Of a stretch of 64,000 bases of DNA, positions 1 through 64,000 are shown piece by piece. A program made the position numbers and the translations under genes. The notes below the pieces were generated by a model. That model had not been told where the DNA came from and searched no databases. It saw only the letters and a program-made list of their open reading frames with translations. Position 1 is the stretch's first letter; each line of letters opens with the position of its first letter. The stretch is from positions 1 to 64,000 of the forward strand of contig MCGT01000002.1 of NCBI GenBank assembly GCA_002104935.1. The letters run 5' to 3'. Source of the stretch: Hesseltinella vesiculosa (Eukaryota; Mucoromycota; Mucoromycetes; Mucorales; Cunninghamellaceae).

Positions 1-571
1 GATGGAGCTGGACAATGTTTTACGGCTACCAAAGGTCAACTGAAGTATATTGATGATGCCCGTCACTGGAAGCCCGGTTCCTTTATCGCAAAATACAGCA
101 AGAAGAACACGTTCATGCAAGTCTGGAAAAGCTCGATGAATGAGTCATTTGCATCATTGTCCTCTGAAATATTAGCCGAAGCCATGGGTAACTGCATCAA
201 AAGAGCAAGCGTCCTGCTCTACTGCGTTCCCCTTGTTCCACCGACCCATCCTCTTCCTCCACTCCACCTACCACCAAGATAAAAGAAGAGATCCTTGGGG
301 TTCACAAGAGCGGTGACATCGATCCTGGCAAGTGATTTCCAATCTGACGCCGGGTCCAGCACTGAGAAATGAGCTCTCCGGGTTATTCAAGACAGCGATG
401 AGTGAAGTGACCAATTACTGGCAAGGAATGACATTTTTAGTGCAAGCGACTTTGCTAAAATTTGCTACGACTCAGAGTCCTGATTGGTACAGTACAATGG
501 TAATGATGGATATCAGACCAGCTGATGGACTCACCTTATTTTTTGAGTCAGGTCTGAGTCGCCAGAAATGA
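1..571 (+). pseudogene. Decayed coding-like sequence upstream of the Fanzor gene
   Basis: Three overlapping stretches in different frames look protein-coding. Frame 1 is open from the left edge to a stop at 280-282. Frame 3 reads through about 205-333 and contains KIKEEILGVHKSGDIDPGK. Frame 2 reads from about 317 to the stop at 569-571. No splice arrangement I tried joins them cleanly, so one decayed or frameshifted gene seems likelier than three real ones. I do not recognise the protein. The fragment runs off the left edge. It could be an older transposon passenger gene or the end of a gene with introns I have misread. Confidence 0.35.
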
Positions 572-605
572 CGTTTTTTTTTGCGCTTCCACCCCTACTC
601 GTGCG

Positions 606-1110
606 TTGACGGCCGATTTATTCTCAATTGACCACATACAATACCTCTTCTTATCAACAACCTTCGGCAAGACCCAGGCGTCCACAACAGCCAACCACCC
701 AGTGTGGTCCTATCTGACGTGGATGTTACAACTCGTCGTCCTGACCTTGGCATCATGACCAGCGACCTGCGATCCATCTACAACAACAAGTTGGAAACCA
801 ACATTCAAAACCTTCTTTCTGGGAAATCACTCAAGACCATGCTACAATATCTGCTGTGCCTGCTCCTGTGACTTTGGCTTGACCCACCGAGCGAGAACAA
901 CGCCACCATGACTGCCGCCAAGGCTGCAAATATCGAGGTAAAGCTGCCCATCACCCTGCAGTCCAACAAGTAAATGGACCAATGCTTTTCCTTTTTTTAA
1001 AAAAAAAAAAATAGGCAGCCGAAGCGAACGAGGTACATGAGTTGAAGCAAAGTGGATTAGATAAAGTACGAGGAACTCAGATTGTATGGCCAAGGCAGGT
1101 TGGGATTTAC
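606..1110 (+). pseudogene. Second decayed coding-like stretch
   Basis: Two frames give protein-like text here: one with LFSIDHIQYLFLSTTFGK (from about 606) and another with SDLRSIYNNKLETNIQNLL (about 760-830). Both end in stops without a convincing joint. A pyrimidine/A-rich tract ending in AG near 1014 resembles an intron end. I see no domain. It probably belongs to the same decayed unit as the stretch to its left. Confidence 0.25.
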
Positions 1111-1223
1111 TATCACGTACGTGTATGGCAATTGCTTTAGCTCTTCAGAGTACTATCAATGCTACGCTCATTAAAATTATGTGTGCTTCTCTTTGGGAAC
1201 GAGTTTATTTTTTGATACTTTGT

Positions 1224-1581
1224 TTACGGATGATCTAGAAAATAAAAGGGTGAGGTTTATACAGGTATGTCATGCGTGATATTGGGTTTGGAAGTTACCT
1301 CGCAAATAAAGCAAGTATTCATCTGTGGGATGATTCCCCAAGGCATCAAGTAACATGTCCTGAGCAGCATCGTTCTTGTTATCGTTTTTTTCTAGCTCGA
1401 TGGCTAATATCCAAACGTGTGGTTCCATGGGGAAATTTTCAATCAACGACCGTAATACAAAGCGTTGTTGTTTGATAGGAAGATGGTGAAGGTTGTCAAG
1501 CATATCTCTGATGTGCTCTGCACCTGCAGAAATACCAGGAAGAGGTGGCCGAACAGATGGGTAGTTGGTTTGTAACATCAA
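1224..1581 (-). CDS. Small uncharacterised protein, two exons
   Basis: Exon 1 runs 1581-1299 and ends at a GTAACT donor. The intron (1298-1235, 64 nt) ends TTTTCTAG. Exon 2 (1234-1224) supplies only the last codons and a TAA. The joined length is a multiple of three and gives 97 residues. The middle of the protein (LIENFPMEPHVWILAIELEK and the helix after it) reads like a helical HAT/TPR-type repeat, but one repeat is too little to assign a family. Without splicing the frame ends nearby, so the last residues are uncertain. It lies opposite to and just upstream of the Fanzor gene, and could be an independent small gene or a fragment. Confidence 0.4.
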
Positions 1582-2127
1582 GAAAAGTTGTTTGAAGGAG
1601 AAAAAAAAAATGCAGGACCAGCGGAAGGAAAGGCGTCGCGCTTTTTTTTTTTCTCTTTTTTCGTTTTTCTTTTATTTCTTCATTGCTGCCTTATTATTGT
1701 ATTCATGGAACAACAACATCCACCGTTAGGAGCCAACAAAAAGATCATGCAATGCTGGTTTTTGATCCTTATCAATGTACCGACAGCAGCGCTGAATGAC
1801 TTGACACGTGATGAAGACCGCTTCGCTACAACTCATCTACTGACACGCCAGCAAGCCATGATCCTGCTAACGTGGGTGCGTAAGCACCGTGGTGGTAATA
1901 TGCAATGAGAGCACAACGTTGGCATTGGCATTGACTTGGTTTTTATAACTAGGATTACGCGTGTGCGAGGCTTGTGGCTCCCCGCATCATCAAACAAGCC
2001 GATCTCGACAATGTCCATTTTATATCCCTCCATCACATCGTTAGTGCATCTTCTTTTCAGCTTTTGCATGGCTATTTAACTTTTATTTTTGATAGCGATC
2101 GTTGCCACAACAAGCTCTGATGGTGAC

Positions 2128-5011
2128 ATGATGAACGAGATCAACGTTCTCCAGCGTCTTGGCGATGAGCAGTTGCGGGAGGCAGCACAAAATCAACACC
2201 CGCCTGAAACATGCCCAACCTGCGGCCTTCCTGGCCACTCACGATCATCCAACCCTGCCTGCCCATTCAGAGCGCTAAGCAAGAAGCAATTCATGTCATC
2301 ACGACTGCCTGCCTCTGAAGATTACACTCGCGTCCGTAGTTTTGATTCCATTGTCCGACCAACCTATCGCAACGTGCTGATCACCAACATCAAGGCCAAG
2401 TCCGATTATCTGCGTAGGACATTGACACGGCTGCAGCTTTTCCTGCTGGATTATGCCACCCATCACTCCGATCAAGTCCCGCCTTTTTTGTTTACACAGA
2501 ACGGCCTTTACTTGATGACTCAATTGACACGTGGTCACTTGAATGCATTCCTGGAACGGTCCGATGAACGTGTGCCGGGCACTGTGCTAACTCACTGGCA
2601 TGAATTCAACCAAGATTTGCTGAACGTCGCTACATATGACACCCCTGGTCATACCGCCGAGCTGTCCATGGCCTGTAAGCTTCAGGCTTCTGCAAACCGT
2701 AATCACATTACGGAGAACTTTGAAGGCCGAATCAAGAAGTTTGTGAAATTTCGCTTTGCTGTTGACGGTGAGGTAGGAAGCAGGCAGAAAAAAAAAGCGA
2801 CATGTCGAAATTTGGCTGACCTCCATACTTTTATTTTTCTCTTTGTAGGAACCTCCTTCCAGAATCCTCGGTATCATCAAGGATTACGTCTACCAAACCT
2901 TTGCCATGATTGCCCGAAATATGGAGCCCCTACCTGTGGAAATACCAGAACGACATAGATCTCTTACGGTGCTGGTTTTGAACGAACTATGGGCGATGAA
3001 ACCTCCACAGTTACCAACGATTACCCAAGAGACACTGCGTGCTGACCCAGGTCGGCATCTACCAATTTTACGAGCAATACTCGACGTGTATGATCATTAC
3101 CGTGCAACAATTGGTGATGAAAATGATATCGAAGTGCCCTCATTCACTCTCTTGCCGCTTCCTTCGTCCAAACCTCGGTTCGTGGACATCACACCTGAAA
3201 ACATCACACAACTCACAGGCTCTCGGCAATCACCAAACGACCAAGTGACAAGATTGCCACCATTTTTGCGCAAGCTACACATCTTTTGGCAAGTGTTTGC
3301 TTTTGAAAAGCTTGGATACCCCAGGTAAATGGATAGATGCAGGAGGGAAAATGTGGAAAATAAAACGAGCATGAGGTCTAACCTTTTTTTTTTTTTTTTT
3401 TTTTTAGCTTTGAATCACTCCGCCGGGCATGGATTCGTGGTCATTTTTTTTCTGGTGTGATGCGAACGGATGGAGTGCAACTGCACGTTGTCTTTTCCCG
3501 CCTACCCCATGGCCCTGATCCACCTGTCATTCACACACCCGACCTGGCCAACCAAGACGTTACTGGCTTCACTCTTTGTGGTATTGATCCTGGTCGGCGC
3601 GCAGTTATGACCACCTCCTTTGGGCGAGGCCATGAACCTCATGCGGTACGCCGAATGTCCATGAAAGAGTATTGCACCACCAGCAAGGAGTCGCATATTC
3701 AACGAGATATGAATCGTCGCAAGATCCAGCCCCTGCCATCGGTACCTGAGCAAGTGCATGCCTACGAGACTATGGCGGACATTGAGGCGAATACGCCCAT
3801 GACCAAAACCGCCGATCCCGTTGCCATTCGCCAGACCGTCCGACACAAACTCATATGCTCCGAGTCAACCTTTGCCTTTTACAACACAGATCATGCGATC
3901 TCCAACTTCGAATTAGTCAAAGGCAAGCAACGAGCAATTGCCACTGCTGCCAACTTCATCACCACTGGATCTCGCAAGTACACCCGACGCTGTCGAGACA
4001 AGCGAAAGACAAGGAAAAATCGGAAGCAACGAAAGCGACAGGCACAACGAAGAAGGCATGCTCGGTTGCTGCAAATCAAGGACGAGTACAGCAACACGAA
4101 GTCTCGAATGGATAATCTGGGGCGCTTGCGCGAACAACATGATGAGCTGATGGACCAGATGATGCGCATAACCTTGGACCAGCCACTTGGTGTGCACCCT
4201 GAAACTCGACCCGAAGAAGACCAGCACCGATTTGCTCGACAAATGAACCATGCACTAGATCAATATGGTACAGCGCATGACCTTGCTACAGCTGCCATAA
4301 ACAGCGAAATTGAAGCATTGGAGCAACATCTTCTGACACTCCAACAAAAATACCTCGACCCCCCTCAGCAACCAACGTAATACAAAAAATGGCCTATTTG
4401 CGTTATCTCATGTTCCTTTTCTATGCATAATCTAGCCGCATACGAGCCAGCAAGTTACCGTATCACGGCTCCCAAGAGACAGTGGATGGCCTGCCACTGA
4501 TCTCATTCGGTGATGCCATGGTTGGTCGAGATGCCCAACATTTTCGTGGGCACGCAGTGGGCAGAACGAACAACGTCAGACAGCACTTGATCGAACGACA
4601 GCACCGAGCGTTGTGCATGGTTGCCCACACCAACGAGTTCTGGACCAGCCAGGTAAGAACGTCAAAAAATGAGCGTGGTGGGCATTTCTAATTTGCTGAT
4701 CCAAACTAGAACTGCAGCACCTGTGGTGACCAACTGTCTCTCGTGCGCACGCAAGATCAGTCGTCTATCTTTGCTTTGAAGTTCTGCACCACTTGCCAAA
4801 CGGTGTGGGATCGAGACGTGTCCGCCGCTGCCAACATGTTCTGGATCCTCGACGAAACCATCAGCAACGGCGCTCGGCCGCTTGCGTTGACCCGCCCTCC
4901 TGAACACCACCAACCTCGCCCCACTCTCCCCGCCATTACCCTCTGGCATTCATGTAAGTGCTTGGGGCGTATAATATCTGAGCATCTCCCATACTTTTTT
5001 ATATTGTAGGA
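2128..5011 (+). CDS. Fanzor (TnpB-like RNA-guided nuclease), apparently intact
   Basis: Exons are 2128-2772, 2849-3324, 3408-4376, 4436-4652, 4710-4953 and 5010-5011. All introns are GT-AG and 56-83 nt, and the last one splits the TGA stop. The product is about 850 resid. The N-terminus has a CX2CX4HX7C knuckle (CPTCGLPGHSRSSNPACPF, resid 29-46). RuvC-I is CGIDPGRR (Asp near 434), RuvC-II is TNEFWTSQ (Glu near 764), and RuvC-III is DRDVSAAANM (Asp near 805). A finger CSTCG...CTTC (771-798) lies between RuvC-II and III, as in TnpB/Fanzor. A strongly Arg/Lys-rich tract near 563-600 may bind nucleic acid or act as a nuclear signal. About 330 resid separate RuvC-I from RuvC-II, longer than in compact TnpB. 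The start is the first in-frame ATG after an upstream stretch without one; an extra 5' exon cannot be excluded. Family knowledge: Fanzors are nuclear nucleases guided by an RNA encoded next to the gene. Activity here is inferred. Confidence 0.88.
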
Positions 5012-5328
5012 AAACGAAAAAAAAAAAACTACCATCAATAGATGGCAACGTCAGCGTTTTTTTTTTGTTGATGTTTGAAGTATATTTACAGGTAAGATTG
5101 CAAAAAAAAAAAGTCATATTCTCACCACTTTCCTCAATTTCTCATGTCTTTGCGACATTTGCAATCCTTTGGCATCTTCCCAATTTATCTTTATTGGTAA
5201 GTTGAATTTCCATTCGCCATCGCATGCTAAACTTACCCTTCACATTTCCATGTTTAATAGCTCTTTTTGCGACATTTCCATTCCTATCACTGCGACATTT
5301 TGTAAATAAAGTGTATTCATGCAGAGAA
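5012..5328 (+). other. Fanzor 3' flank; possible guide-RNA region
   Basis: No convincing gene is seen. The stretch is A/T-rich with several poly-A and poly-T runs. It holds three copies of TGCGACATTT (5151-5160, 5268-5277, 5291-5300). In TnpB and Fanzor systems the guide RNA is usually encoded at or just past the 3' end of the nuclease gene, so this is where it would be expected. No RNA fold was computed, and no element boundary or target-site duplication could be placed. Confidence 0.3.
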
Positions 5329-5633
5329 GCAGTGCTCCAGGGTCTCCAACCAATCAGAATCCAGTATTTGACAACTTCTTTGATTCTTGGAGGCAAACAT
5401 GACCTCATTCACATTCCAATGAAGAAGCAGAGCATGTTCTTGAGATAAACTGTTTAAAAAAAATAGCAGCATAGCGCTCGCAAGTATTCAACAAAAACAT
5501 GAATAATGAGGTGATGTGAGACCCATTTTGTGGGGGGGAGGTCTGTGCGTGTGTCTTGGCTTCAGAGCTGGCGTTACTGCAGATACAAAGTCTGCCTACA
5601 CCACTAAACAAAAAGGTTGCGAACCACTGCTAA
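5329..5633. mobile_element. Possible hAT-type non-autonomous remnant
   Basis: The right edge, read inward on the minus strand, begins CAGTGGTTCGCAACC, which looks like the terminal inverted repeat of hAT (Charlie-like) elements. The left edge begins CAGTGCTCC and reaches CCAACC after a short insertion, a partial match only. A C-run (GACCTCCCCCCC on the minus strand) near the right end also recalls these elements. No transposase and no clean 8-bp target duplication are visible. Confidence 0.3.
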
Positions 5634-5689
5634 GACATACCTGCATATTATCTGTGTCATACTGACGCGTGTAGCGAGGAGAGTGACCA

Positions 5690-6010
5690 TTTTCTGCAAC
5701 TCAAACTTCATATTGGCTGGTGTCTGCTGATGCTTTCCATGGCCACTTGCTCATCGCCACGAAGGCAGTGGGATTTGTCAGTCATAGCCATCGTCCTATC
5801 TGAACAATTTGTACTCGTTTGCAAAATCGTGCTGAATCCAATTTCGAAGAATCTGCACTTCTTTTTTCGAGTGGGGTTGATTCGCAGATGAAGAGAATTT
5901 TTAGCTGGGGATTCTGAGGAGTCAAAGCTAAATCGATGACAAGCTAACCGGGCGATCATCACCCATTGGTCTGACCTTTGCAGCAGTATCATAATTTATG
6001 ATTTTCTCAA
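5690..6010 (+). repeat. Decayed copy of dispersed repeat R1
   Basis: This stretch aligns by eye with the copies near 23.8-24.3 kb and 56.8-57.2 kb. The shared order is: a tract around TTTGTACTCGTTTGCAAAAT, a GATTCTGAGGAG block, then CGATCATCACCCATTGGTCTGA and TTTGCAGCAGTATCAT. It is more diverged than the right-hand copies and the palindromic centre is lost. No gene is seen in it. Confidence 0.5.
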
Positions 6011-6263
6011 TACATGCAAAAATGTACGCCAATAGGTAAGACCAGAAGTGCTGTGGAGCTTCACCTTTTTTTTCAAGATGAATGAAAAATGGCGAGCGGT
6101 GCAAGCGGCAAAAAAAAAAAACACCACCACAGAAAGAGTCATTTCCTTTTCTTCTCATTTTCATTTGCCCCCTTCCCCAATGATAAATCCTATAGTCAGC
6201 GTTTCAAGATCCATCCAGGCTGTGTTTTATGGTGTAGGACTGTTTGGGTAAAGAGGAATCAAC

Positions 6264-7523
6264 ATGGCCATAAGCTCGATGCAGACATTCACACCTCTTT
6301 TTCAAACTAGGTTTGCGGGCATGTTGCAAACGATTCAAATTCCCTCCATGATACTTGCACCCTTTTCGCCAGGGCTATTGGTCAAGATCAACTCATTCCT
6401 GATCGGAACGGTGTGGAACACTATGCAGGTAAAGAAGATCCCGCCCACATGTTAGACATGGGCTGATCCCTTTCCTTTTTGTGTACGTTTGGGTGCGGAT
6501 AGTATATATTTGAGGTAAAAAAAAACCTAGGGGTTTTTACTTTTTCTGGTAAATCCAATCTTACCCGGTCTTTCCCCTTGTAAAGTCACGGAAAAAAGGA
6601 CGGATCACCTTCTCGGGTGACAAGCTTCCTGACAGAGAATCGGCCTTGGTATTCAGCAACCACCGCTCCTGGACCGACCTTTATTTACTGCACTCGGTTG
6701 CCATTCGACAAAACATGCTGAGCAACTGCAAGGTTGGGAATAGAAAACGGTACCTGGCATGAAATGATGAAATGACTCACTTCTTCGCGCTCCTGTCTAT
6801 CTGTAGTACTTTGTCAAGGATTCTATTAAGTGGCTGCCTTTCTTTGGGTGGGGTATGTGGGTAAGGAAGACCGAAGCAACGACGAGGAAAGGATTCACTT
6901 TTTTTTATGGCTTAGCTGGCCGGGTTTATGTTTGTTCGACGCAACTGGTTGCAAGATCAAGAAAAAATCAACCGAACATTTGCTTCGATCAAGACGCTCA
7001 AAACCCCAGCATGGATCATCAATTACGTCGAAGGTTCACGTTTCACCCCTCAGAAATCGGCACAGGTAAACACCTTTTTGGGAAAGGTGCGAATGACCAT
7101 GGTAGCTAACCACCTCCTCCCTCCTTGCAGTGTCAAGCATTTGCACGTGACCGAGGCTATACCACGACCCAGCACGTACTGTTGCCCCGTACAAAAGGAT
7201 TCACGACTTGTGTCAATGAATTCCGCCACTCACATGTCAAATACGTCTACGACCTGACCATCGCCTATCGTCACAATGTGCCTGGAGCTGAATTCAATGA
7301 AGCTCCCACCATGGTCGAATTACACACAACCACCCTGTCTCCCGACTATCAATTCCATGTCCACGTTCGCCGCTTTGCCTTGGAAGATTTACCCCAGAAT
7401 GACGATGCCATTGGCGACTGGCTGCGTCAACGCTTTGTCGAAAAAGATCTTTTCTTAGAGCAGCTCCGCCAAGACTGGACGGATGCCTTGACGATCCCTG
7501 TACGAGAAGAACCCTGGTTTTGA
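6264..7523 (+). CDS. 1-acylglycerol-3-phosphate acyltransferase-like (LPLAT family)
   Basis: Exons are 6264-6428, 6503-6514, 6586-6732, 6807-6860, 6916-7065 and 7131-7523, giving 306 residues. The second exon is only 12 nt (YIFE), and skipping it would remove conserved-looking sequence before the catalytic motif. The acyltransferase motif NHRSWTD lies at residues 84-90, the block VKDSIKWLPFFGWGM at about 110-124, and EGSR at 165-168. This pattern fits the AGPAT3/4/5-LCLAT1 branch, which acylates lysophosphatidic acid or other lysophospholipids at ER-type membranes. The substrate cannot be told from sequence. A hydrophobic N-terminal segment (FSPGLLVKINSFLIG) may anchor it. Length is somewhat short for the branch, mostly at the C-terminus. 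Confidence 0.85.
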
Positions 7524-8736
7524 TTCAACTTCCTCCTCCAGCATCTCTACCAAGGAAGTCAAATCATTAAAAAGGTACCAAAAACGATGGAGAAGGGTGG
7601 CTGTCGGATCTCAAATCGGTCTGGAAAAGGCGAGTTGAGAAAGAGTGAGCCATTTTGTCAAGGAAGGGGTTGTCCATGAGAATATATTTATTACGTTCAA
7701 GAAAGTCTATCATTTCATGGACAATGTTGTAGCTGAGCGAGGAAGGGCTTTGTCACGGTGTAACTGCACTCATTTCTTACTGTTGGATTCGTTGGCATCC
7801 AGCATTTTTTTTTTTTTTGTAAAAAATAAAATAAAATATAAACAGGCACTTGCGACACGTCTCACATTTATTCAACCTTCATGATTTGATGTGCATTTGC
7901 CATTAGTCATGGTCCTCCTGCACTTGCTATCAGGAAGTGGAGCCGACTTGTGCACATTGCCACATTTACACCCATGGTTCTCTTCCCGCTTCACCATCAC
8001 TTGGCATGTGTCTACCTTCCTCTTCACTTTATCTGCCATTTATTTTCGTTATGTCGCTGTAAAAAAATTATGTGAAAAGCCTAAAAAAAATCAGGACTAA
8101 ACAACAAGGGTAGACTTGGGTACAAAAAATCAAGGGCGACTCTTCCTTTACTGTCTGCTTTATTCATGTATCCCAGGTTTCTGCCGTCATTCGACGGCCA
8201 GGTATTTCCCTGAGCTGTGAAAAAAAAAAAAAATACTTTGACCGTTGAACCAATCGGACGAGCTGCTAAATCAATTACAAGCGCGTGCGAAATGACTTTT
8301 AGATATGATTGCCAGCCTTCTGGCTCTTCCCAGGGTCGGTTCCCAGCCAATTTCTCGACAACTTTACGGCAAGGTGATGCTTCTGATTTCCCGGCAATTT
8401 TCGACTCAAGACAGCAGCGTCAACGCAACTTCGATCTCCGACGACGATCTCCCAGTCAGAAAGGGATGATGCAGACAATCCTTCCCACCCTTGACTGGGT
8501 GCCAGATCCAAGCCAATAACCCAAACTTCTTGGCTGAATCCTACCTGCGTATGTGGTTTGCACTCGATGAGTCAATGGCATCAAAAGGGCACACTCTCTA
8601 GATAAACCAGCATAAAACGACAGGAATGGCCGCATAAGGAGCAAATTGGGCCTACCTCTCTTTCCGCCTCTCACCTTTTTTTTTTCCTTTTTTTTTTAAC
8701 TGGGAAAAACATTGGATCCTTCTGTCCTAACGAACA
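7524..8736. other. Gap between acyltransferase and SEH1
   Basis: No complete gene is seen. A 56-codon open stretch at 7908-8075 (+) containing HGPPALAIRKWSRLVH reads like real protein. It follows a splice-acceptor-like CCATTAG but has no start or upstream partner, so it may be a relic. About 8280-8335 resembles the left part of dispersed repeat R1 (CGTGCGAAATGACTTTTAG, then GATTGCCAGCCTTC). The last 60 bases before SEH1 hold T-runs typical of 5' regions in this window. Confidence 0.4.
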
Positions 8737-10719
8737 ATGACGAGCCTTACTCGATTTGACACTGGCCATGAGGATCTTATCCATGGCGTGGCATACGACT
8801 ACTATGGAAAACGATTAGTGACGTGCTCATCCGACCAACGACTAAAAGTTTGGGACTTTACGGAAACACAAGACGCAGCTCTCTGGGAACTCAATGATGC
8901 TTGGAAAGGCCATGATGCATCCATCATGAAGGCTGTGTGGGCACCTGCTGAATATGGCCAAATCATAGCTAGCTGCTCGTTTGATAAATCCGTCAAGATT
9001 TGGGAAGAACAGCCTGTAGGTGAGTCCATGTCCTACTTCCTATTCTGTTTTTTTTTTTTCCAGCTTGACCATGTCTCCAATGGTGTATCCTCATTCGGCA
9101 TTTTTCTTTCTTAGAACCCAAGGGCTCCCAACGTCGATGGGCTGAACGATATCGGCTGGTAGAGTCCAAAGGGGCAGTCCTGGATATCGCGTTTTCTCCT
9201 GCTCAAGGCGCCTTGCGGCTGGTAAGAAGCGCCATAGAACAAATAAATCAATAGAGATGGTGTGCTCTGACAAAAAGGTACTAATGTTACTTGGATCGAT
9301 AGGCTACTTGCTCGGCTGATGGCGTGATCCGGATTTACGAAGCCATGGAGCCAACCAATCTCTCGCAGTGGTCGCAAATGGAGGAATTCAACATGGACAA
9401 GGACGGTGCGCCCGTCAGCATGGCGTCACCGAATGTCAATCAAATGGTGCCAACATCATCACTCCTTTCACAACAACAGCAATTACAACAGCAACAACAA
9501 GAATATCAGCAACAACTCCTGCAACAAATCCATCAGCAGCAACAAGGCGCGAACGCACAGACAACGGCCAGCAAACAACCTCAGCTGCCATCTCAACCGT
9601 CCTGGCCACGACCCACTGCCAGTAGCGATCCCCAGGATAGTACACCAGCCAACGTCACGTCCATGGCCACGCCGGCATCAGCCTACCTTTCGGGATTCCA
9701 TGGCCAAGATGGGCAAGGCGGCGGCAGTGTCACCACCACCATGGACGAAGCCGCACAGCAAGCAAGGCTCCATCTCGGCAACCTGAACAACTCATCCTCC
9801 AGCAGCAACCTGGCGTCTGTTGCTGCCGCCAATGCGGCTGCTCGCACACCAGGCTCCTCGTCCAGTGGCTCCAGCAGCTACACCGATACCACCCCTGGCA
9901 TGATACTTCCGAACGGTACGTTCAATATGACGTCGCTGGATCCCAGCTCCGCCTCGGTCGAAGCACTGTACCAGCAACATCACCAGCTCCAACAACAACA
10001 CTTGCAGCAGACGTCCCCGCTACCCCAACCTATGGACACAGAATGTGCCTATTGCTTGGACTGGTGTCCCAACCGCACCTCCACCCCCATGATGGTTGTC
10101 GGCACCGGCAAAATCTATGGCGCAAAAGTAAGCAAACAGCGTTAGCGCCAGGTTGATGCCAACCCCAGGCTTTCTCCTTAGATATTCAAACATGACGGGA
10201 ACAATCGATGGTATCCGGGCGAGGAGCTACTGGGCCATACGGATCAAGTCAACGATGTTAGCTGGGCACCAAGCATGGGCAGGTACGCAAACGAGCCATG
10301 GAGTGGGCGAAGATTAGAAGCTCATTTTTTTTTTTAAACAGGTCATATCAGTTGATTGCTACTGCCTGTCGCGACCACTATGTGCGTATTTACAGATTGA
10401 CTGACATCACAGCTCCGGTGCGCACGCCAGGCATGGTGCCCAAGCAAAAGGCTGGCCGGTCATTCAAAATGACGCTAGTAGCCGCATTCAAGCAACACGA
10501 AGCCGAGGTACGAGAAAAGGACAAGAGAAGGACAGCTCGGCTCACCTTGTTTCTTTTTTTCTTGACCCGACCCTGTAGGTCTGGCGTGTGGAGTGGAACA
10601 TCACAGGCACAATCCTGTCGTCCAGCGGCGCTGACAGGACGGTTCGGTTATGGCGTGCTGGCTTTGATGGCGAATGGCGTCAGATCGCCGTGATCCACAC
10701 CGACCAAAAGCAATCCTAG
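8737..10719 (+). CDS. SEH1: Nucleoporin SEH1, WD40 protein with Gln-rich insertion
   Basis: Exons are 8737-9019, 9115-9221, 9303-10127, 10182-10282, 10342-10507 and 10579-10719, giving 540 residues. The start FDTGHEDLIHGVAYDYYG and following CSSDQRLKVWDF match SEH1. Later blades include ATCSADGVIRIYEA, HTDQVNDVSWAP and SSSGADRTVRLWRAG. SEH1 is part of the Y-shaped (Nup84/Nup107) nuclear-pore complex and of the SEACIT/SEACAT complex that regulates TORC1 at the vacuole or lysosome. Typical SEH1 is about 350 residues. The excess is a low-complexity insertion, about residues 166-375, rich in Gln, Ser, Thr and Pro, within the third exon between two propeller blades. It keeps frame, so it is probably translated. 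Confidence 0.93.
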
Positions 10720-10974
10720 CAAGACCCCAGTCCCATTCTTTCGCATAGACGGACCTCATATCCCAGTGGCGCCACCGATCTAATAAAGCCATCCCTCAGA
10801 CTCTTTTTTTTTTTTTTTTGGTTCTTCCTTTCCCCAGCCCTTTTTTTGCGATGGAGTGGGTCCATCAGAGTGTGTTTATGTAATAGAAAGTTAGAGAGTA
10901 ACAATGGGAGGGGAGTGTACATATAAATAAGGTGGGAACAGCGCAGCCGAGACCTCGATGAAAAGGAGGTGATT

Positions 10975-12927
10975 CTAGTTTTTGCCAAAAAAGCGGGTCA
11001 GGATACTTAGATAATGCGAGGCAATGAGATCCTTGTCGGTTTGATAAATCGTCATCATGGTGCCCATGGAAAGCATGAACAAGAGGGTATCGCCATGACG
11101 GATATTCTTTGCATAGCCGTTCTTGACCATGGTGCGCCACCAAGCTTCCATGGCGCGGGTCAAACAATACAAACCAAGTTCTAATAAGAGAAAGAGTAAG
11201 CGGCGCGTGTCGGTCGTCTCTCGCTCTTTTTTCGTTTTACCTAATTGACGACCATGGGCTTCAAAGATGACCATGGCCCCACCAAGCAAACCAGGGAAGA
11301 GATAGATCCAGTGACGTTCCTTGCCGGTGAATGGTCGGATGGCACAAGGCGTAGCAAAGCCCATCGACACGTACATGGCCAAGAAGAACGATGATCGAGC
11401 ACATGACTTGACAAATTTGCGCAGGACGGTCTTGGGACTAGAAAATGAAAAGAGTGAGACGGTCGGGCTTTGAGAATCCCAAGGCAATGGTCGCTTACTC
11501 TTTCTTCAGATACTTGTAGCGGAAGACCAAGGTCATGATCTATAGATATATAAAAAGAAGAGTTTAAGTACGAGTAAAGGTAGCCAACGAACGTCCCCTC
11601 CTTGAGCATTACCACATTGAGAGGCACGTAGAGTTTCAAGGCTCGACCGTATTCGTCGCGGAAGAGAGTGAGTTTACTACGGGTGCAGCTGGCATCCAGG
11701 GGATGTTGCAGGGCACACACGGTGTAGTTGTGGCGGATGTTGGGAGGGATGATGGTGGCAATGTTAGGACTGAGTTTCTCGGCAATGAATTCACGGCTAG
11801 TGGCGTCAGCAGGCATCTGCATGGGGATGTCGGGGTCGTCCAGGCTCATGCGGTAAACGGCATCGCGGATGACCTGCGTCAGAGGGAAGGCCATGGTACC
11901 AAAATCGGGCTTCCAGCCAGAATGTTGTAGCAGGAACGACAAGTAGGACTTGGGTAGGGTGTCGGGGTGGAAAAGAAAGGCGTAGATGATCTGGGTGTTG
12001 GCTAGCATCATGACAAGCACACCGGCATAATGTTCGAGAGCCTGGGCCAGACGGTCTTCCCAGGTATCGTAGAGCCGCGAGACAGAGTGGTCGCCTCGTT
12101 CCTGAAGCTGGTCGTACACAAGACGCTGTTTTCGCTGGCGAGCCTTGGCCCATTGAGCCATGATCCAGGCGCCACCAAACTGAATACTGCGAGTCAACAG
12201 GTACAGCATGATGGACTGACGGCGGCGGTGATCAGGATCGATGACAAGTGACAGGCCGGCGACCGACCCGGCAACAAAGGCGTTCAAACGATCAGACGCA
12301 GCGTCGGTGGTGCCGCGCAATCGTCGCATCAAGCACAGGATGCCTTTGTAACTGCTGAGGAAGGTGCTGAGGAACAATGCAAACAAGGCTGTATCCCTAC
12401 ATCAACGAACATGTCAGTCTCCTTTCAATCCTGTCGTCCTCTTACCTTCCAGCCAACCGTTTCAGCAACCCGGGCCTAGGAGAAATAAATGAGGTCAATT
12501 ATTGCCGACAAAAAAAAAAAAATCAGGTTACTTTTTAAACACCTTGCCAGTGATCAACAGTGGTAGGATGCCCAAGACATATTTGATAGAAAAGGCAACG
12601 ACGTAAGCCTTGATAAACCCACGGGTACAATTTTGCGTACAGGTCTTGCCGGTGTGTTTACAAAACTGATTCGGCTGAGGTTGGCTCATGTCCAAGTTTA
12701 GGCGGCTCAAGTTTTGACTATTTGCATAAAATAAGAACAGTCAACATGGCCCTGTCATGGATAAAAAAAGTGGAGATGTACCTGCTTAACCGTTTCAGTC
12801 GTTCTTGAAAGGAACGGATGGACCGCAAGACAGCCTCGGTCTCCTTGTCTGTTAACAACTTGGAGACAATCTGCGCGAGGCTTTCTATAAAGTTTTCATA
12901 GTAAGAAGGAGGGACGGCGTCGGCCAT
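10975..12927 (-). CDS. TMEM135-like membrane protein
   Basis: Exons in gene order are 12927-12782, 12717-12532, 12475-12446, 12396-11613, 11539-11499, 11437-11241 and 11180-10975. All are GT-AG and the total gives 529 residues. After a soluble N-terminus comes a Cys-rich block (CKHTGKTCTQNC) followed by Gly-containing membrane segments (FSIKYVLGILPLLI). This matches the N-terminal domain of TMEM135 and the peroxisomal PMP52. The C-terminus has paired helices with a conserved-looking RHGDTLLFMLSMG. Family members act in peroxisome or mitochondrial dynamics and lipid handling; the exact role here is inferred. It is divergent from the transporter gene starting at 13469. Confidence 0.8.
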
Positions 12928-13468
12928 GACAACAAAGCGAAAAGAATGAAGAAAAAAAAAAAAAGGAAGAAAAATGACTTGGAGCCGTATAAAAAAAGGT
13001 CCAAAATGCTGGGGAATCATGTGCAAACCCCGGCGGAGAATGAAATGCTGTCAGGGAAACTCATTCACCATTGCAAAGCTTCAAGCTTTTCCCCATTTTT
13101 GACTTTTTGTCCATGCAACAAGCATCTCTTGTCATTTCCCAACCCCACGGATTTAATAAAGACATGGTTTGTGACCTTTCCTTGTTTCCTTGCTCCATTT
13201 GAATCATGAGAGACGCTGTGTTGCGAGTTTGGTTCACTTCCGCGATAAAAAAAAAATTGATTGATCTGTATTTTTTTTTTTCACTGCACCCTCCTTAAAA
13301 ATAGCAACTCCTTTCTTTTTTTCTCTTTCTTTCTTTTTTTCTTTTGTGTTGAATCATCCTTCCAGCATCCACCAAGAACGCCAACCTTGTTTATTTAATC
13401 TCGACAGTCACTCCCTCTACTACCGTGGCCCCCCTCTTTCCCTTTTACTCTCATTGTCAACTTCATCC
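12928..13468. other. Divergent intergenic region
   Basis: About 540 bases separate the start codons of the TMEM135-like gene (-) and the transporter (+), so it should carry both promoters. Poly-A and poly-T tracts lie close to both starts (around 12950-12965 and 13260-13345). No gene is seen. The transporter frame stays open for some way upstream of its ATG, but without another ATG. Confidence 0.5.
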
Positions 13469-14715
13469 ATGGCTTCGGATTCAAATCTCTCGACTCGAAG
13501 TTTGAAAACACCACTAGACTCGTCCATGGTATGGCTGGGGCTTTACTTTTTTTTCAACCTATCTTTGACATTGTACAACAAGATCATCTTGGAATTATTC
13601 GAGTTCCCATTTCCTTGGACTCTGACGGGTGTTCATACAATGTGCGGTGCCATCGGGTCCTATGTCTTTTGGAAGACCGGCATCTTTACCCCTGCTCAGC
13701 TTGGTGAACGAGAAAATATCATTATGCTGCTCTTCTCTGTATTATACACTATCAACATTGCCATCAGTAACGTCTCCTTGTAAAGTCACCTTTAGGCACC
13801 TTTTTTTTTTGTCTCCGCTACTTTCAACTCATTTTTTTTTTCCAAACGTAGGAACCTTGTATCTGTTCCAGTAAGTGAAAGACAAGGGGTGTATCTTGGC
13901 GGCTAATCTTTTTCCTATCTAGGTGCATCAAGTCATCCGAGCCATGACACCACTTTTCACCATCCTGCTATCCATTTCATTTCTAAGGAAATCTTATTCA
14001 AGTCTAACTTATATCTCACTGTTCCCAGTAAGAAACAGAATGGGGCGGGGCATGATCTCTTCTTACACTTCGACTTAGGTGGTTGCTGGCGTAGGGTTTG
14101 CAACGTTTGGCGATTATGATTATACCGCAGCTGGTTTCTTTTTGACAGTGTTAGGAACCGTCTTGGCAGCAATCAAGACAGTGGTCACCAACCGAGTTCA
14201 AGTAGGACGATTGAAATTGCATCCATTGGACCTGCTGTTACGGATGTCTCCTTTAGCCTTTATTCAAACCATGATGTATTCCTATGTAACGGGCGAAATG
14301 GCAACAATGCAGGAATTTGTACGAACTCGGGGTACGTGGTCGCTCTTCTTTGCCTTATTGGTCAATGGCATCCTTGCCTTTTTCCTCAACGTCGTCAGCT
14401 TCACAGCCAATAAGAAAACCAGTGCTCTGACAATGACCGTTGCTGGTAATGTCAAACAAGTCCTGTCCATTGTCCTGGCCGTTGTCATCTTTGATATCAA
14501 ACTCACATGGATGAAAACCCTCGGCATTCTCCTGACCCTAGCTGGCGGTGCTTGGTACACGTAAGGTTTTACATTGTCAAAACATAACCCATGAGTCCGA
14601 CCCGCCCTTTATCTATCATAGGCAAGTCGAAATGAACGAAAAAGCTCGTACCAAACGATTCAACGATTCCATACTCGTCACCACCATGGAAAAAAATGAA
14701 AAATCTCAATTTTAG
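13469..14715 (+). CDS. Triose-phosphate/nucleotide-sugar transporter family (SLC35-like)
   Basis: Exons are 13469-13779, 13852-13870 (19 nt), 13923-14027, 14079-14560 and 14622-14715, giving 336 residues. About ten membrane helices are visible. TPT-family hallmarks are NKIILELFEFPFPWTLT in the first helical pair, SNVSLNLVSVPVHQVIRA across the small exon, and TAGNVKQVLSI-type sequence (VAGNVKQVLSIVLAV) near the C-terminus. Such proteins exchange phosphorylated sugars or nucleotide sugars across Golgi or ER membranes. The closest animal group is probably SLC35E, but the substrate cannot be read from sequence. The C-terminal tail is short and basic. Confidence 0.85.
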
Positions 14716-15323
14716 AAGTTACCCTCCCCCTCACCTTTCCAATGAACAATCTTTTTTGCATTCTGTAGACCCTCTCGTCTCCCTTTTCCCCGCCACCCAC
14801 AATTATATTCTTTTTTTTTTTTTTTTGGTGTTCCCACACGGTCCATCCAAAGTAATAAAGCGCCTTTCATACTAAAAGAGGGTGTCAGTTTGACAGGTCT
14901 TTTTTTTTCATGCAACTGTTATTAGTGACTGACTGGTCGGGTCCCGCTTGGCATTTTGTTGTAATGGGCCAATCAGATGCTCCGACCGAAGGACAAACTG
15001 TGGACTACCCCCATCATGTCATGGAGAGCAAGAGTACCAGTACTAAAAGACTCGAAGAAACAAAAGATCCAGCAGAGACCCTTCTGGCGGCATTGGCATG
15101 ACAACCTCTTTATGCAGCTCATACAAACAAAAGTGATCTACGGCAAAAAATAAAGAGTGTCGAGCGATTTGCAACAGAGGATTGTTCAAGGCAATAGAAA
15201 AGAGCCAATTCATTGACAAGATTGGAACCTGGCGGGTGGCGAAAAACCATGGAACCCTCATTTTCAACCCCAACCCTTTTTTTTTTTCTTTTGACAAACC
15301 CGATTTAAAGAACAACAACAATC
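14716..15323. other. Gap between transporter and TCD1
   Basis: About 600 bases with T-runs at about 14811-14826 and 14899-14908. A 63-codon open stretch at 14910-15101 has no intron, domain or supporting context. It is more likely non-coding. The remainder is the 3' region of the transporter and the 5' region of TCD1. Confidence 0.4.
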
Positions 15324-17062
15324 ATGTGGTTTTCCCTTGGACCACTTGACACGTATAGCGATCGCACGAAATTGACCTTGACAGCGGTAGCTGCGTCGGG
15401 ATTAACAGCATTCTCTCTTTTGAGCTGGCAAGCCGCTAGACGACAACAACGGGCCTATCAATTAAAACACGATCTCGTTCATGGCGATATGCTTCACCAG
15501 CCCCTCTCTCCTAGCAGCTCTCGTCACTTGAATGCTCTTGGTGTGACCGACAGCAAAAACCCGCCACCACCATCCCAACCCCATGACCCAACCTTGATTG
15601 ACGAACAGCTCGCCCGTAATCAAGCTTTTCTCGGCAAAGAAGGACTCGATCAAATTCGACAAGCCCACGTCGTGGTCGTTGGCACCGGCAGCGTAGGTTC
15701 TTGGGCTGCCCTGATGCTTGCTCGATCTGGTGTCCAGCACTTGCGTCTGATCGATCCTGCCAACATTGAGCCTCACCATGTCAGCAGCCATGCCGCCGCC
15801 ACCCCCTTGACCATTGGCCGGAGCAAGGTGTCGGCCCTCCAAGCTATTCTTGCCCCCATCGTTCCCTTCGTCGATGTCGACCCGGTCCAAAGCGAATGGC
15901 AACCACGTCATATCATGGACATGGTCATGGAAATGTCCAAATCTGCCCCTACCTCACCCACCGCCACCCCACCCCTCACCACCACCCTCCCCACACAAAA
16001 GAGCAACCTGATGGTGGTCGACTGCCTCGGCACCACCTCATTGGATGCCAAGGTCAAATTGATCCAATTCTGCCATACTTGCGGCATCCCTATCATTTCG
16101 GCCTTGGACCCTGGCAACAAAGTCGACCCTACTCGTATTCAACTCACGGATATAAGCGATACCTTTGGTAAGGCTGCCTTGACCAGCCCATCGCACTCAC
16201 CTTGACCTTCTCCTAGATGATCCCTCGGCCACACTGCTTCGACGACGATTAAAGCAGTTGGGTGTCGACCGCAATCTGCCTGTTGCTTATTCCACGGAAA
16301 AACCCACCGATCCAAAATACACAACGAGTAAGTCAAACACAGTTGTGAAGCATGACAGCCTAACCTTTTTTCCCCAGACCCTTCTCAAATCCATCGATTC
16401 CAAAACTCGGTTCTGCCTGACGCACGATCAAGACATACGCCAATCATAGGCGCCATCTCGGCCATGTATGGCATGACCCTGACGACCTACACCTTACTAC
16501 ATCTTGCCAATTTCTCTGCATACCAAGTCCCAGCCTGTCGACTCCGCGACAAGCATTACCAACGCATCCATGAAGAAGTCCGTAAACGGGAACAAACCAC
16601 CTACAACAATATGTACAGTGAGACAAGAGGAATCCAACATGGAAGCTTATCTATTTTTTTTTTCATCTGGGTGTCATAGGGACATGCCACTATCAGTGCA
16701 AGATGTGGAGTACATCTACGAAGAAATATGGCACGGCAAGAGCGTTCTCACCGGACCACAGGAACGCACCACGTTGGCAAGGTGGAATCGATCCAAACCC
16801 TTGTCTTTGACCAATGCTGTCTGTCTGTCAAAAGACGAAGCCCGTGCGCATGACCAACTCCCTCATGATACAAATTTGACAACACATTATGGCCAAGGTA
16901 ACTCCATCACGTGAAAATGCAACATCACCACCGAACAAATGATCTAGCTGAAAAGCAATCATGCGGCTCACCCTTTTTTTTTTTTTTGTTTTGGTAGATG
17001 TGGTGGATTTTGTAGAAAAACAGATTGCCGAGCAAATTGCCTTTGAATATCTTTGGAAGTGA
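15324..17062 (+). CDS. TCD1: tRNA threonylcarbamoyladenosine dehydratase (TCD1/CsdL type)
   Basis: Exons are 15324-16167, 16217-16327, 16378-16612, 16680-16897 and 16998-17062, giving 490 residues. An N-terminal hydrophobic segment (TLTAVAASGLTAFSLLSW) suggests anchoring in the mitochondrial outer membrane, as in yeast Tcd1/Tcd2. The E1-like ThiF fold follows, with nucleotide-binding VVVGTGSVGS near residues 116-126 and LIDPANIEPHHV. ISALDPGNKVDPTRIQL resembles the conserved C-terminal part of the catalytic domain. The enzyme cyclises t6A to ct6A at tRNA position 37 using ATP. The exon 3 donor at 16613 (GTACAG) was chosen because it alone keeps the frame; the more canonical GTGAGA four bases on does not. 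Confidence 0.88.
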
Positions 17063-17315
17063 CTTCATAGAGGACACTTGCCCCTGTCGCATTTGATCAT
17101 CATCTTAGAGTAACTTGAAAATAAACGAGCATGTTTCAGACAGTCCTGCCGGTGACACAAAAAAATACATTGTCTACAACAAACCAGAGTCTAGCTTTTT
17201 TATTTAATTGAATATTAACACATTGTTCTTTGGAGGGGCATGCCTTTTTTTGAATAGATTGGAAAATATATAAAAACAGGATGTAAGAGGGGGAGGGAGT
17301 CTATGACGAGAGTAT
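17063..17315. terminator. Convergent 3' regions of TCD1 and Hsp70
   Basis: The two genes end tail to tail 253 bases apart. AATAAA-like signals are present on the plus strand (AAAATAAACG near 17119). This short stretch must hold both polyadenylation regions. No gene is seen. Confidence 0.4.
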
Positions 17316-19687
<2,372 letters not shown>

Positions 19688-20216
19688 AGTTAAATATAAT
19701 AAATTGAGAAGAAAAAAGAAAAAAGAGAAAAAAAGGTCAACAATTTTTTTTTAGGCTGGTTCGTGGCTTGTTTTCCATACCCGCCGAAACATGATTGGCC
19801 GACGATGTCAATTCGCGTAGATGATGGAAGGTGGGAGAAGGTGAGGGAAAAAAATCCAAGCAAAAATTTGGGCTCCCCCCCAAAATTTTTTTTTCTTTTT
19901 TTGTGACCAGGCCCTGAAGCGTTTGTGACACATTTTTGAATGGGCCGAAATCCCGCACAAAAAAATTCATGCAACTGCAAAGGATCAAATGACATTTTAA
20001 TAAAGATGTTCATAAAAATGGGTCATATACAAAGAAATAGAGATAAAAAGAAATGTTATTTACAACCAGCCATGAGAAAGTGAGAAAACGAAAGTGAAAC
20101 AAGCATAAAGATAAATGAGCGAGAATGGTTGATTCATGAAGACTTTTTTTTTTTTTGCTGTTGCTATGTTCAGAGAGATGTCTACCATGAATAAATGGGA
20201 GAGTTGCAGTGGCAGC
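19688..20216. other. Hsp70 promoter region
   Basis: This stretch lies between the Hsp70 start and the end of the putative microprotein gene. It is rich in A-runs near the Hsp70 start (19706-19735) and contains T-runs at about 19886-19900. No gene or clear heat-shock element was recognised. Confidence 0.4.
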
Positions 20217-20378
20217 TCATTTCAGTAATGGGCAGTGGGTGCGTTTGTGCCCATATTTGCCGCACCAGGCGCTGTCAAAAAAGGCTGTCAGAATAAAAAA
20301 GGTACGTGCACGCGTGTCTTACCATTGGCCACCTTCAAGATTGACAGGCTTGATTACAAAGGTCATACGTGGTTCCAT
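20217..20378 (-). CDS. Possible zinc-knuckle microprotein, two exons
   Basis: Exon 1 is 20378-20323, the intron is 20322-20272 (51 nt, GTAAGA...TTGACAG), and exon 2 is 20271-20217. The joined frame is 37 codons with an ATG and a TGA. The second exon encodes a complete CX2CX4HX4C knuckle (CAWCGKYGHKRTHCP), which the intron splits just before its first Cys. An earlier AG in the intron would give an immediate stop, so the second AG is required. Such knuckles bind single-stranded RNA or DNA. Its small size could mean a missed upstream exon, although an in-frame stop precedes the ATG. Confidence 0.42.
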
Positions 20379-21645
20379 TATTCACTCTCAGTTGGTAAAA
20401 GAGGCTCAGTTCCAAAACAAAAACAGAGAAGAGGTGTTGGTGGGCTTTCTGTTTGGGGAGGATAGAGAGGAGAAAGAGAAGAAAAGGACGGTTTATCTGC
20501 CTTTTTATACTGCAATGAATGTCAATCTTTTTTTTTTTATATTATGCTCGATTTTTTAAAGCTAGAATAAAAATATAGGGGGTTTAGCAGGGGTTGGATT
20601 GAGTTCATGAGAGAAAGAGCAAAGATTGGTGATGGTTTGAAAAATTTGTTTTTGATCTGCATAGATGAGGAGGGCTTGGGATCACACAGACTCGGAAAAC
20701 TTGCAGGATGGCCTCGATGAACTTGACGTTTTCTTGCTCCTGTTTCTCAAGAGTTTGTTCAGTCTCTCCTTGGAAAGCGTTTTTTCTCGCCTCCTGTTCC
20801 TAGCAAGTTTGAACAATTGGCGTACTTCTTTCGACGCCTCCTTTTGCATCAATAAAAAAAAGGGATGGGTCTTGGCTAGAAAATTCTTTGTTGAGCACCT
20901 ACTCCCTGTGGTCAAACACCGTGACAAGATTCCGCGCTTTGCCGATGTCATCAAAGAACGTCATGGGATATAGGCTTTACCCCACGGTTGCCCCTTGTTT
21001 TAAACTCAAGGTTAAACTACTCTTGACAAGTTGAAGCCGCCATTAATATGAGCGTTCCAGACTTTGGCCATCCCAAAAAGAAAAATTAGGAAATATTCCC
21101 ATGTCATCCCTGCTCATCCCTGCTCATCCAACGTGGTCTCGTCTTCGGAATCAAGGCAGGGTAAAAAAAAAATACATGAAAAATATAGGAACGTCCATGG
21201 GGCCATGGAAAAAAAAAAAAGGAGGCCAATAGAAAAATTTGGCGGCACTGTTTTGAAAAAGAGTTGGATGGACTCGTTGCAGGTCGTGAACAGGGACCTT
21301 TTATTAAAATATTCCTGTAAGATGGGCTTACCTCAGCTTAAGGGGAAACTGACCCTGATGATGGTTTCTACCTGAAGCCGCCAGTTGGCATGCCAAGGGA
21401 GAACAGAGAAAAAGGCGCTGGGGAAGACTAGCAAATTGGCCTGTGAAGCGGGTTTTGCAAAAAAAAATAAAAAAAACCCTTCGAGGTTGCCATGGCAACC
21501 GTTCCTCGACTCTTTCGCTCTCCAGACAACCGATATGGACATTCATATATTTCTTTTACTGTATTGGGGAAAAAAAAGGCATAAATAAAAACAAGCAAGG
21601 AAGGGTGAACGTGATAAAGGTATACAGGAGAAGGGGATGACTGGT
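20379..21645. other. Gap with an unresolved coding-like stretch
   Basis: Between 20640 and 21040 the minus strand has protein-like pieces that I could not join into one gene. These are MAKVWNAHINGGFNLSR (about 21058-21008 region), MTFFDDIGKARNLVTVFDH (about 20965-20905) and a coiled-coil-like TLEKQEQENVKFIEAILQ (about 20750). Possible donors and acceptors leave the wrong phase. It may be a small multi-exon gene or a relic. The right part holds A-runs, a short tandem CCCTGCTCAT at 21110-21129 and an X-box-like palindrome at 21485-21500. Confidence 0.3.
21485..21500. promoter_or_regulatory. X-box-like perfect palindrome
   Basis: GGTTGCCATGGCAACC is a 16-base perfect palindrome. It matches the classic X-box recognised by RFX transcription factors (GTTNCC, short spacer, GGNAAC-type halves). 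Fungi have RFX proteins (Crt1/Rfx1, Sak1). It lies about 145 bases past the stop codon of the F-box gene, so its target gene is unclear. Chance is possible. Confidence 0.35.
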
Positions 21646-22515
21646 TCACATGGGCGACGACACAAAAGAAGGAGACGGGTGATTTTGCTTTTGATGTTTC
21701 TGATGCAGAGGGGCAGCCAGCTCTGATGGATGGAGCATGCGCTTGTTACCAATGGATGGAGACGCAGGGTGCGTGATGACCATGCGGCCAGTTAGGAAAC
21801 TAACCAACGCTTCCAATTGCACAAGATAGTCATTGTCATCAAATGCTGATCGGTCATAGTCCTGATTGTCGTCGGTGCACACCACTTGCCATTGTCTCAA
21901 CCGTTCAAAAGGTGGGTCGTCCAATGCGGCAAGGCGGGTGGGTCCATCTTCAATGGTCATTATGGTGCCTTTGGATCTGCAGCTGGCCAGGCCCTTTGTG
22001 AAAAGCCGGGTGATATGGCTAATGCTCGGCTGGCCTAAGAAATGCAGATCGGCGACGACCCTATAATATTGCGCTGCATCCAAGGAATATTGGCGAAATG
22101 TGATAGGAATGAGGTTGTCCTGCTGCAGTACCACCAAATTGGCTGCAAACACGGTCAAGTGATAAACCAGGTCCTTGAGAATCGGCTTGCTGGTCTCCAC
22201 TTGAATTAAATCGACGCTGTGGGCAAATTGATCAAATATACACATGTAGCCGAGCCACGTCAACGGCAACTGGATCAGCCGCAACGTCTGGATGCCATAG
22301 TGTCGGGTAATATTGGGTACAAGCTGCTTGATAAACGTATCGGTCACTCTAGCGTCCTTTGCTGGGAACAACACCTGCGGCCGCCACACCCGTGGATTGT
22401 TGAACACCATTGCATGAAAGCGCGAGCACGAATCGCCTAGCTGTTGTAGATCTTCCAGCCCAAGATAATAAATTACCTGGTGTAGAATGCTTTCATGTAG
22501 TTTAAATATTAACAT
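21646..22515 (-). CDS. F-box protein
   Basis: A single exon of 289 residues. The N-terminus (SILHQVIYYLGLEDLQQLG, then CSRFHAMVFNNPRVWR) fits an F-box: ILxxI..YL...DL..L...C..F...V..P..W. This motif recruits Skp1 and so links a substrate to an SCF ubiquitin ligase. The rest carries no recognised repeat (LRR or WD40) and ends in a His/Gln/Ser/Pro-rich tail. I chose the ATG at 22515; the frame is open further upstream but through homopolymer-rich sequence typical of leaders here. The substrate is unknown. Confidence 0.72.
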   Translation of the reverse strand: MLIFKLHESILHQVIYYLGLEDLQQLGDSCSRFHAMVFNNPRVWRPQVLFPAKDARVTDTFIKQLVPNITRHYGIQTLRLIQLPLTWLGYMCIFDQFAHSVDLIQVETSKPILKDLVYHLTVFAANLVVLQQDNLIPITFRQYSLDAAQYYRVVADLHFLGQPSISHITRLFTKGLASCRSKGTIMTIEDGPTRLAALDDPPFERLRQWQVVCTDDNQDYDRSAFDDNDYLVQLEALVSFLTGRMVITHPASPSIGNKRMLHPSELAAPLHQKHQKQNHPSPSFVSSPM

Positions 22516-22909
22516 GAATGTCAATGAAGTATAAAAAAAAAAAAAGTAAAAGAGAGTGAAAAAAAAGGGGGATAAAAGGATGGGTGAGAAAAAGTGAAAA
22601 AAAAGGGGGCGAACAAAATAACACCCATCCCGGACGCCACTGTTCCACCAAAAAAGACCCAATGTCAAAACAATCCGTCAACAAAAAGGCACTGGCATCA
22701 TTTTTGAAAAGAAAAAAAGAAAAAAAAAGGGTTTTGACGGCCCATCCATCAAGTTGAAAAATCTTGCTCGTCACCTGACCAGCGTCGCATCTGCGTTCAC
22801 ACACTGTTCCCTCTGTCACCTGGAAATTGTTCGTTTATTCCAAAAAAAGAGTGTGGGTATCATCCTTTGTTATACGCTTTGGATTAATATTTACGAGCCA
22901 ACCATGCAT

Positions 22910-23306
22910 TCAGCTGTCCGGCCAATCCATGAATCCCTTGATTCCAGTGATCTTGCACGCACAGGCAAAGCCAGTGCGTTTGCCGTGGCCGGTGAGCCAG
23001 ACCTTGTAGGACGAAAGCCTAAAAGAAAGAAGTTGAAAGAAACTCCATATTTGGTCGAGGCAAAGGGTACGTGCATTTTCAACTTGCCTGGTCTCGTAAC
23101 AAATAAGGCACCCCACCGCCTATCTCATATTTGATGCGCATCTTGTGCAACTTGTTCGAAAGGCTCATTGTTTGCTCGGATGCCTGTATCATGAAGGCTT
23201 TGTTCAAGGTCAGCATCGTCAATACACCACCACTAAGGCCCAACCAAAATGACTGTAGCGTGATCCCATCTATTTTATCCTTTTGCATTGCCCATCGTTT
23301 CGACAT
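22910..23306 (-). CDS. Small single-pass membrane protein, uncharacterised
   Basis: Exon 1 is 23306-23101 and exon 2 is 23018-22910, giving 104 residues. One membrane segment (FWLGLSGGVLTMLTL, about residues 20-40) is followed by a charged helix and a C-terminal part with CACKITGIKGFMDWPD. The donor used is an unusual GTTACG. An alternative (GTGCCT donor with a later AAG acceptor) also keeps frame and would shorten the middle by about seven residues. No family recognised. Its position and size would suit a small organelle membrane protein, but that is a guess. Confidence 0.45.
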
Positions 23307-23814
23307 TTCAAGAAAAGCAGAAACAGAAAAATAAACAAACAAAAAACTTTGGCCGACCAGGCAAGCCAATAAAAACCTTTCCAGTCTCCGTTCCTATCAC
23401 CGGCCTATGCCCTCTACTTTTTTGTTTTGGAAACACAGTTCAGACGAGGTCATGGCCCCCCTCCCTTCTCTCCACCTGGAATGAACAAATCCAGACATGC
23501 ACTCCAAAGCCCAAATTCGAATAAAGTTGCATTCTCTGTTTTGCCTGGGCCACAGCTCCAATAACACACAAAAAAACCAGCCATGACAAAAAATAAGCGG
23601 AGAAGCTACTTCTAGCAGGTTGCCAATGAAAGGTCCGTGCAACCTGCCACTCTCATCCAATTCCAGCTTGTGGAATATTGGACGAGATCAGGGCTTTATT
23701 TTGAATCTCTAATGATTTTTGAAATAAATGAAGAGGGGCAGAAAATTCACGGACACAAACATCTGGGCTTGAAGCCATCCAATCAAATGAAACGCAAAGG
23801 AGGAAAGCAAGCAA

Positions 23815-24290
23815 AATGCGTGCGAAATCATCTTTAGTGCATGATTGCCAGTCTCCTAACTGTTCTTTCCGCTGTCTGAGAGAGCTGTGGTTGTGATTGT
23901 CACTTCTCATTATTTTGTGCTAGTGTACAAAATATGGGGTGAATTTATTTAGAGCAGCTTTGCACTGGGATTTTTGATCTGATCGCCTGAGGGGGCTCCA
24001 CAGGGGAAAATGGCCGATTTTTCGTTTTTTTCAGCTGGGGGATCGGAGGTGTCTAAACGGAACAGATCAAATGTTAGCTGGGCTACCTTTACGAAGAGAC
24101 CTGATTTTATCAGCACCATTATATTTCATTCAGGTGCACATTCTCTGAAAAATTCACATCGATCTAACCTCTCAAAAGTTCTGTGCAGCGTTTCCTTTTT
24201 TTTTTTTTTTTTGAAAAATAAAATTGGGTGACCATATTCATCCTCCGCACAGTGCCTTTCTATCCCTGGCAGGTGCAACCTGGGCAATTC
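23815..24290 (+). repeat. Copy of dispersed repeat R1
   Basis: This copy aligns by eye with the copy at 56.8-57.2 kb over most of its length. The shared order is: GCCAGTCTCCTAACTGTTC, TTTTGTGCTAGTGTACAAAAT, GATCGCCTGAGGGGGCTCC, AAAATGGCCGATTTTTCG, GATCGGAGGTGTCTAAAC, ACCTGATTTTATCAGCACCAT, CTGTGCAGCGTTTCC and CTATCCCTGG. The palindromic centre is partly eroded. No intact reading frame runs through it. Confidence 0.7.
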
Positions 24291-24714
24291 CAAAGCAGCT
24301 CAAAGGATCATTGTTCAACTCCCCAAAGCAATCCAAAAATCCAAAGTCCCGATTTGATAAAGTAATACTATCAGTGTACCTTGATCATGTCGACTTGACG
24401 AAGGCGATTCAAGGTCTGGTATCGCAAGGCACTGTGTGGAGGGTGAGTATGGCCGTCCGCTGTTACAGACTCTATCATTCTTTCTGAGAAAATAAAAAGT
24501 ACAAACGTTGTAGGGAATTTTTGAGAGATTAGACCGAGGTGAAGTTTTGAGAGAATGTGCACATGCATGGGTGATGATGATACTGAAAAAAAATCAGGTT
24601 CATTGACAAGACCAGCTGATCAATAACCTCCAGTGTTGCGTTCCGGTACAAAATGATGAGAAACGATCTTGACTAAACTTGCAACTCTCTCGGCGTGTGG
24701 AGGGAGGAGGAAGA

Positions 24715-24900
24715 AGGCTGGAAAACATGTATTAAAAATGATTCCGCACGCACTGGATTTTACTTTAACACAGGCAAACTTTGGCGTCGGTCCTTTTTGA
24801 TCTGCTTGTCTTGTTTAAGAATAAATGCAAAAGGGCTCGAGCCTCGCTTAATTCAATCCAAGCTATGCACGAAGCCAGTGCTTGATGAGAAGTAAACATT
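24715..24900 (-). repeat. Partial inverted copy of repeat R1 flank
   Basis: Read on the plus strand, AAAAATGATTCCGCACGCA and the AATAAATGCAAAAGGGCTCG and TTCAATCCAAGC blocks resemble the reverse complement of sequence just left of and within the R1 copy at 23.6-23.9 kb. The match is patchy. The rest of the 23370-25044 interval shows no gene. Confidence 0.35.
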
Positions 24901-25044
24901 GATACAAGCCTCCAGGACCACTCTATTCCCCAAAAACGCGCCATTGCCTGATGGATCTCACCTGTAGGCCAGCGCTCTTCAAACCCTCTTGCGCAGCATG
25001 TGCTTTGCCACAAAGTCGATGACGTTGACGAGAGGATGGCATGT

Positions 25045-25980
25045 TCATTTTTTATTTTTGAATAAACCTTTCTTCAGCCATGTTGGAATGGGCTTGGGTT
25101 TGGGCTGGGAAGAGGAGGAGGATGCTTTGGTGGGTGCGGAGGAGTCGGCGACAGGGGCCAGGCTGGGGGTTTCCAAGGGTTGGATCATGGCCATGTATGT
25201 GGATGAAAGCACAGATCCTGGCACTGATCCAGGCTTCAGCCAAACAAGCGTCAGGTTAGAGGCAGGAGCGAGGCCGGCTTTGTACAAGGTGATGCTGGGA
25301 TCGGTCAGCTTGATGCGAGGAGGAAGGCAGAGCAAGAAGGCTCGGTCGGGAGTGGCTAGCGTCGAGCCGAGAAATTCATATAGCACACCCACTGCAAGAA
25401 GTAAAGAAACATATTAACATAAACATCGATCCTATCGGCAAGTACGTCAATACCTTTTTCCTTGGATTCAAAGGTTGCTTGGAGGAGCGTCAAATCAGGT
25501 AAGCGTACTCGAATGGTGGTTTTGGGATATCGTTTCATTTTCTCCTGCTCTTCCAGCTGGCGCATTTTCTGTGTTTTCAAAGGTCTACGATTGTTGATGA
25601 AAACGAGAGATGAATGGTTTTGCTTAGCACTCAAGTCATTTTCATGGGGTCCATATGGCTTCGTCATGATTATCATTGTTATTTTGGTCGCTTACGCATC
25701 TTCCAGCTGTTGTCGGTAGGCGACTTGGGCTTTGTATAAACTGGCAATTTCTTTGCCATCTAACTTGTAAAACGTCTCGGGTACTTGAGCTAGTGCATCA
25801 TCAAACAAGAAAAGCAGAAATCAGATCAAGGCACAGTGAAAAAAAAAAAGGGTGTCGTCCCAACAAGTTACCTTGTTGCTGTGCATTTTTGGGAGGGCTA
25901 AAAACTTTTACTTGTCGATCGATTGTTGGAGGTGCTGTATTTTCTACGGGGGCGATTGCTGATTGTTCTTGTGTCGACAT
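25045..25980 (-). CDS. UBX-domain protein resembling the C-terminal half of ASPSCR1/TUG
   Basis: Exons are 25980-25872, 25789-25696, 25584-25454 and 25391-25045, giving 226 residues. The opening RQVKVFSPPKNA and FYKLDGKEIASLYKAQVAYR match the region that precedes the UBX domain in ASPSCR1/TUG (yeast Ubx4). The UBX fold follows (YPKTTIRVRLPDLTLLQATF to LTLVWLKP), with an LPPR turn where FPR usually contacts p97/Cdc48. The tail is Pro/Ser/Lys-rich. TUG-type proteins regulate p97 and membrane traffic. The N-terminal ubiquitin-like domains of full-length TUG are absent, and no upstream exon for them was found. Confidence 0.8.
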
Positions 25981-27105
25981 TCTTTGCACTAAATAAAATG
26001 GCCAGCTGCAAATGAACAGGAAAAGAAAGGGGGAAGAAAAAAAAATTCAAGCGAGCCAGCTTTGAAACTGCGCCAACCTACTTGCAACTGACTGCTGGGC
26101 GTTCCAATAAGTCTCTTAAAAAAAAGATGAGGATGGACTGGGGAAGGATGATAATACCCTTTGTTCGATCGAGATCAATACTCTCTTTCTCTCCTTAATT
26201 TTATATGTGCCTTAGTTAAATACTGATGAGCAGTAATGCTCTACTGCGAGCCAGCTTTTTTTAACCTTGGAGCCAGAGCTATGGTAGAAAATCGGGGTTG
26301 GCAAGTCTCGAGAAAACGACCATTTTTTTTTTTTGAAACTGTGTGGTTTTGTGAAGATACCAGTCAGCTCTCAACTGACCATGAGTAGCTGCAGCTTGGA
26401 GCCATGAAAAGATCATCGCGTAAAGCTTAACGTGTTGCCCTTCATGCCAAAACGGCTTTAAATGAGGCAGGAACACCCGGCCATAGGCATACAAAAAAAT
26501 AATGACTGGACCCTTATTGCAATGCATACTTTCACTCCTTTTTGGGATCGCTCGGAGAAGGAGAACAATGGACTAAATGGATGCAGGTCAGAACGGGAGG
26601 TCAGTTGCATTTTCAACGCAGCAGCAAGAACGGAGATCAAAAATAAAAAAAAGTGTGCCTCGGTGTCTTGGCCGTTGCATCGAACGTTCTATTACACTTG
26701 ATAATGACCTGATGACATTTCTACCCAATCATTTAGCCCACGCTTCTCCAAGGAATGGATGATCTTCATGAAGAGATGATGGCATTGGCCAAGCGTAAGT
26801 TAATAAAAAAAGTGCCTTGTCATTGGCATCTGAAGATCAGCTGATGCAACGAGTAAGACTTTGAGTAACCTCCTTTTTTCGCCGCTCCCTAATTTTTTTC
26901 TGCTGCTGATAACCTGAAACGCGACGACGCAAAAGATGGAAGAATCGAAGTTTCTTTTTTAATTCCCTTTCCAAAAAGCAGTTATTCGCTAGAGTCACTC
27001 AGGGCAAAGGCACATCACTTTTTTATAGCGGTCCATGTTCACTCCTTTTCCCCCCTCTCTTCTTGCTTTTTTTTTTTTTGCATCAATATTTTTCCAGAGT
27101 GTGCC
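25981..27105. other. Intergenic region without a recognised gene
   Basis: About 1.1 kb with A/T runs. The phrase GCGAGCCAGCTTT occurs twice (about 26051 and 26248), and GAGCCAGCTTTTT recurs near 54007, so it may be a small repeat. No open reading frame with coding character was seen. The last part before 27106 holds a T-run (27067-27079), the usual 5' feature in this window. Confidence 0.4.
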
Positions 27106-29678
27106 ATGACGCTGATGCGTGACGCTCAAGGCCATCATGATTCGCCAATAAAAAACTATGCGAGCATCAAATCTACAAAAGAGCCTGTTGAAAAAAAAAA
27201 TCAGGCACAGCGCTCTCCCAGCTTGGACCCTCACAAAAGAAAACAACGCCATTCGCCTACAAAAGCCAACCAGCGACGTGGCAAATCCTTTCGCATCTTG
27301 CCAAAAAAAGACCCCAAGCGCTTATCCTCGGATCATCGCACCATCTTAAAGCTGTTTTTGACACTTTGCTTCATTTTCTTTGCGATCTTTTTTTTTCAAC
27401 GATTTTTCATGCTCTGGAGTTATCATCACTCTAGTAAAAAAAAATGGACAAAAAAAAATCTACAAAGCAGATTGGCTCAATTTTGTTTTATTTATATTAT
27501 GTTTGTAGGCATTCCTAATGAAGTGGCCATCCAATTAATTGACGAGATACCCTCTATTCCCTCGTTGGCCGAGAGTTTAGAAATGCATGTCACGTATCGT
27601 TTGGCCGGGTCACCTCAAGCTTTGGCAGCGGCAAAACAAACAAAAAAGCTGTGGCAACAGTCCATTCGCCACGTGGACATTGCTTCTACCGATATGCTTT
27701 TAAATACCCCTCGCTTCCAACAAGTCCTTGTCAATGGCCAGCTCATTCGCCAGCACCAAGCTCCTGCCAAGGACACCCAATTTCCTTTTGCCTTTCATGG
27801 TAACCTTTTTTGAGTATTTGTTCTCCGACCCGGACATCCAATTTTTTTTTTTTTTTTTGATTGTAGCCCTTTCTGCTGATGGCAATGTCACTGGTCCGGT
27901 GATATTTGTTGGCGATGGACTTGAAGAAGACTATGTATCATTGGCAGAACACGGATACAATGTGACAGGGTCTATCGCATTGATCCGCCATCAAACCATG
28001 CAAGGCATGGCTGGCCATCAGGTGATGTTAGCACAACGCCACGGATGCATTGGCTCTCTGATGTTTGCCGATCCTGATCTACCTAACAAACAGCATGAGC
28101 AACATGCCGATGTGCCGTCACGCCCTTATCCGGATGGCCCCTGGCGCCCAGCCACTGAGGCTGCTTTTGCCTCAGTCTCTGACCTGGCCAATGGCATCCA
28201 CGTCCCTTGGTCCCCCCCTCACGTGTTGGCGCCCACCACCAGGTCGTCTTCGAGTACTGATCAACCAGCTGACTCACCTTTTTATGCCAGTATTCCTTCC
28301 ATTCCACTTTCCTGGCAAGAAGGCCAGGCAATACTCAACTTGACGGCCTCTGGGCAACTTGTGCTCGGCCAGATGACCAATGTCAATCATTACGCGGCAC
28401 GGCCGATCCATAACATCGTTGGCCGTATCCCTGGTCAACTTGACCCAGACAAATTCATCCTTCTTGGCTGCCAACGCGATGCCTGGACCGACGCTGGCGT
28501 AATTGACAGTGCTTCTGCCTCGGCCACCATGGTAATCACCGCTGCCTCCGATTTTTTTTTCCATTTGCTCATATCCAATTCATTTTTCGTTGGCAATAAC
28601 AGGATGAGTTGGTTCGTACCTTGGGTGTCTTGCTGAAAAAGGGCTGGCGACCTCGACGCACAGTGGTACTGGCCTCATGGGATGCCAGTGACTATGGTCA
28701 TTTGGGATCGGCGGGCTGGGTCGATGAACATAAGGAATGGCTGTACAAGAATGCTGTTGCACACATTGATGTTGGCAGCTCCGCAGGCGAATTCTTCCAA
28801 GCGCAAGGGTCACCGCTGTTGCAGCGGCTTTTGCATCTTCTCTGTCAAGACGTGTTTGATCCGGTGCAAGGCCAGTCCTTGTTTGATTTGTGGAAAAAGC
28901 ATCGGGTGCTGCGCGGTCAGTCTTTGGCTGTGATGATGGACCCTATTGCCCTGGACAATGATGCCATTCCATTTTTCTACCAAATGGGCATCCCCAGCCT
29001 TTCACTTTCATTCCAATCTGATCATTTTGGTGTAGCTCAAAGCCATCTTGACAAGCAAGTGCTGGCAGGGTGGATGAAAGCGGACATGAGCTCACCTTTT
29101 TTTTTATTTTTTTTTCTTGGATTAGCTTGGATTGGATGTACCGTTTTGGTGACAAGAAGTTGACATACCATCGATTGATGGTCAAGCTGGTGGCCCTCTT
29201 GACGTTGCACTTGTCGTGTGACCCGATTCTACCGCTGTACCCGGTTGACTATGCGCATCGACTCTTGGACGTGACGGCGGAGCGGGCGGACTTGGAAAAC
29301 TCACCATGGCCTCAGGTTGTGGATGCACTTTTTCACCTCGCAAACACAAGCACCAAGTTTGATCGCAAGATGACCAAAGACGAAGATGCCTTTCGCATCA
29401 AAAAGCACTTTAGCAAGAAGCTTCGCCGCCATGCCCAACAAATGAATGAAGCCCTGGCTCAATTTGAGCGGACGTTCCTTGACCCAATGGGCATGCCTGG
29501 CCGTCCCTGGTACAAACATGCCATGTATGGCCCATCGCTGTGGGACCCCACGCTTATCGAGCCATTGCCCAGTCTCTCTCAACCCACCAACATCTCCGAT
29601 CCTGCGATTGAGCAAAGGATAGCAGCACTTCTGCTCACTGCCAATGACTTGCTGCTGGGCGCTCGGAAACTCAATTAA
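27106..29678 (+). CDS. M28B peptidase homologue (PSMA/transferrin-receptor type), probably inactive
   Basis: Exons are 27106-27433, 27509-27799, 27867-28531, 28603-29054 and 29126-29678, giving 762 residues. A basic cytoplasmic N-terminus is followed by one membrane helix (about residues 80-103), giving a type II topology. A PA domain, an M28-like domain and a C-terminal helical dimer domain follow. The last intron is GC-AG (GCAAGT donor); only this joint gives the expected HLDNLDWMYRFGD. Compared with PSMA, the zinc and catalytic residues are mostly changed: CQRDAW where HRD is expected, WDASDYG where WDAEEFG is expected, and DVGSS where the zinc-binding Asp sits. Catalysis is therefore unlikely. 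Yeast relatives (Vps70, Tre1/Tre2) act in vacuolar sorting and ubiquitin-dependent traffic. Confidence 0.85.
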
Positions 29679-31587
29679 AATAATATTAAGCCAGGCTGGC
29701 TCACAGCTTGGCGGTTTTTTTTCTTGCATAGCAACCGACCATTTCATTGAAATCCTCGGGGGGGGGGTTTACGTTGTATGAGCGATACTTTGCTGCCCAT
29801 GTTCACATGAAGTTTCGGGGTGCTTGGCTGAAAGATGGCCAACTTGTCCTTGTGACACTTTGCTGGAGAACTCGTGAGGAAGTTTCCAGAAACTCAGGCC
29901 AAGTGTGCACCAGATTTCTTTTCTTTTTTTGCAGTTTCTGATAGTGATATATTTTATGACGTTCCAAGGACGTGGGTGCCTTTTTAAAAATCAAGCAGGT
30001 GATGAAGAAATTGAGAAATGAAGCTTTTGATGGGGGGTCATGGTTCGATTGTCATGGAACCTCAGAGAAGCTTATTTCTGTTTATGGAGACATAAACGAT
30101 ACACCGGTAAACGCGCCGCGCCAGCTTCTTGGGCTTCTTTTTTTTTTGAACCAGGAACCAACAAAGATGCAAGCACAAAAAAAAAAAAAAAATGACGCGT
30201 GGTGACCCAGCTGCTTGGAGACTCTTCTCCCACGGACAGGTTTGCAAAAAATGGGAGGTGTAACAAAAAGGGAATGGTACTTAAAAAGGGAATGGTGATG
30301 GAAAGGATCCCCGCCAAAAATTTTACTGAACATGACCAGGGATACGGGGTTTTTTTTAGCACGGGTTTCCCTTTTTTAATCCGCATGTCCTGATTGCAAT
30401 GATGGTCCCGACTGGAAACAGAGTCATGATGAAACACATCATCAACATGCAGCAAAGAGAAGAGTTGACAACAAAAGATGAAGGGAAATTTTTATTGATT
30501 AAATGCATGAGTGTTTTTGATCGCATTTGGGCACTTGTGGAGCACAAAGACTTCATTTTTTTTTTTTTCTTGCAGGGCGCAACACTCACTTGGTAAGGCA
30601 TGTTCCACTTTTTGCTTTGACAGGTTTATTTTTTCATTTTAGAAAATTTGTTGATAAAGGATGAACGCTTAACACATGTGTAAGGCTACCAAATAAGATG
30701 TTTTTTGGCCAAGAGGAGACAATTGTTTAAATTTCTGACACTTGAAAACTAGGCTGAGAGAATAAAAAAGGCAAGTGAAATCTGTCCCAGTTCGTGTTTT
30801 TTCTCTCACGCTCAACATGTAGTCTCTTTGATGGAGCTTGACGGGTTTTCACTGGTTTTCTCTTCGGATATGTTAAAGGAGTTCCTGAAAAGATGGTCTG
30901 ACCGAAAGCAGTGAGTGCGACCACTGTTTCTTTTTTGTGTAATTTTTGATCAGAACCCAAGGACTGTTTTATTTTTCGGGTCGTCTTGGCTTTGGTGGCA
31001 CCTACCCAAGGGATGTAAGGTTTGCGGTTTTTTACTAGCACACAAATAAATATTGGCCTTCCTATGGTTACACTTTTTATTTCTAATTCAGCTGCCTTCA
31101 GTTTTCTTCATTAAAGATTTGAATGACGTTTTTTTGTCCGTCAGAAAAAAAAGCCAAGAAAATGGCTTCTTTTTTTTTTTTTTTGCCCAATTGAAGCTCA
31201 TTTCCTACTTGTCGTTTTTCATTTTAAAAAAAGATCCAATGCCCGATAACCAAAGATTTTCCAAGATTTTTTTCCTCTGCTGGTAAAAATAGCTGGCGCC
31301 ATTTGGCGTTGCTTGCGAAGAAGATGATCTTTTTTGAAGAGCATGTGCAAATTTGAGTTTACGGACGTCAGTACGGATTAGGAATGGTGAGACCTGCTTG
31401 AGGCTGTGAATCAAAAAGCCAGCGCCATTTTTTTAAACATGCAGATCAACGGTATCACAAAGAAAACAGGACTTCTCTTTTGCCAATGAGTGCTTGACAT
31501 CTCACTTGGCGACCAAACGTCGGGTTTTGAAATTAAGGTTTAGAACTCACTTGCTACTTTGGTCAGTGAGTCCATAGAAAAAAGAGG
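29679..31587. other. Intergenic region, 1.9 kb
   Basis: No confident gene. The minus strand at 31041-30727 has a 104-codon open stretch with strongly basic text (TKAKTTRKIKQSLGS, KRKPVKTRQAPSK) and a splice-acceptor-like TGTGCTAG just before it. It may be a terminal exon whose upstream part I could not find. Homopolymers are frequent (G-run at 29758-29767, A/T runs at 30130, 30178 and 31170). Confidence 0.35.
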
Positions 31588-31597
31588 CTATAAAAAC
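31588..31597 (+). promoter_or_regulatory. TATA box of the DUF3759 gene
   Basis: GCTATAAAAA lies about 60 bases upstream of the ATG at 31655. It is followed by a pyrimidine-rich leader (TCTCC and a T-run) and an A/T-rich stretch directly before the start. This fits a strongly expressed gene. Confidence 0.6.
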
Positions 31598-31654
31598 CCA
31601 CCCTGTTTCGCGTTTTCTCCTTTTTTTTTTTTTCATCATTCAATAATTATAACA

Positions 31655-31978
31655 ATGGCTCGTCACGAAGAAACCTACAACCAAATCCAACAAATTGGCA
31701 CCGCTGGTGAAGAACACAAGGCCACCTGGACCCACGAACTCTTGGCCGGTGCCGCTGCTTTCGAAGCCATGCACTTGTACAACAAGAAGCAAAAGGAAGC
31801 TGGTAAGGAAGTTGACCACTCCACTGCCAAGGAACTCCTCGCTGGTTTGGCCGGTGCCTCCGTTGATGGTCTCATTGAATCCAAGGGCATGAACTGGATC
31901 GACAAGGAAAAGGCCAAGCACCACGCCAAGCAAGAAGCTGAAAAGTTGTACACCGAACAAACCGGTTACCAATTCTAA
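31655..31978 (+). CDS. DUF3759/CipC-like small protein
   Basis: A single exon of 107 residues. Family-typical blocks are WTHELLAGAAAFEAMHLY, TAKELLAGLAGASVDGLIE, and the C-terminal EKAKHHAKQEAEKLY. Proteins of this family (CipC-like, first noted as concanamycin-induced in Aspergillus) are small, soluble and often abundant or stress-induced; their biochemical role is not established. Codon use is extremely biased (ACC, AAG, CTC, GGT), which with the TATA box suggests very high expression. There is no intron, unusual for this window. Confidence 0.9.
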   Translation: MARHEETYNQIQQIGTAGEEHKATWTHELLAGAAAFEAMHLYNKKQKEAGKEVDHSTAKELLAGLAGASVDGLIESKGMNWIDKEKAKHHAKQEAEKLYTEQTGYQF

Positions 31979-32334
31979 GAAGCTTGTATATATCTCCTCT
32001 TTGCCTGTACCATAAAAAAGCAATAAAATATCAAAAACCTGGCTCATTGTGAAATAAGCCATCTTTTTATTTTGTGTAATTTTTTTTTATGTCGTCCACT
32101 TGCAAAAAAAAAAGAAAGAGTGCTAAAAAGTTGGGGTGTGGACTAGTACGTGTGTCACCCAGCTTGGGAACAGAATCCAACAAAACAAGGTTGTCGGGTG
32201 TATGCTTCCTGAGAAAAAAAAAAAAAGGCTGGGACAAATGAGACACCCGATCCTTGTGAAGCTCTGTGACATGTTTGAAAACGATCCAAATAAACGAGTG
32301 GGGTTTTATTTTCAGGTCTAAGCATCAGATATCA

Positions 32335-33823
32335 TCATGTCAAGATCTCCACGCCAGTGTCAGTCACCAACAAGGTGTGCTCGAATTGAGCCGAGCGCTT
32401 GCCGTCCTTGGTGGTGGCCGTCCAGTTGTCGGGCCACAGATGATCCTTCCAACCCCCTTCACAAATCATTGGTTCAATCGTAAAAATATGGCCGGGTCGT
32501 ACAATGCCGATGGCTTTGTTGTCTAACAAAACAAACGCCAAGGTCAGTCGACGTCGCGCTCAACCTTTCACGGGACTTACTGGCATAGTGAGGTACGTTG
32601 GGCGCGCAATGGAAAAGTTGATTGATACCATGGCCACAAAAGTTGCGCACCACCGAGAAACCGAATTTGGTGGCATGGTCTTCAATAATTTTGCCAAAGT
32701 CTCGGTAGCGCATGCCTGGTTTCACTGGAAAATATAAATAATGAGCATCGAGAACTTTTTATAAAAACAAAGAGAGCTCTTACCAGCTGCAATGGCCATA
32801 TCCAGGCATTCCTTGGTCACCTTGACCAGTTGCTGGCCCACATCGTCGACATTGCCCACCAGGAACGTGCCATTACTGTCGCCATGGAATCCCTTGTAAT
32901 AACAGCTGATATCAATGTTGAGGATGTCGCCATCCACCAAAGGACGTTGATCGGGAATACCATGACAGATCACTGTACAAAAACCGGTGTCAGTTGTCGC
33001 TTTTTGCTCCGTCCCTTTGGCTTACCTTCGTTCAAAGACCTAGAGGTAATGAAGCGTCAGTTGGAAGCTTTCACCCGGTGATAAATAATACTTACGTGCA
33101 GCATGACTTGGGGAAATAGTTATAGTTCAATGGGGAAGGGTAGGCACCGCGTTCGATGGTTGCTTCATGCACAATGCGGTCTAGATTTGGAACATAAAAC
33201 GACGTCAGATCGGTCCCCCTATCCACTTTTGCTGTGTTCTTACCGATTTCGTCTGTGGTGATGCCCACACGCACAGCCTTGCCAGCTATCTCCAGCACTT
33301 CTCTTGTGATGCGGCAGGCTTCACGCATCATGTTGATTTCCTCGTCGTTGCACACTTGGATGTTGGCCGAGCGGTTTTTGAGGAATTCGGAGCGAGGGAT
33401 CCCGGTTTCATGGTAGTCTGGCTTTTCAATCGTGTCAGGCACAACACGGCGAGCCGATAATGGGTACACGGCTCGAAGAGGGCCAGTGTAGTTGAACGTG
33501 GGGAAAGGATCGTACAGCTCTAAAAAAAATCAATCAGATGTCATGTTGGATCGTTGCATCAAGGATCCTACTCTTTGTTGATGCATGCTTCGATTTGTGG
33601 ACACCCTGTTCAATTATTAAGGAAATTATTAAGTAATCATCATGCGATTGCGTTTTTTTTTTTTCTATAAAAACCAACGTACCCAGCTTTTCTTGAAGCA
33701 ATCTTGAGAGCAGAAGAATGAATCTTGGTTAATGTTTTGCTTGACACAAGTAGGACATTGCAAATGAGCAGCATTGCTACATTCTAACGAGGCACACACA
33801 TTCGATTCAACAGCTACAGACAT
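32335..33823 (-). CDS. MAP1: Methionine aminopeptidase 1
   Basis: Exons are 33823-33683, 33605-33572, 33519-33244, 33180-33096, 33039-33026 (14 nt), 32972-32784, 32724-32581 and 32522-32335, giving 356 residues. The N-terminal zinc-finger region ([17 protein letters not shown] ... FFCSQDC ... HKSKH) matches the ribosome-associating finger of eukaryotic MetAP1. Metal-site residues are visible in [27 protein letters not shown] and AQFEHT. The enzyme removes the initiator Met from nascent chains when the second residue is small. The 14-nt exon (SLNE) is needed to join PKSCCT to VICHGIP in frame. Confidence 0.95.
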
Positions 33824-33974
33824 GCTCGAACAAAAAAAAAAATCCTGGTTGAAGAAAAAGAGGTTTGCCCAAAACAAGCAGCCACTTCTTTTTTTTTGCA
33901 GTTCACAACCCCGACGCTCACCTTTTTCACCAACACTGCTTGCTGCGCCATGAAGAAGCCAAATCGTTGATCTT

Positions 33975-34283
33975 ATGAACACTTGGAGTGCAAGGATTGG
34001 TATCATTTTATCTCTCCTAGTCATTATCACGTGCCTTGTCCAAAGTTCTCTCACCTTGGCGCAAATACATATAGAAGCTTTCAAAGGCGGGTATCAAGTC
34101 TATGATGTTACCAGTAGTAACGTGCAGGTATCGGTAGCCAAAGGTGACCGAAGGAAACGGCCGAGCAAGGCAACTGTCGAGAGTTCCTGCTGTGCCTTGT
34201 TACGTCCTTCTCCGCCGCCATGGCAGGGGTTCAGAAGAAGAGATAGCGCAGCCCGCTTCCATCCGTGGCAAAGTCTAATCTAG
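33975..34283 (+). CDS. Doubtful small secreted-type protein
   Basis: An ATG-initiated frame of 102 codons begins with a signal-peptide-like segment ([23 protein letters not shown]). The part after about residue 50 turns Arg/Ser/Pro-rich and may be intron or non-coding, since a GTATCGG donor-like site follows TGCAG there. It is divergent from MAP1, 150 bases away. No family recognised. Confidence 0.22.
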
Positions 34284-34399
34284 GAACGGGGTATGCCACT
34301 TCTCGTCATGTACACGTTTTTATACGAGCTGAAGCAGCACTGTCCATCAGGTGCTGGACACAACAAGTCCACTTGATGTCTGAGTGATTTTTTTTTCAT

Positions 34400-34505
34400 T
34401 TTTTGGCAGAGAAATCCGAGGTGCGAAAACGTCTTGGACAGAGAGTTGGCTGGCCAGCCATCACCGATCGTCCTGATTATTGCAGGGCTGATGCCTTCCA
34501 TGACA
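34400..34505 (+). repeat. Short decayed copy of repeat R1
   Basis: AGAAATCCGAGGTGCG, TTGGCTGGCCAGCCATCACC and GATCGTCCTGATTATTGCAG correspond in order to the R1 blocks GGAATCGGAGCTC, TTGCTGGGCAACCATCACC and AATCGACCTGATTTTTTCAG at 56.98-57.06 kb. Only this central-right part is recognisable. The rest of 34284-35030 holds no gene. Confidence 0.5.
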
Positions 34506-35030
34506 ACTTGCTCACATACAAAAGTTCAAGCCTATACAAGAAATAAAACGTGCGTCATGTCATTTTCGTATTTTGTTCAAAACGGTCAGAGGACCCCTTG
34601 ATGAAGCCAAAAATCATGCTTCATCCAAAATCCAGCCACCACCGATTCTTCCCACATTTCACACATGGGTACAATTTAATGAGTGATAATGATCCGTAAA
34701 CTCACAGACTTCCTGGATGCCTTGGTGATGAGCAAGGGGCGATCCAGAAAGATGTACATCAGCATGCTGCACATAGTAAGAAGGCAGTGCCATATAGCTC
34801 ACACCAAGACCTACTCTACTAATTCACTTCAAATGGAGCATAAAGCCAATGTATGTCTAGTAATGATGTAGATACTTGAGGAAGCAGCCTAGCAGTCTTG
34901 GTGAAGAACGTGCAGGAAAGGAAACGCTGCGAGAAAATGTAACAGGGCGCCGCCTGCTTTTTTTTTTTTTTTTTTCTTTCGCTCTTCCCTCGACTTGTTT
35001 TCTTGCTCAACCGCCTCGCCGATTTGAATC

Positions 35031-36892
35031 ATGAAGGTAAGATAACTCGATTGCACCACCGTGACAAAAAAGGAGCAACGCAAGCCTAGGATACATGTTG
35101 CATCATAAGCAAAGCGACCAGCCTAGCTCTCTGTACCCACGCCACTCCTTTGTTTCTTGTTTTTCTTTTTCATAGATTGCCATTGAAGGATGCTGCCATG
35201 GCCAGCTGGATGATATTTACGGGACTCTCAAACTGCTGGAGGAAAAGGAAGGAACCAAGATTGATCTGCTTTTGATTTGTGGTGATTTCCAAGCGATTCG
35301 CAACATGGGCGATCTGCAATGTATGGCGGTGCCACCGGCTTACCGTCACCTGGGCACTTTTTGGAAGTATTATGCCGGGATCGCCAAGGCGCCTTATCCG
35401 ACTATCTTTATTGGAGGCAACCACGAAGCAAGCAACTATCTCTGGGAACTCTATCACGGTGGGTGGGTGTGCGACAATATCTACTATTTGGGTCAAGCTG
35501 GCGTGATCCAATACAACGGCGTCCGTATCGGCGGCCTCTCAGGCATTTTCAACGACCATCATTATCAAAGAGGTACTTGGGTTCTTCGTGCGTAGGATAG
35601 AATACTAACGACTGGTGAGCATAGGTCATTATGAAAAGTCTCCCTATTCACCATCCAACATTCGCAGCGTGTACCACGTGCGAGAGTATGACGTCCAGCG
35701 ATTGATGCAGATCAAGCAGCCGATGGATGTGTTTTTATCGCATGACTGGCCTCGCGGCATCGAACGCTATGGAGATCTGGCGACTCTGTTGCGATGGAAA
35801 AAGTACTTTTACAATGAGGCAAGTTTGAAGTGAAAGGAGAGACGCGTGGGTCTAATGAGTTCTGTCGTTTGATAGGTCCTTAGCAATACGCTAGGCAGTC
35901 CTGCCAATGAACAATTGCTGACGCATCTGAAGCCAGACTACTGGTTCTCGGCGCATTTGCATGTCAAGTATCCAGCTGTGGTGGATCATGATAAGTGGCA
36001 GAAACAGACGTATTCCCAAGCGGTACGTGACATCCTCAGTGGCAAACCCGCAGCCCAAACCCTTCCAGCTGCTCCTGTCGCCAACCCGGATGAAATCGCC
36101 ATTGACGATGACTCTGACCAGGACGAGCAGCCCGAGCCATCGATGCCACCACCCGAGACACAGCCACAGGACGATCAAGGCAACACCGACGAGATTCTGA
36201 TTGACGACTCGGACGAGGACGGCGATGACGATCAGGTGGTGGAAACGCCCAACGCATCTATCACGCGGTTCTTGAGCTTGGACAAGTGCATGCCTCGTCG
36301 AGGCTTTTTACAAGTAATGGATTCCCTTTTCCACAAAGCACTCTTACCCTTTTTTTTTCCTTGTCAAACGGCAGGTAGTGGACATTCCAGCCAAGAACGA
36401 CCAGGGATTTGCGTATGATTTAGAATGGTTATCGATTGTCAAGGCCATGGATCCTTATCTTAGTTTACAGCATCATCCCATCGCCATCCCCCTTTCAGAC
36501 CAAGTACAAAGGTAAGAAAGCAAAGAACAACGAGGAGGGCGTCTCATTTTTATTTCCAACACGTAGTACCATACAAGAAGCCTTGACGTCGTTGCAACAA
36601 GTTGATTTGCAGATACCCATGAACTTTGTGCCTAGCCACTCAGCGCATGACCCAGCAACGCAACCCAGCCATGAACTCATCCATCAGTGGCGTAAGTGGA
36701 GGGCAAACAAAACTTGAAGGAGCATTCCTGACTTTTTTTTGGGTAGAATGTCCGGTTGAGAACCAGCAGACCAGGGACTTTTGCACCTTGCTGGGCCTGG
36801 ACAACAAGATCAATGGCGGCTGTCAACCACCTGCCACACACGAAGTAGACTCACCATCGAAACGATTCAAGCCAGAATCAAGCGATCAGTAG
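35031..36892 (+). CDS. DBR1: RNA lariat debranching enzyme
   Basis: Exons are 35031-35036 (ATG AAG only), 35176-35572, 35625-35818, 35876-36313, 36375-36511, 36567-36691 and 36747-36892, giving 480 residues. The metallophosphoesterase core shows [52 protein letters not shown] and [10 protein letters not shown], all diagnostic for DBR1. It cleaves the 2'-5' bond of intron lariats after splicing, in the nucleus. The third intron is GC-AG (GCAAGT donor at 35819); the GT alternative a few bases later creates a stop. The acidic, low-complexity segment after the core (DDDSDQDEQ and [10 protein letters not shown]) varies in length in the family. Confidence 0.95.
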
Positions 36893-36922
36893 AAAATAAA
36901 GAAAGCAAAAAGTGGGGCTTTA

Positions 36923-37440
36923 TTAGTTCTTTTCAAAGAAGCCTTTTCTTCGTTGGAGCAACAGCGAGCGGCGTCGGGTGAAGCGTCGCTTGGAAGGTGG
37001 GAGGGTATGGGGTTGCTTTTCCAGTTTGGACCACTTATCTTGCATGTCGACCAAATAATCAATGACTTGTTCGGGTACTTGGTCCTGTAGGATCTGGTAT
37101 TGGCCATTGATTTTCTGGACATTCAATGTGATCGTGGTTGTGGTTTGGTCGGATGTCATTGTGGTATCAAAGGAGGACGGAGAAGACAAGGCCCGATCTA
37201 ATCAAAAAAATAAAAGGCTGTGAAGAGAATGTCAAGGATAATGCTTGCATTACATTGTCCGTGCAAGCCTAGTAGAGGTCGATCGAGGGAATAAAAGGCA
37301 GTGCGAGCAAACTGGCTGGTGGGGACATCATGGACAGGTAGAGACGATGGCATAAGGGTAGATGCCATGCGTCTGTGTACTAGGTGTGTATAACATAGGC
37401 GAGACGCCAGCTGGCGGCTTTTCTGCATCTGTAGAAGCAT
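36923..37440 (-). CDS. Small protein with mitochondrial-type N-terminus, uncharacterised
   Basis: Exon 1 is 37440-37254 and exon 2 is 37197-36923, giving 153 residues. The start (MQKSRQLASRLCYTHLVHRR) is basic, amphipathic and without acidic residues, like a matrix-targeting signal. FARTAFYSLDRPLLGLHG is the part most likely to be conserved. The C-terminus is very basic (SKRRFTRRRSLLLQRRKG), as in small mitoribosomal or mitochondrial RNA-binding proteins. I cannot name the family. It is convergent with DBR1, whose stop is 30 bases away, so the transcripts must overlap. Confidence 0.6.
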
Positions 37441-37600
37441 GCTGTTTCAAGCAAGGAAGTGATGAAGAGGGATGGTTAAAGGAAAGAAGTGCTTTATTAA
37501 AAAAAAAAGTGGTGTGATTTTTTTAGGATGGCTCCCATCCAATGGAAGGGTTGAAACAAAATAGCTTTACTAGGCATCGAGAGCGTTGAAATTGGAACGA

Positions 37601-37939
37601 TCACAAGTGCCATTGACGGATGACTCTTGCCTTGTACTTTTGAGCTGGAGTGAGGAGGTTGGTGGAGGATGGGTGCTGGGCAACTTTGAAGAGGATGGCC
37701 AATGGAATCAAGTCCCGTTCGTCCTCCTCGTCAGTTTCCGTCAGCAAATCAAAGGATGTCGCCTGATGGACAGGTGCTTTCGGTACCTTACTTGAACTGG
37801 TTTGGCATGGTCCCTTGTCCATGTCGACCAACCGAGAAGGTGCTATGCATGGCACATGGGCGGTGCTGAATCCAAGGTGGCACAAGTCTGGTTCTATCAC
37901 CGTCGCCTTGGTTTTGTTCCGAGAACACTGGGAGGCCAT
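37601..37939 (-). CDS. Uncharacterised 112-residue protein
   Basis: A single exon with an ATG and a regular coding look. An acidic stretch (LTETDEEDERDLIPLAIL) is followed by a basic C-terminus (TPAQKYKARVIRQWHL). No signal peptide, membrane segment or known motif. It lies head-to-head with CEP104, sharing about 360 bases of 5' sequence that contains T-runs. It could be a terminal exon of a longer gene, but no upstream partner was found. Confidence 0.5.
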   Translation of the reverse strand: MASQCSRNKTKATVIEPDLCHLGFSTAHVPCIAPSRLVDMDKGPCQTSSSKVPKAPVHQATSFDLLTETDEEDERDLIPLAILFKVAQHPSSTNLLTPAQKYKARVIRQWHL

Positions 37940-38297
37940 GATGCTGAAAAAAAATAAAAGGCAAGGTGGGAGAGGCTCTTTATACGCCGTGCAACCAGGA
38001 TGTACGTGTTCTTGTTGTTGGTTTTTGATTGATCATGCTAAACAAAGATATGTCAAATGAAAATAAACACACAACACAAGGTGACACCATGAAACAATAA
38101 ATGTTGCGAGCTGCCAAATTCATGCATTGCCAAATTTGTCAATGAAGCACCCATCTGTTAGAGCCAGAGCACTTTGTTTTGAAACCCCGCAAAGTGAGTT
38201 CTTAGTGTGCAGGGCGGTTTCTTTTTTTTTTCTTCTTCCTTTTCTTTCCCCCTTTTTCTAGTCCCTTATTTTTTATATAACATATAACATTGATAGG

Positions 38298-41200
38298 ATG
38301 ACCATTCAACCTCTTGCTTTTGAGGTGGCTCATTGTTCTTCTTGGGATGATAACCATACACCGGATGAACTGGTCAATTTTAACCCTGGTAACCAAGACG
38401 CATTCAACGAACAGGAACTGGCCAATGTCAAAATCAAAGGCTGGCAGACTCCAAAGTAAAATACCGTCGTTTGAAGTCGAATCCAGATGCTTATTGTTTT
38501 TTTTTTTTAGATGCCCAACCTACCCACAAGACTTGATCATTCATCTCACCTGCGGTCCTGCTCGCATCGGCAAAATCCAGCTATTGTCTCATCACTACAA
38601 GATTGCTACCAAAATTGATGTCTACATTGGTATCCTCAAAGAGCCTACCGAAGACATGTCATTGCCCAGTGACGACGATGAAGACGATACGTTGATTGAA
38701 TTCACTCGCCTTGGGTAACGTCTCATACTACGTAAAGAACGCTGCCGCTGACCTTTTTTCTTTTTTTTTTTTTTTTCTAAGGTATGTTTGCTTTGACAGC
38801 AATGCCCGCGCTCAGTTTAGAGCGAGAGAACTGAAATCTATCAAGATTAATGCAGATGGTGAATACATTCGCTTGGTAGTGCGACAGTGCCATCAAAACC
38901 GCCTCAACACTTACAATCAGGTAAAGTCAGGGTCAGAGGTGTGGCGAAAAAGAGGCATCGAATTTCTGACGATTTTTTTTTCCCAGGTGGGTTTGTTAGC
39001 ACTGAATGTTCTTGGTCAAGCTTTCAGCCTCGGACAAGTAAGTGGCTGGCTATTGAAAAAAACAGGAGGCAACGTGAAAAAAAAGGGGGAACGCAAGCGC
39101 AGGAGTTCCAAATGTGAGACTAATGTCGTGTCCATTTTAGAGTCACGGACATCAGTTGCCTACGTCTTTAGACGGATCAAGCATGTTGAGCTCTTCCACC
39201 CGACGCACAAGTGTTTCAAGTACCCATAGCCTCAGTCATGGGATGTCTGCAGCAAGCGTGGTAGAGATGGAACTGCAGCATTGGACCTCGGCGTTGGTAC
39301 ATGCAGAAGAATTGGCTGTACAAGGTACAAAAAAAAAAAAGCCCCTCTGCCCCAACAACAGGTTGAGTGCCAATCGCGTGTAACCTTACCCCTCTTTTGT
39401 TTTACCTTAGATGAAGCCTATGGCAAAGCGAAAACGTACAAATCTATCAGTGACAAATTGGCGCAGTTTACGAAAATCCTCATCGACCTCGAGCAATCCA
39501 AACGGCTTGCCGTCGACACCAAAGACTACGACGAGGCCGAAAAGATCAAGCAAGACATTTCCGAAATCAAACTCACCGCCGAGTCCATCCTCAAAACCGC
39601 CCATATTCGTGTCAATGGTGATGGCATGGTGGAAGAGGTACTAGCATTTTTTTTTTTTTTTTTTTGACGTTGGTTGTTTTGCCTTAGATCCAACCTAGTC
39701 AAGAAGAATCAGAAGCCACTCCTTCAACTGCCTTGGAGACCGATCGCATGTACGAGGAAACCATAGCCAAGTGGACCAACTTTGACGTGAGCAGTAATGA
39801 TCAGCCTGAGATGTCGTCGTCGCGCGAATTGGAGGAGATCCTCATGCCGCCCAACCTCATGTCGTATGACCAACCAATGGCCCTGTCTGCCTCGGTATCG
39901 GCCAAACTGGAGAAGAAGAAGCACCACGATCCATCTTCTTTGACGCAGCTCGATGAAGCCGAGGACGAATTGCTGGAGCTCGTCGTAACTGAGGAAGAGC
40001 AGCAACCCGAAGAGCCTGTAGATCCAGACCTTGTGCCCGAGGCCATCATGGAAGAAGAACGAGGCATGTACCACGATGCACTTGCCTTGTTTGGCGAAGA
40101 ACCCGTTGCTTTTGTGCTAAGCATCAAGATCAAGTGTCGCGAACGCGGCTTGCGCCTCGTGCAGCAGAAAATTGACCACGCGTATCACCAAGCGCCAAAG
40201 ACCAAGGCTGACATGTGGCTAGCACAGTTTGTGCACGCTGATGCCCTTGACACAGATGATCCTGCGGCTTGCTTTGTTAGTGCTGTGCTGATGCTCTTGC
40301 AAGAAGCCATCATGGACTCACGTGAAGCGCTTGTCCTCTTGACCATCCAGCTTTGGCAACAACTCAATGGTAAGTGACCTGTTCTGAGAAATCCAACGCT
40401 CAACATACGCCATGCTTTTAGATCTCTATGTGGACAACCAGGTGTCTGCCAAGGAGTGCTGGGAATGGACCCGCCGAGCCTTTAATGGCTTGCTCAAACG
40501 TACCGGCGATGCCAACCTGACCATCCGTTCTCACGCCGTCGACCTTGTTCTGTTGCTTGCCCACACCCACGCGTCGCCTGCTAGCTTCAATCTCGTCCCA
40601 CTGTTCATCAGCAAACCCGAGCGATTGATACATGCTCACAAGGAGGCTGTGGCCCGTATCGATTTGGTTCATCGGGTGCTCAAGGAGCTCAAATGCAAGC
40701 CTCAAGGCATCGTTGATCCCGAAGAATGTGTCGCCTTTGCCAAAGCCTACTCGCAGCATAGCCATGACGAAGTCAAGAAACAAGCCATCCAATTGCTTGT
40801 CACTCTTGCTACCGACATGGATCACAAACGGTTGAATGCCATGCTGGATAAAGACTTGCAAATGCAATTGCAAACCGTAAGTTTGAAAAAAAAAAAAAAG
40901 CCACCCATTGCGTCTCTCCTACCCCTTTCTCTCTTTGTAGGCCCTCGGTGGTTCTAAAACGCATTTGGTTTCCAACAAAGACGAGGCCATGGCCGAGCTA
41001 CGTGCCATGTCGGTGAAGCAGGTGACCAAAAGGTCTGAGTTTAACAATACCAAGCGTCGTGCCGATGCGCAAAAGTCCACTGGTAAAGAAAAGAAAAAAA
41101 AAGCCCGCTCTATTCGATCGCTGACTTTTTTATTTCCCAGCTTCCGCTGCCACCAAAAAACGCGTTACCGCCACCACGTCGACCCGCGCTGCGGCCACCA

Positions 41201-41844
41201 AATCAACCCGAGCTCCGCAGCAACAACCTGAGCCAGCTGCTAGCAAGGAAGACTCGTAAGCCGCCGCAACATGCCTAAAACCTCAACCCACACTTCTCTT
41301 TATGACGTTAGGGTGTGCATTTTCTGTGATGAGCAAAATGATACCTTTAATGAGAAGACGCTGATCTCCCATTATTACAAGACCTGTCCAGCTCTGACGA
41401 CTTGCTCCATGTGCCAAACGGTAAGCGAAAAGGTAGCATTCTAGTGATGCTCAACTTGTTGCCTTTTTTTTTTTTTTTTTTTTTTTTTCCTAGATTGTCG
41501 AAGTGTCGTCTCTGCAAAGCCATATGTTGACAGATTGTGAAAAACGGCACTTGTTGAAACAATGCACCCGTTGTAAGCAAGCGATTCCCGTGGAGCAATG
41601 GCTTCAACATACCCTGAAGAATACCTGTCAAGCATATACCAATGATACGCGATGCCCATTGTGTCAAACCGTCATTCAACCTGCTAATGACCAAGGCTGG
41701 CGCCGTCATTTGCTCTCTGGCCAGGGCTGCCCCAAAAACACGCGTCCGCTTAAAGATACCAAGGCCGCTGCCTCCTCCAACACACCTACCAAAAAGCCTA
41801 CTTCTACCCGAGCCAAACCTTCTTCTCTTCGTAAGAAGAACTGA
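38298..41844 (+). CDS. CEP104: CEP104 (microtubule plus-end/ciliary-tip protein)
   Basis: Twelve exons: 38298-38455, 38511-38714, 38782-38920, 38987-39037, 39141-39324, 39411-39637, 39688-40369, 40422-40876, 40941-41082, 41141-41255, 41312-41420 and 41494-41844. They give 938 residues, close to human CEP104. The N-terminal jelly-roll (CPTYPQDLIIHLTCGPARIG, KIQLLSHHYKIATKIDVYIG) is followed by a coiled coil around KTYKSISDKLAQFTKIL and a TOG-like helical array (from about GMYHDALALFGEEPVAFVL). The C-terminal Cys/His fingers are CIFCDEQ, CSMCQT, CTRCKQ and CPLCQT. A KTTR/SxIP-like basic linker separates TOG and fingers. In animals and algae it sits at growing ciliary and microtubule tips. Introns carry exceptionally long T-runs (25 T in the last). 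Confidence 0.9.
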
Positions 41845-42048
41845 TCTTTTTTTTTTTTTTTTTTTTTTTTCCTCAATCCTTCACTGCCTCCATCGTTATA
41901 AGAAAACAATAATAAAAAATCCCTTTCAACTTCATTGGCAATAAAAAATCCATACAATTGGTTATTTTTTTTTATAGCAATGTGAATACCAAAAAGTATA
42001 AAAATATTCATGCGATCCAACCAAGGAGATAAAAAAAAATGGGTAAGC

Positions 42049-42931
42049 TCAGGTGCTAATACGACGACCGCGTCGATGGAAATACCACATGCCCACTAAC
42101 ACACAGGCCAACATAAAGTATTGAGTCATGGACCATAATGAATGCATCGACGATTGCCAGCATGTCTTTTTAAACACCTGGCGAACAGCAGAAGATCAGA
42201 ACGAGCGCAAGATCATTTCAGTACTTACAGGTACCCAAATGTAATCAGGCGCCCCAGGTCGCTTATTGACTTGAAACTTGGAAACGGGGATTTTTCTTGG
42301 CTCTGAGCATCGAACGGCTTGACCAAAGAGGATCATGCAGAGAACCACTAAAAACAGAACCACGCCTGTCGAGATCAAATGATAGTCCACCCGATAACCT
42401 AGAGAGGAAAAAGCAAAAGGTTGGCACTTTAGTTTTTGGTAGGCAGTTGATCAAGCCAAACCATTTTTCCCCCCTTTACCTTGCCATCGATCTTTCTGTT
42501 CCTGAGACTCGGTTGGCAACGAATAGTACTCTAAACACATGTTGCACTGCGGAGATTTCATAATCCAGGCCTTTAAGCAATGTTCATGCACGTAGCGACT
42601 TCAACAGACAAATGAGCATCATCAACCATTGTCAGGCTCCTATTTCGCCCCCGCATCTATAAAGTCACTTACACTGAGCCGCGACAGCAGCAAGGAGTAA
42701 TGTATTGGCTGTCTTCTTCCCTTGTGTTCAGGCAGATGGTGCATTTTTTAACATCCTCTTTGGGTGCCTAAGCAGCAGAAGATACAGTCCATGACGATGA
42801 TTATTTTTCACTTTATCAGTGATTTTGCAACCTTTGGTTTTGCTTCAATGTACCTGATGGGTCAACAAGTCTTGATGAAAAGCATCTTGGCGTCTCAGAG
42901 GAGGCTCTTGGTATCGATGGGTGGAGGCCAT
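42049..42931 (-). CDS. RING-CH (MARCH-type) membrane E3 ubiquitin ligase
   Basis: Exons are 42931-42854, 42767-42673, 42598-42480, 42398-42229 and 42177-42049, giving 196 residues. The RING-variant is split by an intron. Its parts are CTICLNTREEDSQYITPCC, then VHEHCLKAWIMKSPQCNMC, spacing that gives the C4HC3 pattern. Two membrane helices follow (STGVVLFLVVLCMILFG and YFMLACVLVGMWYF), with a short basic tail. MARCH-type ligases sit in ER, endosomal or mitochondrial membranes and ubiquitinate membrane proteins. The upstream frame is open and hydrophobic but without another ATG, so the start is the only available Met. Confidence 0.83.
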
Positions 42932-43444
42932 TGCTGAGGGCAGTTCCAAAAGAGGAAGTGGTAGAGCGATGAGGATTAGGAAGATGGTGTTCAAGGTATC
43001 CACAAATGCAATATGGGATGAAGAGCAAGGGCGAGGGAACAAAAACGATAAAAAGTTAGGAAAAAAAAGGCGTCGTTTTTTTTTTTTGATGCCAAAAAGA
43101 AAAATACAGAGCACTTTAACCTAAAATATTTTACTTTTTGCTCAAAAGCCTTTTTTTTTCCCTTTTCACTAAAGAAAAAAGAAACCCAAGGACCGTTACA
43201 GTGAGGAGTGGAAAAGAAAAGAAGAAAAAAGGGAGAAACAATGGGAAACAAAGTTGGATTTGAATCCTGCTTTGTCACACCTGCAACAACAAAAACAATG
43301 AAGGCAAAGCACATCACATCACGCATCCACGCTTTTTTTCTAAAACTGTGTCACGTTCCTCCAAAATCCACTTTCCGGACCTCCCCCCCCCCTTTGACCA
43401 TTCCCTGCTTTATTTCCTATCATCCAATCAAAAGGCTGGGGTTT
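42932..43444. other. Gap between RING-CH gene and HemK fusion gene
   Basis: About 510 bases with many A-runs, T-runs and one C-run (43382-43391). It must contain the promoter of the RING-CH gene and the 3' end of the fusion gene. Plus-strand open stretches here have low-complexity composition and no support. Confidence 0.4.
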
Positions 43445-45476
43445 TTATTTCTTTTCCAACACAAGACAACGATCCCAGCCTTGCTTGTCTTGGACCGTAT
43501 GCACCACCTGCCAGCCACACCAGATCTTACGAACTTTTTTCATCATTCCCTTGCCACATTCTAATATCACACAACTATGGGGGGCCAGCCAATGGGGGGC
43601 CAGGTCATGGATCGCCTTGTACCAGGCGTAGCCCTGGTCGTCGGCAAACAGCGCCTCGTCAGGCTCATGCGCTAACTGCAGTTTTTGATGGTTGGCCAGA
43701 TGGCTACGGTCCAGTGCGGCCTTATCCAGGTAGGGGGGGTTGCACACAAGTATGTCCATTGGGCCATGTAAGTCGTCCAAAGTCAGCTGGGCCATGTCTT
43801 TGCAGATGAACCGGCCACGCGAGCAAGGTTGCACCAGCGACTGCAGGTTCTTCTCGGCCATGATCAGCGCCTCGGCGCTGATGTCCACCCCCACCCCGGT
43901 GGCCGTCGGCATGGAAGCCAGAATCGATACCATCAAGTTCCCGCAGCCGGTACCCAGGTCCAGCACGCGAGGACTCGTCCGAGTTTGTTGATTGAGCCAA
44001 TCCAGTGCCGCTGTCACCAACGTTTCTGAGCTTGGCCGAGGAATCAGGCAAGATCGGTCAATGTCGAAGCGTAAGCCATGAAACATCTATAAAGAGTGGA
44101 AGGGCTGAGTGACTGACCCACATGGTTTACTGCCTTCTTTACCTTTTCGCCGAGGAGATAGGCAATGGGTTCTTTGCCATAGGCGTTTTCTACCCATTCA
44201 AGGTCGTCATCCACGACTTTTCCAGATTGCTGGACGACGGCCAGCCGCTTTTCATAGGCCCGTTGCCAAAACCGGTGTTCCCGTTGGCGCAACAGCTGGA
44301 ATTTATCGGGTTCGGCATGCACAAGCTGGAGCGAGCCCAGTGTGATCCTGGTCAGGCTCATGTAGAGGCCCTTGTCCCGGTGGGTTTTGAGAGGGCGAGT
44401 AGCATTGGAGTTGCCGATGATTGGGTGGCCACGGTGGCAAAAGCTGTGGCGGATGGCACCGCTGGAGAATGGCGTGTGGACCTGCAGCACAACAGTCGTA
44501 AGATAGTCGGCATTGTTGGAGCGGATGACACTGTGAATCCGGACAGCATCCATGGACGGGCTGGTTTGCTGTTCTTGTAGGCCGAATCTGTCGATGTCGT
44601 CGTCGTCGTCGTCGTCGTTTTCTTCATCGTCATCAGGAAAGTCATCCTTGGTCAATGTACGCCGGCGCTTGGCAACATGGCCCGTGGCTGGAGGAGATGG
44701 CAGCTGGTGATCGTTATCCAGCGTTGTCGTACCGTCAAGTATGGGAGGTTCGGGCTGGCGACTGAGCACATCTTCAGGCACCAGTCCATGACAGATTGCA
44801 TGCAGTTCCAGCTGAATCTGACCTTGCATATACTTTTGGGACAGGTCTTCTTTGCTAGCTTGTGAGGTGGCCACCATCATCTGAAGGAAGAAAGTGAGAT
44901 TTTGTGCGCTTGCTCAGCCTTCTTTTGTTTTGGTCCTACCAAGCCAGAGGCGGCCTTTTGTAGTTGGAAAGGCAACCACATCAGTTCTGGTTCTTTTTCA
45001 AGCCGGTAACGAAGTATCAGTTCAAACGTGTGGAAACTCTAGAGAAAAAATAATGTGAGCGAGTGGAAGTAATGGGATCAATTTGTTTCTTGTCTTACCA
45101 TGCCAGGAGGCTTCCAAGCGACGACAAGATCATGTTCTTGATAGACAATGTCCAGTGGCATGTCCTTGTACATGTTGATCTGTTCCTGGGATTTGTCGTA
45201 ATGCATTTCCACGACATCGCCTTGTTGCAAGATCCTAGAGTCTGGGCAGATCTGCCCATTGACAAGGACTTCTCCACGTTTAATCGTCTGCCTTGCCTTT
45301 TCCTTGCTGCCAATAAGATGGCGCCATTGAGTTACTACGAATCTTTGCAATCGAGAGCCAGCTTGATCGGATGTAACGATCGTTTTGGCGTCTACTATGG
45401 TGTCACTCATCCATAAACGCAGTGATTGAAAAAAAAGTTTAATGAGAGTAAGAGATTGCGGAATTGGAAGTGTCAT
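43445..45476 (-). CDS. Fusion: S4 + pseudouridine-synthase-like + HemK/PrmC methyltransferase
   Basis: Exons are 45476-45099, 45038-44940, 44880-44143 and 44086-43445. All introns are phase 0, total 618 resid. Resid 35-100 form an S4 RNA-binding domain (ETARQTIKRGEVLVNG-like: KARQTIKRGEVLVNGQ). A RluA-type domain starts at DLVVAWKPPGM. Its catalytic loop reads FQLQKAASGL where HRLDKxTSG is expected, so the catalytic Asp is Gln (about 153). An Asp-rich insertion (EENDDDDDDDID) follows. The HemK part has EPIAYLLGEK, LIPRPSSET, SAM-binding LDLGTGCGN (447-455) and NPPY (521-524). HemK enzymes methylate the Gln of GGQ in release factors, here perhaps the mitochondrial one. The pseudouridine half probably only binds RNA. 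Divergent from EMC5, 86 bases away. Confidence 0.8.
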
Positions 45477-45562
45477 AGGTTTTTGATGGGCCGCTCCACA
45501 CGCATCCTTTTTCCAGGTTTTTTTTTTTTATTTTCTTTTGTAGATTCATTATCAACCTGGTC

Positions 45563-46180
45563 ATGTCACAGCAAGTTTTAGGCAAAGCTATTGGGATGAT
45601 TGGTGCCTTATTCTTGCTCCATTCTGCATTTTCTACATATGAACGTAAGTCATTGGCAGCCCATCACGAAATGAAACAAGATGATCCTTGATGATAGCAT
45701 CCCTGTCGTTTTATCGTTCTTTGCCATAATGACGCTTACCTTTTTTGCATGATAGATCTCGCCTATCTCAAGGCAGTTGGTCTGGGGAAAGAAGAGATCC
45801 CCATCGAGGTAATGATTGTGAAAAAAGAGATAAATCACGTCATAGGGATTGCTTTTTTTGTTTTGGGGGAGGGGTACTGGAAAGGGAAGGAGGGTGCTGA
45901 CGGTTTGATTTACTTTTTGGGCGAATTTTTAGATTGTCGTGGAATGCTTGGCGTCAGCCCTGGTGACTTTGGTGGGCGTGGTGTTGAGCGCACAACCCTT
46001 CAAGAATATCTTGATGCAGGAGGAAATCAAGAAATTGTAAGATGTCCGAGGTGGCATAGCAGGCAGAGTTCTCACATCATGTATAGGACCATCGACAAAG
46101 TAGATACCCGAGCTTCGTTTATGACGTTTGATCATCGCCATATCCACTCAACAGCAGCCCAACAAGAACGCAAGGTTTAG
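45563..46180 (+). CDS. EMC5: ER membrane protein complex subunit 5 (EMC5/MMGT)
   Basis: Exons are 45563-45644, 45756-45808, 45933-46036 and 46087-46180, giving 110 residues. The start GKAIGMIGALFLLHSAFSTYE, then LAYLKAVG and PIEIVVECLASALVTLVGVV fit EMC5 (yeast Emc5/Kre27, animal MMGT1). It has two membrane helices, with a Lys after the second. The complex inserts and folds tail-anchored and multi-pass membrane proteins in the ER. The C-terminal tail (RASFMTFDHRHIH) resembles the family's usual FMxFxHR ending. It shares an 86-base promoter gap with the fusion gene on the other strand. Confidence 0.9.
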
Positions 46181-46309
46181 GGCTTGCTGGTGGCAAAAAA
46201 AAAAAAAAAAAAAAAGTCATTTCCCGCCATTTTGAGAATAAAAAAAAGCTCAATTTTCCTTTCTTTTTTTTTTTTTTTTTTTTTTTTTGCCCCTACCAAA
46301 AAGCTTGTA

Positions 46310-47494
46310 ATGGATCTACTTTTCCATATCACCAATGCTACTCTACCCGAGGGTGATGAAAACAAAGATCGAACCGGCACACCCAATTTGACGTGGGTCA
46401 ATGTCGCTATTGCTGCATGCTTCATCCTGTTGAATTGTAAGCGGAAAAAAAAGGAAATGCCTCAGCTAACCATTTTGTTCTTGCCTCCTTTTAATTCATG
46501 CTCAGGTATCATATCGTACTTTTTAGAGCTTCGCATTGAAAAGTCCTTGATCATTGCCGCTGTGCGATGTCTTGTGCAGCTGACGATTATGGTAATGCTA
46601 GGACAAAACCCACACCCGCTCACCGCAACCCTTTTCTGACGCTTGCAGGGCTTTATTTTGCAAGATGTATTCAAAACAAAAAATATGTATCTGGTGATGT
46701 TATTGGCTGTCGTATTGATTCTTCTTGGCGCTTTTGAAACTGTTTATAACAAGTCAAAGAAATCCTATAATGGCATGGTACGTTACTGGTTTTGTGTCAC
46801 CAACTTGTCATGGCGGAATGGATCCTTGACATCTCTTTTTCAATAGTTCATGTCCGTGCTTGCCTCGACCGCCGTCACTACTCTCTTCATCAGCATCATT
46901 GGCTCTCGCTTTGCCATGGGACAAGACCCCTTTTGGACCCCTCAGACCTTTATTCCTACCTTGGGCATGCTGATCGGCAATTTGCTGAGCGGCATGGCCG
47001 TCGCCCTGGGCTACTGTCTCACCACCGTTAGCAGCAACAAGGAACAGATCGAAACCTACCTGGCCTTTGGCGCTAGCCGGTGGGAAGCCGGCCATTCCAT
47101 TGCTACCGAGGCTGTGCGCTTGTCCATGATGCCCACCATCACCCAAATGACCTTGACTGGCCTGGTCAGCATCCCCGGCATGATGGCTGGTTCGATCCTT
47201 GGCGGCGCACCCATCATGAACGCCGTGCGATACCAACAAATCATCATGTTTATGATCTCTGCCACCACTGCCATGGGTGTGCTCGGTGCAGTCTACGTGT
47301 GCATCAAAGTTGTTATCGACAACCAAGACCGTCTTCGTCCTGAACGCATTGTCAATGGCCGACCCAGCCTTTGGGCCGACATCAAACAACTGGTCTCCAG
47401 CGTCTATCGTTTTCTCAGCTGTCGACGCCGCCGCCCAGAACTCGAGGATCTTCAGCAACACGAAACTGAAGCACGACCCCTCTTGCGTTCCTAG
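46310..47494 (+). CDS. UPF0014/FetB-type membrane permease
   Basis: Exons are 46310-46436, 46506-46591, 46649-46777 and 46847-47494, giving 329 residues. Six or seven membrane helices are visible. Family blocks are LELRIEKSLIIAAVRCLVQL, FIPTLGMLIGN, YLAFGASRWEAG and LVSIPGMMAGSILGGAP. In bacteria this is FetB, which with the ATPase FetA exports iron; in plants it is ALS3/STAR2-like, linked to aluminium tolerance. No ATP-binding partner lies nearby. The C-terminal tail is Arg-rich and cytosolic-looking. The start follows a 25-T run. Confidence 0.87.
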
Positions 47495-47621
47495 ACTTGC
47501 TATTTACATATCCCCCCCCCCTCTCTCATTCCAAAATTCCCTGTTGCATTGTTCCGCATGAAAAATAAAACCTGCACTGATTTTTTTTTTATTTTTGTTG
47601 CCTTCTTCTCCTTTTTCTTTC

Positions 47622-49514
47622 ATGGCCCATGTTCTAGAAACTCTGATTGCGCTGTTGATCCAGCTGTTTCTGTTGACCTTGGGTGCCCGATGGCTATCGC
47701 CTCTGCTGACTCGAGCCAGCACGACTCCTCCTCATTTGACAAACATTCACCATCCTCTCTACGCCGCCCAGCTTGTTTTCGCATGCACTTTCAGCACCGC
47801 CGGTAGTCTCTTTCTGCTGGTCCTGGGTGAGATCCTGCACTTGTTTTCAAAAGGGTACAGTGGAGGCGCTCTCTCATTGACATGACACTCGACGTTTCCG
47901 TATCTTGTTTCTTCTGTAGGGCACGCAAGTATTACTGGCAATCCAACTTGGCTGTGCTGCTGATGCTCGTGCTGATTGTCATTCCTTGGCTCCAGGTGTA
48001 CACCTTTTTAAGAAAGACTCGAGGTAAGCAATGGACATTAATTTCGCTGCTTGCGCTTACCTCATTCTTCTTTATCTTTAGGCTGGCGCTGGAGAACAAG
48101 TGTATACACAACCACAGCCGCCTGGGCGTGTTATCTTTACTTGTTTAGCGCAACGTTTTCGTCTCAGTACTGGGAGCAGGTCTCTCTGGATTGGCTGGAA
48201 TTCGGCATCATCCGTGTTGGTATCCTTGGCATCACTCTGACGTCGATGCTGTCTGGTTTTGGTATGGTCGACACACCTTTCAGCACATGGAAGGCTTTGA
48301 CGCTGTAAGTTGACCGGACAGAGGGTAAAAACAGGGCCACCTCCGGCCTACTAATGCGCTATTTTGCCCCTTGTAGACGAGTCAAAGATGCCGATTATCG
48401 AGCTGCTCAGCTAGCCTACCAACGCACCTTGTCAACCATTAACAAAAAGAAATCAATCCTCGCCCAAGCCCAGCCCGAACAAGCTCAGGTTTGTCCCTGT
48501 TGTTCCTAAAAAAAAAGGAACACTTTCTGACCAATCCTCCTTTCTTCTGTGCACTTTGTGCCTGCTCATCCAGTCAACCAGCTTCTTGAATCGTATGATA
48601 GCAAACTTCAGACCCTCTGGTAATGCAGTCATTTGGTTTTGGGAGAGTCAAAGACTGGCCCCAGCGATTGCCAACCACTTTTCTTTTCTATTTTTTTTTT
48701 TTTTTTCACGCAGAGCAGCAAATGTTACAAATGGAAATTGACCAGCTGACGATCTTATCAACAAGCATGAAATCCGACCTGGACGAATTGGAGCGCTACT
48801 GGCTCTTTCACCGGCATTCAAAAACGTTCCGCGGTAAATGTCGAACGCTCCTGGACATTGGCATCTCTGTTTACTGCGTTTACAAGCTCTGCATGGTAAT
48901 AACAGATGAAAATATACAGCAAGACCTACCTGTGTGTTTTTTTTTTATAGACGGCTTGGAACGTGCTCGTGGGTCGCATGGGCAACGGTGATCCGGTGAC
49001 AAACCTTCTGTCGTGGATGATGGCTCGCGCTGGCAACAATGTTCATATGGACCCCAACTTTTGGTCCCAGCAGCTGAGTTTTTGGTTTGCTGGCATCATC
49101 GTGTCAAGGACCATGCGCGGGTTTTTTCAACTGGTGACCAAGGTAAGTACTTCTTTTCCTGAAGGAGAGATGTAACCGTTTGCCTTTTATTAGATCATTG
49201 GTCATTTCTTGAGCACTATGGCCATCGACGACAGCCAGATCCTGCTGATGATGGCCAATTTGATGGGCATGTACTTTTTAAGCTCAGTGGTGATGATGCA
49301 GCTGAGCCTGCCAGTGGACTATCGGTATCTGTTGGCTTCGAGTCTAGAGCATGTCGAATTCACCTTTTTCCAGCACTGGGCAGATCTCATTGTCTTTATT
49401 GCCTCGGTCTGCACCATTGTTGTTCTCTATGCTGTCAAACAAACCAAAGATATTAGTGGCCTCGCAAAGGACTATGCCGACATCAATCTGGACGCGTTGG
49501 AATCAGGGCCATGA
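47622..49514 (+). CDS. GPR89: Golgi pH regulator (GPR89/GPHR)
   Basis: Exons are 47622-47854, 47920-48023, 48082-48304, 48377-48488, 48574-48619, 48714-48895, 48951-49142 and 49194-49514, giving 470 residues. It is multi-pass, with the family's central coiled coil (LQMEIDQLTILSTSMKSDL) between two membrane bundles. Other blocks are GILGITLTSMLSGFGMVDTP and LSSVVMMQLSLPVDYR. Animal GPHR is a Golgi anion channel that keeps lumenal pH acidic; plant GTG1/2 are homologues. It follows the UPF0014 gene on the same strand by 127 bases. Confidence 0.93.
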
Positions 49515-49777
49515 TGGAGGCGGGATGTATTTGTATTTGATAGAACAATAGCTTGTAAATATAACATGAATTAGACAAAGTTGGCTTGAGCCTTGGTCTG
49601 ACAAGAGGAAGGCATGATGGACTCTTTTCTGCGTACAGGGTCAGGGGATAGTCGGACAGTTTATTAAGTTGCGATGGGATTTGCCAAGGCAAATATTAAA
49701 AAAAAAAAATTGGATCTGTACAAAGTGGTGGGCAAGGGCGAGGGTGGGAGGGATGCAAGGAAATGAGGACTCGGTGT
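49515..49777. terminator. Convergent 3' regions of GPR89 and NUP155
   Basis: The two genes end tail to tail with 263 bases between stops. An A-run lies at 49698-49709. Translation of this gap on the minus strand shows no continuation of NUP155. Confidence 0.4.
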
Positions 49778-52700
49778 TTATGGAAGGTCCGATCGCAACT
49801 TTTCCAGTTGCAGCTCAAGACGTTCTAAGAGATGGGTGGCATCTGGGTTGTTGAGTTGGTCAGGGCCGAGGCAGCGGGCATTGACAATACCGAGACCAAG
49901 GTACTCTAGTCGCTTTTCATAGGTTAGCTCGGGGAACAGCGTAGCTAGACCTTCAAGGTATAATGCGGCTTCCAAAAATCGAGAACGTTGTCGGTGGTAT
50001 TGCCAAAGGATGTCCCAGCCCTCCTTGCGTTGCACTTGCTGCTTCAGATATGGCACAATGAACTCCGAGTCGACGGCCAGGAGCTCACGCTTCATTCCAC
50101 GAAGTCGGTACCAATCGTACAAGGTATAGTGGAAGAGCTGGTCGTTGCTGGCCAGGGCTTTGGTGAGCGTTTGGCTCAACACAGCGCTCAAATCTTGATT
50201 CTGGTCGGGCCGACGCTGCAGTTTCACGCCTTGCTTCAGCTGCTGGATTTCATCAATGCACTGGAAGATCTGCTCGTAGCAGCGCACGCATGCATCGTGC
50301 ACGGGCTGGCGGGCATCACCGACAGGGCTGTTGTCCAAACGATAAGCCAGGCCCTTGCGTTGTGGATCCAGCTTGTAGGCTCGGGCAAGTGCTAGATCAA
50401 CCACACCTGTATAGAAGCCCTGGTAGCGATAGTCCACGCAGATCTCGGTCAGGCCTTCGTCCGACATGGCATCAGCTGCCTGCATCAGGTATCTGACGGA
50501 TTCTTCAAGCGCTTGCATTCGTTCGTACTCCACTTCGGCTTTGTGAGCGTGACTTAGACTCTCAACACCCTAAAGGGCCATCAGAGGAAAAAAAAAAAAA
50601 GCGTGAGTGTGCCTTGTCGGATGCTAGGCAAAGATCTCTTCTACCTCGTAATATTTCATATCCGTTTCGGAGAACAGGTTTGGGCACTGTTCCCGGAGAT
50701 GCTTGGTGACAACATCGTAGTTGCAATGCATGTGTTTCGAGGCATACTTGTTGATGGTGGCTACAATCAGGTCGCGCTTCAATTGGATACCTTGCGGCTT
50801 GGCCACCAACGTTTCCATCGTCATTTCAAGCAGTGTTTGTCGTGTGTCAGGTCGAGTGCTGAATGTGATGCAACAAGGAAAAACGAGCGTGAGTTGTCAT
50901 GACATGGCATCTCTGTATGCTGCCCCTCTCACAATCAGCTTACCAGCGCAAAACGTCGCTTGCTTTGCTGTCAATGACAAAATCGATAAAGGAGATGGCT
51001 TCAACGGTGTGCGTCACCAGCTTGAGAATTTCCTTGAACGACTTCTGTTCGTCCAGCACGGCTTGTTGACGTACATGATCATGGATCTGCGTCACATGGT
51101 CAGCAGGAGGTGTGTACATGCTAGGGTTCTTGTCTAAAAACTCCTTCAGATTCTTTAAATTGGCCCGGACCGCCAGGAGTTCTCCTTGGATGGCAAGCAC
51201 CTGATCAATGTCGCTCGCGTCACATCTATCGTTAGGAGAGAGATACATGAGACGTGTCTAGCCCCTCTTTCGCCTCGCCCATCCGTAGCTTACACTTTGC
51301 CCAAGACAGCTGTATGCCAGATGGGGGCAATCAACCGAGACAAGTACAAGACAAGACCATCATGTTTGCTGCTGAACCTGGTGCCTGAAGGCCCAACCGC
51401 CAATCCAAGGTAGTTTGTGTTTTGAGGCAGCGATGCACCAGTAGATAGAGGCTGGCCACCAAAGTCAAAATAAAAGTGCGAGGCTCGAAGAGCTACCTCT
51501 CCTGTTCGATGAAAGAAGAAAAAAAAAGTTGAGTGGCATGGATCATCTTGCCGGCTTTCCCTGGCTCCTTCATACCGTGTTCCCGGGACTTGGACCCGTA
51601 GGAGGAACATACGATGCTGAGGCTGATGGCGCATGCCTGGGCGTCGCCAAACTGATCAATGAAACCTAGCAGATCGCGATGGGAGGAATCTTTGTTGCTA
51701 CGGGATTTCAGCAAGATCTGGTATAACGTGTCTACAGGACGGCGCTTGGTGAACGAGGTCAGACCACTATCAGTGAACACCAGAAGTTTGCGAGGCGAGT
51801 CCGAGTACAGGCCACTGTTGTCGAACAATAACCGAGAGGTGCTGGTGTCTTCAGCAATAGCCCAGACCCGACCTTGCGTGCCGAGCGTCATCAACGTTTC
51901 GGAATAGGTGGTGGTGGTGGCGGAGACAGGTTGGGCATACAGGTTGCTTCGACCGTCAGCGGCTGTCTTGGTATCCGAGGTGGTGCTGTTCTTGCCCATG
52001 ACCGGGTATGCCAAAAACACTTTGTCGCTGCTGACATTGTCCAGACTGCTCTGGGCTGTCACAAGCACACCACAGTGGTAATAGGCAGCTGAAATCGGGT
52101 GCGAGCCATACTGGGAAATGGGCGACATGGTAGTGGCAGGCGTGGCAGGCGCCATCGATGTCAAGTGATTCGTTGAAGTGGATGGGAGATTGTTCACGGG
52201 GGACGCCAAGTTGACGTTTTGGGGTTGCGGCGGCAGGCGGACGTGGACAAGCTCGAGGCCATTGGGGTCCATCACGATCTTGCCTGTAGTCACAGGTGCC
52301 ATGGACGGGTAGAGATTGCTCACCTTGCGCAAGGCGTTCTGAAGATGGGTAAAGTACAAGCGATAGCCTCGTTCAGTGACGGCCACAAGATGGATGATGC
52401 GCGATTCGCTATTCGGGACGATGTGGAGGGACTGGATCTGGAAGTCGCGTGGATGCTGACCCTGGATGGGCTGCCGAGACATGATGCGTGCTGATTTTTC
52501 AATGTCCTTTAAGCCGTGCGGAACAGGCTGGAACGTTTTGTCGTCACGACCCAAAAAGAATAACTACGACAATATAAACAGTTTAGGACGTGACCAGTTT
52601 GTCTCTCTGAAGTTTGTCCCCCTGAGCTCCCTTTTGCTACACCTCTGCCTTACATCGATGTTATTGTTTTCCCTCAGGGCATAGAGCGCGCGCCGTTCAT

Positions 52701-53875
52701 TATCAATGGCCAAGGACTTGTAATTGTCTGGGTAGGGGGAGAAAATAGTGTCAGCGGTCATGAGCAAAGCAAGAGCACATCGCAGATAAATCATACCTTT
52801 CCATTGCCATTTGGGTAAAAGCACACTGAGCAATCCGCTGGACGTCAAGCAGTCTAGTCGAACCGAGTGTAGCCAACTGCGATGGTTCTGCAACGAGAAA
52901 AAAAAACCGCGGTCAGAGACATCCTTATGATTCTGCCTACACAAAGCGATGCATACACAAAGTCATACTTACAGCATATTTCAGTTCGTAGATGTGACCA
53001 TTCTTCCCGACCATCATGACCCGGCCATTGTCTGTTCCCCAAATGCCAGTGATTTGCTGGCCATTCGTGGAGGCGGTGATGTCGGTGGCGTGGACGATGA
53101 GTTTGCCACCTTTGGGATCGGAGGGGCCACGATGGATATCGACGCCTAGTACAAACACTTCAATGGCTGTAGCAATGACAAGGATATATTTCACCATGTC
53201 ACTGAAGACACCTGATAAAAAAGAAAGGTGGGTTAAACAAATGAGGTCGCCAGCCAGTGCGAACTCCTTTTTTACCAGGACGAGGCTTCACCAAAGCAAC
53301 GGAGGAAATAATTTGATCTTGGTCATCAAAGCAGTACACATCGGTTCTACAGTGAAAAGGCAAGGCTGTTTAGTGACTTGCAATCAAGGAAAAAGAAAAT
53401 GGGGGTCGTTCTTTTTTACCCGTTTTCATAATTCCACAAGAACAATCGATTGTCGCTAGTGATCCAAGCTCGTCCGATTTCAGGCAACAACCCCTGGAAG
53501 GTAAAGAAGTCGTCTACGCAAACAAAGCAAGATGAGAATGGGGATTATTCTATTGCTGTTTGTAAAAATGAGACAAACGTACGGTCGATGCTCTGGATGA
53601 TGCTCACCGGCACCTTGATCGTTTTTCCTTGCATTGTGTAGTAGCCGTCCGTGCCGGTCAATGGGCGATTGTAGTCTTTCGACACAGGGACTAGGATCAA
53701 TGAGAAAAACAAAGTGAGTAAAATCATTGGTCCTTGTTAGAGTATTACCTCGCAGGTAATCAGAAAGGTCGTATTCTTTTTGATCTTGCTTCATAAAGTC
53801 ATCGATAAGTTTGCAGACATCGTCGTGCAGTCTGTCATCCTGACTGTGATTGGGTGAGCCCTTTGTGTTGTTCAT
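49778..53875 (-). CDS. NUP155: Nucleoporin NUP155/NUP170, short at the C-terminus
   Basis: Exons are 53875-53749, 53690-53583, 53513-53420, 53346-53276, 53211-52973, 52887-52797, 52727-52654, 52563-51576, 51501-51294, 51225-50944, 50858-50645 and 50569-49778, giving 1,095 resid. The N-terminal propeller has GYYTMQGKTIKVP, FFTFQGLLPEIGRAW and NRLFLWNYENG, typical of NUP155. The following solenoid includes ILWQYHRQRSRFLEAALYLE. It is an inner-ring scaffold of the nuclear pore. Human NUP155 is about 1,390 resid and yeast Nup170 about 1,500. Here the frame stops right after QLEKLRSDLP, where relatives continue for some 250-300 resid. Either the fungal protein is genuinely short or this copy is truncated. 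Confidence 0.9.
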
Positions 53876-55470
53876 GATCAGATAGATTAACAAAGAAAAC
53901 AACCACAAAAGGTGAAGGATCGTCAACAAGGGATTTAACAAGAAAAGAAAGAAGAGAAAAAGGAACGCGAAACTTTTTTTTTTTTTTGTTTACTAGCTTC
54001 TTTTTGAGCCAGCTTTTTCTAGCGCATTTCCTGGCTTTCAAAAAAAAAAAAAACAATTTGTGGCAATGAATTTCCTTTGCTTTGTCGAGCTCTCAAGCCT
54101 GACAGCAACTGTTTATGGCAGTCACTTCCTTTGGTAGTTCTTGAGTTTAGATTGCTTTGAACATGCCGTTGATGCCAATCATCGCATTTTAAGAAGCACC
54201 ACCATGTGCGATGTCAGAAAACATGCGTTGGATGGGGCGTTGGGTACCAAACGTCCTCAACAAAGTTGGTGGGGCAGACATCAGCTTTTTTCTGCATCGA
54301 TGCCTATCATGGAAATTTTCACGTCGATCCAAAAACCAAATATACTGTGTGGCATGACAAAAACTATCAAAAATCCTACTTTGCGATTCACTCCCAAATT
54401 TCGACCCACAAGATATTGCTTGATGACATAAGACTCTTGTCTACAGCGTGTTACCAAGCCAGAAGCATTGCAAATTCTAGAGCCAGCCATTTTAACAGGA
54501 TTGCCGGTTTGTGTTGGCCAATTTCAGCATCATATCTAAGAGAGTTTCATTTTTGCTTCTCATCGCTTCTCTTCATTTACCAGCTTAAGTTTGGCGTCCA
54601 TCGTTCCCCCGACCTCTTGCCAGCGGCATGCAAAATTAGGCGGGAGGTGACGGAGATGAAGGTCCGCCGTGGATAGATTTTTTTTCAGCCCAGCATCCGT
54701 GCCTTTCATTTCACGATCTGGCAAAATGTGAATCTCAGCAGAATAGCCTCAATTTTTGCATGGATGTAAGAAATGAAGACAGGTGAGAGTCAACACTGTT
54801 TGCAGAACCTTGGCATGGACTGACAACTACATCAGACAGCGAATGAATGTTTATGTTTCAATTTTTTTTTTGGCACTGCTTTTTTTTTTTTTTTTAGGTT
54901 CTCTTTTCAGGGACCTCTTGGAATAGACTTGCCCACAGTAGAAATGGTAACGCATGCAGTACAGGTGTAATTGAAATTCAATACCTACCATGTAGATAGA
55001 GTAAATGCGGCGCGTTGCTTTTGGTGACCCTACTTGCGCTGTAAAATGAAGCCAATTCCCAAAACTGGAAGAAGACCGAGATTTTACGATATGATCATGC
55101 TTGCTGAGCAGTGGCCCTAACATTCCTTTGTACGGAATTTATACACTTTTTTTTTGTTGGTGATGCGGACCAGCTACCTCGAATAGTGTAAGTGATTGAT
55201 CTGAGTGGATTTCATGGCAAGCTATCCCAAAAGGTTGGAGGGCATTGGACTGTTCAGCCCTCACCCAGGTTTGAATGAGTGTGCCAAGGCTCGGCGTAAG
55301 TGCTGACATAAAAATGAAAGTTGGAGTTCGTTGTCATGGGTAGGCGTTTACAGTACAAAAGCGCTTTTGGGGATTGCAGAATATTGCCGAAAAAGGAATG
55401 AAAAAGAATCCTCGAGTAACATTCCGACACTCGGACTGACTACCATTCCATCATGAATCTCACAATTCTG
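53876..55470. other. Intergenic region, 1.6 kb
   Basis: No confident gene. A long plus-strand open stretch at 54206-54676 contains protein-like text (IDAYHGNFHVDPKTKYTVWH, ILLDDIRLLSTACYQARS), but frames mix and no start or splice plan fits. It may be a decayed insertion. T- and A-runs lie at 53971-53988, 54041-54053 and 54879-54895. Confidence 0.35.
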
Positions 55471-55477
55471 TATAAAA
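55471..55477 (+). promoter_or_regulatory. TATA box of the first secreted-protein gene
   Basis: TATAAAA lies 60 bases before the ATG at 55531. The same motif lies 59 bases before the paralogue's ATG at 58430. The matched spacing supports both start choices and a shared promoter layout. Confidence 0.6.
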
Positions 55478-55530
55478 TCATGAGTTTGTCCTTTAAGATT
55501 GCAGAAACTCTCAACCAGCCATCAAAAAAA

Positions 55531-55953
55531 ATGCGCTATTTATCCTGCCTTGCTTTTGCTATTGCTTCCTTTTCCCTGCCTGCCTTTGCGTATACTACAA
55601 AGGGATATGCTGTTGCCGCACGAAATACCAAAACTGACAAGGTCGACTATATAAATATTGTGCTGCCTACTTATAAGGTGGGATTCGATGGTCTTCCTGA
55701 CAGCGGTAGCGATATTCTTCCAGCAGAAGACACAATAACTGCGACTGTTACCGATACCTATTCTACAATACTCGGCAAGAACTGTACCTTTACGATTTTC
55801 CCTAGAACTGATGATCATCATGCTCAAGTGATCCAGGTCCTACAAGATGAAAACTTCGTAATGAATGTGACTTTCAATCGACTCCAGTATGACATCGTAG
55901 ATCAAATTGTCAAAGGTGTTGGCGCTTTCTATGACGCAGAAAATGCGCAATAA
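55531..55953 (+). CDS. Small secreted protein, copy 1
   Basis: A single exon of 140 residues. A clear signal peptide (MRYLSCLAFAIASFSLPAFA, cleavage after about residue 20) begins at the ATGCG preceded by an A-run. The mature part is acidic, with KNCTFTIFP and FVMNVTFNR that align with CTFTVSPP and AVMNITIS of the copy at 58430. Only one Cys remains in the mature part, so no internal disulphide. The frame is open upstream to an earlier ATG at 55453, but that ATG lies before the TATA box. Function unknown; could be a cell-wall or effector-like protein. Confidence 0.7.
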   Translation: MRYLSCLAFAIASFSLPAFAYTTKGYAVAARNTKTDKVDYINIVLPTYKVGFDGLPDSGSDILPAEDTITATVTDTYSTILGKNCTFTIFPRTDDHHAQVIQVLQDENFVMNVTFNRLQYDIVDQIVKGVGAFYDAENAQ

Positions 55954-56375
55954 AACGCACCATGGCGCGCTATTTTTTAATTTTAATTTTTGACGTTTTA
56001 CAGTCTCTGATTATTTCCTGAAGGCTATTTTCGTTATAATAAATGCCAAGTCTTGGCTGTAGAATCGCTTTGTCTGTCCGTATAATCAAACCACTCTATC
56101 AGAGGAGGTCATCGTTCTGGGCCACAGCTATTGCTCACCAAGCTCTGGCAGCGTTCAACTTAACCATGAGCTACAGACCATCTCCGCCAGTGCGGAGTTT
56201 GGATGCAAATGGGTTCCCTGCTAGCCACTGAATCAACCTCGTTTTTGGATATAATGAAAAATTGACGAGGAAGGGTTTTTTTCTTTGCGAAAGAGGTCAT
56301 TCCTGGATCCCTCAGTCATACCTGAATCAAACGGATATTCCGTCTATGCTTGCATTAAACAACAAAGATCAAAAT
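55954..56375. other. Spacer between secreted-protein copies
   Basis: About 420 bases. AATAAA-like sequence lies at 56038-56043. A minor open stretch here has no signal peptide or similarity. It probably contains the 3' region of copy 1. Confidence 0.35.
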
Positions 56376-56513
56376 GTGCGGCATTTATTTTACCTTGGCA
56401 CGGCTGCTTTCGCATTGCCAGCGTTGGATAGCAAGCATACCGGTAACTTTATCTTGAGCTTGAGAGATATGGATAGGAAATTCCTCGAGACTGCCTGCTC
56501 GTTGCTTAGGTAG
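56376..56513 (+). pseudogene. Broken third copy of the secreted-protein family
   Basis: The text VRHLFYLGTAAFALPALDS has the layout of the two intact signal peptides (MRYLSCLAFAIA, MRFLSCLGFTAA), and is followed by GNFILSLRD, recalling NAFLSFRQ of the copy at 58430. Where the others have ATG, this has GTG (56376-56378). The frame stops at 56511-56513, far short of the family length, and no TATA box is seen 60 bases upstream. It is best read as a decayed gene. Confidence 0.5.
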
Positions 56514-56789
56514 ATCAGATCTAGACGATGCTGGGGTACGTGTCAAGGGGCCGTCCGTGACTTGGTGCAACGGAGTATGTTGATGCTGTGTTGTTATGTT
56601 CCATGCACGTTCTCCATCATCCCGCAAACCCCCTCTCTATGATTCATGAATTCAGGGTCCTTTGGAGCCCTCTCTTTTTTTTTTTTTTTTGTATGAATAA
56701 AAAGCTTTGCCAATCGGGGTGTGAAATCCAGTAGTGGTGTCGGCATTCATCCAAAAAGGAAAAGCACCCAGGATCAATTCCAGTGCATG

Positions 56790-57230
56790 CGTGCCAGTCA
56801 TCTACCTGTTCACTCGACTGTCCGAGAGATTTGTAATTGTAACCACAGTCATTTTTCATCATTTTGTACTCGTATGCAGAATTTGGGCCGAGTTGATTTA
56901 GAACAATATTGCGCTGTGTGATTTTGTCAGATCGCCAGGGGGACCCCCTGGTGAAAATGGACGATTTTCTGATTTTTTTAGCGGAGGAATCGGAGCTCTC
57001 AGAACAAACCTGATCAAAAGATTGCTGGGCAACCATCACCAATCGACCTGATTTTTTCAGCACCGTCATCATCGGTGCAATTACGCACCTGTACAAAATT
57101 TCATGTAGATTGCATCACTCAAAGGTGCTGTGCAGCGTTTGGTGTTTTTTTTTCGAAAAATTTGGATTGTCATTTTCAGTCGCCGCTTCGTGTCATCGAT
57201 ACCTGGACCAAACACGAAAAGAAATGGGCA
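56790..57230 (+). repeat. Best-preserved copy of dispersed repeat R1
   Basis: The centre is the near-perfect palindrome CCAGGGGGACCCCCTGG (around 56936-56952). Left of it is TTTTGTACTCGTATGCAGAAT, and right of it are GAATCGGAGCTCTCAG, CAACCATCACCAATCGACC, GTACAAAATTTCATGTAGAT and GTGCTGTGCAGCGTTTGG. Homology with the other copies continues through ATTTGGATTGTCATTTTCAG and ATCGATACCTGG. Stops interrupt every frame. Copy count and true ends are unknown. Confidence 0.75.
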
Positions 57231-57509
57231 ACTAGCAAACACAACCCATGCGCCTATAAACTTTCCAAACGTCCAGAATACAAAGCCAAAGAGTAACCAT
57301 CTCCAAAACAAGCAAAAAATCTAAAACACAACCTTTCCCAAAAGCAATGTAAAGGTCCATAGCCCGGGATTTGATGAAGAAACACCAATGTCGTTAACAC
57401 TTTAATCAACATCTCACATGACAACGCGATCCAACTCGGCGAAGAGAGCATGTACATTCGTTGGTTTCCGTTTACTTTGCGTGTACCACCCAGGAATCGA
57501 AGGCACGGA

Positions 57510-57880
57510 GACTGAATACAGCAATCCAAATTTTTACATTTTTTTGAAAAAAAAATAGGCAAACGTTGCAAAGAATCTTTGAGCAATCCGATCGGAATGA
57601 AATTTCGTACAGGTACGTAACTGCCCCAACGATGGTGATGCTGAAAATTCCAGGGCCAACATTTAATCAAGTTGATCTTGAGAGCTCCGATTCCCGCCGC
57701 TGTAAAATCAAACAATCGGCCATTTTCACCAGGGGACCCCCCTGGCGATCAGATAAAAAACCACACAGCGCAATTTTGTTCTAAATCAATTCAGCCCAAA
57801 TTTTGCATACGAGTGCTAAATGTTGACAAATGACTGTAGTTAAAAGTGCAACTCTTTCGGATAGCCGAGCAAAGAGATAG
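57510..57880 (-). repeat. Inverted copy of dispersed repeat R1
   Basis: The reverse complement matches the 56.8-57.2 kb copy block by block. It includes CTCGTATGCAAAATTTGGGC, the palindromic centre CCAGGGGGGTCCCCTGG, GGAATCGGAGCTCTCAAG, GTACCTGTACGAAATTTCAT and AAATTTGGATTGCTGTATTC. The two copies are about 300 bases apart and could pair as a large imperfect hairpin. Confidence 0.75.
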
Positions 57881-58370
57881 AAAGATGACAAAGGAGAGAA
57901 AGAAATGATTTCGGTTTCCCGCAAAAATAATTTGCTCGCAGCCACCATCGGCGGACTTTGTATTTGATTCATCTTGAGAGGTCTGGTTTTTGGAAGGTCG
58001 TCGCTTTCAATCATGGTAATATTCAATAGTTATTGGCAACAAGGGGTTACATCTAATATGCACGAAAGAAGCAGAAAGCAGGAGTCTCTGGGGAGGGGGT
58101 GGCAAAGAGATGAAGGGTAAAAAGAGCCGGAACGTGCAGGTGCTCCGTGTTCGGTGGGAGGGGCCTGCATATCAGCACTTGCTTTAAACGCAGATCAGCG
58201 CAGATTTGGCGGCCCGTCATTCGAAAGTTGATGAAAGCATGGAATTCACGGGAATCGGAAGCATTTGGTATTATAATCCTTTTTTTTTTTTTTTGTTTCG
58301 CTTCACCCACGGCTATTTACATTCTTGACGATTTCCTAGATCTATTCATTCTCGACAGCATGATGGCGAA

Positions 58371-58377
58371 TATAAAA
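58371..58377 (+). promoter_or_regulatory. TATA box of the second secreted-protein gene
   Basis: TATAAAA 59 bases before the ATG at 58430, mirroring the layout of the copy at 55531. Confidence 0.6.
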
Positions 58378-58429
58378 ACACATGGATTTCTTGTCATAGC
58401 TACAGTTTACTCAGCAGATTGAAAAAAAA

Positions 58430-58876
58430 ATGCGCTTTTTATCTTGCCTTGGATTTACCGCCGCTGTTTCACTGGCTATGCCAGTTTTGGGATCCGAGTT
58501 TGACTCTAATGCATTTCTCTCATTTAGACAAAGTGCTCCAGACGCCACTACGAGCAAGTTCTTTGATGTGGGCTTTGATAACATTTTGACACGTATTTCA
58601 TATCCAATCTTCTACGGTGCTGCTAATTCCGACCTGAATATTCCAAAAAACTATAAAGCTTATGCCTTTGTCTACTTGGATGACCCTGACGATAGACCAA
58701 GACTGGACGATCCTTGCACGTTCACAGTTTCCCCTCCAGATGCACCCGGGCTCAATTCAACTATATCAGTTGTATCAAATCAAATAGCTGTGATGAACAT
58801 TACCATATCAAACACCGACCCCTCTGACCCGGCAATCACAGATAAGGTTGTTCAAGGCACCTGCGGTTTCAAGTGA
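58430..58876 (+). CDS. Small secreted protein, copy 2
   Basis: A single exon of 148 residues with a signal peptide (MRFLSCLGFTAAVSLAMPVLG). The start context (A-run then ATGCG) and first codons are nearly the same as copy 1 at nucleotide level; the mature part is strongly diverged. Two mature Cys residues (DPCTFTV and GTCGFK) could pair. Several NxT/S sites (NITIS, LNSTIS) suggest N-glycosylation. Function unknown. The gene ends before a T/A-rich region and the long A-run at 59041. Confidence 0.72.
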   Translation: MRFLSCLGFTAAVSLAMPVLGSEFDSNAFLSFRQSAPDATTSKFFDVGFDNILTRISYPIFYGAANSDLNIPKNYKAYAFVYLDDPDDRPRLDDPCTFTVSPPDAPGLNSTISVVSNQIAVMNITISNTDPSDPAITDKVVQGTCGFK

Positions 58877-59038
58877 AAATAAACTTTTCCCATTGACTCA
58901 TTAAAAGACATGTCGCCCAGACCTTTTGTTATTTTATTTAAACAAATGCCATACGTAACCTCATTACTCCGGGCCATTGACCTCTTCATCTGAGTAGAAT
59001 TATGACGAGTGACCAGCGACTAAAAGCTTGCTGGCAGC

Positions 59039-59073
<35 letters not shown>

Positions 59074-59604
59074 AAAATTGCAACCGGATGATAACACGGA
59101 CAGCAGAAACTTGTTGTGATAGAGTCGGTATCACAACAAATACTGTCAATGACGCTGCATTAGTTTTATATTGAAAGGGTAGATACGTGGATGGAAATTG
59201 TTCGAAATCAGTATGAGATCACTTCGGACTTTTCACTAAATGTCTAATTATTACTCCTCAACCGCGATCACGCCCTCGTACTTCACCAAGGGGATTGTCG
59301 AGAGCACTGATTGTTTGAACTTGGATGAGATCACCTTTTCTTATCTTTGACATCAATCCAAGCAAAAGAAAATGGATCTGGAGCTAGTGATTCAGAAAGA
59401 CAACGTGTCTCGAAGAGAGTGTGATCGTCAGAGTGGTGGAGTTACGGGTCCATGATGTTTGGGACTCTTTGAATAGTGAAACTAGGTGTTGCGTTCATAT
59501 CTTCTTTGACTCATGAGAAAGAGTGCAATGAGTTTAATTAGTACATTGGCAGAGGTATCTTAAAATAATTGAAAGAAAAAGGTTTGGAGGGCGAGGAGGA
59601 ATCA
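58877..59604. other. Gap with 31-base poly-A tract
   Basis: Holds the 3' ends of the secreted-protein gene (+) and the Furry gene (-), which converge here. A run of 31 A lies at 59041-59071, the longest homopolymer in the window. No gene seen. Confidence 0.5.
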
Positions 59605-62600
59605 TTATTTCGTCGGAGGAGAAGAATCGGTATCTTCGTTGAAAAAGTCGTCAAGGTCTTTTAGCGCGTTCACGAGGTCTTCGCCTTGGGGTAGTAGAGG
59701 ATAGACTGGAGACGGTTGGGGTGGTACCACCATTGGAGCAGCTGTGGTGGTGGTTGATGTTGAAGGCGTGAGTGGGGGAGCCATAGTAGTGGGCGATAGT
59801 GTCGGGGATGACAGCATCGGCTGAGGTGTAGATGCATGAAGGGCGGTGGGATAGTGGTGGTGTGGTGATGCCGAGGTGGAGGTGGACGACGAGTTGGAGC
59901 GACCAGGCTCTTCCATGCTAGATCGGGCTGTAGGTGAAGTCGAGATTAGGCCAGCGGCAGCGGTCATAAAGACAGGATTGTATCTAGGATCGCCTGTCAG
60001 AAGAGAGAAATCCTCGACAGAGAACTGAATGGCGTCTTCGGCGTGAGGTGGTTGGGTGGAGGCGCACTCGTACACAACGGCATACACGTTTTTACGAGTC
60101 ATTTTAGTACAGGCAGTGTCGCTCATGCGCCAGACCGGGATCGGGGCCTCCGTAGGCTGCTGACAGGTCATGATGCCTTGGTTCAAGATGGACAGAGCTC
60201 GGTCGGCATAGGCAGGCTGGTCGATCAAGTTTAACAAGGGCTGTAGGGATTCAATGTAGACTTGAATAGGCTCAGCTGATTTGGACGCTGAATAGGGCAA
60301 GAGGATTTCCAGCAGCATCAGCGACTTGTCGCGGTAGTAATCAATGGCGTTGTTCGTCATTCGAAGCACGAACATTAACACCTCGGCTGTGACTTGACGA
60401 TCTGTATCCAGGTACACTGGGCCGAGTGACCAGATCAGTTGTTTCAGGTAGTCGGCTTGGAATTTGGCCTTCTGCTTGGGGTACGTCTGTAGCAAGCGAT
60501 GGGTTTCCACCAAGCCATTTTCTTGAGCAAGCAGTGCCAGTTCATGGACAACGTCGGCCATCGATTCATCTTGGTCCTTTTTTTTCTCAGTCTCGCCCTC
60601 CTCCTGATGATGAAAAAAAAAGTGTGTCAGATATATTTGAATCGTATTGTCTCTTCTCTTTCTTTCGCCGTCATTGCACCGTTTTTTTTTTTTTTTTTTT
60701 ACCTGTTTTTGCTGTTGGACTTCCAGGCCATGCAAGAGTCTGGGCACGGTACCCAAAAAGAGAAAGAGGAAGCGTGTCTGTGTTGGGTCGACCAAGGCGA
60801 GGTTGTTGATGCGGCCCATGGTTTGGCGCAAGAGCTTCCAGTTGGCTTCCTCGACAATGTCGTGCTGAAGACCTTTGAGAAGCAACGGCTGCAACCCGTC
60901 GAATTCGCTTGCCCAGTGGATTGGGAATGTGCTGGCCAGGAGGTCGGTGTTGCCTTTGAGCTGATCCAGGACAATGGTCAGCAAGTTCAATGCCTCAACT
61001 TGCTCCGATGGGTATGGGCCGTATAAGCAGGCGATGCCGGCCCAAAAGAGTTGCGGGAATTGTTCGATCTGAGCGCCGTCCATCGCTCGAGCGACTTGCG
61101 TTAGGGTGAGCAAGATCTCCAGCGAGAAGCCACGGATATCTTCCGATTTATCGGCAATGGTGTTGGACAAACGGACGAGCATGTCGGCCAGCATGTGCTG
61201 ATTAAAGGCCGGCAGCAGACCTCGGAAACACTGGAAGGAGCGACATGCGATATGGCGCACAGAGCAGCAGGTAGCCCATTTCAGTGCAGTCTCGCCCCAT
61301 TTCTGACGCAGGTCGGGATCTTCGGTGGAAAAGACGGTCAGGATACGGTGGACAAGATCCTTGAGATCTTCTGTGCTTGCGAGTCGGCGGTTCTTGGTAG
61401 GACTGATGTTTTCATAGGCCCACAGACGCTTGCCTTCCTTGCTCGTCAGCCATTGGATGAGACTCAGGCTATCAGCAGAGATATCATCGTCAAGCGCCTG
61501 GCGTACAACGATGGCATGGATAAGGTTGATCAGCAAGCAGCGGGCTTGGTCACAGATGATGCTGGTCAAGTGGTCCAAGTGTACAACAATGCAGTGCAGC
61601 AGCAGCGGTAGATGGGGCGCAAGGTCGGCGCCGGCTTCAATAGCGAGATCGACGAGGAACACCAAGGCAAGCTGTCCACGGGCAAACGCCGGCTTCTTGG
61701 CATACGGTGGCAGCACTTTGTCGGTGTCGGCAATAAACATGCTGGGGTGCTGTCGGCAGACCATGGCATGACTGGAAGTGTCGAGGACTTGGGGTACCAT
61801 GGAGCGCGGCGTGATTTCGCCAACCACTTCTTCCACCATGTGATCAAAGGCGGCTGTGCGACCGAGGCAGACAAACACGCGCTTGGCATGCACGAGGAAC
61901 CACGGGTTTCGTTTTTCCAGGCAGAGCTCGAGCAGATAGGTGATGATGGGCCGGACGTTGCGACTTTGGTCGGCTAGTTGCGTCCACAAGGCACCGATCT
62001 CTTTGACATAGGTGTCGCCAAATTTGATGGTGATGTAGTACAGGTTGGTAAGCACCACATATGCCAAGGTGTTGAGTTCTATTGGGTGGTCAAGCATCAT
62101 CATGGAGATCCCGGCCGGCGCGGTTGTGGGGGTAAGCGAGCCTCGGGGCCCATTCGTCTTGGCATTGGCCATGGCTGACGCATTAGGTCCTGTGGCCGAG
62201 GAGAGAGAGGATGGGGATGAAGACGACGCAGACGAGCCAATGGCTGAAAACGACAGATCGATGCGACGCAACCACGGTAACATGTAGATCAGGACGTCGC
62301 GCTGGCTGTTGGGGCTGATGTGCTCAAAGCGTTGGGTCATTTCGGACAGGATATCGTACGTCTCTCCAGGATGGTCGACTGCCAAGCGGGCGGACAGCAG
62401 GGTCTGGGTATGCTTGTAGATCGTGGGCAGGCTGCTGAGGATACCAATCTCGTACTCTTTTGCGCATGATTCACCAAAAACGCGTTCTTCAATCACACGC
62501 AGTAGCTGCATGGCGGCCTTGCGAATCGATTTTTTTGCATCACCAGCCTTGAAGAGTGCCAGGGAGATGATTTGCTTGACTTGACAGGGGAAGTTTTCTT

Positions 62601-64000
62601 CGCGGGTCACAATATCCACGATGGCTAAAAAGTAGCCCTGGGTGAATTCCAGCTTGGGGTTGCCTGCATAGCACTGTTCGATCACGTCGTCCAAGATCAA
62701 CGGCTGGTCTTGATTGTAAATGAGAACCGCTTCTAGAGCATTCCTATTGTCATATAAAAATGGTACTGAGTGAATATGCTACATTATATAAATATATAGT
62801 AAACGTACCTAGCAATCAAGTGATGTTTGGGATCCGGGCTTTCAAAAACAGCGTCAATCCAGCGGAGGACATTCAGCATATCAAATTGGATGACAGCCTG
62901 GCGAGCTTTCTTTTGACCCAAGAAGGAATAGGAAGGGCCGCGCTAGATTAAAAAAAAAAAAAAAAAAAAAAAAAAACGTAATTGATTAGCTGAGGCTTCG
63001 GCTAACTTCTCCTCCCCATTCAGATAGACTAGTTCAGGAGCTGGGCTTACACAGAGCATGGCCATGGCATTTAGGGAGGCGGTTTCGAGGGCTTTGCGCT
63101 CCTCTTCCATGAGCTTGGTCATATGGGCACGATCCTTGGCATCCTTGCATTGCTCGAGAACATCACGGATCATGGAAGCGTCGCGTGTGCGGGTGATTTG
63201 TGCATGGGCGCCATAGCCGCACCATTCTTCAAACATCTTGTAAAGGCTGAGTCGGGTTTCAAAGGACATGATGGCAGTCGGGTCGTCCATATCTAGGAGG
63301 GCTTTATAGATATGCTCCACCAGCTGGCAGAGGTATACGCGCAGCTTGTGATATTCCCAGTCCAGCTGTACTTCGGTGTCTGCCAAGAACACTTTGGTTT
63401 CCTTGACAAAGGCCATGATGGCCACGGCCGTCTTTCGGGTTTCTGGCACGTGCTCCTCCAATCGCAGGCAGTGGACGGTCAGCGCGAGGACATGGAGTAG
63501 CGAGGTGCGCAGGCGGTCGTTTTTGCGATTGCGCTTGTTCTGATAGGGTTTCTGGTTTGTGCGATGCTTCCCTTCCTCGAGGATGATGCGCATGTCAGGT
63601 TGCAAGAGATGGATCAAGGTATAGTAGGCGTCGGCATGCAGGTGACCAAGGCCTTGGATGCTGGCCTCGCGAATGGCGCGGTGGTCGCAAGGTAAAAACG
63701 GAAGCACCAAGCGGATAAGGTCGTCAGGAGCTTGGATGTGGTCCAGCACGGCCGAGCCTTTGCGGTCAGACTGGATGCGAAGCGTGGGATAGCGCCGCTG
63801 TTGTTGTTGGTGCGGGAGTGGCGGTGAAGGATTCTGCAGGGAGGGCGGCGAGTTTGATTTTTGAGACGACAGGCTAGACATCATGTCATTCGATGCAGTG
63901 GCACACACAAATGAGAGATACACTTTCCATTGATCGATGAGATCAACGGATACCCAGGTCTTTTGCTGCGAGGCTGCACCCTTTTGGATGCTGAGGGTTC
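59605..64000 (-). CDS. FRY: Furry/Tao3/Mor2 cell-morphogenesis protein, 5' part outside the window
   Basis: Exons seen are 64000-63051 (continuing off the right edge), 62942-62809, 62743-60703 and 60603-59605. The frame is open at the edge. The visible part is over 1,370 residues of HEAT/armadillo-like helices, with QAVIQFDMLNVLRWIDAVFE and LTSKEGKRLWAYENISPTK typical of Tao3/Mor2/Furry C-terminal regions. The end is a low-complexity Ser/Thr/Pro tail followed by an acidic stop region (LKDLDDFFNEDTDSS). These giant scaffolds bind NDR kinases (Cbk1/Orb6) and control polarised growth and cell separation. The second intron from the right carries a 27-base A-run on the plus strand (T on the coding strand). 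The N-terminal half is not visible. Confidence 0.9.

What the first reader, a model, noticed from the sequence alone, without database searches (positions are those of the whole stretch)
2128..5011. Apparently intact Fanzor gene with full RuvC triad in a fungal genome
Seen: five coding exons plus a split stop join in frame to about 850 residues, with CGIDPGRR, TNEFWTSQ and DRDVSAAANM supplying Asp-Glu-Asp, and a CXXC...CXXC finger between the last two. Known: this is the TnpB/Fanzor layout, a eukaryotic RNA-guided DNA nuclease. Inference: with no stop or frameshift, the gene could still be functional. The N-terminal CX2CX4HX7C knuckle and the 330-residue RuvC-I to RuvC-II spacing are distinctive.
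Basis: partly seen in the sequence, partly recalled or inferred. Interest (0 to 1): 0.95.

Follow-up and report, generated by a model that had tools for sequence, protein, structure and literature searches.

The report
Large fungal Fanzor transposon, probable guide RNA
This is an intact gene for a Fanzor, the eukaryotic relative of CRISPR nucleases, in the mould Hesseltinella vesiculosa; it sits in a jumping element with several recent copies, and just behind the gene lies a conserved folded RNA that is probably its guide scaffold.

Summary
The exons and motifs are real and the gene is a Fanzor1-type nuclease. Host: Hesseltinella vesiculosa (P0001, 99% identical). The gene starts at 1705, not 2128: 8 coding exons, 7 introns, 953 residues, two tandem CX2CX4HX7C knuckles. 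Four copies are 98-99% identical; three, including this one, are open throughout. A 61%-identical paralogue keeps all exons and the split stop; synonymous change is saturated, replacement change low. The carrier has inverted-repeat ends and probably a TA duplication; 13 of 13 left ends examined are preceded by TT, predicting a TTTA TAM. Just after the stop, two hairpins are kept by compensatory changes across three families: a candidate omega-RNA. A divergent 96-residue gene accompanies 15 of the 17 best-scoring copies. Relatives found by protein search come only from this species. Structure prediction was uninformative (mean pLDDT 44). Verdict: a probably functional Fanzor1, an unusual variant of a known kind. 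RNA, guide, TAM and cleavage are inferred, not shown.

The parts
1..5315 (+). Fanzor-bearing inverted-repeat element; its left end is cut off because the window starts at the first base of contig C12
   Evidence: Aligned with copies L009, L010, L011; right end; window = G000:C12:1-64000
5..916 (+). relic of the N-terminal part of another Fanzor-like gene (Fz-C)
   Evidence: 84% and 89% DNA identity to the complete Fz-C element L037 over window 5-520 and 554-916; frames broken in the ORF list
1299..1578 (-). companion gene, exon 1 (96-residue protein)
1224..1234 (-). companion gene, exon 2 with stop (inferred from matching splice sites in window and L035)
1705..1894 (+). Fanzor coding exon 1, true N-terminus
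1953..2039 (+). Fanzor coding exon 2, first zinc knuckle (about 1964-2014)
2096..2772 (+). Fanzor coding exon 3, second zinc knuckle (about 2212-2262)
2849..3324 (+). Fanzor coding exon 4
3408..4376 (+). Fanzor coding exon 5; RuvC-I Asp codon (DPG) at 3586-3588
3979..4490 (+). RuvC insertion of about 150 residues (includes the intron 4377-4435), Arg-rich then helical
4436..4652 (+). Fanzor coding exon 6; RuvC-II Glu codon at 4635-4637
4710..4953 (+). Fanzor coding exon 7; C4 finger about 4713-4796; RuvC-III Asp (RD) codon about 4815-4817
5010..5011 (+). last two bases of the split stop
5029..5096 (+). two conserved hairpins (5032-5045; arms 5048-5055 with 5067-5074) and TTGAAGT..TACAGGTAAG: candidate omega-RNA scaffold
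5092..5260 (+). possible 3'-UTR intron (donors at 5092 or 5197, acceptor ending 5260); inference
   Evidence: sequence; GGTAAG and TAG invariant in 10 aligned right ends
5186..5315 (+). right-end module with two TGCGACAT repeats and AATAAAGTGTA
5316..5335 (+). host flank that would serve as guide if the omega-RNA reads out of the element; inference
   Evidence: by analogy with SpuFz1

Best explanation
A Fanzor1-type RNA-guided DNA nuclease encoded by a terminal-inverted-repeat transposon, probably with a TA target duplication. The 953-residue protein has an N-terminal pair of zinc knuckles, a REC/WED-like region and a RuvC domain with a D-E-D triad, a large insertion and a C4 finger. Inferred working: the transcript runs on into the 3' flank; the two hairpins behind the stop plus the right inverted repeat form the omega-RNA scaffold; the guide is the host sequence just outside the right end; the nuclease cuts DNA that carries TTTA followed by that sequence, i.e. 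the unoccupied insertion site, and so helps the element persist or spread. Shown here: gene structure, motifs, selection, multi-copy element, its ends, hairpins with compensatory changes, TT before TA at all 13 left ends examined. Inferred: transcription, RNA binding, guide, TAM, cleavage, benefit to the element, and what moves it.
For: PF07282 above cut-off; DPG and the shifted Glu; profile hits in the PDB led by TnpB-like L79 at E 3.3e-4, with LaTranC, GtFz1, a TnpB and SpuFz1 below significance; intact paralogue under purifying selection; copies and ends; left flanks TT|TA 13 of 13 against 10.8% background; hairpins; the same layout of gene, RNA, repeat and TAM is published for SpuFz1.
Against: No RNA or biochemical data. 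The AlphaFold2 model is poor and does not show a RuvC fold. The sequence alone finds no Fanzor in the PDB, and profile A1 only LaTranC at E 0.04. Published search patterns for Fanzor are missed because of the spacing. Folding energy of the whole 304-base 3' region is only weakly unusual (z -1.83), that of the last 126 bases not at all. The hairpin support comes from three families, so few independent events. No empty site was seen and no transposase was searched for. Some left flanks resemble each other (L040 and L059), so the 13 are not all independent.
Confidence: 0.8

Rival explanations
1. A Fanzor by descent whose window copy is a dying passenger: mobile until recently, no longer expressed or needed.
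For: GTTA donor at intron 2 where three sisters have GTAA; one sister (L011) has a stop and the L012-L017 group is degenerate or cut; dN/dS among the four close copies is only moderately below 1 (0.23-0.58, few changes).
Against: The window copy is open over all 953 codons; saturated pS against pN 0.262 to the paralogue shows long-term constraint.
Confidence: 0.3
2. The two hairpins are not an omega-RNA but an mRNA 3'-UTR element (stability, translation or 3' end formation) or a transposase-binding feature, and the omega-RNA lies only in the last 60-130 bases.
For: They lie about 240 bases upstream of the right end, whereas the SpuFz1 RNA of 88-90 nt directly spans the right repeat; the stretch between is poorly conserved.
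Against: Known omega-RNAs vary from 75 to 150 nt and start near the stop; a removable intron would bring hairpins and repeat together (inference); the right-end module alone shows no folding signal.
Confidence: 0.3
3. TT before TA at the left ends is part of the element or a transposase target preference, not a TAM.
For: 13 of 13 left ends have it; nothing here tests cleavage.
Against: Right ends show no matching AA rule after GTGTA, so it is not part of a symmetric repeat; the same one-sided dinucleotide in S. punctatus coincides with the TAM.
Confidence: 0.35
4. A host-domesticated single gene rather than a mobile element.
For: Long-term purifying selection.
Against: Four copies 98-99% identical at different places with different right flanks and element ends shared with other families.
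Confidence: 0.03

Closest known systems
SpuFz1 elements of Spizellomyces punctatus (Saito et al. 2023, PMC10432273; passages and section 7 read)
   Same: Fanzor1 gene inside inverted repeats, many copies, no transposase described inside, RNA between stop and right end, one-sided dinucleotide before the left repeat
   Different: Here 953 residues, 7 introns, 330 residues between DPG and Glu (158 between D383 and E541 in SpuFz1), N-terminal double knuckle, 304 bases between stop and right end instead of about 80, TT instead of CA, a companion gene
PpFz1 of Parasitella parasitica (Xu et al. 2024, PMC11423790; section 4 and passages read)
   Same: Mucoralean Fanzor1 with an extra domain inserted in RuvC
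   Different: PpFz1's insertion is about 100 residues of three helices, three sheets and a loop that binds cyclophilin; here about 150 residues, Arg-rich, predicted as two long helices in a poor model; relationship untested
Fanzor1 elements of Mucor, Rhizopus and Phycomyces and Fanzor-only Mariner-like elements (Bao and Jurka 2013, PMC3627910; passages read)
   Same: Fanzor1 in mucoralean DNA transposons, chimeric elements, elements with Fanzor only, and in some (non-fungal) Mariner cases TA duplications
   Different: Their mucoralean examples include MuDR-like elements with 9-bp duplications; here probably TA. The spacer of 332 between Asp and [TS][TS] is outside their 125-275

Membership tests
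Fanzor/TnpB family | C4 finger (PF07282) between RuvC-II and RuvC-III | tested here: met
   E 1.4e-7, 32 bits, cut-off 26.3
Fanzor/TnpB family | D-E-D catalytic residues in order, open frame | tested here: met
   invariant in the three aligned families
Fanzor (against other TnpB) | DPG at RuvC-I and Glu six residues before the first Cys of the finger | tested here: met
Fanzor/TnpB family | Published motif D-X(125,275)-[TS][TS]-X-X-C4-X(5,50)-RD | tested here: not met
   everything but the first spacer fits; that spacer is 332 (motif, counted on the sequence). A variation of spacing, not of the conserved residues
Fanzor (search pattern of Yoon et al.) | DPG-X(120,160)-E-X6-CxxC-X(12,18)-CxxC-X(4,8)-D | tested here: not met
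   spacings 330 and 20; another Fanzor of this genome, L056, also fails it
Fanzor/TnpB family | RuvC/TnpB fold | tested here: inconclusive
   AlphaFold2 mean pLDDT 44, pTM 0.24, nine rows; profile A2 hits L79 at E 3.3e-4
Fanzor1 | omega-RNA from the 3' flank with guide in the host flank | tested here: inconclusive
   hairpins with covariation; no RNA data
Fanzor1 | RNA-guided DNA cleavage with a TAM | not testable with these tools
   TTTA predicted only
Fanzor1 | carried by a eukaryotic DNA transposon | tested here: met
   copies and inverted-repeat ends
Tc1/mariner-type carrier | TA duplication and inverted repeats | tested here: inconclusive
   TA at both ends fits; no empty site seen
Tc1/mariner-type carrier | mariner transposase with these ends | not tested
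   no transposase family was searched

The most novel reading that the evidence does not exclude
A Fanzor system that makes its guide RNA through host splicing and polyadenylation: the two-hairpin scaffold is spliced (donor 5092, acceptor 5260) onto the right inverted repeat, and an AATAAA a few bases before the element's end places cleavage and polyadenylation in the flank, so that the transcript captures a guide-length piece of host DNA. The co-conserved 96-residue protein, weakly like the polyadenylation factor Suf/CstF-77 (E 0.0036, below cut-off), helps to set that 3' end. Against it: several right-end types and copy L009 lack AATAAA.
Probability: 0.08. Interest if true: 0.85.

Novelty: new variant of a known kind. 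Interest (0 to 1): 0.5.

Why it matters
It adds a divergent, very large Fanzor1 group, seen so far in one fungus, with a double zinc knuckle, a large RuvC insertion, a companion gene and a scaffold RNA supported by covariation. It gives testable predictions (TAM TTTA, guide in the right flank, spliced scaffold) for intron-rich Fanzors, whose guide-RNA making and use to the transposon remain open questions.

Tried and rejected
The structure prediction came after many polls and is poor, so no fold search was run on it; only parts of the helical insertion and of some N-terminal helices score above 70. Rfam: no match at gathering thresholds in window 1-6500. AATAAA as a universal right-end feature: rejected. 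One search had demanded it; a pattern without it gave 29 matches, among them right-end types without AATAAA. I first took window 32-1392 for an insertion absent from L010 and from the L012-L017 copies that span it; L035 shares part of it in the same order, so a deletion in those copies is likelier. The last 126 bases have no folding signal. For L044 exon 1 could not be modelled (stop in frame), so only its later exons were used, without residues at some junctions. L012-L017 were left out of the selection tests and the RNA alignment because they are degenerate or cut and, as seen in L015, their 3' part runs into another Fanzor. L052 and L053, fetched as possible relatives, lacked the hairpin motif and were dropped; L054 was kept apart as a test sequence.

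Full report
OBSERVATION. The exon model of the finding reproduces exactly: 850 codons and a split stop, junctions GT..AG, with the D-E-D motifs and the C4 finger in place. Pfam finds PF07282 at E 1.4e-7, above its cut-off. The host is Hesseltinella vesiculosa: the first protein search gave two proteins, both of this species, and P0001 is 99% identical and annotated as hypothetical. The window is the first 64 kb of contig C12 of a 27-Mb assembly, so the left end of the element is cut off.

THE GENE IS LARGER. P0002, an annotated protein from another copy, carries upstream sequence that the window also encodes. The full model starts at 1705 and has exons 1705-1894, 1953-2039, 2096-2772, 2849-3324, 3408-4376, 4436-4652, 4710-4953 and 5010-5011, 953 residues. 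The paralogue L035 (C33) has the same eight pieces and the same T|GA split stop, 954 residues, 61% identical (578 of 951 aligned positions). The added N-terminus holds a second CX2CX4HX7C knuckle. Positions identical in the window protein, L035 and P0003: first knuckle block 15 of 25, second 13 of 25, REC/WED stretch 133 of 348, insertion 26 of 151, RuvC-II to finger 22 of 39; block borders are approximate.

COPIES AND SELECTION. The exon-3408 query gives 87 matches in the genome (124 of 143 candidates scored, so a lower bound). Three further copies are 98.1-98.9% identical to the window over kilobases (L009, L010, L011). Window, L009 and L010 are open throughout; L011 has one stop; the L012-L017 group carries frameshifts or deletions or is cut by a contig end. 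Among the four close copies dN/dS is 0.23-0.58 on 9-17 synonymous changes per pair. Window against L035: pS 0.786 (saturated), pN 0.262 over 951 codons; of five blocks the first 100 residues have the lowest pN, 0.211. PF07282 alone gives 46 matches in the genome at E up to 0.001, so the genome is rich in Fanzors. Three searches of 5.8 billion proteins gave 2, 7 and 4 proteins, all named H. vesiculosa; the tool sees only relatives that share short exact words, and one search scored only the candidates sharing most words, so the group may be wider.

FAMILY. DPG and the shifted Glu are the Fanzor signature of Yoon et al. (PMC10711439, passages); both are met. The spacings 330 and 20 fall outside their search pattern, and the first spacer (332) falls outside the motif of Bao and Jurka (PMC3627910, passages). 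Another Fanzor of this genome, L056, has 260 between DPG and Glu, so long spacing is not peculiar to this group. Against solved structures the single sequence finds no TnpB or Fanzor, profile A1 finds LaTranC at E 0.04, and profile A2, which includes other Fanzor families of this genome, finds TnpB-like L79 at 3.3e-4, then LaTranC (0.022), G. theta Fanzor1 (0.05), a TnpB (0.21) and S. punctatus Fanzor1 (0.31) among 16 rows, the rest unrelated. The extra length is a stretch of about 150 residues, Arg-rich at its start, between the GSRKY block and RuvC-II. AlphaFold2 with nine rows is poor (mean pLDDT 44, pTM 0.24); its better part is two long helices, 564-631 and 643-690 of P0001, mostly in this insertion. 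PpFz1 of Parasitella has a RuvC insertion of about 100 residues that binds cyclophilin (PMC11423790, section 4); whether the two are related is untested.

THE CARRIER. L010 is complete: C35:50703-55187, 4,485 bp, from TACAGTGTTTCCACTTTC to AATAAAGTGTA. The ends share TACA and ATGTCRCA in inverted orientation. 17 right ends match one pattern exactly, reversed control 0; a looser pattern gives 29, control 0. The same ends bound another Fanzor-like gene, Fz-C (L037); six Fz-C elements have a left end and a right end 4.45-4.47 kb apart, while one further left end (C18, two mismatches) and one further right end of that type (C50) were not paired. All 13 left ends retrieved (6, 7) are preceded by TT; TTTA makes up 520 of 4,806 TA sites (10.8%) in the window. 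At least two of the 13 left flanks (L040, L059) resemble each other, so the sites are not all independent. Right flanks vary. In S. punctatus a conserved CA precedes the left repeat and the TAM is CATA (the text of PMC11423790 prints the two TAMs in the other order, its section 6 gives TTAA to GtFz1). By analogy I predict TTTA. Fz-A elements carry a relic of an Fz-C gene (window 5-916), and L015 is followed by a further Fanzor gene, so these elements are chimeric. The last 133 bases of L035 are 97% identical to the window although its coding synonymous sites are saturated, and window, L010 and L035 agree here against L009 and L011, which suggests exchange of right-end modules rather than constraint alone.

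THE RNA. Between stop and right end (304 bases) the alignment of three families shows two hairpins directly behind the stop. Single-sequence tests of this stretch: window z -2.90 (p 0.008), L035 -2.04 (0.035), L048 -2.21 (0.027), combined p 6e-4. On 12 sequences (10 distinct, three families) 88.5% of cells pair (0 of 500 shuffles reach it), the covariation score is 0.487 against 0.213 shuffled (0 of 500) and at most 0.236 when slid, and 7 of 13 pairs have double changes, which 41 of 500 shuffles also reach; the number of further pair types, 9, was below the shuffled mean of 12.1. RNAalifold finds 12 of the 13 pairs, all but the innermost of hairpin 1. The single-sequence fold of L035 prefers another arrangement around hairpin 1. 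A covariance model over 56 held sources matches the 12 training sequences, five further windows on the same copies, and the decayed copy L054, not in training, at 54 bits; the next best is 22.7 bits, E 0.014, on the other strand of the same place. The hairpins of L054 differ at two stem positions, both keeping a pair (read by eye). In SpuFz1 the omega-RNA lies between stop and right repeat and extends 14-15 nt past it. Downstream, GGTAAG and a TAG are invariant in ten aligned right ends, which would allow an intron to be spliced out between scaffold and right repeat; this is inference.

COMPANION GENE. A 96-residue protein on the other strand (1578-1299, 1234-1224) is conserved in L035 (52% over 105 residues) and L044 (43% over 72). 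Window against L035 over 78 codons: pS 0.642, pN 0.300. It has 35 matches in the genome. Of the 17 best Fanzor exon matches (E up to 1.3e-59), 15 have it upstream on the opposite strand, 1.8-2.0 kb away; the other two (C59:58282, C32:1601) lie too close to a contig end to tell (pairing read by eye). In L010 and the L012-L017 copies it is truncated. Pfam: Suf at E 0.0036, below cut-off. An accessory of the RNP or of 3' end formation is a guess.

LITERATURE. Fanzor with Mucoromycota: 0 papers. Fanzor with zinc knuckle: 0. Hesseltinella vesiculosa with transpos-: 4 papers, none on Fanzor by title (listing only). Any two of Fanzor, Mucorales, Hesseltinella, Rhizopus: 1,557 papers, 12 listed, of which only PMC11423790 holds Fanzor. 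The library is open-licence only, so this does not prove absence; mucoralean Fanzors as such are published.

VERDICT. Real, correctly named, more complete and more interesting in detail than reported, but a member of a known class of nucleases.

Noticed in passing
L037, L057-L062 (G000 C7, C1, C2, C7, C33, C34, C85): Six complete 4.45-4.47-kb elements with the same ends carry another Fanzor-like gene (Fz-C) with GTDYG in place of DPG and NEARTS before a Cys pair; Pfam finds no TnpB domain in the pieces tested. Possibly a further divergent Fanzor group.
   Followed up: partly
L015 5342-9577: A further Fanzor-like gene (GVDPGH..NEAYTSQ) follows a truncated copy of the window's gene inside one element: a two-Fanzor chimera.
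   Followed up: partly
window 5186-5315 and L035 200-332: Right-end modules are 97% identical between elements whose coding synonymous sites are saturated: end swapping between families.
   Followed up: partly
window 5197-5240: GGTAAGTT and AACTTACC in the right-end module are perfectly complementary; the second half resembles the 5' end of U1 snRNA (recalled). A hairpin that could hide a splice donor, or chance.
   Followed up: no
L015 1-1358: About four tandem copies of a unit of roughly 337 bp directly left of the element.
   Followed up: no
L011 8830-9006 and L016 4495-4671: A 97% identical stretch lies next to the left part of the element in both loci, unexplained; L009 and L011 lack the usual left end.
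   Followed up: no
L035 5426-6061 and L056 632-1882: Another Fanzor family (WGIDPGVTD) lies upstream of the paralogue in L035 and also at C5; DPG to Glu is 260 residues in L056.
   Followed up: partly
window 7110-7523 and 8731-9114: Genes right of the element look ordinary: an acyltransferase (PF16076) and a WD40 protein (PF00400).
   Followed up: partly
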